Shown: positions 1 through 64,000 of the stretch, piece by piece
Numbering within the stretch: position 1 is the stretch's first letter
Layout: each line of letters opens with the position of its first letter
From: Nocardia aurea
GTDB taxonomy: Bacteria > Actinomycetota > Actinomycetes > Mycobacteriales > Mycobacteriaceae
Reading direction: 5' to 3'
DNA: 64,000 bases
Assembly: GCF_003123685.1 (NCBI RefSeq)
Contig: NZ_QCYJ01000103.1
Coordinates: 744,001 to 808,000 of the forward strand
Notes under the pieces: generated by a model
Databases searched by the model: none
The model's input: the letters and a program-made list of their open reading frames with translations, nothing else
Told to the model about the DNA's origin: nothing
Translations under genes and position numbers: made by a program

Positions 1-1
1 G

Positions 2-316
2 GAGGTCCTGTACTTCAAGGACTTCAACTCCGGCGCCATGATCCAGAACATCGTGGACCGCTCCAAGAAGTACGCCATCAAGTCGGTGCTCGACAACGGT
101 AATCCGGGTCTGCGCATCCAGCATCTCTACGATTCGATCGTGGACGAGTTCTCCGAGAACGAGGACCTGCCCAACACCACGAATCCGGACGACTGGGCTC
201 GCATCTCCGGCAAGAAGGGCGAGCGGATCGTCTACATCCGCACGCTGGTCACCGGCAAGAACGCCTCGGCCAGCCGCTCCATCGACACCGAGTCGAATAC
301 GGGTCAATACCTGTAA
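2..316 (+). CDS. mpa: Proteasome-associated AAA ATPase Mpa/ARC, C-terminal part
   Basis: Only the last 104 residues are present; the gene enters from the left edge. Mpa/ARC hexamers unfold Pup-tagged proteins and feed them into the 20S proteasome in the cytoplasm. The segment reads in one frame to the stop and ends in GQYL, the C-terminal tripeptide that docks into the proteasome alpha ring. That ending and the [13 protein letters not shown] region are typical of the actinobacterial ATPase. A strong hairpin follows 16 bases after the stop. Confidence 0.93.
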
Positions 317-331
317 GGTCCGGTCGATTTC

Positions 332-371
332 GAGAAGCCGCGTCTCCCTCGGGGGCGCGGCTTCTCCCTTT
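332..371 (+). terminator. Rho-independent-type terminator of mpa
   Basis: Perfect 11-bp inverted repeat (GAGAAGCCGCG at 332-342 with CGCGGCTTCTC at 356-366) with a 13-nt loop, followed by CCTTT. It lies just after the mpa stop. Confidence 0.75.
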
Positions 372-401
372 CGGCGGCGCTCGAGGGCAGAATGGACGAT
401 C

Positions 402-975
402 GTGCCACCGACAACGCCGGATCTACTCGACGCCGAATACTTCACCGCCACAGCGCAACCGACCTTCGTCGTGGACGACCTCACCCTGCGGCCGTGGTCT
501 CCCGACGACGCGCCCGCGGTCTTCGAGGCGTTCCAGGACAGCGGGATTCAGCGCTGGCACACCCGGAGCGCCGTCTCGGTGGTCGAGGTGCGCGGCTGGC
601 TGGAGGTGTGGGCGAAGGCGTGGAGCGAAGCGACCCATGCCAATTGGGCGGTCGTCGACACCGGCACCGACGCCCTCCTCGGCCGTGCCTCGTTGCGGGA
701 TATCCGCCTACGGCCAGGCCGAGGTCGCCTACTGGACCGTGCCCGCCGCACGCGGCCGTGGCGTGGCCCCGCGCGCCGCGGCGACCCTGACCGACTGGGC
801 GCTGAACGCGCGCGGCTTCCATCGCATCGAACTCGCGCATTCGGTGCGGAACACGCAATCGTGCCGGGTGGCGAGAAAACTCGGATTCGCGCTGGAGGGC
901 ACCAGGCGCAGCGCCGGTCTGCACGCGGACGGGTGGCACGATATGCACCTGCACGCCCGGATCAGGGGCGATTGA
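402..975 (+). pseudogene. GNAT-family N-acetyltransferase, frameshifted
   Basis: A RimJ/RimL-like GNAT acetyltransferase would move acetyl from acetyl-CoA to an amino group. The N-terminal half (GTG 402, ending near RASLRDI) and the C-terminal half (AYGQAEVAYWTVPAARGRG onward, with the GRGVA acetyl-CoA loop and NTQSCRVARKLGF) lie in different frames. They join cleanly if one base is restored near 703-706. The complete protein would be about 190 residues. Either the gene is inactivated by a 1-bp deletion or this is a sequencing error; all other motifs look intact. Confidence 0.8.
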
Positions 976-994
976 TCGGGTCCGCCGGGGCGGC

Positions 995-1729
995 TCAGTG
1001 CCGGTCGATCACGAATGCCGAGGCGTTGTCCCTGCCGCCGCCGTCCAGGGCCGCGTCCACCATCGCCTCCGCGGTCGCGCTCGGTGATTCCCCCGTGGCG
1101 AGCAGCAGTTTGATCGTCGCCATATCGAGGCGTTTGTGCACCCCGTCGGTGCTGAGCAGGATTCGCCCGTTGCTGGAGCCGGTGGCGGCGCGGCCGATCT
1201 GATCTTCGCGTACGGTGCGCACGGTGGTGGTGATGATGTGATTCGTGCGCGGCGCCGCGTACTGGCCGCGCATCCGGAGGTATTCCGCGAGGGTGTGATC
1301 GGTGGTGATCTGATGCAGCATCCGGCCGTTCCAGCGGTAGGCGCGGCAATCCCCGACCCAGGCGATGTCGGCCGAACAGTCGGGTTTGCCGGCCGTCGGC
1401 AGTACCGCGACGACCAGCGCGCTGTCGGCTTTGGGTTCGGGGAATTCGCGCAGCAGACGTCGTTGCGCGGCGAGGATGCCCGCCGCCGCGCCGTCGCGGG
1501 CGCTCTCCTTCGCGGCGACCGTCGCGGCGGCCCGCGCGGCCCGTGCCGCGAGCAGGTGATCTCCGACACCGTCGGCGACGACGAAGGCGACCCGACCGGT
1601 GACCGGATCGGTCCACGAGGCCACGGCGTCGGCGTTGATCGACCGCAGCCCGCGCCTGCTGACCGAATCACCCGCGATTCCGGCGAGCCGTACCAACTCG
1701 CGGCGGGATGTCGTCATTGCGCTACTCAC
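995..1729 (-). CDS. PP2C-family serine/threonine protein phosphatase
   Basis: 244 residues, a soluble Mg/Mn-dependent phosphatase. Visible family motifs include ADGVG, WVGDCRAYRW (the metal-binding GD), LLSTDGVHK and a C-terminal GGGRDNASAFVI with the last metal-ligand Asp. The GTG start at 1729 is preceded at good spacing by AGGAGG. There is no membrane segment or sensor domain. It probably opposes Hanks-type kinases, but no kinase is nearby and the substrate is unknown. Its 5' end faces the moeA region. Confidence 0.87.
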   Translation of the reverse strand: MSSAMTTSRRELVRLAGIAGDSVSRRGLRSINADAVASWTDPVTGRVAFVVADGVGDHLLAARAARAAATVAAKESARDGAAAGILAAQRRLLREFPEPKADSALVVAVLPTAGKPDCSADIAWVGDCRAYRWNGRMLHQITTDHTLAEYLRMRGQYAAPRTNHIITTTVRTVREDQIGRAATGSSNGRILLSTDGVHKRLDMATIKLLLATGESPSATAEAMVDAALDGGGRDNASAFVIDRH

Positions 1730-2176
1730 GGCCTGACCTCCTGGGATCGGTCGCCGGCGACCTGTCGGCCGTCCGAATACCAGTTCACCTCATCAAACCG
1801 TGGCATACGCCAGAGATGACTGTGGGCTTGCTGAGAACTGGGCGTAGCCGAAGTATCCTACGACCCCGCCCATAGCGGAAGGGGCTCTCGACGGCTGCGC
1901 CATGTTTCCGGGATACCCCGAGAGCCGAGCCGCACACCGAGCACGCCGCCGACGATCGCGCACAGCGTGTCGGCATCCCCTCAGATCCGCCGGCTGGGCG
2001 CGCGGAACGCACCGCCGGGGCGGTGGCGGGGTGAGGGTTTGGTGACTGTCGGGCAACCGATGCGACCATCGCGCGTCATGTCCGACGATGAGGATCTATT
2101 CGCCCCGCGTTGTCGATGTCGAGCGGACGGGACGAGCGCGGGCACAGGGCGGGCGGAGATCGAATCGGAGGCTGTC
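1730..2176. other. Intergenic stretch between the phosphatase and moeA
   Basis: 447 bp holding only the 40-codon ADP-ribosylglycohydrolase remnant (1858-1980, minus) and the promoter region of moeA. A long forward reading frame opens at 1967 in the moeA frame. Its first 70 codons overlap the remnant and lack a ribosome site, so I read that part as non-coding. Confidence 0.6.
1858..1980 (-). pseudogene. Remnant of an ADP-ribosylglycohydrolase (DraG-like) gene
   Basis: On the minus strand 40 codons read GDADTLCAIVGGVLGVRLG, then GIPETWR and a stop at 1858. This matches the C-terminal signature of ADP-ribosylglycohydrolases (GDTDT-AIAGA-LGARYG plus IP-W), including the two metal-binding Asp residues. 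An in-frame TGA sits directly upstream (1981-1983) and nothing upstream continues the family. This is therefore the decayed 3' tail of a lost host gene. Confidence 0.6.
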
Positions 2177-3376
2177 GTGAGCGTGGAGAGTGTGCGGATG
2201 CTGCCGATCGGCGTCGACGGTGTCGCCGAGGTCCTCCGGTCCGAACTGATCGCCGTCCCGGCCCGTTTCGCGCTGCTCGCGGACGCGTCCGGAGCGACGC
2301 TGGCCGAAGATCTGATCGCGGGTACCGCGCTGCCCCGGGTCGACACCGCGGCGATGGACGGCTACGCGGTGAGCGGCCCCGGTCCCTGGTGGACGTTGCG
2401 CGCCGATGCCAGGCTGGCGGGCCACGGTCGAGGGCGTCCGCTGTCGTCGGGGGTCGCGGTGCGGATCGCGACCGGCGCGGCGGCTCCGACCGGGACCACG
2501 GCGGTCATGCGCGACGAATTCGCCGAGACGGCGCGGGTATCGGGTCGCCTGATGGTGCGCAGGGTGCCCGGCGCGCCGCTGAAGGACGATATGCGCCGTT
2601 GCGGTGAGCAGTGGGAGGGCGGGGAAGTGCTTGTCGGCCACGGGACCCGGGTCTGCCCCGCGGTGGTCTCGGCCGCGGCGAGCGCGGAGGCTCCCACCGG
2701 CGCGGTCCGCGGACCGGTACGCGCCGATGTGCTGATCACCGGCGACGAGATCCGCGCGCGCGGCCCGCTCGCCGAAGGCCAGACCCGCGACGCGCTCGCA
2801 CCGGTACTGCCGCAACTGCTGCGTGCCTGCGATATCGGATGCGGACCGGTCCGGCATCTGCCGGACCGTGCCGAAGACCTGCTCGCCTGGTTCACCCAGG
2901 AACGCGACGCCGAGATGGTCGTGGTCACCGGCGCGACCGGACACGGTGCGGCCGATCATCTGCGCGATGTGCTCACCGAGATCGGCGCGCGCGTACTCCT
3001 CGACGGGGTGGCGATGCGGCCCGGCGGCTCGCAGATCGTCGCGGTACTCCCCGACGGCAGGGTGCTGCTCGCGTTGCCGGGTAATCCGTTCGCCGCGGTG
3101 GCCGCGCTGCTGGTCAGCGCTCCCGCGATCGTGGACGCGCTGACCGCGCGCACCTCGCGGCAGCGACTGTGGGGCCGGATCAGCGACCGGTCGGGATCAC
3201 ACGAGACGCTCACCGCGGTGGTGCCGGTGCGTCAGTTGCCCGGCGGGGTGTGGCAGAGCGCGGGTGCGGCGCGCACACCGCATCTGGCCGACCTGATCGG
3301 CTGCCAGGCGCTCGCGCTGCTCGGGCCGAACTCCGGACGCGGTAGCGTCGCCGAACTCCTGCCGTTGCCGCAGTGA
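2177..3376 (+). CDS. moeA: Molybdopterin molybdotransferase MoeA-like
   Basis: 399 residues. MoeA inserts molybdate into adenylylated molybdopterin to finish the molybdenum cofactor. It shows the N-terminal region with the DTAAMDGYAV motif, then PLSSGVAVRIATGAAAP, a C-terminal MoCF domain with GDEIR and VVVTGATGHGAADHL, and the RPG/LPGNPFAAVAALL tail. GTG 2177 is chosen because CGGAGG precedes it at correct spacing and the conserved protein begins there. The gene heads a molybdenum locus with the modABC importer downstream. MoeA versus a MoeA-like paralogue cannot be separated by reading. Confidence 0.88.
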   Translation: MSVESVRMLPIGVDGVAEVLRSELIAVPARFALLADASGATLAEDLIAGTALPRVDTAAMDGYAVSGPGPWWTLRADARLAGHGRGRPLSSGVAVRIATGAAAPTGTTAVMRDEFAETARVSGRLMVRRVPGAPLKDDMRRCGEQWEGGEVLVGHGTRVCPAVVSAAASAEAPTGAVRGPVRADVLITGDEIRARGPLAEGQTRDALAPVLPQLLRACDIGCGPVRHLPDRAEDLLAWFTQERDAEMVVVTGATGHGAADHLRDVLTEIGARVLLDGVAMRPGGSQIVAVLPDGRVLLALPGNPFAAVAALLVSAPAIVDALTARTSRQRLWGRISDRSGSHETLTAVVPVRQLPGGVWQSAGAARTPHLADLIGCQALALLGPNSGRGSVAELLPLPQ

Positions 3377-3402
3377 CCTCCTGATCTACGGATCTTCTCG
3401 CT

Positions 3403-3438
3403 TCACAATTCCGTGTCTGCGGCAATATGCTGTCGATC
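3403..3438 (+). promoter_or_regulatory. Leaderless promoter of the molbindin regulator
   Basis: TTCACA (-35), 18-nt spacer, TATGCT (-10, 3426-3431), then 7 nt to GTG 3439. This places transcription start at or next to the start codon. It also shows that the ATG at 3427, which lies inside the -10 box, cannot be the start. Confidence 0.55.
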
Positions 3439-3837
3439 GTGTCGAATTTACGGATCAGCGAGGTAGCCGCCCTGCTCGGTGTCAGCGATGACACGGTGCG
3501 CCGGTGGATCGATCAGGGCCGGTTGAACGCGATCCAGCTCGACAGCGGCCGCAAGGGTGTCAGCGGCCGCGAGCTCGCCCAATTCCTGCGAGCAAACGCC
3601 GAAGCTCCCGAGCCGGGGGTGACGGTCGCGGCGTCCGCGCGCAATCGGATGCGCGGCATCGTCACCAGGATCGTCAAGGACACCGTGATGGCGCAGGTGG
3701 AGATGCAGGCCGGACCGTTCCGGCTGGTGTCGCTGGTGAGCAGGGAATCGGTCGACGAGCTCGGTCTGGAAGTCGGCAGTATCGCTGTCGCCTCGGTGAA
3801 GTCCACCCACGTCGTGGTGGAGATTCCGGAAAGTTGA
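3439..3837 (+). CDS. HTH-TOBE (molbindin) molybdate-responsive regulator
   Basis: 132 residues from GTG 3439. The N-terminal 50 residues form a MerR/excisionase-type helix-turn-helix (LRISEVAALLGVSDDTVRRW). Residues about 65-130 form a TOBE/Mop fold (ARNRMRGIVTRIVKDTVMAQVE) of the kind that binds molybdate oxyanion. It lies 5 bp upstream of modA in the same direction, so it most likely senses molybdate and controls the import operon. The direct binding site is not visible. Confidence 0.85.
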   Translation: MSNLRISEVAALLGVSDDTVRRWIDQGRLNAIQLDSGRKGVSGRELAQFLRANAEAPEPGVTVAASARNRMRGIVTRIVKDTVMAQVEMQAGPFRLVSLVSRESVDELGLEVGSIAVASVKSTHVVVEIPES

Positions 3838-3842
3838 CGAGG

Positions 3843-4628
3843 ATGAAATTCATGCGCAGATGGGGCGTCGCGTTCGCGGCGGTACTCGCGGTGGTGACCG
3901 TGGCGGGCTGCGGTTCCGACGACAAGTCCGAATCCGCGGACGCGGCGTCGGTGTCGGGCACCGTGACGGTATTCGCGGCGGCATCGCTGACCGAGACCTT
4001 CACCGAACTCGGCAAGCAGTTCGAGGCCGCGCACCCGGGGGTGAAGGTCGTCTACAGCTTCGGCGCCAGTTCGGCGCTCGCCGAACAGATCAACCAGGGC
4101 GCTCCGGCGGACGTCTTCGCCTCCGCGGCGCCCAAGAACATGCAGCAGGTACGGGACAAGGGCGAAGTCACGGTCGCGCCGGTCACGTTCGTACGCAACA
4201 GACTCGAGATCGCCGTGCCCAAGGGCAATCCGGGCGCCATCACCGGACTGGCCGATTTCGGCAGGACCGAGCCCAAGATCGCGTTGTGCGCCGAGCAGGT
4301 GCCGTGCGGTGCGGCGGCGAAGACCGTATTCGAGACCGCGGGTATCACGCCCCAGCCCGACACCCGTGAGCAGGACGTCAAGGCGGTGCTGACCAAGGTG
4401 ACGCTCGGTGAGGTCGACGCGGCGCTGGTCTACCGCACCGATGTGAAGGCGGCGGGGGACAAGGTCGCCGGCATCGAATTCCCCGAATCGGCCAAGGCTG
4501 TCAACGACTATCCGGTCGCACCGCTCGCGCACGCCCCGAACGCGGCGGCCGCGGCGGCGTTCGTCGAATTCGTCACCGGCGCCCAGGCGAAGACGGTGTT
4601 CACCGCGGCGGGATTCGACACCCCGTGA
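3843..4628 (+). CDS. modA: Molybdate ABC transporter substrate-binding lipoprotein ModA
   Basis: 261 residues. It captures molybdate or tungstate outside the membrane and delivers it to ModB. A lipoprotein signal peptide ends in the lipobox VAGC (about residue 23). The mature part starts with the family pattern VTVFAAASLTETF and contains GASSALAEQINQGAPADVFASA, the oxyanion-binding region. Starts at ATG 3843, 5 bp after the regulator gene; the stop overlaps the modB start (GTGA). Confidence 0.93.
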   Translation: MKFMRRWGVAFAAVLAVVTVAGCGSDDKSESADAASVSGTVTVFAAASLTETFTELGKQFEAAHPGVKVVYSFGASSALAEQINQGAPADVFASAAPKNMQQVRDKGEVTVAPVTFVRNRLEIAVPKGNPGAITGLADFGRTEPKIALCAEQVPCGAAAKTVFETAGITPQPDTREQDVKAVLTKVTLGEVDAALVYRTDVKAAGDKVAGIEFPESAKAVNDYPVAPLAHAPNAAAAAAFVEFVTGAQAKTVFTAAGFDTP

Positions 4629-5437
4629 GAACGGCCTCGCGGCGACGGGCGGTACTGGGGCGGCCTCCGGTCGCGCTGATACTGCCCGCCGTCTGCGGGC
4701 TGGCATTCCTGGTCGTCCCGTTGATCGGGCTGCTGCTCCGGGCGCCGTGGTCGACCCTGCCCGAGCGGCTGGCGAGTGCCGAAGTCGGTCAGGCGCTGCG
4801 GCTTTCGCTGGTGTGCGCGACTTCGGCGACCCTGATCTGCCTCGTGTTGGGGATTCCGCTCGCGTGGCTGCTCGCCCGCGCGGACCTGCCCGGACGTTCG
4901 CTGCTGCGCGCCCTCGTCACCGTCCCGCTCGTGCTGCCGCCGGTCGTCGGCGGTGTCGCGTTGCTGCTGGTGCTGGGACGGCGCGGCCTGATCGGACGCT
5001 ACATCTACGAATGGTTCGGGGTGTCACTGCCTTTCACGACCGCCGGGGTGATCGTCGCCGAGGCGTTCGTGGCGATGCCGTTCCTGGTGATCTCGGTCGA
5101 GGGCGCCCTGCGCGCGGCCGATCAACGATTCGAGGAGGCGGCGGCCACCCTCGGCGCGAGCCGCTGGTACACCTTCCGACGGGTCACGCTGCCCTCGATC
5201 CTGCCCGGCGTCGTCGCGGGCGGTGTGCTGTGCTGGGCCCGCGCGCTGGGCGAATTCGGCGCGACCATCACCTTCGCGGGTAATTTCCCCGGACGCACGA
5301 CGACGATGCCGTTGGCGGTCTACCTCGCGCTGGAGAGCGATCCGGAGGCCGCGATCGTGCTGAGCCTGGTGCTGCTCGCGGTGTCGGTGCTCGTGCTCGT
5401 CGCGCTGCGGGAACGCTGGATCCGGGGTGCGGTATGA
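4625..5437 (+). CDS. modB: Molybdate ABC transporter permease ModB
   Basis: 270 residues with about five to six hydrophobic segments, forming the membrane channel of the importer. The EAA loop that contacts the ATPase is visible as EEAAATLGASRWYTFRRVTLPSI, and the C-terminal part has GEFGATITFAGN, characteristic of ModB. The GTG start overlaps the modA stop by 4 bp and the stop overlaps modC by 4 bp, indicating translational coupling. Confidence 0.93.
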   Translation: MRTASRRRAVLGRPPVALILPAVCGLAFLVVPLIGLLLRAPWSTLPERLASAEVGQALRLSLVCATSATLICLVLGIPLAWLLARADLPGRSLLRALVTVPLVLPPVVGGVALLLVLGRRGLIGRYIYEWFGVSLPFTTAGVIVAEAFVAMPFLVISVEGALRAADQRFEEAAATLGASRWYTFRRVTLPSILPGVVAGGVLCWARALGEFGATITFAGNFPGRTTTMPLAVYLALESDPEAAIVLSLVLLAVSVLVLVALRERWIRGAV

Positions 5438-6483
5438 CCCTGAGCGCCGAAATCCGGGTCGACCGGGGGCATTTCGCGCTCGAGCTGCCGCTCACCGTGG
5501 CGCCGGGGGAGGTGATCGCGCTGCTCGGGCCCAACGGGGCGGGCAAGACCACCGCGTTGCGCGCGCTGTCCGGACTCGTCGCGCTCACCGGCGGGCATCT
5601 GCGCGTCGGCGAACACACCTGGGACGCACCGCCTTCGGTGTTCGTGCCCGCCGAACGGCGGGAGATCGGCGTGGTGTTCCAGGACTACCTGCTGTTCGCC
5701 CACCTGTCCGCGCTGGACAACGTCGCCTTCGGACTGCGGGCGCGCGGACACCGCAAGGCCCGGGCGCGCGAACAGGCCGCCGCGTCGCTGGCGCGCGTCG
5801 GACTCGCCGATCACATGCATCGCAAACCACGCGCTCTGTCGGGCGGACAGGCCCAGCGTGTCGCGCTGGCGAGGGCACTGGTCACCGCACCGCGCCTGCT
5901 GCTGCTCGACGAACCGCTCGCCGCCCTCGACGCGGGCACCCGGCTGCACGTGCGCTCCGATCTGTCCCATCACCTGCGCGAGTTTCCCGGATACACGGTG
6001 CTCGTCACCCACGACCCGCTCGACGCGATGGTGCTCGCCGACCGATTGGTCATCCTGGAGAACGGCGCGATCGTGCAGCAGGGCGCGCCCGCCGAGGTCG
6101 CCGCCGCGCCGCGCTCGGACTACGTCGCGGATCTGATGGGACTCAACCTCTATCGAGGGACCGCGCGTGGCACCCTGGTGGCACTCGACACCGGCGGTGA
6201 ATTCACCATCGCCGAACCCGGCAACGGACCGGTGTACGTCGCGTTCGCCCCGAACGCCGTCGGATTGCATCCGGAGCGTCCGGTGGGCAGCCCGCGCAAC
6301 AGTTGGCCCGTCGTCATCGCCGGTATCGAGCAGCACGCCCACACCATCCGGGTGCGTTTCGAGGGCAGTCCGCCTGTACTCGCCGACATCACCCCCGCCA
6401 CCGTCGCCCAACTGGGGTTGCGTCCGGGACAGCGGCTGTGGGCGGCCGTGAAGGCCACCGAGATGCGGTCGTATCCGGCGTGA
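5434..6483 (+). CDS. modC: Molybdate ABC transporter ATP-binding protein ModC
   Basis: 349 residues. It drives molybdate import by ATP hydrolysis. Walker A GPNGAGKT is at residues 32-39, the signature LSGGQAQR near 137, Walker B LLLLDEPLAALD near 158, and the switch His in VTHDP. The C-terminal 130 residues form a TOBE/Mop-like regulatory domain, as usual for ModC. It is the last gene of the molybdenum operon; the convergent cyclophilin gene ends 39 bp beyond. Confidence 0.93.
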   Translation: MTLSAEIRVDRGHFALELPLTVAPGEVIALLGPNGAGKTTALRALSGLVALTGGHLRVGEHTWDAPPSVFVPAERREIGVVFQDYLLFAHLSALDNVAFGLRARGHRKARAREQAAASLARVGLADHMHRKPRALSGGQAQRVALARALVTAPRLLLLDEPLAALDAGTRLHVRSDLSHHLREFPGYTVLVTHDPLDAMVLADRLVILENGAIVQQGAPAEVAAAPRSDYVADLMGLNLYRGTARGTLVALDTGGEFTIAEPGNGPVYVAFAPNAVGLHPERPVGSPRNSWPVVIAGIEQHAHTIRVRFEGSPPVLADITPATVAQLGLRPGQRLWAAVKATEMRSYPA

Positions 6484-6522
6484 ACCGGGGTGCGGAACGC
6501 CTGTCGGCCGCCTACCGGAAGT

Positions 6523-7242
6523 TCACCCGCGGGCGACGCGCACCGCGTTCAGCACCACATCGTCGGTGGGGGCTCCGTCGCCGGAACCGTCGCGAACGCC
6601 CGCCGCGGCGATTCCGGTGAGCACGCCGAGTCCGTCGACCACGCGGCCGAACGGGGTGTAGTTCGGCGGCAGCTGGCTGTCCCGGTAGACGAGGAAGAAC
6701 TGGCTGCCGTTGGTGCCGGGACCGGCGTTGGCCATCGCGAGCGTGCCCGCGGGATACGTCGCGCCCGCCAGATTCTCGTCGGGGAACCGGTAGCCGGGTC
6801 CGCCGGTGCCCAGCGCCGTCGGATCACCGCACTGGAGGACGAAAATGCCCTGGGTGGTCAACCGGTGACAGCGGGTGTGGTCGAAATACTGCTGGTCGGA
6901 CAGGAAGACGAACGAATTCACCGTGCGCGGCGCCCGGGCCGCGTCGAGGGCCACCGTCACCGTTCCGCAGTTGGTCTCCAGCGACGCGGTGTACCCGGCG
7001 GCCGGATCGATCGTCTGCCAGGGCTCGAAGGGCCACTGCTTCCCGTTCGGCGCGTCGGCGGACGCCGGCGCGCATCCCGCCGGACTACGGTGCGCCTGCC
7101 ACGGCTGCGCGGCCACGCCGCCCGCCGCGTGCAGGGTCAGCGCCGCGCCCGCGATCAGCAGGCCGAGCCCGGGCAGCATCCGCCGCATCGGAGTGCCGCG
7201 CCGCTTCTCGGCGCCCGCGCGCGCCCGCGTTCCGATGCTCAC
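6523..7242 (-). CDS. Secreted or membrane-anchored cyclophilin-type peptidyl-prolyl isomerase
   Basis: 239 residues. It catalyses cis-trans isomerisation of Xaa-Pro bonds outside the cytoplasm. An N-terminal basic stretch and hydrophobic segment (about 20-45) act as signal or anchor. The cyclophilin fold follows, with the core FVFLSDQQYFDHTRCHRL and the active-site pattern TLAMANAGPGTNGSQFFLV. GTG 7242 has GGAG at 8 nt. Several canonical residues are changed, as is common in actinobacterial extracytoplasmic cyclophilins. It stands alone. Confidence 0.88.
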   Translation of the reverse strand: MSIGTRARAGAEKRRGTPMRRMLPGLGLLIAGAALTLHAAGGVAAQPWQAHRSPAGCAPASADAPNGKQWPFEPWQTIDPAAGYTASLETNCGTVTVALDAARAPRTVNSFVFLSDQQYFDHTRCHRLTTQGIFVLQCGDPTALGTGGPGYRFPDENLAGATYPAGTLAMANAGPGTNGSQFFLVYRDSQLPPNYTPFGRVVDGLGVLTGIAAAGVRDGSGDGAPTDDVVLNAVRVARG

Positions 7243-7641
7243 AGTGGATCTCCTTCATCAGGGGTATACGCACCGGACGATGCTGGCCCGCATCCTGCCA
7301 CCTACCCCACCCTCGCCGTCACCGAACCACCCGGTTCGCCCTCGGGCGCGAGCAGGCGGGTCGCACTGTTCCCGTCGCGGGCGCCGGTGTCTCGCGGGAA
7401 CCGCGGTGCCGATGACCCGGTTCGCCCTCGGCGGGCGGTACGGGGCCTCGGACCGGTGTGAGCGGCCGGATCCGACGACGGGTTCGCTGCCGTGTCGTCG
7501 GCGCGCGGCATGGAACGCACTCGGCACCGGGAATCGGAATGCCGTACGGACGGTCGAATCCGGTCACCCGACGCGCGGTCACGGGTCGGGGCCCCGGGTA
7601 GGTTGGCCTCGGGACCGCGGGCGTCCACGGGAGGAGCAGAG
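7243..7641. other. Non-coding stretch between two divergent genes
   Basis: 399 bp between the divergent cyclophilin and DUF218 genes. The only structure I see is an exact 17-bp direct repeat, ACCCGGTTCGCCCTCGG, at 7329-7345 and 7415-7431, 86 bp apart. No convincing gene. Confidence 0.5.
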
Positions 7642-8259
7642 GTGACGGGTGGGGGCGGGCCGCGGCCGTGGCGGCGGGCGATAAGGGTGGGGGTCGCGCT
7701 CGCGGCAGGGATCGTCGTGGTGGCAGCCGGGGCGAACGGCGCGCTGTGGGCACTGTCGTCGGGGCATCGCCACGACGTGGCATCGGCTCCTGCGGCACCG
7801 GTGGTGATCGTCCCCGGGGCGAAGGTCGGGCCGGACGGTTCACCGCTGGCGTATCTGCGCGGGCGGCTGGATGTCGCCATCGAACTGGTGCGCGCCGGGA
7901 AGGCGCGCGAGATCCTGCTCTCCGGTGACGCGAACGGCACCTCGGGCGACGAGATCGTCTCGATGCGGCGCTACCTCCTCGACAACGGCATCGATCCCGC
8001 TCTGATCCGATCCGACGGAGCGGGCCTGTCGACCTGGGAGACCTGTGAACGCGCCCGCGACCGATTCGGAATCGAACGCGCGATCATCGTCAGCCAATTC
8101 CAGCACCTGCCGCGTGCGGTCGCGCTGTGCCGGGCCGCGGGCATCGATGCCGACGGCGTCGTGGCCTATTGCGAGTGTCGGCGAACAACCGCAGTGCGCA
8201 ACAACTTTCGTGAGTGGCTGGCCGCGCCGAAAGCTGTCGCTCGGTTGCTGGCGCGATAG
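7642..8259 (+). CDS. DUF218 / YdcF-SanA family membrane-anchored protein
   Basis: 205 residues. One N-terminal transmembrane segment (about 12-38) anchors an extracytoplasmic DUF218 domain with VVIVPGAKV, REILLSGDANG, LSTWETCERARDRFG and AIIVSQFQHLPRAVALCR. Related SanA/YdcF proteins affect envelope permeability, but the enzymatic activity is unknown. GTG 7642 is selected because GGGAGGAG precedes it and the conserved anchor begins there; the upstream in-frame extension has no ribosome site. Confidence 0.82.
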   Translation: MTGGGGPRPWRRAIRVGVALAAGIVVVAAGANGALWALSSGHRHDVASAPAAPVVIVPGAKVGPDGSPLAYLRGRLDVAIELVRAGKAREILLSGDANGTSGDEIVSMRRYLLDNGIDPALIRSDGAGLSTWETCERARDRFGIERAIIVSQFQHLPRAVALCRAAGIDADGVVAYCECRRTTAVRNNFREWLAAPKAVARLLAR

Positions 8260-8287
8260 ACGGCGGGCAGCGCGAACCTGGGAGGTC

Positions 8288-9748
8288 TCACGCTCGACGG
8301 ATGCGGCGATAAGTGGGCGCGGCGGACGCGGCGGCGGCGAGTTCGGTGGCGAGCCACGGGAGGTCGGCATCGGTGACGGGGGAGACGGTGAGCCGGACGT
8401 GGTCGGATCGAGGCGTGTCGGCCGCTTCGAACGGGCCGCCGGGCGCGACCTTGATCCCCGCGGCGGCCAGCGAGATCATCGCGGCGTTCTCGTCGGCGAC
8501 GGGCAGCCAGAGGTTGATGCCGTCCGCGCGGGCCACCGTGATGTCGTGGGTAGCCAGTTCACGGCGTAATTCGGTCGAACGTCTCCGGTACTCGGCGCGC
8601 GCGGCGGTGACGGTGTCGGCGGCGGTGGGATCGTCGAGCATGGTGAGCAGGACGCGCTGGAGCAGGCGGCTGGTCCAGCCCGCCCCGAGCATGCGTCGTT
8701 CGATGACCGGATCGAGCAACTCGGCGGGGCCGCCCGCGACGGCGAGACGCAGATCCGCGCCGTGGGATTTGGAGTACGAGCGCACGTGGACGGTGCGCCG
8801 TGGCAGCCGGGCGCCGAGGGAACGCAGTGGGGCGGAGGCGATTCCGGCGGAATGGTCGTCCTCGACGATCAGGGTGTCGGTGGCGCGGAGGATATCGGTG
8901 AGTTCGCGCACGCGGCGCGCGGCGAGCGATACCCCGGTGGGATTCTGGGCCCGGGGTTGCAGGATCAGTGCGCCGACACCGAAATCGGCGACCGCGCGGG
9001 ATAATTCGGCGGGCATCAATCCCGAGTCGTCGAGGTGGACCGGGACCGGTTTCGCCCCGAGGCGGGCCAGCAGATCGAGGAACGGCGGGAAACACGGATC
9101 CTCGACGGCCACCGCGTCCCCGAGCCGGATGTGGAGGGTGAGCAGCCTGTCGATGGCGTCGAGCGCACCGTCGAAGACGGCCAGCCGTTCCGCGCGGAAC
9201 GGCCAGTCGGGGCGGACCCTGGCGGCGAGTTCCGGCAGGACGGCGTCGCCGAGATACTCCGCGGCGAGGTCACCCGCGTCGACGGCGGTGATGGTGCGCA
9301 ATGCCGTCGCCAGGTCGGGGAGCAGGCCTGGGTCGGGGGTGCCGCGCGACAGATCGATACGGAACGCGCTGTCGGTCGGCGGGTGCAGTCGCTGATAGCG
9401 GCCGACTGCGGGACGGCCCGAGGGAAGTTCTCCGACGAAGGTGCCCGCGCGTCCCCTGGCGACGATCGCGCCGGTCGCCGCGAGCGCGCGCCAGGCCTGG
9501 TTGACCGTGGCCGGTGACACCCGGAGTTCGCGGGCCACCTCCCGCACCGTCGGTAGCCGCGATCCGGGAGCCATTGCGCCGGAGCGGATTCGGCGGCTGA
9601 GGGTGGCCGCGATTCCCGCGGGTGTGCGATCGTCGAGATCGGCGGTGAACTCCGAGGGCGACATCACGGCGGCGCTCGGCAGCGGCACGGTCGAACCGGG
9701 CGCAACGCGGTCGTCCGCGTCATCGGTACCCGCCCGTTCGATGCTCAC
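8288..9748 (-). CDS. MocR-type regulator: GntR DNA-binding domain fused to an aminotransferase fold
   Basis: 486 residues. A winged-helix GntR domain (about 40-110, with SRLPTVREVARELRVSPATV) precedes a class I aminotransferase-like domain with the PLP-lysine region SYSKSHGADLRLAV. MocR regulators bind PLP and an amino compound rather than acting as enzymes. The gene is divergent from the pyrimidine-degradation operon starting at 9871, whose last step is a PLP aminotransferase. This regulator is the natural candidate to control it, possibly sensing beta-alanine or a related amine (inference). Confidence 0.87.
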   Translation of the reverse strand: MSIERAGTDDADDRVAPGSTVPLPSAAVMSPSEFTADLDDRTPAGIAATLSRRIRSGAMAPGSRLPTVREVARELRVSPATVNQAWRALAATGAIVARGRAGTFVGELPSGRPAVGRYQRLHPPTDSAFRIDLSRGTPDPGLLPDLATALRTITAVDAGDLAAEYLGDAVLPELAARVRPDWPFRAERLAVFDGALDAIDRLLTLHIRLGDAVAVEDPCFPPFLDLLARLGAKPVPVHLDDSGLMPAELSRAVADFGVGALILQPRAQNPTGVSLAARRVRELTDILRATDTLIVEDDHSAGIASAPLRSLGARLPRRTVHVRSYSKSHGADLRLAVAGGPAELLDPVIERRMLGAGWTSRLLQRVLLTMLDDPTAADTVTAARAEYRRRSTELRRELATHDITVARADGINLWLPVADENAAMISLAAAGIKVAPGGPFEAADTPRSDHVRLTVSPVTDADLPWLATELAAAASAAPTYRRIRRA

Positions 9749-9870
9749 CCCGTCATTCTGCGACCCGCTACCGGGCGCGAACCACGGTCATCCCGAAGAT
9801 TTACGGCCAAGAAACTGTTTCCGCGCAGATGTAACACATCGGACGTGGTTCAGGGTGCACGATAACAATC
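9749..9870. promoter_or_regulatory. Divergent promoter region of MocR and the pyrimidine operon
   Basis: 122 bp shared by two divergent genes. It contains a perfect interrupted palindrome, GATGT-AAC-ACATC, at 9828-9840, a plausible operator. An A/T-rich GATAACAAT lies just before ATG 9871 and may belong to a short-leader promoter. Confidence 0.5.
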
Positions 9871-10710
9871 ATGGCAACCGTTCGATCCGCGCTCGTCCAG
9901 ACGACCTGGACCGGCGACAAAGAGTCGATGATCACCGCGCACGAGGACTACGCGCGGCAGGCCGCCGCGCGGGGAGCGCAGGTGATCTGCTTCCAGGAGT
10001 TGTTCTACGGGCCGTATTTCTGCCAGTTGCAGGACGCCAAGTTCTACGACTACGCGGAATCGGTGCCGGGACCGACCACGGAGCGTTTCGCGGCATTGGC
10101 GCGTGAACTCGGCATGGTGATGGTCCTGCCGGTCTACGAGCAGGAACAGCCGGGACTGCTGTACAACACCGCGGCGGTGATCGACGCGGACGGCAGCTAC
10201 CTCGGCAAATACCGAAAACATCATATTCCGCACGTGAACGGTTTCTGGGAGAAATTCTATTTCCGTCCCGGTAATCTCGGCTGGCCGGTCTTCGATACCG
10301 CGGTCGGCCGGGTCGGCGTCTATATCTGCTACGACCGGCATTTCCCGGAGGGCTGGCGCGCACTGGGCCTGGCGGGAGCCGAGATCGTATTCAACCCGTC
10401 GGCCACCTCGCGCGGACTGTCCGCCTACCTGTGGAAATTGGAACAGCCCGCCTCCGCGGTCGCCAACGAGTATTTCATCGGCGCCATCAATCGGGTCGGC
10501 ATCGAATCCGAATACGGCGACGACGATTTCTACGGCACCAGCTACTTCGTCGACCCCGAGGGCAAATTCGTCGGTGATGTCGCCTCCGACACCGCCCCGG
10601 AACTGCTGATCCGCGATCTGGACATGGATCTGATCAAGGTCGTCCGCGACCGGTGGGCGTTCTACCGGGATCGCAGACCGGACGCCTACGGACCGTTGGT
10701 GACGCCATGA
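9871..10710 (+). CDS. Carbon-nitrogen hydrolase, beta-ureidopropionase-like
   Basis: 279 residues of the nitrilase superfamily. The catalytic triad is visible as Glu43 (CFQELFYGP), Lys116 (YRKHHIP) and Cys153 (YICYDRHFPEG). The GNLGWPVFDT and FYGTSYFVDPEG segments fit N-carbamoyl-beta-alanine amidohydrolase or N-carbamoylputrescine amidase. Placed directly before dihydropyrimidinase, it most likely hydrolyses N-carbamoyl-beta-alanine to beta-alanine, CO2 and ammonia. Its stop overlaps the next start. Confidence 0.88.
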   Translation: MATVRSALVQTTWTGDKESMITAHEDYARQAAARGAQVICFQELFYGPYFCQLQDAKFYDYAESVPGPTTERFAALARELGMVMVLPVYEQEQPGLLYNTAAVIDADGSYLGKYRKHHIPHVNGFWEKFYFRPGNLGWPVFDTAVGRVGVYICYDRHFPEGWRALGLAGAEIVFNPSATSRGLSAYLWKLEQPASAVANEYFIGAINRVGIESEYGDDDFYGTSYFVDPEGKFVGDVASDTAPELLIRDLDMDLIKVVRDRWAFYRDRRPDAYGPLVTP

Positions 10711-12125
10711 CCACCTTCATCCACGGCGGCACGGTCGTCTCGGCCACCGGATCGCAACCGCTCGACGTACTGATCGACGGTGAGACCATCGTGGCGGTGC
10801 TGCAACCGGGATCGCGCGCCCTGGGCGCCGACCTCGCCGCGTCCGCCGAGACCGTCATCGACGCGACCGGGAAATACGTCATCCCCGGTGGCGTCGACGG
10901 GCACACCCACATGCAGATGCCCTTCGGCGGCACCGAGGCGTCGGACACCTTCGAAACCGGCACGCGGGCCGCGGCATGGGGCGGCACCACCACGATCATC
11001 GATTTCGCGGTGCAGAAACCGGGCGAGCGGATCCAGGACACCCTGGGCCAGTGGCATCGGAAAGCGGCCGGACAGTGCGCCGTCGACTACGGCTTCCACC
11101 AGATCATCGGTGACGTCGACGACGAATCCCTCAAGGGGATGAGCGAATTGGTGGCCGAGGGCGTCACCAGTTTCAAACTGTTCATGGCCTATCCCGGCGT
11201 CTTCTACTCCGACGACGGCCAGATCCTGCGCGCGATGCAATCCGCCGGGGATCTCGGCGCGCTGCTGATGATGCACGCGGAGAACGGCATCGCCATCGAC
11301 GTCCTGGTCGAACAGGCCGTGGCGCGCGGTGACACCAGCCCCTATTTCCACGGCGTCACCCGTCCGTGGCAGATGGAGGAGGAGGCCACCCACCGCGCGA
11401 TCATGCTGGCGCAGGTGACCGGCGCGCCGCTGTATGTGGTGCACGTTTCTGCCAAGCAGGCGCTCGAGCAGATCGCCACCGCGCGCGGCAACGGGCAGAA
11501 CGTCTTCGGCGAGACCTGTCCGCAGTACCTGTACCTCTCGCTCGAAGAGCATTTGGGCGCACCGGGTTTCGACGGGGCGAAGTGGGTGTGTTCGACACCG
11601 CTGCGCTCTCGGGCCGAGGGGCACCAGGACGAGCTGTGGCGCTATATCCGCACCGGCGACGTCACCGCGGTCAGCACCGACCACTGCCCCTTCTGCATGA
11701 AGGATCAGAAGGAGATGGGGCGCAACGACTTCAGCAAGATCCCCAACGGCATCGGCGGCGTCGAACACCGGATGGATCTGATGTTCCAGGGCGTCAAGAA
11801 CGGCTTGATCTCGCTGGAACGGTGGGTCGAAGTCTGCTGCACCACGCCCGCCCGCATGTTCGGCATGTATCCGCGCAAGGGCGTCATCAGTCCCGGCGCC
11901 GACGCCGACATCGTGATCTACGACCCCGCCGGGCACACCAGCATCGGGTACGGCAAGACCCATCACATGAACATGGACTACTCGGCCTACGAGGGTTTCG
12001 AGATCGACGGTCACGTCGACACCGTCCTCTCGCGCGGTCGCGTGATCATCGACGGCGGACGGTATCTCGGCACCACCGGGCACGGCCGCTTCGTCAAACG
12101 TGACCTCTCGCAGAACCTGATCTGA
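10707..12125 (+). CDS. Dihydropyrimidinase (hydantoinase family)
   Basis: 472 residues of the amidohydrolase fold. It opens dihydrouracil or dihydrothymine to the N-carbamoyl-beta-amino acid. Metal-site residues are visible: HTH (66-68), carboxylated Lys157 in TSFKLFMAYPG, the His of HAENG, VVHVSAKQA, and STDHCPF. ATG 10707 overlaps the nitrilase stop (ATGA). It supplies the substrate of the preceding hydrolase. Hydantoin as substrate remains possible. Confidence 0.92.
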   Translation: MTTFIHGGTVVSATGSQPLDVLIDGETIVAVLQPGSRALGADLAASAETVIDATGKYVIPGGVDGHTHMQMPFGGTEASDTFETGTRAAAWGGTTTIIDFAVQKPGERIQDTLGQWHRKAAGQCAVDYGFHQIIGDVDDESLKGMSELVAEGVTSFKLFMAYPGVFYSDDGQILRAMQSAGDLGALLMMHAENGIAIDVLVEQAVARGDTSPYFHGVTRPWQMEEEATHRAIMLAQVTGAPLYVVHVSAKQALEQIATARGNGQNVFGETCPQYLYLSLEEHLGAPGFDGAKWVCSTPLRSRAEGHQDELWRYIRTGDVTAVSTDHCPFCMKDQKEMGRNDFSKIPNGIGGVEHRMDLMFQGVKNGLISLERWVEVCCTTPARMFGMYPRKGVISPGADADIVIYDPAGHTSIGYGKTHHMNMDYSAYEGFEIDGHVDTVLSRGRVIIDGGRYLGTTGHGRFVKRDLSQNLI

Positions 12126-12156
12126 CGCCGAATCGAACCCGAATGGAGAGTGCCGC

Positions 12157-13194
12157 ATGGATATCGGCGTAGTGCTGCAGTGCAACCCTCCGGCCTCGCG
12201 CGTGATCGAACTCGCGAGACAGGCCGAGACGCACGGGTTCTCGCACGTGTGGACCTTCGACTCGCATCTGCTGTGGCAGGAGCCCTACGTCATCTACAGC
12301 CAGATCCTCGCCTCGACCCGCAAGGTCATGGTCGGTCCGATGGTCACCAATCCGGCGACCAGGGACTGGACCGTGACGGCCTCCACCTTCGCGACGCTCA
12401 ACGACATGTTCGGCAACCGCACCGTCTGCGGGATCGGCCGGGGTGATTCGGCCGTGCGCACCCTGGGCGGCAAACCGACGACCCTGGCCACCATGCGGGC
12501 ATCGATCGAGGTGATCCGCGAACTCGCCAACGGCCGCAGCGCACAGGTCGACGACACGGTCGTGCGCTTCCCCTGGGCGGCCGATTCGCGCCTCGAGGTG
12601 TGGGTGGCGGGCTACGGCCCGCGCGCGCTCGACCTGACCGGCGAGGTCGGCGACGGGTTCATCCTGCAATTGGCCGATCCCGATATCGCGGCATGGACCA
12701 TCGCCAGGGTGCGGGCGGCGGCCGAACGCGCCGGTCGCGATCCGGGCGCGGTGAAGTTCTGCGTCGCCGCGCCCGCCTATGTCACCGACGGATCGGCGAC
12801 GGGGCTGGCGCACGCGCGCGAGCAGTGCCGCTGGTTCGGCGGCATGGTCGGCAATCACGTCGCCGATATCGTCGCGCGCTACGGCACCGGCGGTGATGTT
12901 CCGGCGGCGCTGACCGACTACATCGCGGGCAGGCACGGTTACGACTACAACGAACACGGTCGCGCGGGCAATACCCACGCCGATTTCGTGCCCGACGAGA
13001 TCATCGACCGGTTCTGCCTGCTCGGCACCCCGGACGAGCAGTTGGTCCGGCTGCGCGAACTGGAGAAACTCGGCGTCGACCAGTTCGCGGTCTATCTCCA
13101 GCACGACGCCAAGACCGCCACCCTGGAGGCCTACGGCGAATCGGTGCTGCCACGGCTGGCCCACCCCGTCACCGCGACCGAGGGCGCCGGATGA
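12157..13194 (+). CDS. LLM-class flavin/F420-dependent oxidoreductase
   Basis: 345 residues, a bacterial luciferase-like TIM barrel. Typical segments: MDIGVVLQ, THGFSHVWTFDSH, GPMVTNPATRDW, CGIGRGDSAVRTLG and the C-terminal LGTPDEQLVRLRELEKLGVDQFAVYLQ. The pattern resembles F420-dependent members common in actinobacteria. A ribosome site (GGAGAG) precedes ATG 12157. Its place between dihydropyrimidinase and the importer suggests a redox or ring-modifying step on a pyrimidine or related heterocycle; the real substrate is unknown. Confidence 0.85.
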   Translation: MDIGVVLQCNPPASRVIELARQAETHGFSHVWTFDSHLLWQEPYVIYSQILASTRKVMVGPMVTNPATRDWTVTASTFATLNDMFGNRTVCGIGRGDSAVRTLGGKPTTLATMRASIEVIRELANGRSAQVDDTVVRFPWAADSRLEVWVAGYGPRALDLTGEVGDGFILQLADPDIAAWTIARVRAAAERAGRDPGAVKFCVAAPAYVTDGSATGLAHAREQCRWFGGMVGNHVADIVARYGTGGDVPAALTDYIAGRHGYDYNEHGRAGNTHADFVPDEIIDRFCLLGTPDEQLVRLRELEKLGVDQFAVYLQHDAKTATLEAYGESVLPRLAHPVTATEGAG

Positions 13195-14087
13195 ATTCCA
13201 CCGGCGGCGCGCGCACGCGGGCGATACGCGCCGGCTACGCGCTCGCCGCGCTGCTGCTTGTCGTCGGAATCTGGGAGGCGGTCAAGGCGCTGGTTCCCGC
13301 GCAGGGCGTGAGTCTGGGCGGCCAACGGATCCTGCCGCGCACCACCGATGCCGCGCTGCCCCACGTGTGGACGGTGTTCACCGTGCTCGGTGAACGCGAC
13401 GGCAAGACCACCGTGGGCGCCACACTGTTGCGCACAGCGGGTTTCACCTTCGGCCTGGCACTGCTGGCCCTGTTGATCGGCACCGTGGTCGGGGTGGCGC
13501 TGGCGGTGCTGATGCAGCGCTTCACCTTCGTCGAACGCGGCCTGCTGCCGTATATCGTTGTCTCGCAGACTGTTCCGCTGATCGCATTGGCGCCGCTGGT
13601 CGCTGGCTGGGGCGGCCGGGTCGTCATCGCGGGCGAGCCGTGGCGGCCGTGGATGAGTATCGCGGTGATCGCTTCCTACCTCGCCTTCTTCCCGGTGGCG
13701 GTCGGCATGTTGCGCGGGCTGCAAGCACCGCCGAAGGCCTCGGTCGAACTGTTGCACAGTTATTCGGCGAGCTGGTGGAACACGTTGATACGTCTGCGCT
13801 TTCCCGCGTCGGTGCCGCATTTCCTGCCCGCCCTGCGACTGGCCGCGGCGGCGTCGGTGATCGGCGCGGTCGTCGCCGAGATCTCCACCGGAACGGCGGG
13901 CGGGATCGGTCGTCAGATCATCGTGTTCTCCCAGCAGGCGACCGGCGATTCGTCACGGCTCTACGCGGCGGTGCTGGCCGCCGCGCTACTCGGCATCGCC
14001 GTCACCGGCGTGGTCGCGCTGGCCGAATTCGTCCTGCGCCGCTACAGCCATCCCGCCGGAGCACAGAGGTCGAAGGGAAACGCGTGA
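13191..14087 (+). CDS. ABC transporter permease (NMT1/THI5-type importer), first subunit
   Basis: 298 residues with about six membrane segments and the binding-protein-dependent permease fold. The EAA-like loop reads KASVELLHSYSASWWNTLIRLRFPASVPHF. Overlaps the LLM gene by 4 bp. With the ATPase, second permease and lipoprotein that follow it forms an importer of the SsuBC/ThiXYZ type. In this operon a pyrimidine, hydantoin or dihydropyrimidine is the likely cargo. Confidence 0.88.
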   Translation: MNSTGGARTRAIRAGYALAALLLVVGIWEAVKALVPAQGVSLGGQRILPRTTDAALPHVWTVFTVLGERDGKTTVGATLLRTAGFTFGLALLALLIGTVVGVALAVLMQRFTFVERGLLPYIVVSQTVPLIALAPLVAGWGGRVVIAGEPWRPWMSIAVIASYLAFFPVAVGMLRGLQAPPKASVELLHSYSASWWNTLIRLRFPASVPHFLPALRLAAAASVIGAVVAEISTGTAGGIGRQIIVFSQQATGDSSRLYAAVLAAALLGIAVTGVVALAEFVLRRYSHPAGAQRSKGNA

Positions 14088-14181
14088 GTTCTCCTCGCCC
14101 CTCCCTCGGCACGCCGCTGTTGCGGCGACTATCGGTATCGGGCGGTCCCGTTCGGGACTGCCGCTCGTCAGGAGGTATCCG

Positions 14182-15084
14182 TTGACGGCGAAGCAACATC
14201 CCGTCACCACGGCGTTCGACACGACGGCGAGTGAAAGCGGGGAATCCTCGGGTGCCGTGCGGGCGGAGGGGACCGCCGAAGCGGTCGCCGCGGTCGACCT
14301 CGTCCACGTCGGCAAGATCTTCGCCGCGGGCGCGGTGACCGCGCTGTCCGATATCTCCCTCACCATCGCCGCGGGCGAATTCGTCTCGCTCATCGGCCCT
14401 TCCGGCTGCGGCAAATCGACCCTGCTGCGTATCGTCGCGGATCTGGAACAGCCATCGAGCGGATCGGTGACCGTCCACGGGAAATCCGCCGAGCGGGCCA
14501 GGAAGGACCAGGACTACGGGATCGCGTTCCAGCAGGCCGGACTGCTGGACTGGCGCACCGTGCAGGCCAATGTGGAACTGCCGATGGAATTGCACCGGGT
14601 GCCCAAGGCCGAAAGGCGCGCGCGCAGTGCGGAATTGCTGGAGATGGCGGGACTCACCGATTTCGCGAAACGCTATCCCGCCGAACTCTCCGGCGGTATG
14701 CAGCAGCGCGTCGCCATCGCGCGAGCGCTGGCCCGCAAGCCGTCGCTGCTGCTGATGGACGAGCCGTTCGGCGCGCTGGACGAGATGACGCGGGAACGGA
14801 TGCAGGCCGAACTGCTTCGGATCGCGGGGGAGACGGGCGCGGCCGTGCTCTTCGTGACCCACTCCATCCCCGAGGCGGTTTTCCTCTCCGATCGGGTGGT
14901 GGTGATGTCGGCGCGCCCGGGGCGCGTCACCGATATCGTGCCGACCGGCGGCCAGGGCCGCGATCCCGATCCGGACCAGGACGTGCGCTCGAGCACGGTG
15001 TTCTTCGACGCCGTCGCCGCCGTGCGCGCGGCACTGCGCGGTGATCACGGCGACGGTCCGATCGCGGGACGGGATCTGCGATGA
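14182..15084 (+). CDS. ABC transporter ATP-binding protein (NMT1/THI5-type importer)
   Basis: 300 residues. Walker A GPSGCGKST, Q-loop AFQQAGLLDW, signature LSGGMQQR, Walker B LLLMDEPFGALDE and switch His in FVTHS. It resembles SsuB/TauB ATPases. TTG 14182 is chosen because AGGAGG lies 5 nt upstream and no better start is near. A 94-bp gap separates it from the first permease, the only loose joint of the operon. Confidence 0.9.
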   Translation: MTAKQHPVTTAFDTTASESGESSGAVRAEGTAEAVAAVDLVHVGKIFAAGAVTALSDISLTIAAGEFVSLIGPSGCGKSTLLRIVADLEQPSSGSVTVHGKSAERARKDQDYGIAFQQAGLLDWRTVQANVELPMELHRVPKAERRARSAELLEMAGLTDFAKRYPAELSGGMQQRVAIARALARKPSLLLMDEPFGALDEMTRERMQAELLRIAGETGAAVLFVTHSIPEAVFLSDRVVVMSARPGRVTDIVPTGGQGRDPDPDQDVRSSTVFFDAVAAVRAALRGDHGDGPIAGRDLR

Positions 15085-15869
15085 CAGCCGCGACGTCACG
15101 ATCCGCGTTGACATCGTTCCTGCCGCCGGTGGTCTTCGGCGTCGGTGGACTGGCGCTGTGGCAGGTGCTGACGGTGGCCGCCGGTGTCCCGTCGTTCCTG
15201 TTGCCCGCGCCGACCGATATCGCCGAGCAATTCGTCGAGAATTTCGATCGTATCCTCGACGCCGCCGTCGCCACCGGCACCAACGCCCTGATCGGCCTGC
15301 TGATCGGCGCGGTGCTCGGCATCGCCGCCGCGATGGTCGCGGTGCGGTTCCACATCGTCGACGGTCTGCTCTCGCCGCTGGCGGGCGCGGCCGCCGCCGT
15401 ACCGATCGTGGCCATGGCGCCGCTGCTGAACTCGATGTATTCGACCACCACCGACACTCCGCGCCGCATGGTCGTCACCGTCGTCGTGTTCTTCCCGATG
15501 TTCGTGAGCACCGCCAAGGGGCTGCGTCAGGTACCGAAGGTGCAGCAGGATCTGCTGACCTCCTACGCCGCGAGCGGCTGGCAGGTGACCCGCACGGTAC
15601 GGCTGCCCGCCGCGCTGCCCTACCTGTTCACCGGCCTGCGCATCGCGGCTCCCGGCGCGGTCATCGCCGCGGTGATCGCCGAATACTTCGGCGGATTGCA
15701 GAACGGGCTCGGCAGCCGGATCACCTCGGCCGCCGCCAATACCGCCTATCCGCGCGCGTGGGCCTACGTCGTGGGCGCCATGCTCGTCGGCCTGGTCTTC
15801 CTCCTCGCCGTCCTACTTCTCGAATTCCTCACCCGCCGCCCACGAACGACCCCATGGAGATCGACATGA
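15081..15869 (+). CDS. ABC transporter permease (NMT1/THI5-type importer), second subunit
   Basis: 262 residues, about six membrane segments, with the EAA loop seen as QQDLLTSYAASGWQVTRTVRLP. It is similar in layout to the permease at 13191, so the importer has two non-identical permeases. Overlaps the ATPase stop (ATGA) and the lipoprotein start by 4 bp. Confidence 0.88.
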   Translation: MTAATSRSALTSFLPPVVFGVGGLALWQVLTVAAGVPSFLLPAPTDIAEQFVENFDRILDAAVATGTNALIGLLIGAVLGIAAAMVAVRFHIVDGLLSPLAGAAAAVPIVAMAPLLNSMYSTTTDTPRRMVVTVVVFFPMFVSTAKGLRQVPKVQQDLLTSYAASGWQVTRTVRLPAALPYLFTGLRIAAPGAVIAAVIAEYFGGLQNGLGSRITSAAANTAYPRAWAYVVGAMLVGLVFLLAVLLLEFLTRRPRTTPWRST

Positions 15870-17008
15870 ACCCGACCACCCGGAGATTACGTGCCTGTCT
15901 GGCGCTGGTAGCGGTGGCCGCGGCCGCGCTGACCGGCTGTAGTACCACCGACGATTCCTCGACGACCACCCCGGACGGACTCACCGAGGTCCGCCTGCAA
16001 TTGCAGTGGTTCAAACAGGGACAGTTCGCCGGCTACCTCGCCGCGGTGGATCAGGGCTTCTACAAGGAACAGGGGCTGTCGGTCGAAATCCTCGACGGCG
16101 GCACCGATATCGTGCCGCAGACCGTGTTGGCGCAGGGCCAGGCCGACTACGCGATCGCCTGGGTGCCCAAGGCCCTGGCCTCGCGCGAGGCGGGCGCGGG
16201 CATCACCGAGGTGGCTCAGGTCTTCCAGCGTTCGGGCACCAAACAGGTCTCGTTCAAATCCGACAATATCGCCGGTCCGGCCGCGCTGCGCGGCAAGACG
16301 GTCGGCAACTGGGGCTACGGCAACGAATTCGAGCTGTTCGCCGGAATGACCAGGGCGGGCATCGATCCGGCGAAGGATGTCACCCTCGTCCAACAGCAGT
16401 TCGACATGAACGCGTTCCTCGCCAGGGATATCGCCGCCGCCCAGGCCATGTCCTACAACGAGTACGCCCAGCTGCTCGAGACGAAGAATCCGGCCACCGG
16501 AAAGCTCTACACCCCGGACGATTTCACCACGATCGACTGGAACGCCGAGGGCGTCGCCATGTTGCAGGACGCGATCTGGGCCAATTCGGAGAAATTGAAG
16601 GATCCGAAGTACCAGGATCAGACGGTGCGATTCGTCGCGGCGTCGCTGAAGGGCTGGGCATTCTGCCGCGACAATGTCGACACCTGCCGCGATATCACCG
16701 TCGCGGCCGGATCGACACTGGGCGCGAGCCATCAACAGTGGCAGATCAACGAGGTCAACAAGTTGATCTGGCCGTCGACCGCGGGCATCGGCCTGATCGA
16801 CCAGGCGGCGTGGGATCGCACCGTGAAAATCGCCAAGGAGACGAAGAACCAGGACGGCGCGACCGTGCTGACGAAGGATCCGGACGCGGAGGCGTTCACC
16901 AACGAGTACGTCACCAAGGCGCTCGACATCCTGAAATCCGGCGGCACCGACGTCACCGGAACCGCGTTCGCGCCGATCCAGGTGACGCTGACCGAAGGGG
17001 GAAAATAG
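15866..17008 (+). CDS. ABC transporter substrate-binding lipoprotein, NMT1/THI5-like
   Basis: 380 residues. ATG 15866 gives a proper lipoprotein signal (RRLRACLALVAVAAAALTGC, lipobox LTGC) and has GGAG upstream; the ATG at 15854 would only add MEID. The mature part has the THI5/NMT1 hallmark LQWFKQGQFAGYLAAVDQGFY and GGTDIVPQTVLAQGQADYAI. This family binds pyrimidine-like ligands such as HMP and N-formyl aminopyrimidines, which agrees with a pyrimidine catabolic operon. Confidence 0.9.
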   Translation: MNPTTRRLRACLALVAVAAAALTGCSTTDDSSTTTPDGLTEVRLQLQWFKQGQFAGYLAAVDQGFYKEQGLSVEILDGGTDIVPQTVLAQGQADYAIAWVPKALASREAGAGITEVAQVFQRSGTKQVSFKSDNIAGPAALRGKTVGNWGYGNEFELFAGMTRAGIDPAKDVTLVQQQFDMNAFLARDIAAAQAMSYNEYAQLLETKNPATGKLYTPDDFTTIDWNAEGVAMLQDAIWANSEKLKDPKYQDQTVRFVAASLKGWAFCRDNVDTCRDITVAAGSTLGASHQQWQINEVNKLIWPSTAGIGLIDQAAWDRTVKIAKETKNQDGATVLTKDPDAEAFTNEYVTKALDILKSGGTDVTGTAFAPIQVTLTEGGK

Positions 17009-18328
17009 ATGACCGCTGACGACCACGTCTTCTATCCGTGGAGTGTTCAGGGTGGGCCGAATCCGGTGGCGATCACCGGGGCCTCGGGTTCCTGGTTCTG
17101 GGACGAGAACGGTAAGCGCTATCTCGATTTCTCCTCGCAGCTGGTCAATGTCAATATCGGCCATCAGCATCCGGATCTGATCGAGGCGATCGTCGCGCAG
17201 GCTCGCGAACTGACGACCATCTCGCCCACCGTCGGCAATCGCGCCCGCAGCGAATTGGCCCGGCTGATCGTGGAACGCGCACCCGGCGACCTGAACCGGG
17301 TGCTGTTCACCACCGGCGGCGCCGAAGCCGTCGAACACGCGGTGCGGTTGGCGCGCAGTTTCACCGGCCGCACCAAGATGCTCGCGGCCTACCGCTCCTA
17401 TCACGGCGGCACCGGGGTGGCGATCGGACTGACCGGGGAACCGCGCCGCTGGGGCGCGGAACCCACGAATGTGGACGTGGTCCGATTCTTCGGGCCGTAT
17501 CCCTACCGGTCACCGTGGGATACGACGACCCAGGAGGAGGAGACCGCCGCGGCGCTGAAACATCTGCGGCAGGTCATCGAACTGGAAGGCCCGGCCGATA
17601 TCGCCGGACTCATCCTGGAAACGGTGGTCGGCACCAACGGCGTGCTCGTCCCCCCGCCCGGCTATCTGGCCGGGGTGCGCGCGCTGTGCGACGAATTCGG
17701 CATCGTCTACATCGCCGACGAGGTGATGGTCGGATTCGGCCGGGTCGGGGAGTGGTTCGCGGTGGACGCGTTCGGTGTCGCACCCGATCTCATCACCTTC
17801 GCCAAGGGCGTGAACTCCGGGTATGTGCCGCTGGGCGGCGTCGTGATCGCCGAGCGCATCGCCCAGCGTTACGACCGGACGCTGTACCCGGGCGGTCTCA
17901 CCTACGCCGGTCATCCGCTGGCCTGCGCGGCCGGGGTGGCGTCCATCGCCATCTTCGAACGCGAGGGCATTCTCGATCACGTGCGGTCGGTGGGCGCCGA
18001 CGTCCTCGGCAAGGGACTACGGGAGCTGTCCGCGCGCCATCCCGGTGTCGGCGAGGTCCGGGGTCTCGGCTTCTTCTGGGCGCTCGAGTTGGTCCGCGAC
18101 CCGCGCACCCGCGAACCCCTGATCCCGTTCGCGGCCGCGGGCGCCGCGGCCGAGCCCATGGCCGTGATCACCGCCGCGGCGAAGGAACGCGGACTGTGGC
18201 CGTTCAACGCGGGCAATCGGTTCCAGATCGCCCCGCCGCTGACGACCTCCGCCGAGGAGATCCGCACCGGACTCGACATCGTCGACGCCGTGCTCGAGAT
18301 CGCCGACGACTACGTCGAGACGAGGTGA
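17009..18328 (+). CDS. Class III PLP aminotransferase (omega-amino acid / beta-alanine type)
   Basis: 439 residues. The PLP lysine is Lys266 (LITFAKGVNSGYVPLGG) and the pyridine-nitrogen Asp is Asp237 (YIADEVMVGFGR); GHQHPDLIEAI near the N-terminus is typical. In this operon it would convert beta-alanine, the product of the nitrilase, to malonate semialdehyde. It starts one base after the lipoprotein gene stop. The family also contains ornithine and GABA aminotransferases, so substrate is inferred from context. Confidence 0.87.
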   Translation: MTADDHVFYPWSVQGGPNPVAITGASGSWFWDENGKRYLDFSSQLVNVNIGHQHPDLIEAIVAQARELTTISPTVGNRARSELARLIVERAPGDLNRVLFTTGGAEAVEHAVRLARSFTGRTKMLAAYRSYHGGTGVAIGLTGEPRRWGAEPTNVDVVRFFGPYPYRSPWDTTTQEEETAAALKHLRQVIELEGPADIAGLILETVVGTNGVLVPPPGYLAGVRALCDEFGIVYIADEVMVGFGRVGEWFAVDAFGVAPDLITFAKGVNSGYVPLGGVVIAERIAQRYDRTLYPGGLTYAGHPLACAAGVASIAIFEREGILDHVRSVGADVLGKGLRELSARHPGVGEVRGLGFFWALELVRDPRTREPLIPFAAAGAAAEPMAVITAAAKERGLWPFNAGNRFQIAPPLTTSAEEIRTGLDIVDAVLEIADDYVETR

Positions 18329-18342
18329 CGGCGCGATTCGGC

Positions 18343-18372
18343 GGCCGTCTCGCGCACCTCTAGGCTGGTGCC
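18343..18372 (+). promoter_or_regulatory. Leaderless promoter of the ArsC-like gene
   Basis: TAGGCT (-10, 18361-18366) followed by 6 nt and ATG 18373. A weak TTCGGC sits 18 nt upstream. The arrangement fits leaderless transcription. Confidence 0.4.
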
Positions 18373-18741
18373 ATGACAGCTGGGCAGACCGAGATCTGGC
18401 ACAACCCGCGGTGCACCAAGAGCCGTAACGCCACGGCACGCCTCGACGAGGTCGGTGTCGAGTACACGGTGCGCAAATACCTCGACGACCCGCCCACCGC
18501 CGACGAACTGCGCGCGGTATTGGATCGCCTCGGCGCCGAACCCTGGGACATCACCCGCACCGGCGAACAGATCGCGAAGGATCTCGACATGTCGAGCTGG
18601 GGCAGGACCCCCGCCGACCGGAATCGCTGGATCGAGGCGCTGGCCGCCAACCCGAAACTGATCCAGCGCCCGATCGTCCTGACCGCCGACGGCGCGGCCG
18701 TGGTCGCGCGCACCGACGAGGCACTGCGTTCCCTGGGCTGA
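18373..18741 (+). CDS. ArsC/Spx-family thioredoxin-fold reductase
   Basis: 122 residues, the usual length of glutaredoxin-type arsenate reductases. The catalytic Cys14 lies in NPRCTKSRNA, and the C-terminal signature NPKLIQRPIVL carries the conserved arginine of the family. Genuine arsenate reduction is not proven, since many YffB/ArsC-like proteins of this type have other roles and no ars genes are adjacent. It is the last clear host gene before the phage-type region. Confidence 0.85.
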   Translation: MTAGQTEIWHNPRCTKSRNATARLDEVGVEYTVRKYLDDPPTADELRAVLDRLGAEPWDITRTGEQIAKDLDMSSWGRTPADRNRWIEALAANPKLIQRPIVLTADGAAVVARTDEALRSLG

Positions 18742-18892
18742 GAGTGATCGGGGGCGGTCGGCGGTGGTCGCGACTTCCCGGAAACGGTTATCGCGACCGG
18801 ATTCTCGAGGATCCCCCGGTCGGGAGTGCTCGGCGCTGCCGTTTGATCTAGTGTCGCGAGCTATGAAGGTACGTATCCGTATGGGGTAACTG

Positions 18893-19045
18893 TGACCTGC
18901 GGTTATAGGTAAAAATAGGGTGCCTGACCTGCGGTTTCGTTGATTCGACAACACCTGAGAACCCACCTGTAACCACCTCTCTCCACGGTAGTCTCGGGCT
19001 CAAAGTGACACTCAAAGTGACACTTTTGCCACCTCTTGCCACCTC
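18893..19045 (+). repeat. Cluster of short direct repeats at the element end
   Basis: Three repeat pairs lie in 150 bp. TGACCTGCGGTT is at 18893-18904 and 18925-18936. TCAAAGTGACAC is in exact tandem at 19000-19011 and 19012-19023. TTGCCACCTC is in exact tandem at 19026-19035 and 19036-19045. Such clusters resemble arm-type and Xis sites flanking phage attachment cores. Confidence 0.6.
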
Positions 19046-19072
19046 GATTTCGGGGGTTCCTGGCGTCGCCTG

Positions 19073-19123
19073 AAGCGGCCCTCGGATGCGGTTTCCAGCC
19101 CATCCGAGGGCCGCTTCTTTTCT
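19073..19123 (+). terminator. Strong rho-independent terminator
   Basis: Perfect 16-bp stem (AAGCGGCCCTCGGATG at 19073-19088 with its complement at 19101-19116), 12-nt loop, then CTTTTCT. It would stop rightward transcripts at the start of the phage region or, in a circular phage, transcripts from its far end. Confidence 0.8.
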
Positions 19124-19236
19124 GTCTCCAGCCGTCGACCCCACCCCCTTGCGTCTGCGTGTCGAATCTTGGACGCGCCGACGACTTTTGAACCCCGGCG
19201 ACATTCCAGCAAACTCCCCAGTGTCAATAACTGAAA

Positions 19237-19273
19237 TTACACCAGAGTGGATGTGATGCGATATGATGTAAGT
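19237..19273 (+). promoter_or_regulatory. Phage promoter with TGATGTAA-type element, leftmost operon
   Basis: TTACAC (19237-19242) and TATGATGTAAG (19262-19272) form a diverged inverted repeat that overlaps a -10 box TATGAT. It sits 28 bp before the first phage gene and is one member of the repeated element described in the findings. Confidence 0.5.
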
Positions 19274-19300
19274 CTATCCGATCCGAAGGGACTTCTAGCC

Positions 19301-19618
19301 ATGCCCGATCTCGACCCCGCCAGCATCGAACCGAGAGCCGATATCCCGCGAGTGTGCAACGACGAACTGCGTTACCTCGCAAGCAGTGGCGCTCACATCA
19401 GCTCGGAGGCAACCCGGTCGCTCACTGCCGAGCTGCTTGCCGCCCGCGAGCAAATTGCCGAGGCCCGTACCGCGTTCTCCCGCCTTCGAGGGCTCACCTT
19501 CCCTCGTGGCGGCGGGGAGTACGAGCACGACCACGGAATCCTCGAAGGCCACGACGCTTGCCCCGCTTGCTGGGTCGAAGACATTCACAATGCAATGAAG
19601 GGCAATGCCGATGTCTGA
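19301..19618 (+). CDS. Hypothetical phage protein, first gene of the element
   Basis: 105 residues; ATG 19301 follows GAAGGGA at good spacing. The central part (about 30-60) is helical with coiled-coil character (TAELLAAREQIAEARTAF). The end carries His and Cys residues (HDHGILEGHDACPAC), hinting at a small metal site. Family unknown. It shares its general style with the coiled-coil gene at 20567. Confidence 0.7.
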   Translation: MPDLDPASIEPRADIPRVCNDELRYLASSGAHISSEATRSLTAELLAAREQIAEARTAFSRLRGLTFPRGGGEYEHDHGILEGHDACPACWVEDIHNAMKGNADV

Positions 19619-19958
19619 CACCTCCGAACTCCTCGCCGACGTCCTCAAGGAGGAGGGCGACCGCGAGTCGTTGCTCCAGCCTCGGCGCAACACCTACTGG
19701 CTGCCGATCGCCGAACGAGTGGTCGAGCGAGGCTGGCGTCCACCGCCGCGCCTGATCGAGACCGTAGACCAATTGTCGGCGCTACCTATCCATGCGGTCG
19801 TGCACGACGGGCGCAGGGCCTACAGCCATCAGGGCGGTGGTTGGTGGATCGCCCCGGGATTCTTCGGGTCGATGCATAGCGAAACAGTCTTGGAATCCGA
19901 CCTGGACGGAATCGCCTCCGTGCCAGTCGCCGTCATTTGGGAGACAAACAATGAGTGA
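19611..19958 (+). CDS. Hypothetical phage protein
   Basis: 115 residues. ATG 19611 is preferred over the in-frame ATG 19605, which is too close to the AGGG site. The middle contains ADVLKEEGDRESL and HAVVHDGRRAYSHQGGGWW. No recognised fold. Overlaps the previous gene by 8 bp. Confidence 0.65.
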   Translation: MSDTSELLADVLKEEGDRESLLQPRRNTYWLPIAERVVERGWRPPPRLIETVDQLSALPIHAVVHDGRRAYSHQGGGWWIAPGFFGSMHSETVLESDLDGIASVPVAVIWETNNE

Positions 19959-20220
19959 GACCCAGAACGACATCGCGGCCGAGATGTTCGAGCCGCACAT
20001 CGACACCCTGCGACGACTGCGCGAAGAGGGTAAAGGAATGCTGCTCGTCGCGGTCTTCCATCCCGACGGCAACCGGGCGTCGGATATCGTCGCGGACCTC
20101 AAGCCCGAGTGCCTGGATCCCGCCTACTTCAAAACGATGTATCTGGACGTCATCGGAATCGCGGTCGGGGAGCGGGTTGCGCGGTGGGCCAGCGAAGACG
20201 CCGAGGGTGGGCAGGAGTAG
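19951..20220 (+). CDS. Hypothetical phage protein, paralogous to the gene at 58024
   Basis: 89 residues. The segment LLVAVFHPDGNRASDIVADL followed by a C-terminal VGERVARWASEDAE resembles the product at 58024 (FKFIVYHPDGLRLVDV and AAQKWASEDQ). The two are likely paralogues at opposite ends of the early region. Function unknown. Confidence 0.65.
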   Translation: MSETQNDIAAEMFEPHIDTLRRLREEGKGMLLVAVFHPDGNRASDIVADLKPECLDPAYFKTMYLDVIGIAVGERVARWASEDAEGGQE

Positions 20221-20222
20221 CG

Positions 20223-20570
20223 GTGAAGCGCCTCCTGCTTTCTGTTGCCGCCCTGCTGGCATTGACTGCGTGCGGCTCCGACCTTCCCAGCGAGTTCGAG
20301 TCGGGGATGGTCGTCAAGAAGACCTTCACCCCGGAAGCGACTTACCCGCTGTCGATCCCTGTCTCGTGCGGCCAAAACTGCACCACCACGATCACGACGA
20401 TGGAGTATGTGCCGCCGTCGTACACGATCACGGTCGCGTGGGAATCGTCGTCGGGCTGGCGCGTGGACGAGATGACCGTGGAGATATCGACTTACGAGGA
20501 TTTGGACCTGGGCGACGTCTACCCGCGCTCTGGTCCTGCCGTGCCGACTGCAAGCGGTGAGCATCGATGA
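20223..20570 (+). CDS. Phage-encoded lipoprotein
   Basis: 115 residues from GTG 20223. A clear lipoprotein signal (KRLLLSVAALLALTACGS, lipobox LTAC) directs it to the outer face of the cytoplasmic membrane. The mature part is Thr/Ser-rich with paired cysteines (SCGQNCTTT), suggesting a small beta-fold. Surface lipoproteins made by temperate phages often block superinfection; that role is inference only. Confidence 0.78.
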   Translation: MKRLLLSVAALLALTACGSDLPSEFESGMVVKKTFTPEATYPLSIPVSCGQNCTTTITTMEYVPPSYTITVAWESSSGWRVDEMTVEISTYEDLDLGDVYPRSGPAVPTASGEHR

Positions 20571-20887
20571 CTGACCACCTGAGCGATGAGCGTCTGCATG
20601 CACTCCGTGACGACAAGGCCATCTGCACCAATGCGGGGGAGCGGTCCATGGCCGCCGAACTGATCGAGGCTCGCGCCTACATCGCCGAGCTGGAGGCCGA
20701 GTTCGCCGAGCTTCCTGCCATCGCCCGCCGCATGAACGAGCACATCAACGAACTCGCCGCCCAGAAACTGCAGATCGCTGGCGAATACCTCGGCGTCCTG
20801 GATCACCTTGTTGGTTGCGGCTACCTCCCGCAGGTCGTCATTGATGACGCCATCGCCGCCGTTCGAGAGGAGGCCGACCGTGGCTAA
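20567..20887 (+). CDS. Hypothetical helical phage protein
   Basis: 106 residues, ATG overlapping the lipoprotein stop (ATGA). Residues about 25-75 form a long amphipathic, coiled-coil-like helix (ELIEARAYIAELEAEFAEL). Family not recognised. Confidence 0.65.
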   Translation: MTDHLSDERLHALRDDKAICTNAGERSMAAELIEARAYIAELEAEFAELPAIARRMNEHINELAAQKLQIAGEYLGVLDHLVGCGYLPQVVIDDAIAAVREEADRG

Positions 20888-21113
20888 GGCCAACGCAAGG
20901 CGTGAGCACTGGACCGAGGCCGCCGAGCGCGTCGGTAGCGACTCGTACTTCCTGCTCGGTGAGGACGAGGACGGGAACCTGTGCGCGGCGACCCTCCGAG
21001 GGGACTGGTACGGCCCAATCAAGTGGTGGAACCCGCTGCACTGGCTGGCCTATCTCGGGTCGCGAATCACAGGCCGTCTCGTCTGGCTTGAGCGAGGAGA
21101 CAGCTGTGGCTGA
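20880..21113 (+). CDS. Hypothetical phage protein
   Basis: 77 residues from GTG 20880, overlapping its neighbours by 8 bp on each side. It ends with an aromatic, mildly hydrophobic stretch (IKWWNPLHWLAYLGSRITGRLVWL) that could sit at the membrane surface. Unknown function. Confidence 0.55.
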   Translation: MAKANARREHWTEAAERVGSDSYFLLGEDEDGNLCAATLRGDWYGPIKWWNPLHWLAYLGSRITGRLVWLERGDSCG

Positions 21114-21363
21114 CTGGATCTCCGACGAGCAGTTGACGGAGTGGGCCGAGTACGCCCGCTACCCGGACGGCGACGACACGCACCGCCTGGTCAGAGAACT
21201 CGTGAAGCTGCGGCAACTCGTCGCCGTTTTCGCCAGCGATGATCCGTGCCAATTCGACCATCACGGCAATTGCCAAGGACACAACATGATCTTGGAGCCT
21301 GGCGAGATGTGCCCACAGGCGGAAGCGCGTCAGTATCTCGCGGGAGTGAGCGGTGATGAGTGA
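21106..21363 (+). CDS. Hypothetical phage protein with Cys/His cluster
   Basis: 85 residues from GTG 21106. The N-terminal half is acidic and helical. The C-terminal half has CQFDHHGNCQGHNM and EMCPQAEAR, a possible metal site, a pattern seen in short phage proteins next to DUF4326 genes. Function unknown. Confidence 0.6.
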   Translation: MADWISDEQLTEWAEYARYPDGDDTHRLVRELVKLRQLVAVFASDDPCQFDHHGNCQGHNMILEPGEMCPQAEARQYLAGVSGDE

Positions 21364-21619
21364 ATTGATCGGCACCGATTCGCGCCAGTGGCGGCATCTC
21401 TCGAACGACACCGTCTGGCCCGTGCTTGAACACGACGACACCATCGACAGCGTGGCATGGCGACTCATCCACGCCCCCGAATATGCGACCCGCGGCGACA
21501 TCCTGTTCGCGGCCTCGGTGATGTCCGCCTACGAACACCTCATCTACCACGCTGATCGGCAGACCGTCGCGCTCGTGCGGCACGAACTTCGGGAAGGGAT
21601 GGCTGAACGCGATGCCTAG
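21353..21619 (+). CDS. Hypothetical phage protein
   Basis: 88 residues; GTG 21353 or ATG 21356 are both possible. Helical, with WRLIHAPEYATRGDILFAASVMSAYEHL. No family recognised. Confidence 0.6.
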   Translation: MMSELIGTDSRQWRHLSNDTVWPVLEHDDTIDSVAWRLIHAPEYATRGDILFAASVMSAYEHLIYHADRQTVALVRHELREGMAERDA

Positions 21620-22025
21620 CCGAATCCAACGCAGCCGCAAGAAGGGGTGGCGGATGCCCAAGGGGGCGATTTACGTCGGTCGCCCGACAGCATGGGGGAA
21701 CCCATTCGCGGTAGGCGAGTTCTACGTCAACCGTGGCCCGTGGTCACGCACCGCGCCGTACCCTCGCAGCGGCCCCGAACAGGAACCCCGCTTGCGCACT
21801 GACGGATTCGGCCGTCCTTACGAGGAGTTCGTCGCCAAGGTTCGCGATCGAGCGCACGCCGTCGAACTGTTCACGGCCCACATCAGCTATGAGGATGTCG
21901 GCGTCTGGGATCCGAAAGAGATCCGTTACTGGCTCGGCGACAGCGATCTCGTCTGCTGGTGCCCTCTGGCGGAACCGTGTCACGCCGACCTGCTGCTTCA
22001 TATTGCGGCGGGAGGGGAGATCTGA
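21612..22025 (+). CDS. DUF4326 domain protein
   Basis: 137 residues. The N-terminal MPSRIQRSRKKGWRMPKGA and IYVGRPTAWGNPFAVG, and the C-terminal CWCPLAEPCHADLLL, are the signature of DUF4326, frequent in actinophages. The cysteines and histidine near the end suggest a metal or catalytic site. Biochemical role unknown. Overlaps the preceding gene by 8 bp. Confidence 0.85.
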   Translation: MPSRIQRSRKKGWRMPKGAIYVGRPTAWGNPFAVGEFYVNRGPWSRTAPYPRSGPEQEPRLRTDGFGRPYEEFVAKVRDRAHAVELFTAHISYEDVGVWDPKEIRYWLGDSDLVCWCPLAEPCHADLLLHIAAGGEI

Positions 22026-22222
22026 TGGAACTGGAACTGACTTCACTGAAATGCGCTGTGTGCCTGTACTCCGACGACGTCGAGAAGGTCGAATTGGCTG
22101 TGAGTGTTGTTCGTGGCTATGCCGTTTGCGATGACCACATGAATCTGTTCGCCGACGACTTGGCGATGATCACCGAGGTATTGCATCGACGGAAACGGGA
22201 AGAACAAGCGCGAGGCTGGTGA
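22025..22222 (+). CDS. Hypothetical zinc-ribbon-like protein
   Basis: 65 residues. A CxxC (KCAVC) near residue 10 and a later CDDH pattern are consistent with one zinc site. Last gene of the leftmost rightward operon; it converges on the reverse membrane-protein gene two bases later. Confidence 0.65.
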   Translation: MELELTSLKCAVCLYSDDVEKVELAVSVVRGYAVCDDHMNLFADDLAMITEVLHRRKREEQARGW

Positions 22223-22224
22223 GA

Positions 22225-22917
22225 TTAGGCGCGGGCAATTTTGCGCCTATGTCTCAATTCCACTATCCACCCCCGGAACCCGCCCAGCGACACCGCCAAC
22301 AAGATCGGCACCGAGAAAGCCGCCAACTGCCCGTCATACCGATCCTGCACAGCGACAGCCGAATCCGTCATCAACACAATCGTGATCACCGCCGACGCGA
22401 TCACCGCCAAACCGACCACCCAAATAGTGATCATCGGCAAACGCCACATCTTCCGCGTCGTGTACAAAATCACCACACCCACCGACAAAGCGATGATCGT
22501 CGTCAAACCTTGATACACGACCGAGCCGGGCAGCTGGCGGGCACCGAAATCCGACGCCACCAGCTCCGCGGGCACGAACGCGATGCAGTAGGCAACCCAC
22601 ATGCGCAACCACTTCGGGTCCGGATGATCGCGCGACGGATGCCAGCGCACACAGATCGCCCCGAACAGGCAGCAGCCGAGAGCCCCCAGCCACGCGTGCA
22701 GCAGATCGCTGATGTTCGCGACACCCAGTGCGTCATCCAGTCGCGGACCCCATGCAGGCACCTGTACCGCGTAAGTAGCAGCGACAGCGAATATGCCCGC
22801 AGTTAGCAGACGTTGACCAGCCGGATCGTATCTTTCTCCGGGCAGCGGTTGCCGAGTGCGCCAAATAGTGAGCCGAGAGAGAGCTACGGCGGTAGCTAAG
22901 GCAACGAGGTACTGCAT
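22225..22917 (-). CDS. Multispan membrane protein paired with an XRE regulator
   Basis: 230 residues with about six hydrophobic segments and a short basic tail (ELRHRRKIARA). The loop with HAWLGALGCCLFGAICVRWHPS recalls the actinobacterial MAB_1171c-type putative transporters that accompany XRE regulators, but this protein is shorter and the assignment is uncertain. It lies directly downstream of the XRE gene at 23278 and opposite to all neighbours, so the two form a small reverse-strand cassette. Confidence 0.7.
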   Translation of the reverse strand: MQYLVALATAVALSRLTIWRTRQPLPGERYDPAGQRLLTAGIFAVAATYAVQVPAWGPRLDDALGVANISDLLHAWLGALGCCLFGAICVRWHPSRDHPDPKWLRMWVAYCIAFVPAELVASDFGARQLPGSVVYQGLTTIIALSVGVVILYTTRKMWRLPMITIWVVGLAVIASAVITIVLMTDSAVAVQDRYDGQLAAFSVPILLAVSLGGFRGWIVELRHRRKIARA

Positions 22918-22975
22918 ACGCGCAGAGTAACCCCGTCATCCGACTGTTAACACAATGTTGCGCAATCTTGCACTA

Positions 22976-23278
22976 TCAGCCGCCAAGCGCAGACATCCAC
23001 GAGTCACCGCCAGGATCTTCCTTTTCCCTGGTAGTAACTGTCGCAGCCTCTTTCTCAGCCTCGGCCTGCAACTCAGAAAGTGGGGCATCGAGTATGGCCG
23101 CGACCGCGATCTGATTCGCCAAAGTCCAGTCCCGCCCCTCCTGCTCCCTGCGCCGATACGACGACTTCGACATGCCGAGGCGCTCCCACATCTCCTGCTG
23201 GCTCAAACCGGCCTCTCTTCGCCGTCGAGCGATCACGCGCCCAAACGCACGCTGTAGTTCCTGCTGGTGCCGTTCCAC
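22976..23278 (-). CDS. XRE-family helix-turn-helix regulator
   Basis: 100 residues. The N-terminal HTH spans about 12-65 (FGRVIARRRREAGLSQQEMWERLGMSKSSYRRRE); the acidic-basic tail is probably flexible. GTG 23278 has AGGGTGAGG before it. First gene of the reverse cassette with the membrane protein. It may be a phage regulator or the sensor half of a defence or toxin pair. Confidence 0.8.
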   Translation of the reverse strand: MERHQQELQRAFGRVIARRRREAGLSQQEMWERLGMSKSSYRRREQEGRDWTLANQIAVAAILDAPLSELQAEAEKEAATVTTREKEDPGGDSWMSALGG

Positions 23279-23679
23279 GGCCTCACCCTAACGCTGCATA
23301 GCCCGAAACATGTGTTACCGACTCGTTGCGCAAACACGCGGCACACAAACCTTGCGGTACCCTCCTGACGGATACTAGGATTCCACTCAGTTGGATATAA
23401 CCGGATTGATACCCAAAATATTCGCGCCGACACAGACCGCCGTCGGGGACGGCAGAGTCGACACGAGAGACGCTTTCGATGAGGTAGGCGGCCCTTGGTG
23501 GACAAGTGAATGCACCCCAGACCCTGTTAGGGGTCTATGCATACCGGCGGCAACCAAGAACTGACGCAGCCGCACATTTGTCCAGTCCCGCGCCGACGTG
23601 CGCGCCTCTAGGCGAATCTCCGCAACACCCTTGTTATCCCGCCCACACGGGCGGCACTCGCGCACCCAAGGAACGCCCC
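23279..23679. other. Divergent non-coding region
   Basis: 401 bp between the XRE cassette and the rightward gene at 23680. It is AT-richer than its flanks in 23380-23420. It holds a short hairpin, AGACCCT-GTT-AGGGGTCT (about 23519-23536), and CCGCCCACACGGGCGG just before the next gene. It probably contains the promoters of both directions. Confidence 0.45.
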
Positions 23680-24174
23680 ATGAGCCAAAAACCGAAACCC
23701 CGCCCAATCAACTACATCGAATGCACCGCCACCGCCACCGCCGCAGACCTGCTCGTCGACTTCGACGTCCTCGGCATCCGCGAATGCAGGCCCGTTGGCA
23801 AACCCATCTGGTGGTACGACGACGACGACATCCTGTGCAAACAGATCGGGCAGATCAGCGTCAACGTCGACACGGGACTCGTGGAGATCTGGCCGGCAGG
23901 CGGTAACCACATGTATCCGATCGACCACGCCAACCTGCGCAGTCAAGGGATCGACGCCTTCCGTAACCCGCCCGCCGACAACGAGCAATGGTCACTCGGT
24001 CGAGTGGATGGCCGCGGCGAATACTGGGAATGCGCTATCTCGGTAGAGGTCGATCTGACGACCAGCAATGCGGCCAGGATCATCCGGTCCGCGCACAGGC
24101 GGGCGATGCATCAAGAACTGGCATTCGAGCAGCGGTACGTCGACACGACTGGCGGGCAAGGCTCCGCCGCATAA
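23680..24174 (+). CDS. Hypothetical phage protein
   Basis: 164 residues; ATG 23680 follows AAGGAACG. It begins with a basic proline-rich stretch, then alternates short hydrophobic and acidic runs (KPIWWYDDDDILCKQIGQI, VDTGLVEIWPAGGNHMYPI). It stands alone between two reverse regulators, a place where temperate phages often keep lysogeny-expressed genes. Family unknown. Confidence 0.65.
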   Translation: MSQKPKPRPINYIECTATATAADLLVDFDVLGIRECRPVGKPIWWYDDDDILCKQIGQISVNVDTGLVEIWPAGGNHMYPIDHANLRSQGIDAFRNPPADNEQWSLGRVDGRGEYWECAISVEVDLTTSNAARIIRSAHRRAMHQELAFEQRYVDTTGGQGSAA

Positions 24175-24190
24175 GGGGTGAGTGGGGATG

Positions 24191-24215
24191 GTGGGCCGAA
24201 ACGGGTCGAGCCCAC
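24191..24215. terminator. Hairpin between convergent genes
   Basis: GTGGGC (24191-24196) pairs with GCCCAC (24210-24215) between the convergent genes at 23680 and 24674. There is no T-run, so terminator function is tentative. Confidence 0.35.
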
Positions 24216-24227
24216 CCAGGGGGAATG

Positions 24228-24674
24228 TCAGCCTTGAGGTTTCGCGGAACGCCGCGCCTTCGTAGGCTTCTCGACCGGTTCTTCTACGGTCTCTACCGAT
24301 CTCACGTCAGGCTTGAGTCGCTTCTCTATTAGCGCGAGCACCTGACTGTTCGACATCTTCTCGGCGAGGCGGTCGACATCAACCACGTCGATCGGGTCCG
24401 CGGTCCAGCCCAACTGTTCCTCGGTGAAGTAGTTGGCGCGCTGGAGTACTTCGAGCGGCGGCCGACGAAACGCAGTGACTACACCCTGCACAGCGTCGAC
24501 ACCCGGGCGGATCCGGTCACGCTCCCACTGATACGGGGTGGACTGTGAGACACCGATGAACTTCGCCAGTTCGGGCACTGATTTGATGCGCGCCACATCC
24601 ATCAAACTTGCGATGTAGGGCCACCACTCGGGCGCTGGTGCGCTGGTGGAGTTTTTTCCTCTGGCGGCAGTCAT
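24228..24674 (-). CDS. XRE-type phage repressor candidate
   Basis: 148 residues. An HTH occupies about 25-70 (IKSVPELAKFIGVSQSTPYQWERDRIRPGVDAVQGVV), and the basic C-terminal tail ends in KPTKARRSAKPQG. There is no protease-type domain, so it would not be self-cleaved like lambda CI. It is transcribed away from the recombination/replication operon with a shared control region (24675-25025), the classical position of an immunity repressor. Confidence 0.75.
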   Translation of the reverse strand: MTAARGKNSTSAPAPEWWPYIASLMDVARIKSVPELAKFIGVSQSTPYQWERDRIRPGVDAVQGVVTAFRRPPLEVLQRANYFTEEQLGWTADPIDVVDVDRLAEKMSNSQVLALIEKRLKPDVRSVETVEEPVEKPTKARRSAKPQG

Positions 24675-24774
24675 GGTTGTGGCCCCTTCATGGCTCTACC
24701 CATCGGTACGGTGCACGGTCGGTGCAACTGATGTTACGACAGCGTAGGGCGTAATCGGAAGGGTGCAATGCGGT

Positions 24775-24792
24775 CGGACACGTGCGTGTCCG
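24775..24792. promoter_or_regulatory. Candidate operator palindrome
   Basis: CGGACACG-TG-CGTGTCCG, a perfect 8-bp inverted repeat around a 2-bp centre, located between the repressor gene and the rightward promoter. Confidence 0.55.
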
Positions 24793-24885
24793 CTAGTTAC
24801 GTCACCTAAGCACCAGCTCAGGCCGCATTTAAGTATGCCCTAAAAAACTTCGTCCGATGTGATCGCAACCATCGGGCGTGTCTAC

Positions 24886-24928
24886 TTGGATTACACGATA
24901 GCAAGACAATTATGGTGTAATCTAGATC
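24886..24928 (+). promoter_or_regulatory. Phage promoter with inverted GATTACAC / GTGTAATC element
   Basis: TTGGAT (24886-24891), 19-nt spacer, TATGGT (24911-24916). The boxes are overlapped by GATTACAC (24889-24896) and GTGTAATC (24915-24922), which are inverted copies. Same layout as the element at 50884. Confidence 0.6.
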
Positions 24929-24958
24929 TGTCGGCCCAGTTGAGGCCCCCAAGACAGC

Positions 24959-24992
24959 AAAAAGCCCGCCCCGACTGGCATCGGAGGCGGGC
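24959..24992 (-). terminator. Hairpin with T-run on the minus strand
   Basis: GCCCGCC (24964-24970) pairs with GGCGGGC (24986-24992); on the minus strand it is followed by TTTTTGC. It would stop leftward antisense transcription before the repressor region, and forms a stem in the 5' leader of the rightward mRNA. Confidence 0.55.
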
Positions 24993-25025
24993 CACACTCC
25001 ACAACCCCTGGAAGGACTAAGTGGA

Positions 25026-25178
25026 ATGCCTGACACCAACTATAGCCGCAAACCTGTGAGCGACCTGTGGCATGTCGTGCGGCCACACCTCACCGTCGCA
25101 GCGAGCGTCATCGGATTGATCGCCCTCGAAGCGGTACTCATCTTCGCTGTCATGCCGACGATCGCGAGCGGCCAGTGA
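25026..25178 (+). CDS. Small single-span membrane protein
   Basis: 50 residues. ATG 25026 follows GGAAGGAC. A short soluble head (PDTNYSRKPVSDLW) is followed by one hydrophobic helix (LTVAASVIGLIALEAVLIFA). It is the first gene of the recombination operon and its stop overlaps the exonuclease start (GTGA). Function unknown. Confidence 0.65.
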   Translation: MPDTNYSRKPVSDLWHVVRPHLTVAASVIGLIALEAVLIFAVMPTIASGQ

Positions 25179-26119
25179 GCATCATCCTCCCGCCCCTCGA
25201 AGCAGGATCCGACGCCTGGGCTCGCATGATCACCGCGTCGAAAATCCCGGGCATCTACGGACAGTCCAAGTTCTCATCCCCGACCAAAGAGTTCCACGCC
25301 CTCCGTGGTGAGATCCCGCCCGACCCCGACAACACGGCCATGGAACTCGGCAGGGACTTCGAGCCGATCATTCTCGCCCGGTTCTTCCGCCGCCACCCCG
25401 AACTCACTCGCCAGCCACACGCCTCCTACACGCGCCTTGGCCTCGAAGAGTGGGCATCGGCCACACCCGACGCCACCGCCCACGCGAACGGGGGGCGACT
25501 CATCGGCGTCGAAGCCAAAGTCGACGCACACGACGACTACCGCTGGACCGACGAACCCCCCGTAGGCGTTTGGCTGCAAACCCAATGGCAGATGCACCTC
25601 TCCGGGGCGCGAGTCACCTACGTCGTCAAGTTCGGTGCGTTCCTCGCCGAAGACGAATACATCGTCGAATACGACCGCACCCAAGCCGAGGACATGGAGG
25701 ACTACCTCGGCTGGTTCCACGCCAACGCCATGGACCCCAACGGCGTGCCACCCGAACTCGACGGACACGCCGAAACCTACGACGCCATCCGCCGCGTCAA
25801 CACCCTCGTCGACGTCGATGCCGACGACTGGGACATCGGCTATGACCTGGCGCGCGAATTCGACAACGCCGTCCGCGGATTCGATGCCGCCGAGACCGCC
25901 CTGAACCTCGCCAAGTCGAAGCTGTTGCGCGTCATGGGCGACGCCCGCCGCGCCGTCATCGGCGAAGGCAAACAGCGCCAGACCGTCGCGACCAGGCAGC
26001 GCACCAAGAAGGGCGTCGCCATCTACAAGGGCCGCAAACCCATCGACTGGGTTGCTGCTGGATTCGCCGACCCGCTCGCCGCCCCTGCCCTCATCGCCTC
26101 GAACCAGGAAGCAGCCTGA
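25175..26119 (+). CDS. YqaJ/RecB-family phage exonuclease
   Basis: 314 residues from GTG 25175. The PD-(D/E)xK nuclease core is visible: Glu58/Glu64 region in TAMELGRDFEPIIL, Asp99 in ASATPDA, and the catalytic Glu113-x-Lys115 in GVEAKVD, followed by the QTQWQMHLSG motif typical of YqaJ-type recombinases. It would resect double-strand ends to make 3' single strands for the annealing protein encoded next. The two-gene pair parallels lambda Exo/Beta. Confidence 0.88.
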   Translation: MSIILPPLEAGSDAWARMITASKIPGIYGQSKFSSPTKEFHALRGEIPPDPDNTAMELGRDFEPIILARFFRRHPELTRQPHASYTRLGLEEWASATPDATAHANGGRLIGVEAKVDAHDDYRWTDEPPVGVWLQTQWQMHLSGARVTYVVKFGAFLAEDEYIVEYDRTQAEDMEDYLGWFHANAMDPNGVPPELDGHAETYDAIRRVNTLVDVDADDWDIGYDLAREFDNAVRGFDAAETALNLAKSKLLRVMGDARRAVIGEGKQRQTVATRQRTKKGVAIYKGRKPIDWVAAGFADPLAAPALIASNQEAA

Positions 26120-26120
26120 C

Positions 26121-26987
26121 ATGCCATTCACTGAAGCGCAGATCAATCAACTCCTCGCTGCGGTCAACCCTGTTCGGGTCATGCGAGATGGCAAAGGCAA
26201 TGCTCACTTGCCGCAACAGGACGTGCTCGCCCACCTCACCCGCATCTTCGGGTTCGGAGCCTTCGACTACGAAATGCTTTCGTGCGAACTCGTCTTCGAG
26301 CAGCAGCACCGCAAGCGCAACGGCGAGACCCCCGATGGCCGCTTCGACGTCTGCTACAAGGCAACCATGCGGCTCACCGTCCGCGATCCCGAGGGCAACG
26401 TCGTCTGCCGCTTCGAGGACGGCTCCACCGGAGACTCTTCGAACCAGACCCGAGCCGACGGCCACGACCTCGCCATGAAATCGGCTATCTCGCTGGCGAA
26501 GAAGCGATGCGCCATCGCACTCGGCGACCAATTCGGGCTGTCGCTCTATAACAAGGGGCAGACGACCGCGCTGGTAAAAAACACGCTGATCCGACCATCG
26601 GCCGACACCGCAGAAACGCCCGAAGTCGCCGACGTGCAGCGGGACGTCCCGCCGTCGTTGTCTATGGGCTACGACGAGGTCGAGCGAGAGCGTCACGCGG
26701 ACGAAGCAGGAGAAGGTGCCGCGCCCACGAATGGTGAGCAGCGGAGCGCCCCCGTAGCGAATCAGGCGCGGACTGTCACGCGAAGGCGACCGCCACAACC
26801 CTCAGCGGCCGACCTGGATGCGCTCGCAAAGGAACTGCGGGCCGACGTCGAATTGGCGACCAACCGCGAGCAACTGCAACGGGTGTGGAAGTTGGCCGTG
26901 CAGCTCGACGCATCCCAATGCACGGAGATCCGTGGACTTACCGAGGCGAAGGTTGCCGCCCTTGCCGAGAACGTGACGGCGGCATAA
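26121..26987 (+). CDS. Rad52-like single-strand annealing protein
   Basis: 288 residues. Residues 1-150 match the Rad52/22 annealing fold: FTEAQINQLLAAVNPVRV, HLTRIFGFGAFDYEML, the beta-rich middle and SNQTRADGHDLAMKSAISLAKKRCAI. The C-terminal 130 residues are charged and less conserved, probably for protein contacts. It lies one base after the exonuclease stop and would anneal the strands that enzyme exposes. Confidence 0.85.
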   Translation: MPFTEAQINQLLAAVNPVRVMRDGKGNAHLPQQDVLAHLTRIFGFGAFDYEMLSCELVFEQQHRKRNGETPDGRFDVCYKATMRLTVRDPEGNVVCRFEDGSTGDSSNQTRADGHDLAMKSAISLAKKRCAIALGDQFGLSLYNKGQTTALVKNTLIRPSADTAETPEVADVQRDVPPSLSMGYDEVERERHADEAGEGAAPTNGEQRSAPVANQARTVTRRRPPQPSAADLDALAKELRADVELATNREQLQRVWKLAVQLDASQCTEIRGLTEAKVAALAENVTAA

Positions 26988-26990
26988 CCG

Positions 26991-27215
26991 ATGAATCTCG
27001 TCAATCTCGACCCGCCACCCACGTCTTCCGAGGCGTGGGTGGCGTTCCCCCAGGCGGGCGAACGCGAAGGGGAGGGCAGCGACTGCTTCGAGGTCGCCTA
27101 CTTCGACAACGAACTCGAAGCCCTCCGCTACGCGAACCGACGCGACGGATATCGAGCCGTCCTCATCAAATCCGGTCAAACCATCCTCGACGCAGTGAAG
27201 GCGCAACATGACTAG
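26991..27215 (+). CDS. Hypothetical phage protein
   Basis: 74 residues. Short alpha/beta pattern with FEVAYFDNELEALRYANRR and YRAVLIKSGQTILD. Overlaps the DnaQ-like gene by 8 bp. Family unknown. Confidence 0.65.
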   Translation: MNLVNLDPPPTSSEAWVAFPQAGEREGEGSDCFEVAYFDNELEALRYANRRDGYRAVLIKSGQTILDAVKAQHD

Positions 27216-27900
27216 CTGGACAGAACTGCCCCTCGCAGGCTTCGACCTGGAGACAACAGGCATATCGATCTTCTCGGATCGCTTGGTGACCGCATCAGTT
27301 CTGCGCATCGACGGCGCCGACGTGCGGGCGTTCAACCGCATCGCGGATCCCGGTATCCCGATCCCGCCCGAGGCGACGAAGGTGCACGGTATCGATGACG
27401 CCTACGTCGCGAAACACGGACGCCCGCACGCGGATGTGGTGCGTGAGGTCGTCAACGAACTCTATGCGTGCTGGGACGAGGGCAGAGCTATTGCTGCGTT
27501 CAACGGCTGCTTCGACTTCTCGATGCTCGCCACACACGCGCCCGATTTCGAGGTCCGTGGGCTCATCGTGGACGGCCACATCCTGGACAAACGGTTCGAC
27601 AAGTACCGTCCAGGTTCCCGCAAGCTGTCCGCGGTGATGATCCATTACGGCATGCGCCTGGACGATGCCCATGACGCCGAAGCTGATGCACTCGCCGCCA
27701 CGCGCCTCGCATGGAAACTGCCGCGCCAGTTCCCCGCCCTCGCCGCACTCACTGCACCGGATCTGATGCAGGCCCAAGCCGCCTGGTACCGCGAGCAAGC
27801 CGAATCGTTCCGCGACTACCTGCACCGCAAAGGCGAACCGACAGACGGCATCCGACTCGAATGGCCCATCCAGAGAGCAGCAGAAAGCACCGCAGCATGA
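27208..27900 (+). CDS. DnaQ-like 3'-5' exonuclease (DEDDh)
   Basis: 230 residues. Exo I is FDLETTG (Asp13, Glu15), Exo II lies in AAFNGCFDFSML, and Exo III is AHDAEADALAA with the His-x4-Asp pair. It would remove 3' nucleotides, probably in proofreading or DNA degradation for the phage. The next gene overlaps its stop by 4 bp. Confidence 0.87.
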   Translation: MTSWTELPLAGFDLETTGISIFSDRLVTASVLRIDGADVRAFNRIADPGIPIPPEATKVHGIDDAYVAKHGRPHADVVREVVNELYACWDEGRAIAAFNGCFDFSMLATHAPDFEVRGLIVDGHILDKRFDKYRPGSRKLSAVMIHYGMRLDDAHDAEADALAATRLAWKLPRQFPALAALTAPDLMQAQAAWYREQAESFRDYLHRKGEPTDGIRLEWPIQRAAESTAA

Positions 27901-28619
27901 CCGAGACGAAAAGCTGGCTCGCCCAAATGTACGAAGACGCGGGCTACCACAACGCCGACACCACCCGACGCCACCTCAAAACGTTCACCGAAGCGGGCAT
28001 CAACCTCAACCAGGTCTCCCGCGCCGCCAACGTCCCCTCCGCGATCGTCTACCGCATCGCCCGCGGCTACAGCAAAGTCATCCGACCCGACTGGGCCGAA
28101 GCCCTCGCCGACCTCACCATCGAAAAAGTGCGGCAACACAAGAAGCCCGCCCAACCCATCAGCGTCAACTGGAACGCGCGCCGCTTCGAACAAACCGGCT
28201 ACCACGACGCCGCAGCCACCCGCGCCATACTCAACACCCTCGCCGACGGCGGATGCACCATGTATCGGCTGTCCAAAATCACAGGCATCCACGACACCTG
28301 GCTCGGCGACATCAAACGCGGCAAAGCCAAATTCGTGCACCCCGACGACGCCAAAACCATCGCCGCAATCGACGTCGAAGACCTCCTCGACCTCATCGCC
28401 GGCGAAAACTACGTCGACCCCGTGATGCTCGAACGCATCCTCCGCGGCCAGCATCGCGGCACCATCACCACCGCGGAACGGAAAGCGGTCCTCAACTACG
28501 CGGTGCGGCACAACTGGACACGCAGCGACCTGGCGCCAGTGCTCGGCGTATCCCGGGAGACCGCCGACCGGGCACTCGTGCGTAGGCGTGCCGCGCTCCG
28601 CAAGCAGGCCGCCGCATGA
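27897..28619 (+). CDS. Tandem helix-turn-helix DNA-binding protein
   Basis: 240 residues. Two homologous halves are visible: GYHNADTTRRHLKTFTEAGIN (about 18) and GYHDAAATRAILNTLADGG (about 102), each followed by an HTH (LNQVSRAANVPSAIVYRI; MYRLSKITGIHDTWL). A third C-terminal HTH reads RSDLAPVLGVSRETADRAL. It therefore looks like a three-HTH protein that could bind repeated DNA sites. It lies directly upstream of the replication genes. Confidence 0.75.
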   Translation: MTETKSWLAQMYEDAGYHNADTTRRHLKTFTEAGINLNQVSRAANVPSAIVYRIARGYSKVIRPDWAEALADLTIEKVRQHKKPAQPISVNWNARRFEQTGYHDAAATRAILNTLADGGCTMYRLSKITGIHDTWLGDIKRGKAKFVHPDDAKTIAAIDVEDLLDLIAGENYVDPVMLERILRGQHRGTITTAERKAVLNYAVRHNWTRSDLAPVLGVSRETADRALVRRRAALRKQAAA

Positions 28620-29335
28620 GCGGGCTCACTTACCGGTCGAAGCAAACGAAGCTCTACAAGTATCGGAAAGCCAACGGCATCCAAGTCTTCACCGACGCGG
28701 CGCCCGTCCAAGCCCACATCCTCGGGCTACGAGCGCTCGGCGTCACCGATTCGATGATCGCCCACGTCTCCGGCAACGACCCACAAAACATCGCCTACAT
28801 CGCCGACGGCACCACCCAAAGGGTGTGGCAGGACAACGCCCGCCGCATCCTCGCCGTCACCCACCATCCCCACCCCGCACAGCATTTCGTCCTCACCATC
28901 GGATTCACGCGCCGCTACCGGGCACTCACCGCCATTGGCTGGCCCAGCGCCTACATCGCCGAACGCATCGGCGTCTCCGGTAAGAACCGGCTCAACTCGA
29001 TTGCCGCCCAACCTGCCGTCACCTATCGCACATGGTCGGCCATGCGCGACCTGTACGACGAACTATCAGGCACGCCAGGGCCGAGCCGACGCAGCATCGC
29101 AGACGGGCGCCGACACAAATACATGCCGCCGCTCGCATGGGACGACATCGACGACCCGCGCGCACAACCTGATTGGGCCGCGGTCGGGATCCCGCTCACG
29201 CAACGACCGATGTGCGCGCAAGGGCACTGGTATCCAGCCGAGCCCGCGCGAGACAGCCGCGGAACCCGCATGTGCCGCGAATGCCGTCGAGACGCCCAGG
29301 CGCGACGCAGAGTCAAGCTCGCGTCCGGACGTTGA
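28616..29335 (+). CDS. Tandem HTH protein with C-terminal zinc finger
   Basis: 239 residues. Two HTH-like repeats (ALGVTDSMIAHVSGNDPQNI; AIGWPSAYIAERIGVSGKNR) are followed by a zinc-binding tail, MCAQGHWY and CRECRRDAQARRR. That architecture is common in actinophage HTH proteins. It overlaps the preceding gene by 4 bp and has the same repeat logic, so the two may act together. Partner DNA sites unknown. Confidence 0.75.
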   Translation: MSGLTYRSKQTKLYKYRKANGIQVFTDAAPVQAHILGLRALGVTDSMIAHVSGNDPQNIAYIADGTTQRVWQDNARRILAVTHHPHPAQHFVLTIGFTRRYRALTAIGWPSAYIAERIGVSGKNRLNSIAAQPAVTYRTWSAMRDLYDELSGTPGPSRRSIADGRRHKYMPPLAWDDIDDPRAQPDWAAVGIPLTQRPMCAQGHWYPAEPARDSRGTRMCRECRRDAQARRRVKLASGR

Positions 29336-29375
29336 TCGCATCGCACTGGAAGGTGTATGGTGTGATGAACGCGTG
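29332..29375 (+). promoter_or_regulatory. Promoter of the replication operon with GTGATGATCTAGA element
   Basis: TTGATC (29332-29337), 18-nt spacer, TATGGT (29356-29361), then GTGATGATCTAGA (29372 onward), a variant of the phage-wide element. It lies immediately after the stop at 29335. Confidence 0.55.
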
Positions 29376-29420
29376 ATGATCTAGAACATCGAGTCATCGC
29401 GAGAGCTTCAAACGCAAATC

Positions 29421-29509
29421 GGGCCGCCCTGTCGACCAAAACAAGGGCGGCCCGAAAAAGCTTTGCACGCATTACCAGTGCGTGCGGCTGACGTAGCCAA
29501 ACTGGCTAC
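29421..29509 (+). ncRNA. Structured 5' leader with three consecutive hairpins
   Basis: Between promoter 29356 and the first start codon the RNA folds into three perfect stems. These are GGGCCGCCCT/AGGGCGGCCC (29421-29453), GCACGCA/TGCGTGC (29465-29485, 7-nt loop) and GTAGCC/GGCTAC (29493-29509, 5-nt loop). There is no T-run after the first stem, so simple termination is unlikely. It may be a regulatory leader or a small RNA. Confidence 0.45.
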
Positions 29510-29572
29510 CAGCAAAGCGCCCGTGGGAGCGGGCACATTATGAGTGTAACACGCAGTGCGCGCTGGGAACAC

Positions 29573-29839
29573 ATGACGCAGCAAGACATTCGCAGCCTGT
29601 TCCGCGGAATCGCGAAACGGTACGGCCACGAAATCGACGCCACCGAAATACCCGCATGGCTTGCTGAAGGCAATCGCGAATGGGTGTGGGCCGGATCCGT
29701 CGCCGTCGATGATCTCGTCCGCGCTGTCAAAGACTTCTATGCCGCCGACCCCAATGGCCGCATCACTCCGCAGGCCGTCACGGCGATCATCCATTCCTAC
29801 TACGGCGGCGAACTGCCGCGCGAGGACGGTGCGGCATGA
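29573..29839 (+). CDS. Small replication-module protein, possible helicase loader (G39P-like)
   Basis: 88 residues from ATG 29573; an earlier ATG at 29540 would add 11 residues. The later start is chosen because it aligns end-to-end with the paralogue at 30918 (MTQQDIRSLFRGIAKRY against MTRDEVIALLAVANTY). All-helical with WVWAGSVAVDDLVRAVKDFYAADP and RITPQAVTAIIHSYY. Its shape and position before an initiator and helicase recall G39P-type loader/inhibitor proteins; that function is inference. Confidence 0.65.
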   Translation: MTQQDIRSLFRGIAKRYGHEIDATEIPAWLAEGNREWVWAGSVAVDDLVRAVKDFYAADPNGRITPQAVTAIIHSYYGGELPREDGAA

Positions 29840-30921
29840 GCTGGCAGGCGAGGGAGTGGGTCGACACGTACATCCCGCCAGAGTTGGGCGTGAAGCTGGC
29901 CGCCCGCGCTGTCCTCGGCGTCTACGCCGACTACGCCGACGAGCATGGCCGCGGTTCCTACCCATCGCATTTGACGGTGGCATGGCGTCTCTCCTGCACC
30001 GAACGCAACGTCGTCGATCACGTCAAAGCCTTGGTCGAGAAGGGCGCCTTGATCGTTTCGACCGATCAGTCCGCGGTAGCCAAATATCCGGCAGACAACC
30101 GCCCCGTTGTGTACGACATCCCGATCCATCTGGTTCGCGCCGACACCCTCGAAGAGGCGCGAGACAAGAAGCGCCAACTGCTTCAGGAACGGCGCGACCG
30201 ACGCAAGCAGAAGATCGACGAACCCGCCACTGCCGAGCCTGTCGCGCGGTCTGAAGAATCCTTCCGTCACAGCGATAAGGGTCCGAAGAATCCTTCCACC
30301 ACGGTCCGAAGTTCTCTTCCGCCACGGTCTGAAGAAAACTTCCACCACGGTCCGAAGAAAACTTCGGACAAACAAGCATTTAAACCACCTACTAAAACAA
30401 CCCTTGAAACACACACCGCGCGCGAGGTCGAAACAGTCACCGCAGACGCCATCGAGACCGTGTGCATTCGCCTCCATGCCGGCATGGAACGCAACTGGAC
30501 CAACCTGCCCCCGCGGCGCCGAGGAGACCGGCCCGAAATCACAGACGGGTGGCGAGCGGCCATCCGCTGGCTCATCAAGGGCGGCGAATCAATCGACGTG
30601 ATCGAGAAGGTGGCCGTCTACTCGCAAGACGGCTGGTGGCTGGACAAATGCGCGGACATCGACGGATTCGTCAAGCACTTCAGCACCATGGCGGGCCAAG
30701 TCGAGCGAGACGCGCGAGTCGCATCCCTGCCGGCATCACCCACCTCACTCGCCAAAAAGGACGCCACCGTCCTCGAATGGGCGTCCCTCATGGACCACCC
30801 CGAAAACGCTGCCGCACTCATCGCGAACACGCCGCGCGCCGCAATCGAAAGCCCGCGACACAACCTCGACCCGATCCTCGAAATCACTGCGCACGAGACT
30901 CATTGGAGCGAAGCCGCATGA
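29836..30921 (+). CDS. Phage replication initiator with winged-helix domain and internal origin
   Basis: 361 residues. The N-terminal 100 residues form a winged helix of the HTH_36/DnaD-related type (LAARAVLGVYADYADEHGRGSYPSHLTVAWRL). A basic, Ser/Thr/Pro-rich linker (about 130-190) follows, then a helical C-terminal domain (WRAAIRWLIKGGESIDVIEKVAVYSQDGWW). The linker is encoded by 23-bp iterons (30248-30371), an arrangement like lambda O, so the protein most likely binds its own gene to start replication. Confidence 0.78.
   Translation: MSWQAREWVDTYIPPELGVKLAARAVLGVYADYADEHGRGSYPSHLTVAWRLSCTERNVVDHVKALVEKGALIVSTDQSAVAKYPADNRPVVYDIPIHLVRADTLEEARDKKRQLLQERRDRRKQKIDEPATAEPVARSEESFRHSDKGPKNPSTTVRSSLPPRSEENFHHGPKKTSDKQAFKPPTKTTLETHTAREVETVTADAIETVCIRLHAGMERNWTNLPPRRRGDRPEITDGWRAAIRWLIKGGESIDVIEKVAVYSQDGWWLDKCADIDGFVKHFSTMAGQVERDARVASLPASPTSLAKKDATVLEWASLMDHPENAAALIANTPRAAIESPRHNLDPILEITAHETHWSEAA
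30248..30371 (+). repeat. Iteron array, likely phage replication origin
   Basis: Five copies of a 23-bp repeat start at 30248, 30280, 30303, 30326 and 30349; the last four are head-to-tail at exactly 23 bp. Consensus: GGTCYGAAG, four variable bases, CTTCCRCCAC. Each has an internal GAAG/CTTC dyad. Because 23 is not a multiple of three, the encoded peptide is not repetitive, so selection acts on DNA. An AT-rich tract follows (30371-30417). Confidence 0.8.
30371..30417. other. AT-rich tract next to iterons (unwinding-element candidate)
   Basis: Roughly 47 bp with AAACAAGCATTTAAACC and ACTAAAACAACCCTTG, markedly AT-rich for this genome. It directly adjoins the iteron array and is the natural duplex-unwinding segment. 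Confidence 0.55.
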
Positions 30922-31151
30922 CCCGTGACGAAGTAATCGCGCTGCTCGCGGTCGCCAACACCTACGACGACCGCAAACCCTCCCAAGCCCTCATCTCGGC
31001 CTGGTCTGAATCCGCCGAACGCGCCGGATGGACCCTCGACGCCGCCAAGAACGCCATCCACGCCCACTACGCCGAAAACACCGACCGAATCATGCCCGGA
31101 CACATCACCCAGCACATCAAGGCCGAAAACCGAAGGTGGTACGAGCAGTGA
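30918..31151 (+). CDS. Second small replication-module protein, paralogue of 29573
   Basis: 77 residues. Aligns with the product at 29573 through start, central AW-S-AGWTLDAAKNAIHAHYAENTDRIMPGHI and the C-terminal helix. It overlaps both the initiator and the helicase genes by 4 bp. A helicase loader or inhibitor of the G39P kind is the most attractive role; unproven. Confidence 0.7.
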   Translation: MTRDEVIALLAVANTYDDRKPSQALISAWSESAERAGWTLDAAKNAIHAHYAENTDRIMPGHITQHIKAENRRWYEQ

Positions 31152-32473
31152 GCTACGACGACGAAACCCCCACCTACGACGACGCGGCCGAACGCGCACT
31201 GCTCGGCGCCGCAATGCAAGCGCCGGAACAGATGCGCACCCACCTCCAGGCCGTCGACCCCGACTCCTGGCACCACCTTCGCTCGCGAACACTCGCAGGC
31301 GTCATCACCGCGATGATGAGTAATGGCGAACCCGTCAACCCGACTGCCGTCCTCGTGACAGCGCAGACCCGCGGGCTCGTCCCTGGCCGCGTAGACCCTG
31401 GCTACGTGTTCGCATGCCTCGAAGTCGCAGCCCAACCCGTCTCCGCGGGGCTGCTCGTCGACCGCATCCTCAACCTCGCCGCCTGCCGCAAGCTGTACGA
31501 AGTCACCACCCGCACCGCGCAACGCGTCGAATCGTCCTGGACCACAGGCGTCGACCGACTCGACACCCTCGAACACATCGCCTACCTCAAAACTGCGATG
31601 AGCGATGTCGAAAAGGTGCTCACCAACAGCATTACGGCACCCAAGCCCGCAGGCGTTTTCCTCGCCGAGGAAAGCGAAGAAAACCCGTGGCTTGTTCCCG
31701 ACCTGTTCCAGCGCATGGACCGCCTCGTGCTCACAGGCGAGGAAGGACTCGGGAAAAGTGAGATGTGCTGCCAGATGGCGGTAGCGATGGCCGCGCACCT
31801 CCATCCACTCAGCGGCAAGCCCCTCGGCGACGACCTCCCGCCCATCCGGGTGCTCGTGGTCGACGTCGAGAACAGTGCCGCCCAGATTCGAGATCGCTAC
31901 AACCGGGTCGTCGGCATCGTCGACGGCCGACGGCGGATGTGCGGCCTGCCTCAGATCGATTGGGAATCCCAGGATGGCAACCTGCGCTTCTCCGATCCGC
32001 GTCCGGGCGGCATCAACCTGCTCGATAGTCGCGACGCCGCATGGGTCGAAAGCCAGCTGAGCCAGACGTCGCCCGATGTCCTCGTCATGGGTCCGCTGTA
32101 TCGGCTCCACAACGAGAACCCGAGCGAAGAACAGCCCGCTCGCAAACTCACCTGGATCATTGACCAGTGGCGCGAACAGTACGGGTTCGCGCTCATCACC
32201 GAAGCTCACGCAGGCAAGGCGCTCAACAGCACTGGCACCCGCAGCATGGCGCCGATCGGTTCCAGCGTGTGGCTGCGCTGGCCCGAATACGGCTTCGGAA
32301 TGCGGCGGGCGAAGGAGGATGCGGGCGGCAAGAACGTCGAAATCTCCGACTTTGTCGCCTGGCGTGGCGCTCGCTCTAAGGGGATTTGGCCGCGGCAGTT
32401 CAATCGCAGCAACTCAATGCTGCCGTGGATGCCGGATGAGGGCTACTACGACGAACTGCGGCAAGCGGCGTGA
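31148..32473 (+). CDS. DnaB-like replicative helicase / RepA-type AAA ATPase
   Basis: 441 residues from GTG 31148. The first 120 residues form a DnaB N-terminal domain (AERALLGAAMQAPEQM). A RecA-fold ATPase follows with Walker A GEEGLGKSE (197-205), Walker B VLVVDVEN (about 238) and LVMGPLYRLHNENPSEEQ. The ATPase resembles AAA_25/RepA helicases more than canonical DnaB. It closes the replication module and is presumably loaded by one of the two small helical proteins. Confidence 0.82.
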   Translation: MSYDDETPTYDDAAERALLGAAMQAPEQMRTHLQAVDPDSWHHLRSRTLAGVITAMMSNGEPVNPTAVLVTAQTRGLVPGRVDPGYVFACLEVAAQPVSAGLLVDRILNLAACRKLYEVTTRTAQRVESSWTTGVDRLDTLEHIAYLKTAMSDVEKVLTNSITAPKPAGVFLAEESEENPWLVPDLFQRMDRLVLTGEEGLGKSEMCCQMAVAMAAHLHPLSGKPLGDDLPPIRVLVVDVENSAAQIRDRYNRVVGIVDGRRRMCGLPQIDWESQDGNLRFSDPRPGGINLLDSRDAAWVESQLSQTSPDVLVMGPLYRLHNENPSEEQPARKLTWIIDQWREQYGFALITEAHAGKALNSTGTRSMAPIGSSVWLRWPEYGFGMRRAKEDAGGKNVEISDFVAWRGARSKGIWPRQFNRSNSMLPWMPDEGYYDELRQAA

Positions 32474-32679
32474 GTGTCAGTCCGCCGCCGAATGACGGCC
32501 AAACCATCGTCGGCGTCGTCGAGTACTGGGCGCGGCGCTGGCCCGACAAGAAACCGCCCATGTTCCGTGCCGCCGATGTCTTGCCGTTGCTGCATGGCGA
32601 TGACCGCGAGTATGCCGCCGCGGTGACGTTGCTCGACAGCGGGAGAGTCCATTACGCCGAGGGGGAGGAACCTTCGTGA
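32470..32679 (+). CDS. Hypothetical small winged-helix-like protein
   Basis: 69 residues from GTG 32470 (GTGA overlap with the helicase gene). The segment PMFRAADVLPLLHGDDREYAAAVTLLDSGRVHY has the spacing of a short winged helix. Function unknown. Confidence 0.6.
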   Translation: MSVSPPPNDGQTIVGVVEYWARRWPDKKPPMFRAADVLPLLHGDDREYAAAVTLLDSGRVHYAEGEEPS

Positions 32680-32864
32680 GGGGGATTTCCGCAGCTCAGA
32701 GCATGAAAATGAAGTGGCATATGCCGCTCGGGACGCAAATTTGCACGACCGTCTTAATTTCTCCCGACAGAGCGATTGGAACCCCTCGGGGTAGGTCCAG
32801 GTGCCAAACCGGCCTGCAAATCGCTTCTGCGTCGGCCCCCTTACCCAAGAATGAGGTTCCCAGA
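32680..32864. other. Gap before the split gene
   Basis: 185 bp without a convincing gene. Contains the palindrome GGCATATGCC near 32714. An in-frame extension of the downstream reading frame back to 32676 exists but has unlikely composition. Confidence 0.4.
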
Positions 32865-32942
32865 ATGGCCGCTCGACTCACTCCCGCAGAAGTTCACGCC
32901 GGATGGTGGAACGTCAACTGCTGCGACGGCAAATTCGGCGCA

Positions 32943-33587
32943 CTACGCGGCATCGCGTTGGGCGATCACAGCGGCGACCATCTCGGGATAGACCTCGATG
33001 AAGTGGGCGATGAGGTCCTGGACGCGCTGCCCGGCTCCGTGGTTCTTCGCCCACAGTTCCAAATTTTCGATTCGGTAGTCCGATTTGTCGCCGTTGACGT
33101 GGTGAACCGTCTCTTCGGGACGAAGCGGTCGCCCGAGGTGCTCGGCCATCGCGAGGCGGTGGCAGTAGGCGTACCCCTGAGCGTTGGCGTGCGGGCTGTC
33201 CTTCCCGACCCAAATTCGCGGGTAGCCGTCCGGCGACAGGACGGGAGTGACCTCGCGCCAGGGCCTCTCGAAGCCTCCCCAGCGGTAGAGGCGCGAAGCG
33301 CAAGTGGAGCAGTACCTACCGCTCGTGGTGCTTGTGCGGTCGCAGTCGGGATTCTCGCAGGCGCGCTTTGCTCTGCGTCGCCGCGCTCCACTGCACGCGA
33401 CGGAGCACCACTTCTGGGTATTCGATCGCGGCGCGTAGGCGTGACCACACTCCACGCAGGACCTTTCGACAGCCACCCGTGGGCCTCGCTTGTGACATCC
33501 CGGATTGCAGTATTTCTGCCGGTATTCGGTCGGAATGAAGAGCGATTCGCAAGTGACACACGAGCGGGCAGTGTATGTGTGACTCAT
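32943..33587 (-). CDS. HNH homing-type endonuclease with N-terminal zinc fingers
   Basis: 214 residues. Residues 1-100 carry repeated Cys pairs (CVTC, CNPGC, CVECGH, CSVAC, CENPDC, CSTC), zinc knuckles for DNA binding. The C-terminal part has the HNH_3 core VHHVNGDKSDYRIENLELW. ATG 33587 lies 6 nt after a TATGAT box, so it is probably leaderless. It is the only reverse gene among forward neighbours and lies inside another reading frame, as expected for a selfish nuclease gene. Confidence 0.85.
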   Translation of the reverse strand: MSHTYTARSCVTCESLFIPTEYRQKYCNPGCHKRGPRVAVERSCVECGHAYAPRSNTQKWCSVACSGARRRRAKRACENPDCDRTSTTSGRYCSTCASRLYRWGGFERPWREVTPVLSPDGYPRIWVGKDSPHANAQGYAYCHRLAMAEHLGRPLRPEETVHHVNGDKSDYRIENLELWAKNHGAGQRVQDLIAHFIEVYPEMVAAVIAQRDAA

Positions 33588-33599
33588 AGTTACATCATA
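33588..33599 (-). promoter_or_regulatory. Leaderless promoter of the HNH gene with TATGATGTAAC
   Basis: On the minus strand TATGAT (33599-33594), GTAACT, then ATG. Shares TATGATGTAA with the promoter at 19262. Confidence 0.5.
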
Positions 33600-33775
33600 T
33601 CATCATTCACGTTTGCGTCTCTGTTCGACCGGCATCGCCGCTACGGCAAGTGTGTCGATCCTGCGACGTTCCGTGATGGCAACGGCGCCTTGGTGTTCAA
33701 GGATGCTGGTCGGGCTTACCCGTGCTGGTCGGGTGCCGCGGATGAGGCGCCGACGTGGGCTGATCGGGTGCGGGC

Positions 33776-34930
33776 ATGAGGATCGGGTCGCTTTTCTCTG
33801 GCGCCGGCGGACTCGACCTGGCCGCCCTCGAACTCTTCCCTGGCTCCACGATGGCCTGGCATTCGGAGATCGAACCCGCAGCCTGCAAAGTGCTCGCACA
33901 TCACTGGCCTGAGGTTCCGAACTTGGGCGACGTGTCCCGGATCGACTGGGCGACTGTCGAACCCGTCGATGTGCTCACAGGCGGCTTCCCTTGCCAGGAT
34001 CTCTCCCTCGCCGGCCAACGTCGCGGGATGGCTGAAGGAACCCGGTCGGGTCTGTGGTCGCACATGTTCGAAGCCATTCGCGTGCTGCGTCCGCGGTTCG
34101 TGTTGATCGAAAACGTTCGTGGGCTGCTGTCCGCGCAAGCAAGGAGGGGTGATGTCGGAGCCGTACGCGAGGTGGAATCCGGAAGCGGGAGTGTGGGAGC
34201 AGGGGGAGACCGATCTCTTCGGGCGCTCGGAGCTGTACTCGGAGACCTTTCCGGCATCGGGTTCGATGCGTGCTGGGTGCTTGTACGAGCTTCCGACGTC
34301 GGCGCCTGCCATCAGCGTGCACGGGTCTTCGTCCTCGCCTACGCTGCCGACTCCGACCGCGCGGGATTGGAAGGGGCAGAATCAGCGGCGGGATCTGACG
34401 TGCCTACCGGGGGTGGTGGAGCGGTTGGGGGCGGCGTAGCGAAACTGCTGCCGACGCCTCAGGTTGCCGATGTGACAGGCGGGCACCGGACCAGGTCCGG
34501 TGCCCGCTCGGGGGAGCTGCTGTTGCCGGGTCTTGTTGAAGCTGTTGCGGCGGGCTCGTTGTTGTCTACGCCGCAAGCGCGTGACTTCAAAGGTGTTCCT
34601 GGCGCGACGTTCAACACGGCGAATCTGTGCCGTGACGTGGCGGAGTTGGACGGCAGTTGGGGTGATTACGCGCCTGCCATTCGCCGCCAGGAGTTGCTGT
34701 CTCGTCCCGCGCCTTCACCGACCGAAGCGAACAAGAACGGGAATCAGCGTCTTTCGCCCGCATTCGGCGAATGGATGATGTTTTGGCCGGCGGGTTGGGT
34801 GACGAATCCCGCGATCGGGTTGAAGCGTGCCGAGCAACTGAAATGTGTTGGCAACGGAGTGGTTCCAACGCAGGCAGTGGCAGCGTTCCGTTACTTGCTC
34901 GGGGTTGCTGCGGGTTCGATCGCCGCGTGA
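33776..34930 (+). CDS. DNA (cytosine-5) methyltransferase
   Basis: 384 residues. It transfers methyl from AdoMet to cytosine C5. Motif I is LFSGAGGLDL (7-16), the catalytic Cys is in GGFPCQDLS (PCQ 72-74), and motif VI is ENVRG (112-116). RASDVGACHQRARVFVLA is motif VIII and CVGNGVVPTQA is motif X. The target-recognition part holds LPTPQ and STPQARD repeats. No restriction enzyme is adjacent, so it probably protects phage DNA. A second gene is overprinted at 34152-34439. Confidence 0.9.
   Translation: MRIGSLFSGAGGLDLAALELFPGSTMAWHSEIEPAACKVLAHHWPEVPNLGDVSRIDWATVEPVDVLTGGFPCQDLSLAGQRRGMAEGTRSGLWSHMFEAIRVLRPRFVLIENVRGLLSAQARRGDVGAVREVESGSGSVGAGGDRSLRALGAVLGDLSGIGFDACWVLVRASDVGACHQRARVFVLAYAADSDRAGLEGAESAAGSDVPTGGGGAVGGGVAKLLPTPQVADVTGGHRTRSGARSGELLLPGLVEAVAAGSLLSTPQARDFKGVPGATFNTANLCRDVAELDGSWGDYAPAIRRQELLSRPAPSPTEANKNGNQRLSPAFGEWMMFWPAGWVTNPAIGLKRAEQLKCVGNGVVPTQAVAAFRYLLGVAAGSIAA
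34152..34439 (+). CDS. Overprinted gene inside the methyltransferase gene
   Basis: 95 residues in a different frame from the enclosing methyltransferase. ATG 34152 has a near-perfect AAGGAGG (34141-34147). The protein (SEPYARWNPEAGVWEQGETD, then LFGRSELYSETFPASGSMR, then LPTPTARDWKG) resembles sequences found with actinophage cytosine methyltransferases. Its codons end in G or C more consistently than those of the methyltransferase frame over the same bases. Both frames therefore look coding. Function unknown. Confidence 0.65.
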   Translation: MSEPYARWNPEAGVWEQGETDLFGRSELYSETFPASGSMRAGCLYELPTSAPAISVHGSSSSPTLPTPTARDWKGQNQRRDLTCLPGVVERLGAA

Positions 34931-34992
34931 CCTACATCGCTATTCAACTATGCGCATCACGGCATGTGGCGCGCGGATCGGAGGAGTTGTGA
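34927..34992 (+). CDS. Possible 21-residue linking peptide
   Basis: GTG 34927 overlaps the methyltransferase stop, and the TGA at 34990 overlaps the next GTG start. The coupling at both ends is suggestive, but with 21 codons no composition evidence is possible. It may only pass ribosomes to the next gene. Confidence 0.25.
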   Translation: MTYIAIQLCASRHVARGSEEL

Positions 34993-35600
34993 CGGCCATC
35001 TGGCTGACTTCGGACCTGCACGTCGGACATCGCATGGTCGCTGGCCTGCGCGGTTTCGGCGATGACATCGACGCCCACGATGCCACGCTGGCCGCGAACT
35101 GGGATCGTCTCGTGCGCCCGGTCGATCAAGTCTGGCTGCTCGGTGATCTGACGGGCCGCCGCGGTGACGAAGCGCGCGGGTTGGCGTGGATCGCTGCCCG
35201 TCCTGGCGTGAAGCATCTGATCGCAGGCAATCATGACGCGGTGCATCCGCTGCACTCTCAAGCGTACAAAATGCTGCCCGAGTATCTGAAAGTGTTTGCG
35301 ACAGTCCAGCAGTCGGCTACACGCAAGATCGGCGGGCATCGTGTGCTGCTCAGCCATTTCCCATACGGGGGCGAGGGTGGCGATCACACGGCGACGATCC
35401 GCTATCCCGAATGGCGTTTCCTGGACACTGGCCGCTGGTTGCTGCACGGGCACACGCATTCACCGCATCGGCAGCGTGGCCGGCAGTTGCATGTGGGTGT
35501 GGATGCGCACGGGTTGTCGCCGGTGTCGCTGCATTGGGTTGAGGAGCGGATTGCGGAGGGAATTTCGGAGGTTGACATTCCGGGGACGATTGCTTCATGA
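34989..35600 (+). CDS. Calcineurin-like metallophosphoesterase (first)
   Basis: 203 residues. Metal ligands are visible in order: Asp9/His11 (TSDLHVGH), Asp53 (LLGDLTG), GNHD (80-83), His123 (LLSHFPY) and GHTH (154-157). The enzyme hydrolyses a phosphomono- or diester in the cytoplasm; the substrate is unknown. GTG 34989 has GGAGGAG upstream. Its last codons overlap a copy of the GAATTTCGAGGTTGAC promoter element. Confidence 0.87.
   Translation: MTAIWLTSDLHVGHRMVAGLRGFGDDIDAHDATLAANWDRLVRPVDQVWLLGDLTGRRGDEARGLAWIAARPGVKHLIAGNHDAVHPLHSQAYKMLPEYLKVFATVQQSATRKIGGHRVLLSHFPYGGEGGDHTATIRYPEWRFLDTGRWLLHGHTHSPHRQRGRQLHVGVDAHGLSPVSLHWVEERIAEGISEVDIPGTIAS
35560..35596 (+). promoter_or_regulatory. GAATTTCG-GGTTGAC promoter-type element, copy 1
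   Basis: GAATTTCGGAGGTTGACA (35560-35577), one base longer than the other three copies, inside the 3' end of the phosphoesterase gene and 20 bp before ATG 35597. Confidence 0.4.
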
Positions 35601-36070
35601 AGGTGTCGACAATTGGCGAGTGGATCGCGTACGCAGACAATCGGGACGATCCACGAGCCGAAGCGGTAGGCGAATTAGCGTACGAAATCCGTATGCGTTT
35701 GGGCCTCAACAAGCATGTGCGTGTGGAGGTGTCCGAGGAGGTCAAGCGTTCACAATGCTGCGCCGCTTGTCCTGCGCTCATGGAATTGTGGATGGTGATC
35801 GAGTATGGGGATAAAGAGACTCGTATCGAGCTTGACAGGGGCGACGACAGCGAATATCTGGATTGGCTGGATGAACCGCTCAAGTGGGCGCGGGCAGCCA
35901 ATGAGAAGGCTGTACGCGAACATGCCGCTCATGTGCGAACCGATGCCCAGTTGACGGCGATCGGCAATGCCGTGACCGCTGTCGAAGCCGCTGGTTATGC
36001 CTCGGATGGCGACTGGCACGACAAGGTGATGGACCACCTCGGTGTGGGTGGGCATCGGTATCGGGATTGA
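35597..36070 (+). CDS. Hypothetical phage protein
   Basis: 157 residues. Mostly helical and acidic, with a CCAAC cluster (RSQCCAACPALMELW) near residue 55. The end is His/Asp-rich (DGDWHDKVMDHLGVGGHRY). No family recognised. Confidence 0.65.
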   Translation: MKVSTIGEWIAYADNRDDPRAEAVGELAYEIRMRLGLNKHVRVEVSEEVKRSQCCAACPALMELWMVIEYGDKETRIELDRGDDSEYLDWLDEPLKWARAANEKAVREHAAHVRTDAQLTAIGNAVTAVEAAGYASDGDWHDKVMDHLGVGGHRYRD

Positions 36071-36108
36071 ATTTCGAGGTTGACCGGGTTGCGATAATTG
36101 CATTACAG
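36069..36108 (+). promoter_or_regulatory. GAATTTCGAGGTTGAC promoter-type element, copy 2
   Basis: GAATTTCGAGGTTGAC at 36069-36084; TTGACC is a good -35 and TTACAG lies 17 nt further. It directly follows the stop of the previous gene and precedes the membrane protein gene. Confidence 0.5.
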
Positions 36109-36142
36109 AGATTCCGAAACTCCACAGATGGAGAAAACCCCG

Positions 36143-36682
36143 ATGCTCGTCATCATCAGCGCTGCCGCAGTGAGCATTCTCATGTTCGCTTGGTTGACCT
36201 ATCTGAATTGGCATGAATGCGACGAGTGGCGTAGTTTCGACGGTGCCGGATTCGTCCTCGGCGAGACCGTTGTCAGCTTCTTTAGTGCGATTGCGTTCGT
36301 CGCCATATTCTTCGGAGGAATGGGCATAGCGAACCTCTCGTTCGACCACGAAGACCATTACGCACAGGTCGAACTCGTAGCCCTTCGCGACAGTACGGGC
36401 CAAACCTCCAACTATGTGTGGGGAACAGGCAGCAGCGTCGGGACAGGCAACTATGTCTTCTACTACCGCGAGGGCGGCGCGTCACGTCTCGTCAACCTGA
36501 ACGCTACCGAGGTCTTGCTCTACGAGGACACCGACAAGCCCTACGCCGTGATCTACGAGGGCTGCGAGCTGTCAGCGTCGTGGGTGGCCGAATGCTTCAG
36601 CAACTCACCGCGATTCACCGAGTTGCATGTGCCTCCAGGTTCGGTGGTGCAGCAAATCGACCTCGACCTCGGGGAGAACTGA
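36143..36682 (+). CDS. Two-span membrane protein
   Basis: 179 residues from ATG 36143 (GGAG at 9 nt); ATG 36128 is an alternative. Two hydrophobic helices lie at about 1-20 and 42-65. The rest is a soluble beta-rich domain with SSVGTGNYVFYYREGG, TEVLLYEDTDKPYAVIYEGC and cysteine pairs, presumably outside the cell. The type occurs in many actinophage early regions; role unknown. Confidence 0.7.
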   Translation: MLVIISAAAVSILMFAWLTYLNWHECDEWRSFDGAGFVLGETVVSFFSAIAFVAIFFGGMGIANLSFDHEDHYAQVELVALRDSTGQTSNYVWGTGSSVGTGNYVFYYREGGASRLVNLNATEVLLYEDTDKPYAVIYEGCELSASWVAECFSNSPRFTELHVPPGSVVQQIDLDLGEN

Positions 36683-36685
36683 GCC

Positions 36686-36889
36686 GTGATGAACTGGCCC
36701 GTCATCTTTCCGATAGCCGCTCACCTGATCCTGGGTATCGGCGCATGGATTGCCTCGCATCATGTGCGCGATGAATGGCGAATCCCGTTGCGGGCGCTCG
36801 GCGTCGGGTTGCTGATCCTGCTCGATCTGCAACTGGTCGGCGCTGGGCTCGCGTTCGTCACCACATGCGAATTCGGGGCGTGCCGATGA
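36686..36889 (+). CDS. Small two-span membrane protein
   Basis: 67 residues (GTG 36686; ATG 36689 also possible). Two hydrophobic helices (FPIAAHLILGIGAWIA and LLILLDLQLVGAGLAFV) separated by a charged loop, with two cysteines at the end. Hairpin topology is likely. Confidence 0.65.
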   Translation: MMNWPVIFPIAAHLILGIGAWIASHHVRDEWRIPLRALGVGLLILLDLQLVGAGLAFVTTCEFGACR

Positions 36890-37089
36890 TGGGCGATGCG
36901 GAAGTGTCCGCGTGGATCACCGACCGCTATCCGACCGCGATGCCGTGGCAGGTCGAGTTGGCTACCGACACGATCCGGGCACGGCTCGAAGGCGCACCAG
37001 GGGCGTGGACTCTCGGCACTCGCAAACCTCGCGACGTCCAATTCCTTCGCGGCATCGTCAACGACTACTTCCAGGAGCATGGCGCATGA
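36886..37089 (+). CDS. Hypothetical phage protein
   Basis: 67 residues; ATG overlaps the preceding stop (ATGA). Helical with SAWITDRYPTAMPWQVELAT and RDVQFLRGIVNDYFQEH. Unknown family. Confidence 0.6.
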   Translation: MMGDAEVSAWITDRYPTAMPWQVELATDTIRARLEGAPGAWTLGTRKPRDVQFLRGIVNDYFQEHGA

Positions 37090-37472
37090 ACATCACGATC
37101 CCGCCCGAAGACCTTAATCAGGCACTCGGCAAAGCGATCCTCGAAACCCTCACCGAGGACGCACGCAACACCATCATCACCGACGCTATCGCCTACCTCA
37201 ACGCCCCGAACTCGCGCGGCTACGGCGGCGACAAAACCACGCCGCTGCAAGACGCGTTCCGTGAAGGCGTGCGTCGACTGACCGACACGCTCATCGAAGA
37301 TGTGCTCAAAGAATCCGAGCGCTACCAGCAGGTTCGTTCCGAGATCGCGGGTTTGATCGCCCAATTCCCGCCTGTCAGCAGCGATCCTGAACTCAAGGGC
37401 AAGATCGTCACGCTGATCCTCGACCACGTGCAAGAAGCTCAGCGCGTGCTCGAACGAGATCGGGGCTACTGA
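37086..37472 (+). CDS. Hypothetical helical phage protein
   Basis: 128 residues, almost entirely helical, with IPPEDLNQALGKAILETLTE near the start and DHVQEAQRVLERDRGY at the end. The general pattern resembles phage proteins built of short amphipathic helices. No assignment. Confidence 0.65.
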   Translation: MNITIPPEDLNQALGKAILETLTEDARNTIITDAIAYLNAPNSRGYGGDKTTPLQDAFREGVRRLTDTLIEDVLKESERYQQVRSEIAGLIAQFPPVSSDPELKGKIVTLILDHVQEAQRVLERDRGY

Positions 37473-37627
37473 TGGCCGACTCCTTCGACATCCGCGATCA
37501 CTACCGCGCCGAAGCGGCCTGGTCGCAATACCAGCGCACGACCGCGATCCAGCCCGAAGCACTCGCAGACGCACACCTCGCGTGGTTGGCGGGATGGGTG
37601 GCGAAAGGGAAGGAGAAGGGGCAGTGA
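37472..37627 (+). CDS. Hypothetical small phage protein
   Basis: 51 residues; ATG 37472 shares a base with the previous stop (TGATG). Contains YRAEAAWSQYQRTTAIQPEA and a basic end (KGKEKGQ). The next gene starts by GTGA overlap. Confidence 0.6.
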   Translation: MADSFDIRDHYRAEAAWSQYQRTTAIQPEALADAHLAWLAGWVAKGKEKGQ

Positions 37628-38148
37628 TCGCGGAACCGGTACGCCACCTGATCCTCACTAACCAGTACAACGCCGCGCTCAACTACGCTCGCAGCCGCGA
37701 CCTTCAACGCTTCACGGTCCTCTACACGCTCCGACAGGTGTGGGGGCTCAGGCTTACCGACCGCGACATCGTGCACACCGTCTACAACCCACACTTCCAC
37801 GCGCCTGACTGGTGGGATGTCGTGGCGGTCATGCGTGATCGGGCATTGATGGTCGGCCGCACCCTCGAATCGTTCGCGCCGCGACTCACCCGCGAAGACG
37901 AAACCTGGTTGCGCGGTCTGCACTTCCAAGCCCCATGCGGGTTGCCTGGCGAAAGCACGTACGAGGTTGAGCGCGAATGGGTTGAGCGCAAGGTGGTCGA
38001 CGGGTTCATTCGTGCAGCCGAAGACAAGTTCTGGCCGGGTGTTGTGCGTCGTGAAGATGTCGAAGTGCGCGAGGACGACGGCGCAATAAAAGGCATGACG
38101 TTGGTGGTTGCTCGCTGGAATCCGTTGGCGCGGGAGCAGGCCGCATGA
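37624..38148 (+). CDS. Hypothetical phage protein
   Basis: 174 residues from GTG 37624. Rich in aromatics and arginine (DIVHTVYNPHFHAPDWWDVV; LHFQAPCGLPGEST). No recognised motif. Confidence 0.65.
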   Translation: MIAEPVRHLILTNQYNAALNYARSRDLQRFTVLYTLRQVWGLRLTDRDIVHTVYNPHFHAPDWWDVVAVMRDRALMVGRTLESFAPRLTREDETWLRGLHFQAPCGLPGESTYEVEREWVERKVVDGFIRAAEDKFWPGVVRREDVEVREDDGAIKGMTLVVARWNPLAREQAA

Positions 38149-38345
38149 CCGACCGTCGGATCTGGGCGCGACTTTGCTTCAACCGATACACGCGCAAATG
38201 GACGATCCTCTACCGCGACAAGAACACGGTGCTCGGCTTCTACTTCGACGACACCACATTCGATTCGCAGGCCGAGGCGGCGATAGCGGCCGAACGGCAC
38301 GTGTCGCTGGCGCGCGTCTATCAGGGCGATGAGCAGGCAGCATGA
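38145..38345 (+). CDS. Hypothetical small phage protein
   Basis: 66 residues. Basic N-terminal beta-hairpin pattern ([20 protein letters not shown]) then an acidic helix. Overlaps neighbours by 4 bp. Confidence 0.6.
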
Positions 38346-38491
38346 CGGCCGAACAACCGTTTTCCCTCGCCGACGTCAAACGCCTGCGCGAGGAAACTGG
38401 CGCTGGCTGGATCGCATGCCATGAGGCACTGTTCGCGACGTACGGCGATCACGAGAAGGCGGTCGAAGTGTTGCGGGTGATCCGCGCATGA
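38342..38491 (+). CDS. Mini-protein made of an EF-Ts N-terminal (UBA-like, TS-N) domain
   Basis: 49 residues. [20 protein letters not shown] followed by [11 protein letters not shown] matches the UBA-like TS-N domain of elongation factor Ts (VKELREKTGAG-MDCKKAL, GD-EKAI-LR). In EF-Ts this domain contacts EF-Tu. There is no dimerisation or core domain, so it cannot exchange nucleotide by itself. It could bind EF-Tu, a ribosome-associated partner or DNA (inference). Confidence 0.7.
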
Positions 38492-38640
38492 CCGACTTCG
38501 ATCGTGAACGTGAAGTGTGGAAGCAGTGGATTCGGGACATGAACAGCACCGACCCGGCCGCGAAAGCCGCAGCGAACAAGGCACTCGACTACTGGGTCGA
38601 GACCGGCGAATGGCCCGAAACGAAAGACGAGGCGGCATGA
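38488..38640 (+). CDS. Hypothetical small phage protein
   Basis: 50 residues, one or two helices ([20 protein letters not shown]), acidic end. Overlaps both neighbours by 4 bp. Confidence 0.6.
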
Positions 38641-39134
38641 ACGCCGAGGAGATACGACGCGAGGCTATCGAACGGCTCGCTATCGCCGAATGGGAAAGCA
38701 ACCACGCTGGCGAGCGGGCAGTGTTCGGCTGGACCTGGGACAACATCGCCGACGGAATGCGCGACACCTACCGGTTGCATGCCGGGCGTCTCGTGCGCGC
38801 ACTCGGCGACCTCCTGCGCGCCGAACCCGATGCCTACGTTGTCTTCTCCAAACGTGAGCCCGACGAGGAAACGTGGCTGAGTGGCCCGTGGGATACCGAT
38901 GCCACCGTGTTCGCGGATTACGAGGCCGCGGTCGGTTCGATGGTGAATTGGGAAGCCGAACTCGTCAACTGCGGGCATGACCCAGACATTTTCGCGATCG
39001 GTGAGGTTCGGCTCGAACGCGGCTCCGCATTGACCCACGGCACCATGCACGTCACCCGCGTGAAGCTCACACCCGAACAGGTCGCCGAAAGCCGAGAGTA
39101 CGTCGACCGAATCCTCAACCAGGAGAAGCCGTGA
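38637..39134 (+). CDS. Hypothetical phage protein
   Basis: 165 residues. The N-terminal helix has EEIRREAIERLAIAEWESNH and GWTWDNIADGMRDTYRLHA; the C-terminal half is beta-rich. Similar short beginnings (EEIRREAIERLA) are frequent in actinophage proteins. Function unknown. Confidence 0.65.
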   Translation: MNAEEIRREAIERLAIAEWESNHAGERAVFGWTWDNIADGMRDTYRLHAGRLVRALGDLLRAEPDAYVVFSKREPDEETWLSGPWDTDATVFADYEAAVGSMVNWEAELVNCGHDPDIFAIGEVRLERGSALTHGTMHVTRVKLTPEQVAESREYVDRILNQEKP

Positions 39135-39436
39135 CCGAGCCAGCCAAGATCGACCGCAAACACGTCCAACTCCGCATCGGTGATCTCCTGCCAGGCGAGT
39201 CGGGTTCCATCAGCACCCACGTTGTCCAAGTCGACAGCGATATGAGCGTGTGGCTCGACGGAAACGCTCTCGTTGACAACGAATTCGACCTCGGTGTGGT
39301 TCGGCGGGATGACGGCTACCACCTGGTGCTCGCGAGCGAGGAACAGCAACTCTCGCGGTCGACTCGCGGACTCATGTCCGGATTCCGTATTCCCGTTGTG
39401 GAAATCCATGTGGCCGAACCGAAGGGGCGCGCGTGA
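39131..39436 (+). CDS. Hypothetical phage protein
   Basis: 101 residues from GTG 39131. Beta-rich (HVQLRIGDLLPGESGSIST; DDGYHLVLASEEQQLSR). No family recognised. Confidence 0.6.
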   Translation: MTEPAKIDRKHVQLRIGDLLPGESGSISTHVVQVDSDMSVWLDGNALVDNEFDLGVVRRDDGYHLVLASEEQQLSRSTRGLMSGFRIPVVEIHVAEPKGRA

Positions 39437-39636
39437 ACACCGCTGATCTGATCGCGAAATACGAAAACGAAGACCAGGAAAGCCTCAGCCCCGAAGCTGA
39501 CGCCATCTACGAACTCATCCACAAGGCGTGGAGAAGCGAAGACAACCGCTGGCAGTACGGCGACTACGACGACCACATCGAAGGCTTGAAACGGCTCGGG
39601 GCATACATCGCTGTTGAACTGGGGGCGCGGGCATGA
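39433..39636 (+). CDS. Hypothetical small acidic phage protein
   Basis: 67 residues from GTG 39433. Strongly acidic first half (KYENEDQESLSPEADAIYEL), helical. Unknown. Confidence 0.6.
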   Translation: MNTADLIAKYENEDQESLSPEADAIYELIHKAWRSEDNRWQYGDYDDHIEGLKRLGAYIAVELGARA

Positions 39637-39851
39637 TCGCGAAGACCGAATCGTACGAAACCCGTGTCAGCACCAAGTATTTCGACGTCAAAGCCATCGG
39701 CATGACACTCGGCGACCTGCGCGGCATCATCGTCGCGTGTGAGGGCATGGCTGACGAAGCGGATATCCACGTCTACGGGCTCAGCAAGTCGAGCGAAGAC
39801 GGACGCTACGGGTTCGGCAAGATGCGCGTGCGGGCGGAGCGGGCGGCATGA
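39633..39851 (+). CDS. Hypothetical small phage protein
   Basis: 72 residues. The segment MTLGDLRGIIVACEGMADEA suggests a helix-strand unit. Unknown function. Confidence 0.6.
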   Translation: MIAKTESYETRVSTKYFDVKAIGMTLGDLRGIIVACEGMADEADIHVYGLSKSSEDGRYGFGKMRVRAERAA

Positions 39852-40195
39852 GCAGCGTCACCAAACGCACGGTCACGCACCTCGACGTCGTATTCGATGC
39901 CGAAGTCGTTGACCCTGCAACAGGCGCGGTCGTCTACTCGCGGCCACTGCCTGCCCGGTTCAGCGAGCACGACAACAACGGCACCTTCGACACGCTCCGA
40001 TTCCCGATCGCGAACCCGCCCGAATGGGCTGTGTTGAACCTGCGCCTCGACGGTCGACTGTGGCGCAGCTGCGAGGTCGAGATGCCGCCCCACGGTGGCA
40101 CATCCGTGCTGACCGTTGCGGTGCGTGCGCGCATGTCGGGGCTGCTCCCGGGCGAATGGGAACAACTGCTTGCAATGACCGAGGAGGCAGCATGA
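39848..40195 (+). CDS. Hypothetical beta-rich phage protein
   Basis: 115 residues; alternating hydrophobic pattern (HLDVVFDAEVVDPATGAVVY; VLNLRLDGRLWRSCEVEMPP) suggests a beta-sandwich. Unknown. Confidence 0.6.
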   Translation: MSSVTKRTVTHLDVVFDAEVVDPATGAVVYSRPLPARFSEHDNNGTFDTLRFPIANPPEWAVLNLRLDGRLWRSCEVEMPPHGGTSVLTVAVRARMSGLLPGEWEQLLAMTEEAA

Positions 40196-40680
40196 GCTAC
40201 GACATCCGCACCGATGGCAGCACATCCGTCGGACCCGAAGGCGTGTACCTCGTGTGGGTTTGGTACCACGGATCAGTTTCGGCCGAACGCTGCGACAGCC
40301 TCGAAGAAGCCTTGCGCCGATACGCTGCGCTGTCCGAAGAGGACTGCTCCGTGCAATGTGTCGACGGCCCCGCAGGCGTTGTCGCGGACTTCGAACTCGA
40401 TCTCTGGGACGAGGGACGCCGCGCTCGTCGGCAGGTCGAATGGCAGCGGCAGCGGGCGGGAGAAATGGGCCGAGTCTCCTACGGTGTCCAAGTCCGAAAC
40501 CCGCAATACCCGAACGAGTCCGACGAAATCGAATCGTTCGATGACCTGTCCGATGCGGTCGAGTTCATGGGGCAGCTGAATCGTCCAGGGCGTGTGCGGA
40601 TCATGCAGAGGGTCGTGGGGGAGCGAGGGCGCGTCATGGTCGACTGGGCGGCCGAGGACGAAGGGCAGGTTGCGGCGTGA
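40192..40680 (+). CDS. Hypothetical phage protein
   Basis: 162 residues. Two similar beta-alpha units may be present (YLVWVWYHGSVSAERCDSLE with EALRRYAALS; SYGVQVRNPQYPNESDEIES with DAVEFMGQL), hinting at an internal duplication. Family unknown. Confidence 0.62.
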   Translation: MSYDIRTDGSTSVGPEGVYLVWVWYHGSVSAERCDSLEEALRRYAALSEEDCSVQCVDGPAGVVADFELDLWDEGRRARRQVEWQRQRAGEMGRVSYGVQVRNPQYPNESDEIESFDDLSDAVEFMGQLNRPGRVRIMQRVVGERGRVMVDWAAEDEGQVAA

Positions 40681-40859
40681 CCCGCATCGAGTCCGTCGAG
40701 CAGGCGGAAGCAACACCCGATGGCGTGCGCGCACACGACGGTTGGGGCGAGATCGTCACCCGCCGCGGCGACGGTTGGGTGCGTGAAATATGGGTGAGCA
40801 GTGAAGAACTGCTCGCTGACGGGCCGGTCGAGATCGCGGAAGACGAGGACGAGGCGTGA
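40677..40859 (+). CDS. Hypothetical small phage protein
   Basis: 60 residues from GTG 40677. Beta-hairpin-like middle (GEIVTRRGDGWVREIWVSSE), acidic tail ending in EDEDEA. Confidence 0.6.
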   Translation: MTRIESVEQAEATPDGVRAHDGWGEIVTRRGDGWVREIWVSSEELLADGPVEIAEDEDEA

Positions 40860-41422
40860 GGCAGAGCAAGTTGCAAGCAGGGCTCGACCGGGATGAGGCC
40901 ATCGCTCGGGCTGCCTCACCCCACGTTTGGCGACCCGAACCATGGGAGAACGAGCATGGCCGCGAGTTCATCGTGGTCGCAGACGAAACGGTCGGCGCGC
41001 CCGCGTTCGCAATCAGCAACGAAGCGAACGCCGAACACATCGCACGCTTCGACCCTGCGGGCATGGGCAGCATTTTCACGGCGATGCGGAAGGTGCTGGA
41101 CGAGCATCGCAACAAGGGCGGCTACTGCGACACGTGCCGCCACTACGACTACGCATACGACTACGACCCTGTGCCGTACCCGTGCCCGACCGTGCAAGCC
41201 CTCGAAGCCATCTACGCCGCCGACCCCGAGCCCCGCTACTACACGGTGTTGGTCACCTGGTCGGAGGAGGACGGCGAACACGTCGGCATCTGCCCCGCCT
41301 TCCCGTCACTGTCCTACCTCGCGCCAGGGTATTTCGATGCGCTGCAAGGGATACACCAGCTGGTGCAAGACACGATCGCGGACATGAACAGTCGGGGCGA
41401 AGAACTGCCAGAGGAGGTGTGA
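40856..41422 (+). CDS. DUF6221-like domain fused to a HicB-like domain
   Basis: 188 residues from GTG 40856. Residues 1-120 show the DUF6221-type pattern AEHIARFDPAGM, then CDTCRH and PYPCPTVQAL. Residues 125-188 (YYTVLVTWSEEDGEHVGICPAF, with PSLSYLAPGYFDALQGIHQLV) have the HicB antitoxin-like fold. No HicA toxin is seen nearby. DUF6221 proteins are common in actinophages and their role is unknown; the fusion is uncommon in my experience. Confidence 0.65.
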   Translation: MRQSKLQAGLDRDEAIARAASPHVWRPEPWENEHGREFIVVADETVGAPAFAISNEANAEHIARFDPAGMGSIFTAMRKVLDEHRNKGGYCDTCRHYDYAYDYDPVPYPCPTVQALEAIYAADPEPRYYTVLVTWSEEDGEHVGICPAFPSLSYLAPGYFDALQGIHQLVQDTIADMNSRGEELPEEV

Positions 41423-41423
41423 G

Positions 41424-41627
41424 GTGAGCACGATACGCATTTCCGTCGAGATCGACGGCACAGCCTACGTACAGGCCATGGATCTCAGCCTGAGCGCAGA
41501 TTTTTACACCGGAGCGCCATCCGGGATCGCGTGCGACTTCAGCGAGCAGGCGGCAGAACTTGCTGCGAAGATCGAAGGGCATCTCATTCGGGAGTACGGG
41601 GTGGCGCGGGAATTGAGGTCGATGTGA
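41424..41627 (+). CDS. Hypothetical small phage protein
   Basis: 67 residues from GTG 41424. Starts with an amyloid-like strand pair (TIRISVEIDGTAYVQAMDLS) and ends with a helix. Unknown. Confidence 0.6.
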   Translation: MSTIRISVEIDGTAYVQAMDLSLSADFYTGAPSGIACDFSEQAAELAAKIEGHLIREYGVARELRSM

Positions 41628-41806
41628 GCCTGTTCTGGGACGACCTCGCGAAGGATCTCGAAGATCCTGAGTTTCGCCGCGCATACGAGGAAGCCGCCGA
41701 AGAGATCGCGCAACTCCACGCACGCATGGACCGCGACAACCGCGCGCGACACGCTCTCGAAGACGTGGCCGCGGAGTTCGGTGTCGACCTCGACGGAGCT
41801 GCGTGA
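41624..41806 (+). CDS. Small helical protein, antitoxin-like
   Basis: 60 residues from GTG 41624. DLAKDLEDPEFRRAYEEAAE and RHALEDVAAEFGVDL resemble the N-terminal helix of HigA/XRE-type antitoxins, but the HTH itself is missing. Overlaps both neighbours by 4 bp. Confidence 0.55.
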   Translation: MSLFWDDLAKDLEDPEFRRAYEEAAEEIAQLHARMDRDNRARHALEDVAAEFGVDLDGAA

Positions 41807-41973
41807 GATTGCGTTGCCTGGTCGGCTGGCATAAATGGCATTCCATCATGCACACCTACCGCTCCGTCGGCTACGCCCAAGATCCAGAGGGCGGCTGGTT
41901 CGAGCAGCGATGCAGGCATTGCGACGCACCCTGGAAGCCGCGCCCGCAATTCCCGATCACGCTCCAGGTTTGA
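41803..41973 (+). CDS. Small zinc-ribbon-like protein
   Basis: 56 residues from GTG 41803. One clear CxxC (RCRHC) and several His residues (GWHKWHSIMHTYRSVG). Last rightward gene before the reverse-strand island; it ends exactly where the GntR gene ends. Confidence 0.58.
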   Translation: MRLRCLVGWHKWHSIMHTYRSVGYAQDPEGGWFEQRCRHCDAPWKPRPQFPITLQV

Positions 41974-42294
41974 CTATTCGGGCTCGGCCAACCGCACTGC
42001 GAACGCGCGCACCGTCTCGGCCTGCTCCTCGGTCAGCCGATCCACCATCCGATGCAACCGATCATGCACGCTCGGCTTTCGCACATACACGCCCTTGCCG
42101 TGCACCGCGGTCACCAACCCCTCATCGGTGAGGATGCGCACAGCTTCACGCGCCGTATTCCGGGCGACACTATGCGTTTCAGCGAGGACACGCTCAGACG
42201 GCAACTGATCGCCAGGAGCGAGAACGCCAGCGGTGATGTCGCCGCGAAGGACGTCCGCCACTCGTCTGCTCGCTGGCTGTTCGCGTGCGCTCAT
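41974..42294 (-). CDS. GntR-family DNA-binding protein without effector domain
   Basis: 106 residues. The winged-helix part (about 8-72) has the GntR signature GVLAPGDQLPSERVLAETHSV and ARNTAREAVRILTDEGLVTA, then GKGVYVR. The remaining 30 residues are too short for the usual FCD or UTRA ligand domain. Last gene of the reverse-strand regulatory set. Confidence 0.85.
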   Translation of the reverse strand: MSAREQPASRRVADVLRGDITAGVLAPGDQLPSERVLAETHSVARNTAREAVRILTDEGLVTAVHGKGVYVRKPSVHDRLHRMVDRLTEEQAETVRAFAVRLAEPE

Positions 42295-42320
42295 CCCCGT
42301 ATTGTAGTGGCTTGAGCCAG

Positions 42321-42458
42321 CTATTCGACGTCTACCGGGGATTGCTTTGCCCGCTGATAGTTCCCATCAACCCGCGCGAAGCATTCAACACACATCATCT
42401 TGTCCGGTGCGCGTATGGGCCGTTCACCGCACAGGACACACAGCTTCGGTTCACTCAC
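42321..42458 (-). CDS. Small double-CxxC zinc-ribbon protein
   Basis: 45 residues; GTG 42458 overlaps the MarR stop (GTGA). Two CxxC pairs (LCVLCGERPI and MMCVECFARV) 16 residues apart make a treble-clef or ribbon zinc site. It lies between MarR and GntR genes. Confidence 0.65.
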   Translation of the reverse strand: MSEPKLCVLCGERPIRAPDKMMCVECFARVDGNYQRAKQSPVDVE

Positions 42459-42964
42459 CCGACGATCCTACGACGCTCCGTCAACGTGCCAGCCGCCGTC
42501 AACCCGTCACGCGCCACCACCCGAGCCAACATGCGGCGCGTCAACAGTAACCACTGCGCCACCTCATCATCAGCCAACCCATCCAAAACCAGCGAACGAG
42601 CAATCCCGTCATACACCGGTGCCGCAGCCTCATAGACTTCGGCGCCCACATCCGTCAACACCACATTCTTCAGACGAGACCCCGGCGTACGCGACACGCG
42701 CTCGATCAGCCCGCGCCGCTCCATCACCATCAGGCGGCCCGCCAAACGCGATATCGACGAGTCGACCGCGAACGCCAACGTCGACAGACTCAAACGCTGG
42801 TCCGGCTGGTCCGCTAGCTCATCCAAGATCCGAAATTCGACGTGCGTCAACTGGCATTGGCGGCGTAGTCGAGAATTCACGATGTACGACGTGTGCTCAG
42901 CCAGGGACACGAAACTTGTCCATGCCTGCTGTCGTGGATTGTCGCCAGGGTTGTATTCGAGCAT
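42455..42964 (-). CDS. MarR-family transcriptional regulator
   Basis: 169 residues from ATG 42964 (GAGGGTGG upstream). The winged-helix fold is recognisable: LTHVEFRILDELADQPDQRL, STLAFAVDSSISRLAGRLMVM with ERRGLIERV, and the wing GSRLKNVVLTDVG. The N-terminal 30 residues and the C-terminal helices would form the dimer. This looks like a full host-type MarR protein carried by the phage. Its ligand and operator are unknown. Confidence 0.85.
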   Translation of the reverse strand: MLEYNPGDNPRQQAWTSFVSLAEHTSYIVNSRLRRQCQLTHVEFRILDELADQPDQRLSLSTLAFAVDSSISRLAGRLMVMERRGLIERVSRTPGSRLKNVVLTDVGAEVYEAAAPVYDGIARSLVLDGLADDEVAQWLLLTRRMLARVVARDGLTAAGTLTERRRIVG

Positions 42965-43050
42965 CACGCCACCCTCATCCGGTCGTCCTGCATCCACTTT
43001 GGCGAATCCTGGGCGCGACCGCAGCAAATTCGAGGAAACCGGATGATGCG

Positions 43051-43332
43051 TCATTCGATCGCGATCGATACGGGCCGTGACTTCTCGCAATGGCAGTACT
43101 CATCCGTGTCCGGCGTGTACACCACCTCGCCGCAATCACACTGATGCGTGCGATGCCCCGTGCGACCAGGCGCCTTACACGGCACCCAACCCGCTGTCAC
43201 CTGACGATTCGCCAGAACATGGCCGACGGGGCAGCGCACAGGCCGCGGCTCGACCCAGTTGCCCTCGCCTCGAAAGACGAGCGTGCGGGGATCGTTGACG
43301 CGGGTGTCACCGACCACGTAATGCTGACGCAT
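43051..43332 (-). CDS. Cysteine-rich hypothetical protein
   Basis: 93 residues, ATG 43332. Several Cys/His pairs (RCPVGHVL; HQCDCGEVV; EYCHCEKS) suggest two zinc sites. First gene of the reverse transcript that continues into MarR and GntR. Confidence 0.65.
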   Translation of the reverse strand: MRQHYVVGDTRVNDPRTLVFRGEGNWVEPRPVRCPVGHVLANRQVTAGWVPCKAPGRTGHRTHQCDCGEVVYTPDTDEYCHCEKSRPVSIAIE

Positions 43333-43419
43333 ACGACCATCCTGACATCAGCGGGTGACAAGGGCGGCTATTCTCAGTGCGTCAATGAGCGATCGGCGAC
43401 GATTACCCCCCAACGCGAG

Positions 43420-43452
43420 AGTGCCCCGAACCATCGCACGGTTCGGGGCACT
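43420..43452. terminator. Strong bidirectional hairpin
   Basis: AGTGCCCCGAACC-ATCGCA-C and its complement GGTTCGGGGCACT form a 13-bp stem between two reverse transcription units. No clear T-run; it probably stops transcription from the 43465 gene. Confidence 0.55.
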
Positions 43453-43464
43453 GTCGTTGGGTGA

Positions 43465-43791
43465 TCAATCCGCGGACTTCACATGTCGGGCCGCCGCGAT
43501 CATTGCCGCAGCCTGACGCAACGCAAGCTTCGGACTCGCCGGATTGCCAACTCCCAACGACGCGATCCGGCCGTGCTCATCCAACTTCACCGCCGCGAAC
43601 TTGTCGACCTCGCTCACTGGCCACCTGGGGTCGCCGAAATCGTCTGTCACTGCCGCAGGCAACTTCACCAGCGCCAGGCCCTGCCCGTCGATGATGCCCG
43701 CAATGTCCCGCGCCCACGTCTCCACGTGTGCGACCGGCATGTCCGGCAGCGTCTTCTTGATTGCCTCGACCAACAACGTCTGGCTATCCAT
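43465..43791 (-). CDS. Hypothetical phage protein
   Basis: 108 residues from ATG 43791 (GGAG at about 7 nt); longer in-frame starts overlap the gene upstream. Contains AIKKTLPDMPVAHVETWARD and DKFAAVKLDEHGRIASLGVG, then an alanine-rich helix. Unknown. Confidence 0.6.
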   Translation of the reverse strand: MDSQTLLVEAIKKTLPDMPVAHVETWARDIAGIIDGQGLALVKLPAAVTDDFGDPRWPVSEVDKFAAVKLDEHGRIASLGVGNPASPKLALRQAAAMIAAARHVKSAD

Positions 43792-43936
43792 CCCGCTTCT
43801 CCTGCTCTCGCTCATGTTTCGGCTTCCGCTTGTATTCCGTGCCCGACGGGATCGGCTGTGCAGCATTCGAGCGGCGTTGGTCATGCCGGCGACGCCAAGC
43901 AGACAGGTCCGGGCGTTCAGGGTCGGGCGTGGTCAC
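43784..43936 (-). CDS. Small basic hypothetical protein
   Basis: 50 residues; GTG 43936 overlaps the previous stop. Sequence style PDLSAWRRRHDQRRSNAAQP followed by a highly charged Lys/Glu tail. Likely disordered or RNA/DNA-contacting. Confidence 0.5.
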   Translation of the reverse strand: MTTPDPERPDLSAWRRRHDQRRSNAAQPIPSGTEYKRKPKHEREQEKRDG

Positions 43937-44115
43937 GGCAAGCCCTCGGTGAAGTCCCAAAGAGTTGTCAGGTTGACGTCGAAACCGACTTCCCCGACGG
44001 GCTCCAGACCGCAATGCGGCTCATGCATGCAATAGCCGCCGCAATCCGGGTAGGCGCAGTTGCACACGCCAGTATCGGTGACCAGGTAGTCATCGACGAG
44101 GTAGATGCCCTTCAT
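43933..44115 (-). CDS. Small cysteine-rich protein
   Basis: 60 residues. Five cysteines and two histidines in CNCAYPDCGGYCMHEPHCG make a compact zinc-binding cluster. Overlaps neighbours by 4 bp. Confidence 0.65.
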   Translation of the reverse strand: MKGIYLVDDYLVTDTGVCNCAYPDCGGYCMHEPHCGLEPVGEVGFDVNLTTLWDFTEGLP

Positions 44116-44534
44116 GACGCTTCCCCCTCGGGCTCGGCCAACTTCAGGAAGACATCGACCGCGGACCGCAACGCCCGCGCCGACTCGACATCACGCTTCG
44201 ACGCGAACCCATCTGACGCTTTCTGCACTAGGTAGGCGGCGTTCTCCACGCGTTGTGCCTGAAACATCTCAGCGGCCCAAGGTGAATCCAGCGGTCCCAG
44301 CTCGGTCCAACCGTTCCAGGTGCCCTCGGATCGTTCCAGCCAACGAACGCCATCACGCTCACACGTACGCCCAATATTGAACTTCTCGACACGCCCGCCA
44401 ACCGTGACCACAACGTCACGCTTGCCGATCTTGTCGACGACGGCGGTTTTGATACGGCCCGTGCCGTGATGCCGGAACGCGTGCGCCACTTCCGCGCCCA
44501 TGGTGAGCCATTCGAGGCCCGGGGTATCGGTCAT
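44112..44534 (-). CDS. Hypothetical phage protein
   Basis: 140 residues from ATG 44534, which overlaps the stop of the gene before it. The first half is beta-rich, with RIKTAVVDKIGKRDVVVTVG and GRVEKFNIGRTCERDG. The second half is helical (SARALRSAVDVFLKLAE). Unknown. Confidence 0.62.
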   Translation of the reverse strand: MTDTPGLEWLTMGAEVAHAFRHHGTGRIKTAVVDKIGKRDVVVTVGGRVEKFNIGRTCERDGVRWLERSEGTWNGWTELGPLDSPWAAEMFQAQRVENAAYLVQKASDGFASKRDVESARALRSAVDVFLKLAEPEGEAS

Positions 44535-44770
44535 GCTGCGTTCTCCTCGGCCAAGTGCACGATATCGTCCATGGCATACGTGATTGGACTGCGCGACGTG
44601 TAGACCACGACGAACCCGCGCTTGTGCGTGATGCCCAGGATCATGAGAAACCCCGATTCGTCGCCATAGTCGCAAACGATGGTGCGGCCGACATCATGCG
44701 GGCCAAGGAACCCCGCGACACGCCCCTCCGTCTCGTAATCGCACTGTCGATGTCCATTGGGGTGTTTCAC
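44531..44770 (-). CDS. Hypothetical small beta-rich protein
   Basis: 79 residues from GTG 44770. Pattern RTIVCDYGDESGFLMILGIT with RGFVVVYTSRSPITY suggests a small SH3-like barrel. Unknown. Confidence 0.58.
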   Translation of the reverse strand: MKHPNGHRQCDYETEGRVAGFLGPHDVGRTIVCDYGDESGFLMILGITHKRGFVVVYTSRSPITYAMDDIVHLAEENAA

Positions 44771-44862
44771 GGTCTCTCCTCAAAGGGTGGAATCCAGCCG
44801 TAACATGCGGCAGGGGACAGGAATGCGGGGGATCCGGACGGGTTTCGGCGGGATGCTGCCGA

Positions 44863-45180
44863 TCAAGCCGCCCGCGGCAGGTGGAAGCAGTCGGCACCGG
44901 TCACCAATTCCATCGCACGCTTCACGGTCACGTCATGCCAATCCCGGTAGATGCCGCACGCGATCCCCGAGAACAGGCGATAGGTGCCCGTCGCGCGCGT
45001 GTGCCACGTCATGCGGATCTCCGTTGGCACACCGCAGCCTTCGGGCAGCCACTTCACAGCGATCGACACGAACGGGCTGTCGCCGCTGTCGACGCCGTGC
45101 TGCACGATGAACGACCGGCCATGCGAGAGAGCGGCATCGACCAGCTCGGCGAGCGCCTTCGGGGGAGTGAACGTGGTCAT
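44863..45180 (-). CDS. Hypothetical phage protein
   Basis: 105 residues. Contains RSFIVQHGVDSGDSPFVSIA and EIRMTWHTRATGTYRLFSG. Preceded by a 105-bp gap that may carry its own promoter. Unknown. Confidence 0.6.
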   Translation of the reverse strand: MTTFTPPKALAELVDAALSHGRSFIVQHGVDSGDSPFVSIAVKWLPEGCGVPTEIRMTWHTRATGTYRLFSGIACGIYRDWHDVTVKRAMELVTGADCFHLPRAA

Positions 45181-45285
45181 GGTGAACCTCTCTGCGGGAT
45201 CGGGAGGTTGGGTGGTGGCTGTCGCTCGCGGGGACGCCGTTGTCCCCTCTGTGCGCCGTTGAACAGGGCGCCAGCCACTCGCGAA

Positions 45286-45432
45286 CTAGTCGAGTCGGCC
45301 CCACTCGTGCTGTAGCTCGTACGCACCTTCACAGAGCGCACACAGGCGCGGATTCATCGCAGAGGGGAACATGTAGGTGCCGTGACATTCGCGGCATGCG
45401 GCGTGGTTGCGCTCGTGATCCTGCATTGCCAT
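45286..45432 (-). CDS. Small double-CxxC zinc-ribbon protein
   Basis: 48 residues (ATG 45432 or 45426). Two CxxC pairs, ACRECHGTY and LCALCEGAY, 16 residues apart; a compact zinc ribbon. Similar in size to the ones at 42321 and 49203. Confidence 0.62.
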   Translation of the reverse strand: MAMQDHERNHAACRECHGTYMFPSAMNPRLCALCEGAYELQHEWGRLD

Positions 45433-45454
45433 TCGCCTTTCGTGGTCGGAGTGA

Positions 45455-45820
45455 TTAAGCGCCGACGAGGTGCGCCGTGCGCTTGTACGCGCCGAATCCG
45501 ACGGTGAGGGCGGGATCGGCGGGGTTGTAGGCGCAGGCGAGGTAGGGGTGCCCGTTGCGCGCGGTCCACACCTGCACGGGCGCAACACCGGTGAGCGCGA
45601 CGTACGCGGCCTTGACCTTCCTGCCGGCGTGGGAGGCGTAGCGGCGCAGCAGGTCTTCGTCGTCGGTGAGTTTGCCGAGCGCGGTGGTGATGGTGACGAG
45701 GGTTCCGGTGGCGAGGAAGCGGATGGTGGCAGCGACCAGGACGTGTTCGATGCGGCGTCGCAGGGCCTTCGCCGCAGCCTTGCGGGTGGCGGTGTGGGCG
45801 CGGTAGGTGCTGCGGATCAT
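45455..45820 (-). CDS. Hypothetical phage protein
   Basis: 121 residues. A strongly basic N-terminal helix (TATRKAAAKALRRRIEHVLV) is followed by a hydrophobic, threonine-rich helix and a beta-rich end. Unknown. Confidence 0.58.
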   Translation of the reverse strand: MIRSTYRAHTATRKAAAKALRRRIEHVLVAATIRFLATGTLVTITTALGKLTDDEDLLRRYASHAGRKVKAAYVALTGVAPVQVWTARNGHPYLACAYNPADPALTVGFGAYKRTAHLVGA

Positions 45821-45865
45821 CGGAGGCTCCTCGAATGGGGGTGGTTGGGCTGAACTGTCAGCAGG

Positions 45866-46561
45866 TCAGGAGTTGGCCTGCGAGCCGATCGATTGCGAGA
45901 TGAATTCAGCCGCAGCGGCGAGAGAAGCGACCGAGTGAATCAGCCCGCGCGGCCCGTTGATCACGAAGTCGTCGGTCACGTGATTGCGGGAAACGGTCCA
46001 GCCGGTGATGTCGGCGTTGGAGTCCCGATCGACCGCTTGGTACCACGTGACCGTGTTAATCCCCAAGGGCGTGCCGTAGTAGCGCGCGGGGAAGGTCGTC
46101 TCGGTGCTCAGGGGTGTGAATACGACGCCGATGGTGGTCACGGGCTGCTCTTTCGGGGGTGTTGAGGCGCGGCGGGCGTCGAGTTCGGCGCGGCGAAGAT
46201 CGGCCCAGTCCGGTCGGTTCACGCTGGTGCCGTGCTGGAAAACCGGCATCTTGCGGGTGACGCTCCAAACCTCGTGCACCACGCCGTTCGTGGACAGGGT
46301 CCAGAACATCGGGCGGACCCTTCGGTAGCCCTCGCCGTCGTAGCGGTGGGCGACGGTGCGATACGCGCGGCCCGACTTGTGGTTGTCCCCGCAGCTGCGA
46401 GTAGCGGGACCGGGGCCTGTGCCGCGCAGGAAGCGGACGGCTTCGCCCGCGGTGACTGCGATGACCCAGCCGTAGGTGTCGTAGTTGTCAGTGACGTCGC
46501 AGCGCAGGACGTTTCCGCGGCGATCGAAGGCTACGGGAGCGAGTGAGTAATTCGCGGTCAT
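45866..46561 (-). CDS. Hypothetical phage protein, probably two-domain
   Basis: 231 residues from ATG 46561 (AAGGAG upstream). The first half has RGNVLRCDVTDNYDTYGWVI and a basic region. The second half (from about 150, TTIGVVFTPLSTETTFPARY) looks like a separate small domain after a proline-rich linker (ASTPPKEQP). Function unknown. First gene of the long reverse transcript. Confidence 0.62.
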   Translation of the reverse strand: MTANYSLAPVAFDRRGNVLRCDVTDNYDTYGWVIAVTAGEAVRFLRGTGPGPATRSCGDNHKSGRAYRTVAHRYDGEGYRRVRPMFWTLSTNGVVHEVWSVTRKMPVFQHGTSVNRPDWADLRRAELDARRASTPPKEQPVTTIGVVFTPLSTETTFPARYYGTPLGINTVTWYQAVDRDSNADITGWTVSRNHVTDDFVINGPRGLIHSVASLAAAAEFISQSIGSQANS

Positions 46562-46598
46562 CGGGGGCTCCTTCGGTAGCGGCTGATGTCTTCGACTG

Positions 46599-46617
46599 TA
46601 CACCTAGATTACATCAT
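46599..46617 (-). promoter_or_regulatory. Phage promoter with ATGATGTAATCTAG element (reverse)
   Basis: On the minus strand TTGCATC-ATGATGTAATCTAG runs from 46626 to 46605; TAATCT (46611-46606) is the -10. Nearly identical to the RNA-ligase promoter at 62341-62360. Confidence 0.6.
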
Positions 46618-46625
46618 GATGCAAG

Positions 46626-46910
46626 TCAGTCCGACATGATCGAATCCGGCGAGTCGGCCTCGCGATCGGCGAGCGCCGTGAGGATGTCGCCGAGCAGTAT
46701 CGGCAGCGCGGGATCGTGCAGTGTGCGACCGGATTTGACGTCCCTCTGTACGAACTCGACGCCGTGCCGTTGTGCGTTGAGCAGCATGGCGAGCACCTTC
46801 AACGCCTGGTTGTAGACATCGGACTTGCTCATGCCGGTTTGATCTGCCAGCTCCTCGACGTAGGTGGCGGTGAAGGGGGTTTGGGAGATGCTGAGCCTTC
46901 GATCGGGCAT
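46626..46910 (-). CDS. Ribbon-helix-helix DNA-binding protein
   Basis: 94 residues from ATG 46910. SISQTPFTATYVEELADQTG and MSKSDVYNQALKVLAMLLNA fit the beta-helix-helix fold of CopG/MetJ-type repressors. ATG 46910 lies 6 nt after a TACGGT -10, so it is leaderless; a GTG at 46925 would fall inside the promoter. It sits between three promoter elements and is a candidate regulator of them. Confidence 0.72.
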   Translation of the reverse strand: MPDRRLSISQTPFTATYVEELADQTGMSKSDVYNQALKVLAMLLNAQRHGVEFVQRDVKSGRTLHDPALPILLGDILTALADREADSPDSIMSD

Positions 46911-46945
46911 GGATGCACCGTACACTTTGTTTACATCGCCAGCAA
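46911..46945 (-). promoter_or_regulatory. Leaderless promoter of the RHH gene
   Basis: Minus strand: TTGCTG (46945-46940), 17-nt spacer containing GATGTAAAC, TACGGT (46922-46917), 6 nt, ATG 46910. A textbook leaderless arrangement. Confidence 0.62.
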
Positions 46946-46999
46946 TAGAGTGTGATGTGCTGTAGGCGACCGATCGTCAGTCTCGAATCGGTGACAACG

Positions 47000-47038
47000 T
47001 TGTTTGCATCACATCAACTAGTGTAGCGTGTAATGCAA
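47000..47038 (+). promoter_or_regulatory. Rightward promoter with inverted TTGCAT / ATGCAA element
   Basis: TTGTTT (47000-47005), 18-nt spacer, TAGCGT (47024-47029). TTGCAT (47004-47009) and ATGCAA (47033-47038) flank it; CATCACATCAACTAG and GTGTAATGC are variants of the phage-wide element. Confidence 0.5.
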
Positions 47039-47075
47039 TCCGGCTGGCACCGGAAACCCAACCCCTGGAGGACAC

Positions 47076-47198
47076 GTGAGCAACAAGTACGAGTGGATCG
47101 AAACCATCCACCGCGAATGCGGCGGCCAAGGCTGCGGCGTCTGCGGCTGGGACAAAGGCGTCATCAACGTCCGAGTGCGACTGGAGGACATCGCGTGA
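47076..47198 (+). CDS. Small cysteine-containing protein
   Basis: 40 residues; GTG 47076 follows CTGGAGG. Three cysteines in RECGGQGCGVCGWD. First gene of the rightward operon and overlapped by the next (GTGA). Confidence 0.6.
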   Translation: MSNKYEWIETIHRECGGQGCGVCGWDKGVINVRVRLEDIA

Positions 47199-47482
47199 AC
47201 ATCACTGCCGAAGTTCTGACCCTCCTCGGAACCGACGACGCACGAATCGTCGGCCGCATCGGCTCCGACCGGCTCTTCACCGACCGCTGCGACTGCTGCG
47301 ACCAACCCGCAACCGTCCTCATGGAGGTATCGACCCAGTACGGCCGCGGAATCGAACGCGAAGGCTACATCTACTGCCTCGAACACGCCCGCGAAGACGG
47401 CGACGGCACCGCCTGGATCACCTGCGACGAAATCGCCGTCACCATCCGCGCCTCACTGCTCGCCACCGACCTCGCCGCCTAA
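47195..47482 (+). CDS. Hypothetical zinc-binding protein
   Basis: 95 residues from GTG 47195. CDCCDQPATVLMEV and YCLEHAREDG form a CxxC plus C-x2-H pattern. Unknown. Confidence 0.6.
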   Translation: MNITAEVLTLLGTDDARIVGRIGSDRLFTDRCDCCDQPATVLMEVSTQYGRGIEREGYIYCLEHAREDGDGTAWITCDEIAVTIRASLLATDLAA

Positions 47483-47491
47483 GGAGAACCA

Positions 47492-47845
47492 ATGCGCACC
47501 TTCACCGAAGCCGACATTCGCCAGCTCCTTCGCCTGCCCGAGGACCATTACCGCATCTCCGTCGACATCGACTGGGATGGCCGCGACTTCCGCGACGTCC
47601 CGTGCTTCGTTGATGAATCCCTGCCCGCTGCGGTGTTCGTCGATTGGGATGAGCCGACCGACGACCGCACCGAAGAGGGCTACCGAGTCGGCAGCTACCT
47701 GCGCGAAGAGGCGTACTCGTGGCAGCACGCGCCGGCCGCGTTGGCGCGCATCGTGGAGGCGGCCAGCGACTTCAAGGGCGCTATCGACCTGACCGTCAAC
47801 TATTGGTGCCTCATGTACGCGCTGCCAGTTCAGGCGGCTGCGTGA
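47492..47845 (+). CDS. Hypothetical phage protein
   Basis: 117 residues; AAGGAGAACC precedes ATG 47492. Pattern YRISVDIDWDGRDFRDVPCF then an acidic loop and helix. Unknown. Confidence 0.62.
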   Translation: MRTFTEADIRQLLRLPEDHYRISVDIDWDGRDFRDVPCFVDESLPAAVFVDWDEPTDDRTEEGYRVGSYLREEAYSWQHAPAALARIVEAASDFKGAIDLTVNYWCLMYALPVQAAA

Positions 47846-48072
47846 CTTCGCGTCCGCTCGACGATCGGGGCGTCTACATCGGTGACGCCCCGATCCGGGA
47901 CCACGCAGGCTACACCGTCGATGTCGGCGTTGAAGACCGGCATGTCGTGCTGAAGAACGCATTGGACGGCAACAGCATTCACGGCATTCGTACAGACCTT
48001 GCAGGCGATCAGGTGGACGACTTGATCGAGCGGCTGCAAACCGCCAAAACCAAACTCCAGGAGCAGAAGTGA
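47842..48072 (+). CDS. Hypothetical phage protein
   Basis: 76 residues from GTG 47842. Beta-rich front (GYTVDVGVEDRHVVLKNALD) and C-terminal helix (DDLIERLQTAKTKLQEQK). Unknown. Confidence 0.58.
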   Translation: MTSRPLDDRGVYIGDAPIRDHAGYTVDVGVEDRHVVLKNALDGNSIHGIRTDLAGDQVDDLIERLQTAKTKLQEQK

Positions 48073-48257
48073 CCCGAATCCGGCTAACCGTCGACTACAC
48101 CCCGCGCCTTGCCGACTATCCAGCGCATGTGGTCACCAAGCGTGACGCGATGGAATTCGACACGCAGATGGTTGTCGAAGGCGTCTCGCCCGAAGGCGCG
48201 TTGATCGACTTTGCCGAAGACATCGTGTACGAGGTCGTCGACGAGGGCGAGGACTGA
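48069..48257 (+). CDS. Hypothetical small acidic protein
   Basis: 62 residues from GTG 48069. Ends DIVYEVVDEGED. Unknown. Confidence 0.58.
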   Translation: MTRIRLTVDYTPRLADYPAHVVTKRDAMEFDTQMVVEGVSPEGALIDFAEDIVYEVVDEGED

Positions 48258-48262
48258 CCGCC

Positions 48263-48454
48263 ATGCAACTCCCGACCCCGATCCGCGCCGCCATCTCGCG
48301 CCTGACCGTGACCGACCATCAGCGGCAGTCGGCCGAGCAACGGTTGATTGCCCGCGTCCGTGAGATCAACCGAGACCTGGCGTGGGAGTTGAATCCCCGC
48401 GCGCAACAGCTCGCCGACGCACTCGACACGTACGGAATGGAGACCGGGCAGTGA
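48263..48454 (+). CDS. Hypothetical small helical protein
   Basis: 63 residues, ATG 48263. Helical with ARVREINRDLAWELNPRAQQ. Overlaps the next gene by 4 bp. Confidence 0.58.
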   Translation: MQLPTPIRAAISRLTVTDHQRQSAEQRLIARVREINRDLAWELNPRAQQLADALDTYGMETGQ

Positions 48455-49206
48455 CCGAGTTTGAGACCGAGGATGTCCGCTACGGCATCGAACAGCCCGA
48501 TGGTGTGCTCGCCAGCAGTCGACCGAACCGCGACACAGGCAAGTGCGATTACAAGCGCCTCCCGAACGACGCCTACGCCTACCTGTGGTCGAATCCCGAA
48601 GACGCCGAAGCCAACCGGGTCGCGCTCGCCGATGAAATCGGGTACGGCGCGGGGGAACTGTTCGAGCAGCATACGCGGGTCGTTGAGGTTCGCGTCACGA
48701 CGCGCATGACCGTTCGGCCTGTTGCCCCGACCGTTGAGGCCGAGGTTGCCGAGGTGAGCGAGCCGCGCACATGGCAGGACGCCCGCGAGGTTCCCGCCGA
48801 TGTCATCTTCCGTTCTGCCGGATTCGACCCCTCGCCCTCCTGGCACAAGCTTCCTTGCGGGGAGTTCTTCCAGTTCAGTGCCGATCCTGCGAAGTCTCGG
48901 CCGGTCATGCACGAGGACATCAATCGCGTTTGGGGCAGTGACTACGGCTTTGTCGAAGTCCTGCCCGACGTCGAAACCTCAGCCTTCCAAGCCGATGGTG
49001 CGGAAGATCCCAAACCGCGCACCTGGGCGAAGGCGGAGAAGGTGCCGATGGGCGTCCGGTTTGCCGCCGCCGTGGACGGTAGCGAGGTGTGGGAGCGCGT
49101 CGATTCCAGCCGGGCGCTGAAGCGGATGGCTGGAGGGACGATCGCTGAGACTCTGGCCGAATTGAATGCCGACCATCCCGACGGCTTCATCGAGGTTCTG
49201 CCGTGA
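48451..49206 (+). CDS. Hypothetical protein with internal duplication
   Basis: 251 residues from GTG 48451. Residues about 105-170 and 185-250 repeat the same unit: RTWQDAREVPADVIFRSAG ending FVEVLP, and RTWAKAEKVPMGVRFAAAV ending FIEVLP. The unit of about 65 residues appears twice in tandem after a divergent N-terminal part. Family unknown. Confidence 0.65.
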   Translation: MTEFETEDVRYGIEQPDGVLASSRPNRDTGKCDYKRLPNDAYAYLWSNPEDAEANRVALADEIGYGAGELFEQHTRVVEVRVTTRMTVRPVAPTVEAEVAEVSEPRTWQDAREVPADVIFRSAGFDPSPSWHKLPCGEFFQFSADPAKSRPVMHEDINRVWGSDYGFVEVLPDVETSAFQADGAEDPKPRTWAKAEKVPMGVRFAAAVDGSEVWERVDSSRALKRMAGGTIAETLAELNADHPDGFIEVLP

Positions 49207-49289
49207 ACGGCCTCTACTGCGCTTGGTGTCGGCACGTCATCGGCTCGGATGAACCGAGTTGCGAGCACTGCCGCACGGAAACCCCCTAG
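49203..49289 (+). CDS. Very small double-CxxC zinc-ribbon protein
   Basis: 28 residues; GTG 49203 overlaps the preceding stop. Two CxxC pairs (YCAWCRHV and SCEHCRTE) 11 residues apart, a minimal zinc ribbon. Confidence 0.55.
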   Translation: MNGLYCAWCRHVIGSDEPSCEHCRTETP

Positions 49290-49352
49290 ACCTGCCGTCT
49301 CTGGCCGCAGCCTCACCGTGTACGCGCTGGCTGGCCGAGACGCAGGAGGAGT

Positions 49353-49392
49353 GCGGCGCCCGAGATCGACCCCCACATCTCTCGGGCGCCGC
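49353..49392 (+). terminator. Perfect 13-bp hairpin inside the operon
   Basis: GCGGCGCCCGAGA (49353-49365) pairs with TCTCGGGCGCCGC (49380-49392) over a 14-nt loop; no T-run follows. It lies in a 132-bp gap between genes and could be a rho-independent stop, a processing site or a stabilising 5' stem. Confidence 0.6.
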
Positions 49393-49421
49393 CCCTACCA
49401 AACAACGACCAGGAGAACGAA

Positions 49422-49640
49422 ATGCAGATCGACGACATCAAACTCCGCGGCGAAGTACTCCACGACTTCCCTGATTCATCCGCTGAATGGATCGAAACCG
49501 ACATCCGCGTCGACATCAAGGGCAGCTTTCGCCCCGCCGTCGAACTCCGCTTCTTCGATGGCAGCGAGTATCAGGCGTTGCGGATCTCGAATGCCGAACT
49601 GTTGGAGCTGTTCGAACTGGTGAAGGCGCGGACGCGATGA
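49422..49640 (+). CDS. Hypothetical phage protein
   Basis: 72 residues; CAGGAGAACG precedes ATG 49422. Beta-rich (WIETDIRVDIKGSFRPAVEL) with a helix at the end. Unknown. Confidence 0.62.
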   Translation: MQIDDIKLRGEVLHDFPDSSAEWIETDIRVDIKGSFRPAVELRFFDGSEYQALRISNAELLELFELVKARTR

Positions 49641-49810
49641 CCATCCACGCCTGGGATGTGCCGTGCCCGAAATGTCAGTCCGAAGCAGGCTGGGCGTGCA
49701 TCAACATCCACGGCAACCCGTACCGACGCAAGGGCGTAACCGCCCAGCACGCCGACCGCAAACGGGCCGCAGCAATCGCACGACACCCCGCATCGAAAGG
49801 GAACCGATGA
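49637..49810 (+). CDS. Phage zinc-finger protein (CPxC ... C ... H type)
   Basis: 57 residues. PCPKCQSEAGWACINIHGNP and a following AQHADRK match the short actinophage zinc-finger family with two front and one middle Cys plus a His. A paralogue is at 51371. Confidence 0.7.
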   Translation: MTIHAWDVPCPKCQSEAGWACINIHGNPYRRKGVTAQHADRKRAAAIARHPASKGNR

Positions 49811-50115
49811 CCGACGATCTCGGCACACAAGTCGCCATCGGTGTAGCGCAGGGCCTCGCCGCTCAACTTCGCAGCTCTACCGACTTTCTGCTCGCGCCTC
49901 TCAAGCACGACAGCGACCGTTGGCAGGTGCTCACGTCCGCACTCCGCGACTTCGCCGACCAGGCCGACAGCCGCGACGTGGGCGACCGACTGTATGCGCT
50001 GCTGCTCCGCATTGAATCCCTCGACGAGGAGCGAGCGGCCGAGGTGTCACGTCGCATCAACTACTGGAACGACGCCGCGCCCCGCATCAATCTCGACGCC
50101 GAATGGAGTCACTGA
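49807..50115 (+). CDS. Hypothetical helical phage protein
   Basis: 102 residues, helical; DRLYALLLRIESLDEERAAE near the end. Unknown. Confidence 0.6.
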   Translation: MTDDLGTQVAIGVAQGLAAQLRSSTDFLLAPLKHDSDRWQVLTSALRDFADQADSRDVGDRLYALLLRIESLDEERAAEVSRRINYWNDAAPRINLDAEWSH

Positions 50116-50116
50116 C

Positions 50117-50479
50117 ATGGACTACAACTATCCGCACATCCGCACCGTCTACGAACACCTGCTCACCCACCCCGACGAGCATGACCAGGGCACGTGGGCG
50201 AAATGCGTTGCCGGTCACGCCGTCCGACTGTCCGGCAGTGACTGGACGTTGGTGCGCGACAGCCGCAAACACGTGGACGGCTCCGAAGTCACGAACATGC
50301 GTACCGGTGAACTCCGTGACATCGAAGACGTCGCGGCCGAACTGCTCGGCATGGACATCACGCAAGCCCGCGGACTGTTCGCTACCGACAACCGGATTGC
50401 CGTCGACTGGTTGGGGGACATTTTGGCCGCGCACGAAACGATCGTCCTCGACCAGCTCGCGAAGGAGTGGGCGTCGTGA
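50117..50479 (+). CDS. Hypothetical phage protein
   Basis: 120 residues. WAKCVAGHAVRLSGSDW and DIEDVAAELLGMDITQARGL with LFATDNRIAVDWL recall a helical domain found in several actinophage proteins (CxxGHA start, later helices). Function unknown. Confidence 0.62.
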   Translation: MDYNYPHIRTVYEHLLTHPDEHDQGTWAKCVAGHAVRLSGSDWTLVRDSRKHVDGSEVTNMRTGELRDIEDVAAELLGMDITQARGLFATDNRIAVDWLGDILAAHETIVLDQLAKEWAS

Positions 50480-50694
50480 GCAGCGTCGGCGGTTACTCGT
50501 CCCACCGCTACGAAACCCTGGAAGACCTCGCCGAACGCCTCGACTGGACCGCGAAGAACAGTCCCGAGTTCGAGCAGGTGTTGCGCGACTACCTCGGCGT
50601 ACTTCACGGGAGCGTGCAGATTCGGTCCGCGATGGACGACTATCAGCCGCTTGTCGAACGTCGACACAACAACAAGCTGAGGAATGCTGCCTGA
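50476..50694 (+). CDS. Hypothetical small phage protein
   Basis: 72 residues from GTG 50476. Helical with ETLEDLAERLDWTAKNSPEF. Unknown. Confidence 0.58.
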   Translation: MSSVGGYSSHRYETLEDLAERLDWTAKNSPEFEQVLRDYLGVLHGSVQIRSAMDDYQPLVERRHNNKLRNAA

Positions 50695-50852
50695 TGGCGT
50701 GGTGGGAGCCGTACGACGAGTGGCATGAAGCGTTGCCCGAGGACGAGAAGAAAGCGTTGGCCCCGGACTGGTCGCAGGTGACCTACATCCCGGATGCGGG
50801 GGAGACGGAACGACCGCGGGTTTGGCCGACTGGTCTGCCGCGCACTATCTGA
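50694..50852 (+). CDS. Hypothetical small phage protein
   Basis: 52 residues; ATG 50694 shares a base with the prior stop. Tryptophan-rich (MAWWEPYDEWHEALPEDEKK). Last gene before a promoter region. Confidence 0.58.
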   Translation: MAWWEPYDEWHEALPEDEKKALAPDWSQVTYIPDAGETERPRVWPTGLPRTI

Positions 50853-50883
50853 TCTGACATTTCGGCGGGTGTCTCGCATGATC

Positions 50884-50926
50884 TTGGATTACATCACAAC
50901 ATACGATATGCTGAGTGATGTAATCC
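50884..50926 (+). promoter_or_regulatory. Promoter with perfect 12-bp inverted repeat around the -10
   Basis: TTGGAT (50884-50889), 17-nt spacer, TATGCT (50907-50912). GGATTACATCAC (50886-50897) and GTGATGTAATCC (50915-50926) are exact inverted copies, 29 bp apart. It is the clearest copy of the phage-wide element and precedes the WhiB-like gene. Confidence 0.7.
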
Positions 50927-50961
50927 ATCGAGACGCCCGCCCTTCACGTTTGGAGACCCCG

Positions 50962-51021
50962 ATGTCGAGACCCGCATCCAACGCCCTGACAGTGGCCGGC
51001 GTTCTCGTGGACCGCGCATGA
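50962..51021 (+). CDS. Possible 19-residue leader peptide before the WhiB-like gene
   Basis: ATG 50962 follows TTTGGAG at 8 nt and the frame ends by overlapping ATG 51018 (ATGA). It could couple or attenuate translation of the WhiB-like gene. Too short for composition evidence. Confidence 0.4.
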   Translation: MSRPASNALTVAGVLVDRA

Positions 51022-51374
51022 AGCCCCCGAAAGACAACCCGTTCAAGGGTGCGCCGTGCCTGTCGGAGTGGCATCGGAAATGGCGGCAGATGAAGGAGCA
51101 TCGCGGGTCGTCCATGTGGGACTACCACATTGCCTCTGATCCGAGCCCGGACACGCGCCGCAGCCTCGCAACCACGCTATGCCAGGACCGTTGCCCCGCA
51201 GCCGCTTTCGCCGCCTGCAAAGCGCTGCACAAGGAGTTCGAGGAGCAGGACGGGCATCGGCCATCGGGGATTTGGGCGGGGGAGATCTACAGCGACAAGG
51301 TTCCGGTGCCGCCGAAACCGGACGAGGACGAACCGCTTTGGACGCGACGGGAAGTGGAGGACATGGCGGCATGA
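51018..51374 (+). CDS. WhiB-like protein with altered cysteine spacing
   Basis: 118 residues. The region CQDRCPAAAFAACKALHKEF followed by SGIWAGEIY resembles the WhiB cluster and the G-W-G turn. An upstream Cys lies in GAPCLSE. Spacing is C-x3-C-x7-C rather than the usual C-x2-C-x5-C, so iron-sulphur binding is uncertain. Phage WhiB proteins can block host WhiB function. It has its own operator-bearing promoter. Confidence 0.6.
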   Translation: MKPPKDNPFKGAPCLSEWHRKWRQMKEHRGSSMWDYHIASDPSPDTRRSLATTLCQDRCPAAAFAACKALHKEFEEQDGHRPSGIWAGEIYSDKVPVPPKPDEDEPLWTRREVEDMAA

Positions 51375-51538
51375 CTACCAGGGATTGGCGGACGCACTCA
51401 ACAAGCGTGCAGTGCCCTGCCTGCAATGCGGATGTCGGCGAACTGTGTCAGCCGCCTGCGTCGCGAGGGGTCGTCGTGCACTGGCCTCGCCGTGAAGCCG
51501 AACTGGCAGGTAATGGACGGAATCGAGGCGTGATATGA
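51371..51538 (+). CDS. Phage zinc-finger protein, paralogue of 49637
   Basis: 55 residues. VQCPACNADVGELCQPPASR and VVVHWPRREAE repeat the CPxC ... C ... H pattern of the 49637 product. Probably binds zinc; role unknown. Confidence 0.65.
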   Translation: MTTRDWRTHSTSVQCPACNADVGELCQPPASRGVVVHWPRREAELAGNGRNRGVI

Positions 51539-51816
51539 GCGTGCAAGTAGATGAGCGGGCGGAGTCGATCGGGCACCTCTCGTTCGAGATCGTCTGCGAA
51601 TCGGATCGCCACGAGGGTGATCGGACGCGCGCGGATTGGTGGGTCTACTGCCATGGATGCGCCGAACGGCTCACCTGCAACACCTGCTATCAGCGGTGGC
51701 GAACGGAATGGGGCGAGGCGCGCGAAAGGCGTGGCTTCAACATTTGCGTCGGCTGTGATCAGCGATTCGATTCCGTCGACGAGGCGCATGTTGCACGCCC
51801 GCTGAGGCTTTCGTGA
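51535..51816 (+). CDS. Cysteine-rich hypothetical protein
   Basis: 93 residues. Cys pairs in YCHGCAERLTCNTCYQRW and ICVGCDQRF make two likely zinc sites. Unknown. Confidence 0.62.
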   Translation: MSVQVDERAESIGHLSFEIVCESDRHEGDRTRADWWVYCHGCAERLTCNTCYQRWRTEWGEARERRGFNICVGCDQRFDSVDEAHVARPLRLS

Positions 51817-52208
51817 CCGCCGCCTACAGCTTCGACATCCCCATCCTTCGCCCGCCGTTGACGTCGAATCAGCAGCGTGGCGCGCATTGGACGCGGGTGC
51901 GGGCTGCGCGGGAGGAAGTCGGGCAGTGGGTGCGCTTGGAGGGTGGCGGCGATCTGCCCCGCCTCGAACACTGTCACGTGACGATCACCTGGCATGCCCC
52001 GGACAGGCGCATCCGCGACGCTGGCTCACTCACCGCATTCGGCAAAGCCGTGATCGACGAACTGGTTGATCTCGGGGTGCTGACCAAGGACGACGCGAGA
52101 TACGTCCTGTCCGAGACCTATTCCGTACGGCTCGCGTCCCATCCCGCGCGCATCACCATCACCCTCGAAACCGAAGACGAACCAGAAGCCTTGGAGGCAG
52201 CGGCATGA
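51813..52208 (+). CDS. RusA-like Holliday junction resolvase
   Basis: 131 residues from GTG 51813. RPPLTSNQQRGAHWTRVR at the start and DAGSLTAFGKAVIDELVDLG then VLTKDDARYVLSE match RusA, with the metal-binding Asp residues (D at AGSLT region, DELVD, KDDAR). RusA resolves four-way junctions, helping packaging or recombination. It fits the exonuclease/annealing module at 25-27 kb although it lies 25 kb away. Confidence 0.8.
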   Translation: MTAAYSFDIPILRPPLTSNQQRGAHWTRVRAAREEVGQWVRLEGGGDLPRLEHCHVTITWHAPDRRIRDAGSLTAFGKAVIDELVDLGVLTKDDARYVLSETYSVRLASHPARITITLETEDEPEALEAAA

Positions 52209-52789
52209 GGCCACCTGTTACAAACTCGGCGCTGACTGCGACGGCAATCCGCAAATGCGCAGTAGCCAGATGTGGCGAAAAGAACTATCTAAATGGTCGA
52301 TGCACCCAGCATGCGTACCGCTCCAATTGGCCGTCGTCTTGGGATGAGATCCAGCGCAAGAATCGGCTGCAAGCCGAGATGGAACAGATGGCGATGAATG
52401 CCGACCATTTCACCACGAGAAGCCTAGACCTCGACCAACTCCCCGATCTCGGCCACTTTCGTACCGGAAATGCGCTCAACAAATTCGGCTACGTATACGC
52501 GCTAGAATTCTCAACCGGGGTTGTCAAGGTGGGCAGTACCACTAATCCGTACCAAAGAGTAAAGACGCACATGGGAAACGCGGGACCATTCAACGTTTCC
52601 ATCGACGCGCTCTGGCTCTCTAAATTTCACGATAACTACAAAAGCAACGAAAAGTGGATACTCGGAGCCCTTGGGTCGCCCAGCCATGGCTGCGAGTACT
52701 TCACTGGTGTTCGATTCGATGCCGTCGTGGCGATGGCTGAAACCGCCCTCGTCTACCGACAGGGCCGAGCAATGGAGGCTGCGGCATGA
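52205..52789 (+). CDS. GIY-YIG/T5orf172-type nuclease-like protein, AT-richer insert
   Basis: 194 residues. An N-terminal zinc motif (KCAVARCGEKNYLNGRCTQH) is followed by a GIY-YIG-like domain GYVYALEFSTGVVKVGSTTN (with PYQRVKTHM) and NEKWILGALG. Its DNA is visibly AT-richer and uses rarer codons than its neighbours, so it was probably acquired recently. Mobile-endonuclease activity is plausible but unproven. Confidence 0.72.
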   Translation: MRPPVTNSALTATAIRKCAVARCGEKNYLNGRCTQHAYRSNWPSSWDEIQRKNRLQAEMEQMAMNADHFTTRSLDLDQLPDLGHFRTGNALNKFGYVYALEFSTGVVKVGSTTNPYQRVKTHMGNAGPFNVSIDALWLSKFHDNYKSNEKWILGALGSPSHGCEYFTGVRFDAVVAMAETALVYRQGRAMEAAA

Positions 52790-53067
52790 CCTCCCCGCTC
52801 GCCCCGAATCTCGATTGGCTGGAATCGGAAGCCCGCGCGGCAATAGACCGGCTCCAGAAGGTCCAGATGCCGCCGGGATTGTTGCTGGACATCGTCACAT
52901 ACGCCAAAGGGCAAGCGGCGTTGGTCGATCGCGTGCGCCTGGCCTTGGCTGATCATCCTCGCTGCGATGTCCACCCTGACGCCGACGAGGTTTCGTGCGG
53001 ATGGAAACGCGCCGTGGCAGATGTGCAACACGCCCTCGAACATGGACAGGACATCATCAATGGCTGA
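52786..53067 (+). CDS. Hypothetical helical phage protein
   Basis: 93 residues. Helical (WLESEARAAIDRLQKVQMPP). The end has DVHPDADEVSCGWKRAVADV. Unknown. Confidence 0.6.
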   Translation: MTSPLAPNLDWLESEARAAIDRLQKVQMPPGLLLDIVTYAKGQAALVDRVRLALADHPRCDVHPDADEVSCGWKRAVADVQHALEHGQDIING

Positions 53068-53449
53068 CCCGGTGGACCATCCCGCGCATTATTCGACTGG
53101 CCGCTTCACATGCGAGTGCATCGCGGTCACGCGACATATGACGTTCCTCGCTGGGAATGCGGTGAAATATTGCTGGCGTCACGCCGAGAAGAACGGCGTT
53201 GAAGACCTCCGCAAGGCTGCCGTCTATCTGCGGTGGGCTAGCGAAGACGGCGACAGGGCGGCTATTCAGGGCCGCAGCGGCAAGCTGGTGGGACTGACGA
53301 ACCAGCATGTCGTGAAACCGCTCATGGAGACGCCCGGCCCGCACAGCCGCGCCTACCACGCCATCATCCGCATCTGCCTCCACAGCGACTTTCACGGCGC
53401 GCTGGAGGAAGTCGAGCAGGCCATTCGTGATCTGGAGGCGGCAGCATGA
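53060..53449 (+). CDS. DUF3310-like phage protein
   Basis: 129 residues. DPVDHPAHYSTGRFTCECIA and GNAVKYCWRHAEKNGVEDLR with KAAVYLRWA are the DUF3310 signature seen in many phages. Some members are annotated as nucleotide kinases, but no P-loop is present here. Biochemical role unknown. Confidence 0.82.
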   Translation: MADPVDHPAHYSTGRFTCECIAVTRHMTFLAGNAVKYCWRHAEKNGVEDLRKAAVYLRWASEDGDRAAIQGRSGKLVGLTNQHVVKPLMETPGPHSRAYHAIIRICLHSDFHGALEEVEQAIRDLEAAA

Positions 53450-53718
53450 CCGCGACCGCCCCACCCGAGTTCCGTTACCTGGAACGCGCCGAGCAGCTGA
53501 TTCGCGCGCTCCCCGCCGACACGCAGTTCACGAACGCCGACATTTACGCCCGCATGCGCACCGCGGGCTGGCCGGACATGCAGGAGCCGCGCCGCTTCGG
53601 GCCACTGCTGCAACGCCTGCGCGCTGATGGGGTGATCGTGCGGGTGGGTGTGGACGCGTCGCCTGCGCGTTCGCATGGCGGGTTCGCGACCGTGTGGCGA
53701 CGAGTGGAGGCGGCGTGA
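53446..53718 (+). CDS. Small winged-helix-like protein
   Basis: 90 residues. RAEQLIRALPADTQFTNADI, RRFGPLLQRLRADGVIV and a final basic wing suggest a winged-helix DNA-binding fold. Possibly a phage regulator. Confidence 0.62.
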   Translation: MTATAPPEFRYLERAEQLIRALPADTQFTNADIYARMRTAGWPDMQEPRRFGPLLQRLRADGVIVRVGVDASPARSHGGFATVWRRVEAA

Positions 53719-53918
53719 GCATGCAGTACGTGCGCGACTACTACAAGGTTCCCGCTAAACGTGGTGGGCGGGTTCGGTACACGGGCGACAAGGAACCGCG
53801 ACTCGGGACGATCACCGCTGCCCGTGGTGGAGGTCTGCGCATCCGACTGGACGGCGACAAGTGGGCGATGCCGTTCCATCCGACCTGGGAACTCGAATAC
53901 CTGGACGGTGCGGCATGA
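53715..53918 (+). CDS. Small beta-rich SH3/KOW-like protein
   Basis: 67 residues (GTG 53715; ATG 53721 alternative). KRGGRVRYTGDKEPRLGTIT, then an RIRLDGDKWAMPFHPTWELE pattern; a small barrel of the kind found in phage nucleic-acid-associated proteins. Role unknown. Confidence 0.6.
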   Translation: MSMQYVRDYYKVPAKRGGRVRYTGDKEPRLGTITAARGGGLRIRLDGDKWAMPFHPTWELEYLDGAA

Positions 53919-54022
53919 GCGACTACCTGATCCGTTGCCCGTACTGCGGTGCGGAATTCACTGCGTACCAGTGGAGTTGGCACGCCCCCGAATGCCCGTA
54001 CAGCGATGGAGGCGACGCATGA
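53915..54022 (+). CDS. Very small zinc-ribbon protein
   Basis: 35 residues. CPYCGAEFTAYQWSWHAPEC has a CxxC followed by His and Cys, a C2HC zinc pattern. Confidence 0.6.
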   Translation: MSDYLIRCPYCGAEFTAYQWSWHAPECPYSDGGDA

Positions 54023-54186
54023 GCAGGGAACCCGATTCGATCCCGAACCCGAACGGCTGCCATTGGTGCGGCGTGGACCGTGAGCAGCATTTACAGCGGT
54101 GGGCGCCCGGAATCGCCTGGCATATCTGGATCGAGCCGACCACCGAGCAGCGCGTGGACCGTTTGAAGGCGCGCCGGAATGCCTGA
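54019..54186 (+). CDS. Small CxxC protein
   Basis: 55 residues. GCHWCGVDREQHLQRWAPG has CxxC and later His residues. Overlaps the next gene by 8 bp. The style (CHWCGVDREQH) is common in actinophage small zinc proteins. Confidence 0.62.
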   Translation: MSREPDSIPNPNGCHWCGVDREQHLQRWAPGIAWHIWIEPTTEQRVDRLKARRNA

Positions 54187-54841
54187 GCTGTGTGGCCGAT
54201 GCGGGCGGCCGACGTTCCCGCACCCGTACCGACATCCCATCGAACCGAAGGAACCTGACGTGACCGTGCAGACATTGGCCGATCAGATCCGAGCGCAAGC
54301 CGCGATCAGCGACCGCCCCGGGCAGTTGGCCGAACTCGAACGGATCGCGGGCGAGGTGGAGTCGTTGCAGCGCAGCTGGGCGGCCGATGAACGGATCCTC
54401 GATCGTATCGAGCAGTCCAACAAGGCTCTCGGTGATGCCGTGACCCGCTTGAACCTTGCCGCACTGGATGCAACCGGGCTGCACGACATCATCGACAACG
54501 GCGACGGTGATTGGGCTGCCGTGTGGGAGAACGTCGCCGACCTGGGGGAGAAGGTGCGACGGCTGACGGCGGAACGGGATGCGGCGAACGACGAGGCCGA
54601 GCGCATCGCGAACGCGCATGAGCAGTGGAAGGCGTCCGTTGCCGACGACTATGCGCGGATCGCGGCCCGTCAGGTGCGCATGGAAGACCTGCGCGCGGCG
54701 ATCCAGGCGAAGCATGACGAGGCGACCATCTGCGCCACCCAGCACGCCGTCACGGGCGAGTACAAGAACCCGAAGCGTGACGGATACGCGCGCGCCATGA
54801 GTGAAGTGCTGGCGTTGCTCGACGGCGAGGCGACGGCGTGA
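54179..54841 (+). CDS. Hypothetical coiled-coil protein with N-terminal zinc motif
   Basis: 220 residues if ATG 54179 is used (CGRCGRPTFPHPYRH at the front). GTG 54260 with GAAGGAAC upstream would give 193 residues without it. Both starts are reasonable. The rest is long heptad-rich helix (LERIAGEVESLQRSWAADE; EKVRRLTAERDAANDEAERI). Unknown function. Confidence 0.65.
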   Translation: MPELCGRCGRPTFPHPYRHPIEPKEPDVTVQTLADQIRAQAAISDRPGQLAELERIAGEVESLQRSWAADERILDRIEQSNKALGDAVTRLNLAALDATGLHDIIDNGDGDWAAVWENVADLGEKVRRLTAERDAANDEAERIANAHEQWKASVADDYARIAARQVRMEDLRAAIQAKHDEATICATQHAVTGEYKNPKRDGYARAMSEVLALLDGEATA

Positions 54842-55131
54842 ACCCCGACGAATTGGCCGCGATCCGCGACCACTACGACAACAACGACCAGGCCGACGAG
54901 ATTGAGGCGGCATTCGACGCGGGAGCGGTCACCTATCACGACCCGCGCGACCCTGAAACGTTGATGCTCGACCTGACCGAGGAATGGCACGAAACCGAAC
55001 TCGGACTCATCGACTATCAGCCGTTGCATGAATTCCTGGGCATGACCTGGGAGCAGTTCGGGCGATACGTCGAATGCCGGATGCCCGCCGATGAACTCGC
55101 CGAATGGGCGAAGGCGCGTCGGTCCGCGTGA
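54838..55131 (+). CDS. Hypothetical acidic phage protein
   Basis: 97 residues from GTG 54838. Acidic helical front (DHYDNNDQADEIEAAFDAGA) then LHEFLGMTWEQFGRYVE, an HTH-like helix pair. Last gene before a hairpin. Confidence 0.6.
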   Translation: MNPDELAAIRDHYDNNDQADEIEAAFDAGAVTYHDPRDPETLMLDLTEEWHETELGLIDYQPLHEFLGMTWEQFGRYVECRMPADELAEWAKARRSA

Positions 55132-55140
55132 TGTTCGGTT

Positions 55141-55177
55141 AATTGCCCCTCTCCGTGCGGTGCGGAGAGGGGCAATT
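55141..55177 (+). terminator. Terminator-like 15-bp hairpin
   Basis: AATTGCCCCTCTCCG (55141-55155) pairs with CGGAGAGGGGCAATT (55163-55177) over a 7-nt loop. It closes the preceding operon, right before a promoter element. TTT follows only partly. Confidence 0.7.
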
Positions 55178-55189
55178 TGCTGAACGGGC

Positions 55190-55229
55190 GAATTTCGAGG
55201 TTGACGCGGGAAATAGGATTTAGTAACCG
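55190..55229 (+). promoter_or_regulatory. GAATTTCGAGGTTGAC promoter-type element, copy 3
   Basis: Exact 16-bp copy at 55190-55205; TTGACG as -35 and TAACCG 17 nt later. It follows the terminator and precedes the gene at 55250. Confidence 0.52.
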
Positions 55230-55249
55230 AACAATTCGAGGGGAATCGA

Positions 55250-55681
55250 ATGGGCTCGCATCCGAGCGTTGACATTTTCTACGGCTACGACCTCGGCGGC
55301 ATGGAGGACGGGCATTGGAACTCGACCGCGCCGCAATGGTGGCAAGACGCCGAAGATGATGAGGACGATTACGAAGCATGGGATAAGGCGCTCGCTCGTC
55401 GTCTCGGCTGGGAAGATTCGACGGGCGATAAGGCACGATATTCGCTCATGGCAAGCGTCCCGGTCGAAGTGGTCACTTACGGGTATTGCGAGGGCGACAC
55501 CTATTGGTGCGTGCAGGTGAAAGCTTCGGTGCAAGACATTGACGGCGGCGACTGTGAACGACTCCGCGACCTGACCGTGAGGCCGGAATGGGCTGGGCAG
55601 CTCGCCGCATTCATGGGCCTGCTCGAACTCCCGGTGCCCGAAGGTCGACCGGGTTGGCACGTCAATTGCTCGTACGGATAG
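55250..55681 (+). CDS. Hypothetical phage protein
   Basis: 143 residues; GAGGGGAATCG precedes ATG 55250. Acidic N-terminal part, with SVDIFYGYDLGGMEDGHWN and DAEDDEDDYEAWDKALARRL, then beta-rich. The GYDLGG start is recurrent in actinophage proteins. Unknown. Confidence 0.66.
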   Translation: MGSHPSVDIFYGYDLGGMEDGHWNSTAPQWWQDAEDDEDDYEAWDKALARRLGWEDSTGDKARYSLMASVPVEVVTYGYCEGDTYWCVQVKASVQDIDGGDCERLRDLTVRPEWAGQLAAFMGLLELPVPEGRPGWHVNCSYG

Positions 55682-55689
55682 GGGACGCT

Positions 55690-55923
55690 ATGACCACGCA
55701 CGACGATATCGCGACAGCGATCGACGCCACCGCCCGCATCTTGGCCGACCGCGACATCCGGGCCGCCAATGAGCGCGCCGATAAGTGGATGGACGCGGGC
55801 CGGAAGTTCTGGGACATCCGAGACTGGTTGCGCGTGTGCGAGGACAGCCCGGAAGGTCACGCCGAGTTCTATCGGGAATGCGCCCGGATCGTGTTCGGGC
55901 CGGAAGAGGGGGAAGCGGCATGA
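55690..55923 (+). CDS. Hypothetical helical phage protein
   Basis: 77 residues. All-helical, with DDIATAIDATARILADRDIR and EFYRECARIVFG. Unknown. Confidence 0.6.
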   Translation: MTTHDDIATAIDATARILADRDIRAANERADKWMDAGRKFWDIRDWLRVCEDSPEGHAEFYRECARIVFGPEEGEAA

Positions 55924-56282
55924 GCGGGCCTAGCTACGAAGAACTTGCGGCGTTGCTCAACCCGAAGACTGTCGGGCAGGCGGAAGCGGAACGGCGGTTC
56001 ATGCGCGATGCTTCCGCGATAATCAGTCAAATCCACGACATCAAGAAATGCATGAACGTCAACAACTTCACGATCGTTCTGCCGATCGGCGAATGGTCAG
56101 ACATCAGCCACCTCTATCGCCCGATCGCCTTTCATGGTGCGCCGATTGTGTTCGCTGACGTACCGAAGGCGATGGTCGCGATGCCTGCGCGAATGAATGT
56201 CGGCCCGGTCGAATCGTGGGCTGACACGTCGCCAATCGACGCTTCCCCGCGCGGGCATGGTGAAGGCGTGTGGCTGCATTGA
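55920..56282 (+). CDS. Hypothetical phage protein
   Basis: 120 residues. Second half is beta-rich (FTIVLPIGEWSDISHLYRPI; APIVFADVPKAMVAMPARM). Overlaps the next gene by 13 bp. Unknown. Confidence 0.58.
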   Translation: MSGPSYEELAALLNPKTVGQAEAERRFMRDASAIISQIHDIKKCMNVNNFTIVLPIGEWSDISHLYRPIAFHGAPIVFADVPKAMVAMPARMNVGPVESWADTSPIDASPRGHGEGVWLH

Positions 56283-56458
56283 CCGTCGCCGAGTTGATCG
56301 CGAAACTGTCCGAATTCCCTCCCGACTCGACGGTCATTGTCGAATACGAGGCGAACGACGGCAATTACGGCTGCTGGACCGAACAAGTTGAGGTCTTCAA
56401 CGTTCGCGGCGGAAACCTCACGTCGCCTACTCCGCGACCGATGACGATCATTTACTGA
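56270..56458 (+). CDS. Hypothetical small phage protein
   Basis: 62 residues from GTG 56270. TVAELIAKLSEFPPDSTVIV is a pattern met in many phage proteins (helix, then strand with ELI-KL-FP-D-V). Unknown function. Confidence 0.65.
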   Translation: MAALTVAELIAKLSEFPPDSTVIVEYEANDGNYGCWTEQVEVFNVRGGNLTSPTPRPMTIIY

Positions 56459-56461
56459 CGC

Positions 56462-56501
56462 GAATTCAAAGGTTGACCCCGCCGGTATTCTGTATTTAAC
56501 G
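56462..56501 (+). promoter_or_regulatory. GAATT...AGGTTGAC promoter-type element, copy 4
   Basis: GAATTCAAAGGTTGAC (56462-56477), TTGACC as -35 and TTAACG 17 nt downstream (56496-56501). It precedes the AAGGAGG of the gene at 56515. Confidence 0.52.
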
Positions 56502-56514
56502 GAAAGGAGGCGGA

Positions 56515-56697
56515 ATGCCTGAGGGAATTGATAGGGCACGACAGGTCGCATCATCGTTGAATCTGCGACACAATTTCGGCCGTCCGATGGATTCGGAGAT
56601 CATGGCTGCGCAGTTGTTGGCGTCGATCGCGGTCCACGACCAGTTGATGGAGTTGGGGAAGAAACTCGACACATTGATCGGGGGCCGCGATGGATAG
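56515..56697 (+). CDS. Hypothetical small helical protein
   Basis: 60 residues; strong GAAAGGAGG before ATG 56515. Helical (IMAAQLLASIAVHDQLMELG). First gene of the operon driven by copy 4 of the second promoter family. Confidence 0.62.
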   Translation: MPEGIDRARQVASSLNLRHNFGRPMDSEIMAAQLLASIAVHDQLMELGKKLDTLIGGRDG

Positions 56698-56767
56698 CCC
56701 GGAAGATGACGAGTTGGTGAGTGATGTCGGTGAGGAATGGGAACCTGATGGCCCGGATTGCGATTAG
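56690..56767 (+). CDS. Very small acidic peptide
   Basis: 25 residues, ATG 56690. About half of the residues are Asp or Glu (DSPEDDELVSDVGEEWEPDG). It could be a coupling ORF between its neighbours. Confidence 0.4.
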   Translation: MDSPEDDELVSDVGEEWEPDGPDCD

Positions 56768-56882
56768 CGGTGCGCTCGTGGCTGCCGCTGCTATCGCGGG
56801 CGCTATTGGCGGGTGGCATTTTGTCGCTCGCATGGTGGCTGCATCAGCCGGGATTAACGACAGTAGCCCGGGCGATGAGTAA
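56748..56882 (+). CDS. Small membrane protein
   Basis: 44 residues, ATG 56748. One alanine/glycine-rich hydrophobic helix (IAISGALVAAAAIAGAIGG) and a short polar tail. Function unknown. Confidence 0.5.
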   Translation: MARIAISGALVAAAAIAGAIGGWHFVARMVAASAGINDSSPGDE

Positions 56883-57039
56883 ACGCACACAAATCCGCTT
56901 CCACTGCCTGTCGCACGGCTGCCTCATGTATGAAGGGCGACCGTTGACGGATAGCGAAATGGTGGCGGTGAGACGAGCGCACACCATCATCCATCGGCCA
57001 TTGACGGTCGCGAATATCGAAGCGCATTGGGAGGCGTAG
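56875..57039 (+). CDS. Hypothetical small phage protein
   Basis: 54 residues, ATG 56875. Contains FHCLSHGCLMYEG, a possible Cys/His site, and a helix. Unknown. Confidence 0.55.
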   Translation: MSKRTQIRFHCLSHGCLMYEGRPLTDSEMVAVRRAHTIIHRPLTVANIEAHWEA

Positions 57040-57257
57040 TGACCGACGAAGAGTTTCAGGGGTTTGTCGACATGGTGAAGGCGGGGCTGGAGGCGCAGCG
57101 TCGCGAGCTTCGACGCCTCTCCACGAAGGTAGATGGGCTGTCGCAGCCTGCGCCGACGGTCGTCTACAACATCGAACGTCGGGCATCGGAAGCTGAGACC
57201 GCGGCAGCCATTGAGAAGGTCGCGCAGGTCCGCGCGGTCAGCTACCCGTCGCGATGA
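57039..57257 (+). CDS. Hypothetical helical phage protein
   Basis: 72 residues from GTG 57039. Coiled-coil-like helix (DMVKAGLEAQRRELRRLSTK). Unknown. Confidence 0.58.
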   Translation: MTDEEFQGFVDMVKAGLEAQRRELRRLSTKVDGLSQPAPTVVYNIERRASEAETAAAIEKVAQVRAVSYPSR

Positions 57258-57676
57258 CGAAGACCTGCATGACGGTCGCGGCGGGATCGGCCCTCGCCTT
57301 TCTGGCCTGGTTCACGCTCGGCATCACACTGTGGCCGCATGAGTCGACCGTGCCTGCCTGGTTCGCGTGGACGCTGTGCGGGCTCGTCGTCATCTGCCTG
57401 CTCAGTGTCGGCGTCGGGCTTGTAGTCATGGCGGCGGGCGATCGTCCGAAAGTCATCGAGGTCCGTCCGGGCGACACCCTCATGCTGTCCGAGCCTGTCT
57501 GGTGGGTTGATATGCCGCCCGGGACGTACAGCGCCGAGGAGTTGGTGCGGCGGGCGGCCACGGAAGGGCACATAGGGCGCGGGCATACGACTGCCGCCTG
57601 GGTCGCCTCCACCGCATCCAGTGAAGGAGTTCGGCGAACAGGGGAGTGTCCGGGCGGGGATGCGTGCGAGTGCTGA
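57254..57676 (+). CDS. Two-span membrane protein
   Basis: 140 residues. Two hydrophobic helices (AAGSALAFLAWFTLGITLW; WTLCGLVVICLLSVGVGLVV) precede a soluble domain with MLSEPVWWVDMPPGTYSAEE and a cysteine-rich end (ECPGGDACEC). Unknown. Confidence 0.66.
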   Translation: MTKTCMTVAAGSALAFLAWFTLGITLWPHESTVPAWFAWTLCGLVVICLLSVGVGLVVMAAGDRPKVIEVRPGDTLMLSEPVWWVDMPPGTYSAEELVRRAATEGHIGRGHTTAAWVASTASSEGVRRTGECPGGDACEC

Positions 57677-57879
57677 ATCAAGCTCTCGCCGACGAGTTCA
57701 ACGAGGCGCTTGCACTCGGCGAGGTGCTGGGCGACTGGACACCCGACAACGCCTGCGATGTGGAGTATTCGCTGAGCGAGAACGAGAGCGGGTCGCACTG
57801 CTTCTCCAGCCTCGACGGCATCCACTGCAAGCACTGCGACGGATACCCGTTCGACTTTCAGCATTGGTGCACCGGGTGA
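57664..57879 (+). CDS. Hypothetical protein with Cys pair
   Basis: 71 residues from GTG 57664 (GTG 57670 also possible). GIHCKHCDGYPFDFQHWC gives a CxxC plus His/Cys. Unknown. Confidence 0.55.
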   Translation: MRVLNQALADEFNEALALGEVLGDWTPDNACDVEYSLSENESGSHCFSSLDGIHCKHCDGYPFDFQHWCTG

Positions 57880-58031
57880 GGCCCTGGCGCAGGAACCGCG
57901 AACACCGCACGAAACGGTCCGTCGCCGAAATCCTCGGCGGGGATCGCAGTCTCGACAACATCCTCGCCAACGCAGACGAACTCGCCGAACACTTCGAACA
58001 CGACTTTGAGCCAGGAGAAGCAGATGAGTGA
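57876..58031 (+). CDS. Hypothetical small phage protein
   Basis: 51 residues from GTG 57876. Basic front (RPWRRNREHRTKR) and acidic helix (SLDNILANADELAEHFEHD). Unknown. Confidence 0.55.
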   Translation: MRPWRRNREHRTKRSVAEILGGDRSLDNILANADELAEHFEHDFEPGEADE

Positions 58032-58302
58032 GCCCTACCCGATCGAAGAAGCCGCCGAAGCCGTGCGCGCCGAGCTGGTCCGCGCTCTCACCTTCGCGCG
58101 CGACGCTGGCACGGGCCTGTTCAAGTTCATCGTCTACCATCCCGACGGCTTGCGGTTGGTCGATGTCACGGGGCAAGTTTTCCGTGAAGACGTCAGCGGT
58201 CGGGAGCGCCTGGCATGGTTGCTCGCTCCCGCTGTGGAGCACCTTACGGAAGCGGCCCAGAAATGGGCCAGCGAGGACCAGGCGCGCGAGGTTGCCGAGT
58301 AA
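58024..58302 (+). CDS. Hypothetical phage protein, paralogue of 19951
   Basis: 92 residues. FKFIVYHPDGLRLVDVTGQV and AAQKWASEDQ correspond to the product at 19951, so this family has two copies about 38 kb apart. Unknown function. Confidence 0.62.
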   Translation: MSEPYPIEEAAEAVRAELVRALTFARDAGTGLFKFIVYHPDGLRLVDVTGQVFREDVSGRERLAWLLAPAVEHLTEAAQKWASEDQAREVAE

Positions 58303-59108
58303 TGCGCCTGCACCGCTACACCTGCGACCGCGCTGCGCAAGACCCGAGCGCCGACGTTTTCCACCACAAGAGCTGGTACGCCACTCTCTACGGTCGCAAC
58401 GAGAAGCGCGAGGCGAGCATCCAGTTCGAGACGATCCTACGGAAGCCTCAACCGGAGTTCTCGGCCCGCCTCCACGTCGGCGGCACCTGGTCGGAAACCC
58501 CGTTTGACGGGCACCTCACCATCCTCGGCAGCGGCATCTACTGGGGCATCGGAGCAGGCGGCAAGCTCGCCGAACGCCTCACGCGCGAGGAACGGCACAA
58601 GTACGAAGGCCGCGACCTGCAAGTAGCGATCCACGACGGCAGTCTGTGGCTGAAAGTCTGGACCCACGACGGGCATTGGGAGCGAGGCGAGTTCGCCGAG
58701 TGGCGTGACCGATCCTTCAAACTCAACCCGCTCGATGTCCTGTTCGGTGAACGGCGCTACTGGCACGAGGATGTCGAGTCCGCGGAGACAGTGTTGCGGA
58801 TGCCCGAAGCCGACTATCCGGCCACTGTGAAGTTGCAGCGGCGGACGTTCGGGCGGCCGAAAGCGAAGAAGCGGGTCGAATCGTGGGTGGCCGACGTCGA
58901 CGTGCCAAAAGGGGTTCCGAGCCGTCTCGACCTGTCCGGCTGGAAAGGTGACCGCACCTACGGCTACGGCGTGACGTTGCAGGAGCGCCGCAAGGACTGG
59001 GCGTTGGACGCGCAGGCAGCGGCAGAGGCATGGGTGTTGAAACAGCGGGCGGCGAGCGGATTCCGTTCGCCTGATCCCGTTGATGAGGTGGAGGTGTCTC
59101 GTGAATGA
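58302..59108 (+). CDS. Hypothetical phage protein
   Basis: 268 residues, one of the larger unknowns. Beta-rich N-terminal half (ASIQFETILRKPQPEFSARL; GSGIYWGIGAGGKLAERLTR). It contains FGERRYWHEDVESAETVLRM and a basic stretch near 200. No catalytic motif recognised. Overlaps the next gene by 8 bp. Confidence 0.66.
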   Translation: MRLHRYTCDRAAQDPSADVFHHKSWYATLYGRNEKREASIQFETILRKPQPEFSARLHVGGTWSETPFDGHLTILGSGIYWGIGAGGKLAERLTREERHKYEGRDLQVAIHDGSLWLKVWTHDGHWERGEFAEWRDRSFKLNPLDVLFGERRYWHEDVESAETVLRMPEADYPATVKLQRRTFGRPKAKKRVESWVADVDVPKGVPSRLDLSGWKGDRTYGYGVTLQERRKDWALDAQAAAEAWVLKQRAASGFRSPDPVDEVEVSRE

Positions 59109-59745
59109 GTTGGTTGCTGGCGCGCATCGCGGATTCGATGATGCTGTGCGCGCGTTGATCGGGCGTCGGGCTGAAACGATCGTGCGCGGCGATGAGACGG
59201 GCACGGTTTTCCTCGACAGCCTGTATTCGGAGCTGGTGGAGGCACGCCATCACGGGCAGCGTTCGGAGCATTCGACGGGTGTCAGCTACAAAAGCAAACC
59301 GCCCGTATGGATCGACGCGTCCTCGCTGCTGCACCAAATCGACCGCACCGTAGCGACCTGGTGGCGGACCCGACCTGACGCCGCCGACCTGTCTGTCACA
59401 GTGACGCGACTGCAACTACTGGTCGACTACCGGTGGGCGCCCGACGACGTTGCCGCACTCCAACGCATGACCCACATCATTCACGGATGGGTCGGCAGCA
59501 TTCACACGCTGCTCGGGTATGCGCCCGCCGTGAAAGAACTCACGGTGCCATGCCCTGCCTGCGGTGAAACGTACGTGGTCGCCGATAGCGCGGGGGAGCA
59601 GACGCGACGGTACGCGCTGCAACTCACCACCATCGGCGCGGGCTGTGCAGCGTGCGGGGAGACGTGGGAGCCCGCGGAATACGTCACCCTCGCGGCATTG
59701 ATCGGGGCGGCGACACCAGACGGAATTGTGAAGGAGGCGGCGTGA
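59101..59745 (+). CDS. Actinophage protein with C-terminal zinc ribbon
   Basis: 214 residues from GTG 59101. Helical N-terminal part (SLLHQIDRTVATWWRTRPDA; LLVDYRWAPDDVAALQRMTH) and a C-terminal zinc ribbon, VPCPACGETYV and GCAACGETWEP. The layout is frequent in actinophage genomes without assigned function. Confidence 0.72.
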   Translation: MNELVAGAHRGFDDAVRALIGRRAETIVRGDETGTVFLDSLYSELVEARHHGQRSEHSTGVSYKSKPPVWIDASSLLHQIDRTVATWWRTRPDAADLSVTVTRLQLLVDYRWAPDDVAALQRMTHIIHGWVGSIHTLLGYAPAVKELTVPCPACGETYVVADSAGEQTRRYALQLTTIGAGCAACGETWEPAEYVTLAALIGAATPDGIVKEAA

Positions 59746-59921
59746 GCGGCGCAAGGGTTTTCGTGTTCGTCAACGGCGATGCCATTCGGCTCCAGTTGGA
59801 GCCCGCGCAAGGCGGGGTGATCTCTGCTGACCTCGATGCGAAGGAAGCGTATTGGCTGGGGAGCGCGCTGATTGCCCGCACGGACGGCAACACGGTCCAC
59901 GAACCCAAGGAGGCGGCGTGA
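59742..59921 (+). CDS. Hypothetical small phage protein
   Basis: 59 residues from GTG 59742. Beta-rich (ARVFVFVNGDAIRLQLEPAQ). Unknown. Confidence 0.58.
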   Translation: MSGARVFVFVNGDAIRLQLEPAQGGVISADLDAKEAYWLGSALIARTDGNTVHEPKEAA

Positions 59922-60346
59922 GCATCGAGGCATTCATTGAGGCGCGATTGGCAGAGGATGAGCGGATCGCGCTTGACGGCGGCGAGCGTTCGCCGAACTG
60001 GTGGACCTCCAAGGACTTCGGTGGTGTCGGTGGCGGCAGGGTAGTTCACCCCGACCCCAACGACCTCGAATGGATTGCATGCCGCCACACGATCGTCTAT
60101 GGCGAGGGTTATCCGCTGGAGGCGGAGGCGGAGCATATCGCTCGCCACGATCCGGCGCGGGTGCTGCGGCAGGCGACTGCCATCCGGCACGTCGTCGAAC
60201 GCCTGGCCGTGCTGCAAGAGGACCTGGAGAACGAATTTGGCAGCATCTTGAAGCCTCACCATGCCGAGGCGGTGCGGGACAACCTCGGCCCGATCGCCGC
60301 TATCTGGTCCGACCATCCCGATTTCAATCAGGAGTGGACAGCATGA
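59918..60346 (+). CDS. DUF6221-like protein
   Basis: 142 residues from GTG 59918. EAFIEARLAEDERIAL at the start, AEHIARHDPARVLRQATAI in the middle and IWSDHPDFNQEW at the end follow the DUF6221 pattern, common in actinobacteria and their phages. A second, HicB-fused member is at 40856. Role unknown. Confidence 0.8.
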   Translation: MSIEAFIEARLAEDERIALDGGERSPNWWTSKDFGGVGGGRVVHPDPNDLEWIACRHTIVYGEGYPLEAEAEHIARHDPARVLRQATAIRHVVERLAVLQEDLENEFGSILKPHHAEAVRDNLGPIAAIWSDHPDFNQEWTA

Positions 60347-60513
60347 GCGCGCTCGACCCGGAAGAAGCCCTCGTCATGAGCGGCGCGGAGTTGAAAGAGA
60401 TTGCGCGGGAAGCGTTCGAGGCAGGCTCACAAAGCCAAATCGACGCCTACTGGACGTCGGAATGGACCGACTTCGATGAGTGGTTCGATGGACTGGAATG
60501 GGACGAGGCGTGA
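60343..60513 (+). CDS. Hypothetical small acidic protein
   Basis: 56 residues. Contains MSGAELKEIAREAFEAGSQS and an acidic aromatic end. Unknown. Confidence 0.58.
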   Translation: MSALDPEEALVMSGAELKEIAREAFEAGSQSQIDAYWTSEWTDFDEWFDGLEWDEA

Positions 60514-60776
60514 TGAAACCCGTGGTCTACGTGCTCGAATCTCATGGCGACGGCGAAGAATCCGCAGACCTCGAAGGCATCTTCACCAGCATCGAAAAGG
60601 CCCAAGCGTACATGGACGCCTTTCTGGGCCGCGCCCTCGACTGGAAGACGACCGACTGGGGATGGTCCGCGCACGTCGTGCACCCGCTCGGCCCTGGCTG
60701 TGACTACCACTCCGTCGACGCCTACTACATCCGCGCGCACACGGTCGACCCAGAACCGGGAGATGACGATGAGTGA
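60513..60776 (+). CDS. Hypothetical phage protein
   Basis: 87 residues from ATG 60513 (GTG 60510 is equally possible). YVLESHGDGEESADLEGIFT with SIEKAQAYMDAF suggests a small alpha/beta fold. Unknown. Confidence 0.58.
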   Translation: MKPVVYVLESHGDGEESADLEGIFTSIEKAQAYMDAFLGRALDWKTTDWGWSAHVVHPLGPGCDYHSVDAYYIRAHTVDPEPGDDDE

Positions 60777-60993
60777 CGACACCGGATGCGAAGTGCTCGT
60801 GGTGACCGACCTCGACACCGCGCACGCCATCCGCAACGCGCTCCACCGATGCGGCTGCACCTTCGAGGAGTTAGCCGACATGCATCGCGTCGGCCAATAC
60901 GCGACCATCCGACACCGCCTCGCATGGGTCGCGATCGGAGCGCACTACGACGAACGCGAGTACTTCGCGGGACTGTTGGAGGGAAACGAATGA
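60769..60993 (+). CDS. Hypothetical phage protein
   Basis: 74 residues. EVLVVTDLDTAHAIRNALHR and AWVAIGAHYDEREYFAGLLE. Unknown. Confidence 0.58.
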   Translation: MSDDTGCEVLVVTDLDTAHAIRNALHRCGCTFEELADMHRVGQYATIRHRLAWVAIGAHYDEREYFAGLLEGNE

Positions 60994-61562
60994 ACGGCAT
61001 CATCCTGCACCTTCCCGAACGGTCCACCGACCGCATCAGCGAAGACCTCCGAACGCTCACCGAAGCCATCTGCGACCTGACGGGCGAAGATGGTGGGGGC
61101 GGACTGGGCGGCAGATATGGGTACGGCATCGAGCACGAGACAGACGTCTTCGCCATGTTCCCGTTCTGGTGGGACGACTGCACCTGCGGATGGGAAACCG
61201 TCGAAAGCGATTGGGTCGACGCCCACCCGCACGCTGACGACTGCTACCAGACCGAGTTTCAACGACGCACCACAGGCACAGGCACCGGGCTCGACTACGC
61301 CGACTTCGCGCGCGAATGGGGCCTGCCCGAACAAGGCTCCGCATACCACTGCACCTGCCCGCGCGGAGCCGCCCATCAGGCATGGCGGTCCGACAACCCA
61401 CACCCCGCCACCTGCCCTGTCGTGCGCCCCAACTTCCGGTACAAACCGACTGGGGCAACCGTCGAGTGGTACAAGTACATCGGGCGCGACATGGAGGTCA
61501 AGGGGGAGTTGCCCGTCGACTTCCTCGCCCACTGCCTTGCGTCGCTCACGGAGTCGCAGTGA
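60990..61562 (+). CDS. Cys/His-rich hypothetical protein
   Basis: 190 residues. Cysteine and histidine clusters (WWDDCTCGWETVESDW; HADDCYQTEF; HCTCPRGAAHQAW; HPATCPVVRPNF) suggest several metal sites. The end has VEWYKYIGRDMEV and a helix. Similar proteins are known from actinophages without function. Overlaps the phosphoesterase gene by 4 bp. Confidence 0.66.
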   Translation: MNGIILHLPERSTDRISEDLRTLTEAICDLTGEDGGGGLGGRYGYGIEHETDVFAMFPFWWDDCTCGWETVESDWVDAHPHADDCYQTEFQRRTTGTGTGLDYADFAREWGLPEQGSAYHCTCPRGAAHQAWRSDNPHPATCPVVRPNFRYKPTGATVEWYKYIGRDMEVKGELPVDFLAHCLASLTESQ

Positions 61563-62335
61563 CCGCGTTCGAGGATCTGCACCCGCTCGTCGTCGCGCTG
61601 GTCGGCGACGTCCACGCGAACGCCCAACGTATGCGGGCCGCGATCCGATACGCGAAGACGCATGGAGCACAGGCCGTCATCCAACTTGGCGATTTCGCGT
61701 ACGACATGCGCGAGAACTTCGACGGGTCACCGAACTTCCTCGATGAGGTGGCCGAAGCGGCGGCCGACTACGACATGCCCGTTGCGTGGATCGACGGCAA
61801 CCATGACAACCACGTCGCGCTGCAAGCCCTCGTCGCCGAGCATGGACACGTCCCGATCCCGATCCGCCCGAACGTCTACTACCTCCCGCGCGGATACCGC
61901 TGGACTTGGACGGGCGTCTCATTCCTGGCATTGGGTGGCGCACACAGTGTTGACCGACCTTGGCGCACCCCGCACGTCGAATGGTGGCCTGGGGAGACGA
62001 TCGGCGCGGGGGATGCGTTGCGGGCGTGCGAGGGTGGGCGGGCTGACGTGATGCTCTGCCATGACGTACCTGCTGGTGTACGCATTCCGTCGATCGAAGG
62101 CAACCCGTACGGCTTCCAGGCGCGCGAGTTGGAGGCCGCGGAACGGAATCGGCGGGTACTGCGCGAGGTCGTCTCCGTTGTCCGCCCCAAACGACTGTTC
62201 GCCGGCCACTATCACTGCCGCCTGTCGGCCGAACTCGTGGCCCGCAACCATCGCACGCAGGTCGACATCCTCGACGCCGACTTCGCGCCGATCGGAGACA
62301 ACGTGGTCGTCGTAGACTTGGCTGCATTGCGTTAG
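61559..62335 (+). CDS. Calcineurin-like metallophosphoesterase (second)
   Basis: 258 residues from GTG 61559. Ligands in order: GDVHAN (16-21), LGDFAYD (43-49), GNHD (80-83), LCHDVPAG, and AGHYHCR near the C-terminus. It resembles bacterial phosphodiesterases more than the one at 34989. Direct neighbour of the RNA ligase gene, so an RNA end-processing role (removal of a terminal or cyclic phosphate) is plausible but not shown. Confidence 0.85.
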   Translation: MTAFEDLHPLVVALVGDVHANAQRMRAAIRYAKTHGAQAVIQLGDFAYDMRENFDGSPNFLDEVAEAAADYDMPVAWIDGNHDNHVALQALVAEHGHVPIPIRPNVYYLPRGYRWTWTGVSFLALGGAHSVDRPWRTPHVEWWPGETIGAGDALRACEGGRADVMLCHDVPAGVRIPSIEGNPYGFQARELEAAERNRRVLREVVSVVRPKRLFAGHYHCRLSAELVARNHRTQVDILDADFAPIGDNVVVVDLAALR

Positions 62336-62340
62336 AACAG

Positions 62341-62365
62341 TTGCGTGATGATGTAATCTAGATGC
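62341..62365 (+). promoter_or_regulatory. Leaderless promoter of the RNA ligase gene with TGATGTAATCTAGATG
   Basis: TTGCGTGATGATGTAATCTA at 62341-62360; TAATCT is the -10, followed by 6 nt and ATG 62366. Almost the same sequence, inverted in orientation, controls the reverse operon at 46611. Confidence 0.6.
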
Positions 62366-63469
62366 ATGATCCGTATCGACCAACTTGTTGAGCCACGCTT
62401 GCTCTCCGACATGCTCGAACAGGGCTACATCCGAGAGCGGCGACACCCCGTCTACCCGTACCGAATCCTCAACTACACCGAAACCGCAGCGTACGAGGGC
62501 ATCTGGAATGCGGCGACAACCCAATGCCGTGGCCTGGTCATCGACGATCAGGGCTATGTGGTTGCGCGACCGTTCACCAAGTTCCACAACCACACCGAGC
62601 ATGACGGGCAGAAGTTCCCCGCGCTCGACCTCGGCGCACCCGTCAAGGTGTTCGACAAACTCGACGGTTCACTCGGCATCCTCGCGCCCAAGCCTGACGG
62701 TAGCGGTCACATCATCGCCACGCGAGGCAGCTTCGAAAGCGAACAGGCCGAATGGGCTACCCGCTTCTATGACGAGCACTACGCCGATGACCCGATCTGG
62801 CAGCCCGAACCAGGCCACACCTATCTCTTCGAGATCATCTACGGAGACAACCGTATCGTCGTCGACTACGACTTCGAAGACCTGGTGTTGCTCGGCGGCA
62901 GGAGCATTGACACCGGGGCAACGTTCGCGCCCTCGGCCTCGACCTATCCCGGTCGGGTGGCACGCACATTCGATGCTGCGACCCTGCGCGACGCGCTCGC
63001 CCTCCCGCCGCGACCGAACGCGGAAGGAATCGTCGTCCAGTTCGACAACGGGCAGCTCGTGAAGATCAAGCAGGCCGACTACCTGCGCCTCCACAAGCTC
63101 GTGACCGGACTGAACGCCCGCGCCGTATGGGAGCACATGTCAGCAGGCGGCACATTCGAAGACCTGATCGGCGACATCCCCGACGAATTCCACGGCTGGG
63201 TAACGCAGGTATGGGACGACCTGTGGACCGCCTACGACGACATCGACGGCCGAGCCAGCCATAACTTCCTCCTGGCCGTCGCCCGCCTCGAACGCGAATC
63301 CGAGACCCGCACGCGCAAGGAATTCGCAGCCCTGGTCGCCGATCTTCCCAACGACTTGAAGCCGCTCATGTTCCTGCTGTGGGACGACGACAAAGTGCGT
63401 GTCGACGCGGCGATCTGGAAGCGACTTCGCCCCGAAGGTGACACCCGCATGTGGAATCAGGACTCCTGA
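62366..63469 (+). CDS. T4 RNA ligase 1-type (Rnl1) RNA ligase
   Basis: 367 residues. It seals 5'-phosphate and 3'-OH RNA ends with ATP, classically to repair nicked tRNA anticodon loops. Motif I is FDKLDGSLG with Lys98 as the nucleotide acceptor; RGSFESEQ, FEIIYGDNRIV (155-165), EGIVVQF (220-226) and LVKIKQADYL (231-240) are motifs Ia, IIIa, IV and V. The C-terminal domain (about 250-365) would provide substrate specificity. Its own promoter implies separate control. Confidence 0.9.
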   Translation: MIRIDQLVEPRLLSDMLEQGYIRERRHPVYPYRILNYTETAAYEGIWNAATTQCRGLVIDDQGYVVARPFTKFHNHTEHDGQKFPALDLGAPVKVFDKLDGSLGILAPKPDGSGHIIATRGSFESEQAEWATRFYDEHYADDPIWQPEPGHTYLFEIIYGDNRIVVDYDFEDLVLLGGRSIDTGATFAPSASTYPGRVARTFDAATLRDALALPPRPNAEGIVVQFDNGQLVKIKQADYLRLHKLVTGLNARAVWEHMSAGGTFEDLIGDIPDEFHGWVTQVWDDLWTAYDDIDGRASHNFLLAVARLERESETRTRKEFAALVADLPNDLKPLMFLLWDDDKVRVDAAIWKRLRPEGDTRMWNQDS

Positions 63470-63993
63470 TGTTCAAATCCCTCTACATCCCGGGCCTCGG
63501 CTGGTCGGTCGACGTGCACACCCGCTACCCGGCCGACGGTCCATGCTGGGGACATGCCCGCGGTCGATGCCGTGAACACGTCTGGTGGATGCCGCTCGGA
63601 CCATGGACGCTCACGTTCAACGGGTGCGGGCAGTCGTACGCGAAACTCGTCGGATTCAACCTGCCCATCGGCTGGATCCTGGACGAATTCGACGCCAGCT
63701 TCGATTCTCTCGCCATCGCATCGCTGCGCTATCACCTCGGCTACTCGTGCGCGAACAACGAGGCGTACCGCGAGGAATGGGAAGCCCTCATCGCGCGCCT
63801 CTCCGAACGGCACGCCAGGTTCACCGAGGACGAGATGGCAGTCATCCATCCGAGCGGTGCGCGGTTCCGACTCGACGGCGCTGAGAGGCACGCAGCATTC
63901 GCGGCCTACCGAGAGCGTGAAGACGCCCGGGAAGCCCGAATCCAGCAGGCCCGCCACGACTTCATCGACACCCTCCCGAAGCTTTGGAGCTGA
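63469..63993 (+). CDS. Hypothetical phage protein
   Basis: 174 residues; ATG 63469 shares a base with the ligase stop (TGATG). Contains CWGHARGRCREHVWWMPLGP with several Cys/His and a long charged helix at the end. Probably co-transcribed with the RNA ligase. Function unknown. Confidence 0.65.
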   Translation: MFKSLYIPGLGWSVDVHTRYPADGPCWGHARGRCREHVWWMPLGPWTLTFNGCGQSYAKLVGFNLPIGWILDEFDASFDSLAIASLRYHLGYSCANNEAYREEWEALIARLSERHARFTEDEMAVIHPSGARFRLDGAERHAAFAAYREREDAREARIQQARHDFIDTLPKLWS

Positions 63994-63994
63994 A

Positions 63995-64000
63995 ATGACA
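63995..64000 (+). CDS. Start of a further gene, cut by the window edge
   Basis: ATGACA begins two bases after the preceding stop, with GGAGC upstream. Only two codons are visible, so nothing can be said about its product. Confidence 0.3.

Follow-up and report, generated by a model that had tools for sequence, protein, structure and literature searches.

In the available passages of PMC7466680 and PMC5043065, the origin of bacteriophage lambda is described as four dyad iterons located inside gene O at 20-24 bp spacing and followed by an AT-rich tract. Origin features are annotated at the same place inside the O-like genes of lambda and P22, and in P22 the initiator gene 18, with its annotated intragenic origin, is followed by the DnaB-like gene 12. 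Among plasmids of the RepA_N type, the ori of pSK41 lies inside rep together with the DNA-binding N-terminal domain, and in pPR9 an HTH of pfam13730 replaces the RepA_N domain and origin region (PMC5703833, in the sections available). At RK2 oriV the iterons stand beside a ladder of short repeats, which is bound by the initiator as one single strand (PMC4081077, in the sections available). Other mycobacteriophage prophage origins include that of the RepA phages, which the accessible part of PMC7157519 places just upstream of or within repA.

The locus described here belongs to a window of 64,000 nucleotides of Nocardia aurea (contig NZ_QCYJ01000103.1, positions 744,001 to 808,000), in which the following features, numbered from the first letter of the window, were recognised:

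29540..29839, + strand, small gene of 99 aa with relatives in two other replication-gene loci (L005 and L008)
29836..30921, + strand, initiator gene of 361 aa: winged helix (aa 1-100), disordered linker (aa 134-200) and helical C-terminal part
30248..30270, + strand, iteron 1, 9 bp apart from the regular block
30280..30302, + strand, iteron 2
30303..30325, + strand, iteron 3
30326..30348, + strand, iteron 4
30349..30371, + strand, iteron 5, with the palindrome GTCCGAAG-AAAA-CTTCGGAC at 30350-30369
30370..30417, + strand, putative unwinding element of four degenerate 12-bp units at 30370, 30382, 30394 and 30406
30918..31151, + strand, small conserved gene of 77 aa (phrog_37378), predicted all-helical with low confidence
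31148..32473, + strand, DnaB-like helicase with a DnaB N-terminal domain and AAA_25 (phrog_19)

The locus displays features of the lambda O type, with intragenic dyad iterons between the DNA-binding and C-terminal parts and an AT-rich tract downstream. Nevertheless, the prophage layout of initiator, small gene and DnaB-like helicase is closer to P22 than to lambda, since the prophage encodes its own helicase whereas lambda loads the host DnaB through P (PMC5043065, in the passages available). P22 differs in lacking a small gene between initiator and helicase, the position occupied by the 77-aa gene in the Nocardia prophage, and in the sequences of its iterons and AT tract; the latter contains a 14-bp repeat, ACAAAAGACAATAT, in place of the ladder of GAACCRTCC units described below, to which the best match in gene 18 is 7/9. 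Lambda O contains one match of 8/9 to this unit and no ladder. In the AT-rich tracts of both phages (lambda, L232:722-744; P22, L233:927-960) a word ACAAAAGA is repeated at 15- and 14-bp spacing, respectively, weakly so in lambda, and is a possible counterpart of the ladder. RK2 oriV is not known to lie inside the initiator gene, its 13-mer TAAACnTTnTTTT is unlike GAACCRTCC and its Rep protein has two winged-helix domains. The pfam13730 family of pPR9 is the one matched, slightly under the cut-off, by the prophage initiator; the RepA_N systems differ, however, in being plasmids with another C-terminal domain, and the structural match is tied with many winged helices. Literature text searches, which handle sequence strings poorly and leave most subscription journals uncovered, returned no account of the GAACCRTCC ladder in the text available to them.

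The array and AT-rich tract within 29836-30921 are interpreted, from their sequence, as an intragenic prophage replication origin of the lambda/P22 type, with a probability of about 0.82 that it operates by the mechanism proposed here. The N-terminal winged helix of the initiator would, as dimers, bind and wrap the five dyad iterons, four of which are about two helical turns apart. The wrapped array would bend the DNA, and the resulting strain would melt the adjoining AT-rich ladder of 12-bp units. One strand of the melted ladder, which is conserved in sequence beyond AT-richness and is probably read as a single strand, would then be held by the initiator or a partner, and the DnaB-like helicase encoded downstream would be loaded there. 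Binding, melting, strand capture and helicase loading are steps that we infer. The candidate origin would be self-contained, taking up some 170 bp of a 1.1-kb gene in the prophage of this high-GC host.

Judged by its genes, the element is a prophage. The window also encodes a RecE-like exonuclease, a Rad52-type annealing protein, a repressor and a C5 methyltransferase (Pfam, PHROG), while the next 20 kb beyond it encode terminase, portal, minor head, major head and major tail proteins. The exonuclease and annealing protein genes adjoin each other at 25163-26984 as a phage recombination pair, and a gene at 62366-63469 matches phrog_562, ‘RNA ligase and tail fiber protein attachment catalyst’ (1.3e-63). 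The cumulative GC skew over 10-64 kb has its minimum near 32 kb, which moves to 83.9 kb once the next 20 kb are added. Both the DnaB N-terminal domain and AAA_25 of the helicase exceed the Pfam cut-off, in agreement with the helicase gene that the initial annotation had placed nearby. The same annotation termed the two small flanking genes loader-like, a label that is unproven: no loader match was found for them in PHROGs, Pfam or PDB sequences. Relatives of both small proteins are present in other initiator loci. The 77-aa family retains an L...W...A...H...P pattern, and the model of this protein (pLDDT 59.6) is too poor for a fold search.

The initiator matches phrog_1032 (2.8e-11), phrog_270 (2e-8) and phrog_391, ‘replication initiation O-like’ (2.1e-8). 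In a Pfam scan extended to E 0.1 the sole match was PF13730 HTH_36, with 22.7 bits slightly under the 25-bit cut-off; neither RepA_N nor Phage_rep_O (PF04492), which we take to be the lambda O family, was matched. The lambda O-like character originally claimed for the locus is thus borne out by the PHROG match, the intragenic dyad iterons and the downstream AT tract, but not by Phage_rep_O. AlphaFold2 modelled residues 1-100 as a confident winged helix, which, together with the HTH_36 match, substantiates the winged-helix protein proposed previously. The pLDDT is below 50 across residues 134-200 and confidence is also lower in the C-terminal helical part. The array, at residues about 138-179, and the AT-rich tract fall inside the predicted disordered linker. 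The two best Foldseek entries, 4pt7 (‘Structure of initiator’) and 4pql, both presumably RepA_N domains, gave weak E values of 0.035-0.043, and their Z of 7.2-7.3 is level with that of many other winged helices. VIA-align rows for the initiator are tied winged helices, and that no lambda O structure stands among the rows listed excludes nothing. PDB sequence searches with the initiator and both small flanking proteins returned nothing relevant.

The array spans 30247-30371 and comprises five copies of GGTCYGAAG-N4-CTTC with a spacing of 32, 23, 23 and 23 bp, confirming the five repeats reported initially at 30248, 30280, 30303, 30326 and 30349, the last four 23 bp apart. All five iterons are dyads centred on GAAG-N4-CTTC, iteron 5 being the most symmetric with 8/10 arm pairs vs 5-7 in the other four. 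The array is the top tandem repeat of the window (TRF score 116 vs 54 for the next, among 41 rows), and its core pattern, GGTCYGAAGNNNNCTTC, has no exact match in the 9.37 Mb assembly other than the five in the array. The lag-23 self-match score of 39 was reached by 0/3000 synonymous-codon shuffles of the initiator gene (maximum 31); elsewhere in the window, no non-overlapping stretch of 1086 nt scored above 18. Iterons start in codon frames 1, 0, 2, 1 and 0, thus using all three, and conservation therefore acts at the DNA level, the encoded peptide being insufficient as its cause. Together with the shuffles, this sustains the DNA-level conservation claimed at the outset; the accompanying statement that the linker peptide is unrepeated stands as far as three frames are used but not entirely, as iterons three apart share a frame and encode partly recurring peptides (RSEESFRH/RSEENFHH and GPKNPST/GPKKTSD).

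The tract at 30370-30417 lies on the helicase side of the repeats and has 38% G+C vs 62% for the initiator gene, as expected from the AT-rich tract described earlier. It has its own repeat ladder, which the initial annotation overlooked. The four units match GAACCRTCC at 6, 7, 7 and 6 of 9 positions, respectively, and are 12 bp apart, the first lying directly 3′ of the last iteron palindrome. The resulting 26/36 positions are the best value of the gene, tied with an offset one unit upstream, and were reached by 0/5000 base shuffles but by 19/2000 synonymous shuffles. The window ladder is a degenerate version, weaker than the ladder of the family.

Searches of viral and genome contigs with the whole initiator sequence found no relative. 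Homologues were collected by profile searches of whole genomes and four phage loci, the loci coming from among the matches listed, and comprised 42 unique genes with a full winged-helix domain (E <1e-20) and, at a winged-helix E of 1e-20 to 1e-8, 31 partial genes encoding no fewer than 150 aa. In L002 and L003, the two nearest relatives, TRF detects arrays that share the 23-bp period and the location but not the sequence; the ungapped lag test places L002 above all shuffles, and L003 is equalled by 1/200, small length changes interrupting its copies. The repeat beats all 200 synonymous shuffles in 24 of the 42 full-domain homologues, with lags of 22 (17 genes), 23 (3), 24 (2), 25 (1) and 34 (1), and in 9 of the 31 partial ones. 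Eighteen of the 42 fail to do so. They comprise a nine-gene group (L012-L017, L019, L020, L024) in which 29 to 160 of 200 shuffles were as good and 3-4 GGGGTGAC-like sites of uneven spacing were seen by eye, L042 (157/200, no repeat visible), L034 (29/200), and L003, L025, L035, L040, L087, L089 and L090 (1 to 9 of 200). Five named phages, PseuP_222, Parlo, Riah, Vulpecula and JBD68, were tested apart from the homologue set, JBD68 being already among the 42 and the other four new, and in each the repeat score was reached by 0/100 synonymous shuffles. The repeats that were proposed to be sought at the same place in relatives are therefore present in L002 and L003, in 24/42 homologues and in the five phages. 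These sequences indicate that many related genes keep the intragenic plan while the iteron sequence changes.

On the 3′ side of the arrays a DNA word, ACCGTCCTTGAACC, occurs in different reading frames in different genes. Ladder units were counted as GAACCRTCC with at most 1 mismatch over the first 360 nt 3′ of the winged-helix sequence. The 42 genes contain 67 coding-strand units vs 9 on the other strand (200 synonymous shuffles: mean 25.1, maximum 40), distributed over the three frames as 34, 21 and 12, with at least two frames used in 16/42 genes; at least one unit is present in 31/42 genes (shuffles, mean 19.1, maximum 26). The 31 partial genes present 30 units on the coding strand vs 1 on the other (null mean 12.8, maximum 21), and 13 of them have at least one (shuffles, mean 9.7, maximum 15). 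Distances were taken from an 8/9 unit to others of at least 7/9 whose first base is A or G, for which 48/73 genes were eligible, and cluster at 10-13, 21-25 and 32-37 bp with none at 14-18, which corresponds to one unit for each helical turn. In many homologues the ladder region encodes recurring EPS-type peptides. An iteron ending CACCC or CCC lies directly 5′ of the first RAACC in many contexts, and the last iteron near the ladder tends to be the best dyad: a dyad among the best three is centred 9.5-11 bp before the ladder in 23/42 viral contexts. As a rule without exception this tendency was rejected, as the best dyad lies within 20 bp of the ladder in only 16/42 of these contexts, 21-45 bp from it in 12/42 and further away in 14/42. 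The exact 12-bp-spaced double unit GAACCRTCCNTNGAACCRTCC was found in 1/296 genomes of the class and is absent from the host’s own.

An exact ladder across host phyla was likewise discarded, because among the five named phages it is clear in Vulpecula only. This Arthrobacter phage has four ladder units in three frames (0/300 shuffles as good), while Riah has two units of at least 8/9 (17/300), Serratia phage Parlo one (139/300) and the Pseudomonas phages PseuP_222 and JBD68 none. Perfect units occur in Vulpecula and in another Arthrobacter phage, Abidatro. By eye, the ladder site reads GAACCAGTCAAT-GAACCGGTCATT in PseuP_222 and GAACCACCAAA-GAACC in JBD68. The corresponding loci (L239 and L027, respectively) display GAACC steps 11-12 bp apart after their arrays, with a unit other than GAACCRTCC (GAACCAGTCAAT and GAACCACCAAA, respectively). 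GAACC steps may be more widespread than the complete unit, and the Pseudomonas version is perhaps group-specific.

Because the motif was derived from some of the homologue genes, other sequences were scanned. Two GAACCRTCC units 2-3 bp apart, sought in viral contigs without using protein, were found in 76 contigs. The motif lies inside an ORF with a winged helix (domain E <1e-3) in 45 of them; the other 31 have no such ORF or are cut contigs. In the control, a permuted motif occurred in 38 contigs, 0/38 in a winged-helix ORF. The 45 contigs form 37 clusters at 80% identity, and 41 contigs and 34 clusters remain without L126, L157, L160 and L177, near-copies of genes already used. Ten out of ten sampled ORFs match replication-initiation PHROGs, and the protein relatives of three viral contigs belong to phages of many genera at <60% identity. 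Array and ladder thus constitute a DNA-only rule by which phage initiator genes were found in these viral contigs. Ten proteins, drawn from the three ORFs next to the initiator on its downstream side in ten contigs, comprise four methyltransferases, two DnaB-like helicases, two portal proteins, one transposase and one unknown, and therefore no single neighbour accounts for the ladder. Left out of the 45 were the motif-only L115, L146 and L151, the cut stretches L155, L170 and L130, whose remaining ORF is similar by eye, and L138 (no ORF >150 nt among those listed), L118 and L148. L138 has ladder-like GAACCATCCAC 11-mers in an AT-rich stretch at 9484-9517, and in L118 and L148 a 24-bp array with a ladder lies within ORFs that lack any recognised winged helix; on sequence grounds, these three may represent origins that belong to a different initiator family.

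No DnaA box with fewer than two mismatches is present at 29001-32600 of the window. A perfect box, TGTGGATAA, lies between winged helix and array in 7/42 full-domain and 2/31 partial homologues (synonymous null mean 0.4 and 0.1, respectively), with constant strand and codon frame in these nine of 73 loci (L006, L011, L031-L035, L100 and L101), which suggests that host DnaA may take part in some of these origins. Since the box is missing from the window and was found in 0/45 viral-contig genes, it is considered optional and outside the proposed mechanism.

The dyad sites and winged helix would also fit a regulator, and many of the best 50 Foldseek rows are MarR-/ArsR-type regulators, all with weak E values. 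The repeats could then be operators through which the winged-helix protein controls the downstream helicase genes, with replication starting elsewhere. This is unlikely, as the PHROG matches are replication-initiation families, many arrays have the repeat ladder on one side, the O-like genes of P22 and lambda carry annotated origin features at the corresponding position, and the best Foldseek entries are an initiator structure and 4pql, although at an E of only 0.035-0.043.

Less probable still is that the repeats owe their conservation to the encoded peptide linker, or that they are a functionless tandem duplication arising by chance or slippage. The common codon frame of iterons three apart and the EPS-type peptides recurring in the ladder would be compatible with such an origin, but the iterons occupy three frames and are matched by 0/3000 synonymous shuffles, the arrays vary in sequence among relatives at constant place and spacing, and ladder units fall in all three frames, with several used within single genes (16/42). 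The precedent of winged-helix initiators with intragenic origins in RepA_N plasmids, pSK41 and pPR9 (PMC5703833, in the sections available) would accommodate sites of the iteron-plasmid kind, the array restricting how many copies a plasmid-like prophage or ancestor maintains and not serving as a phage replication start; the element, however, has phage packaging and structural genes, and the odds of this explanation are just as slight.

If the intragenic prophage origin is considered jointly with the family, a broader reading emerges that we hold tentatively, at somewhat less than even odds. A widespread group of phages would possess a two-part intragenic origin code, in which fast-changing iterons, perhaps co-diversifying with the winged helix, are combined with a conserved, frame-independent GAACCRTCC ladder in 10-13 bp steps from the last iteron. 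The initiator or the replicative helicase would land on the ladder in single-stranded form and in a sequence-specific manner, so that the ladder would be the phage equivalent of the RK2 13-mers and the DnaA-trio, degenerate in the Nocardia prophage and replaced by a GAACC-step variant in Pseudomonas phages such as PseuP_222. The odds of this code are lowered because the exact ladder was not found in four Pseudomonas/Serratia phages. The ladder remains alike where iterons and neighbouring genes vary, and its reader may therefore be the initiator itself or some general factor of the host, for example DnaB. If true, origins could switch specificity through their iterons yet retain the melting part, and should the ladder be recognised in single-stranded form, strand holding and helicase placement by phage initiators would be testable with short oligonucleotides. 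One genome, G638, displays 12 matches to the winged-helix profile, possibly reflecting several prophages with such an initiator, and would in that case constitute a natural test of origin compatibility.
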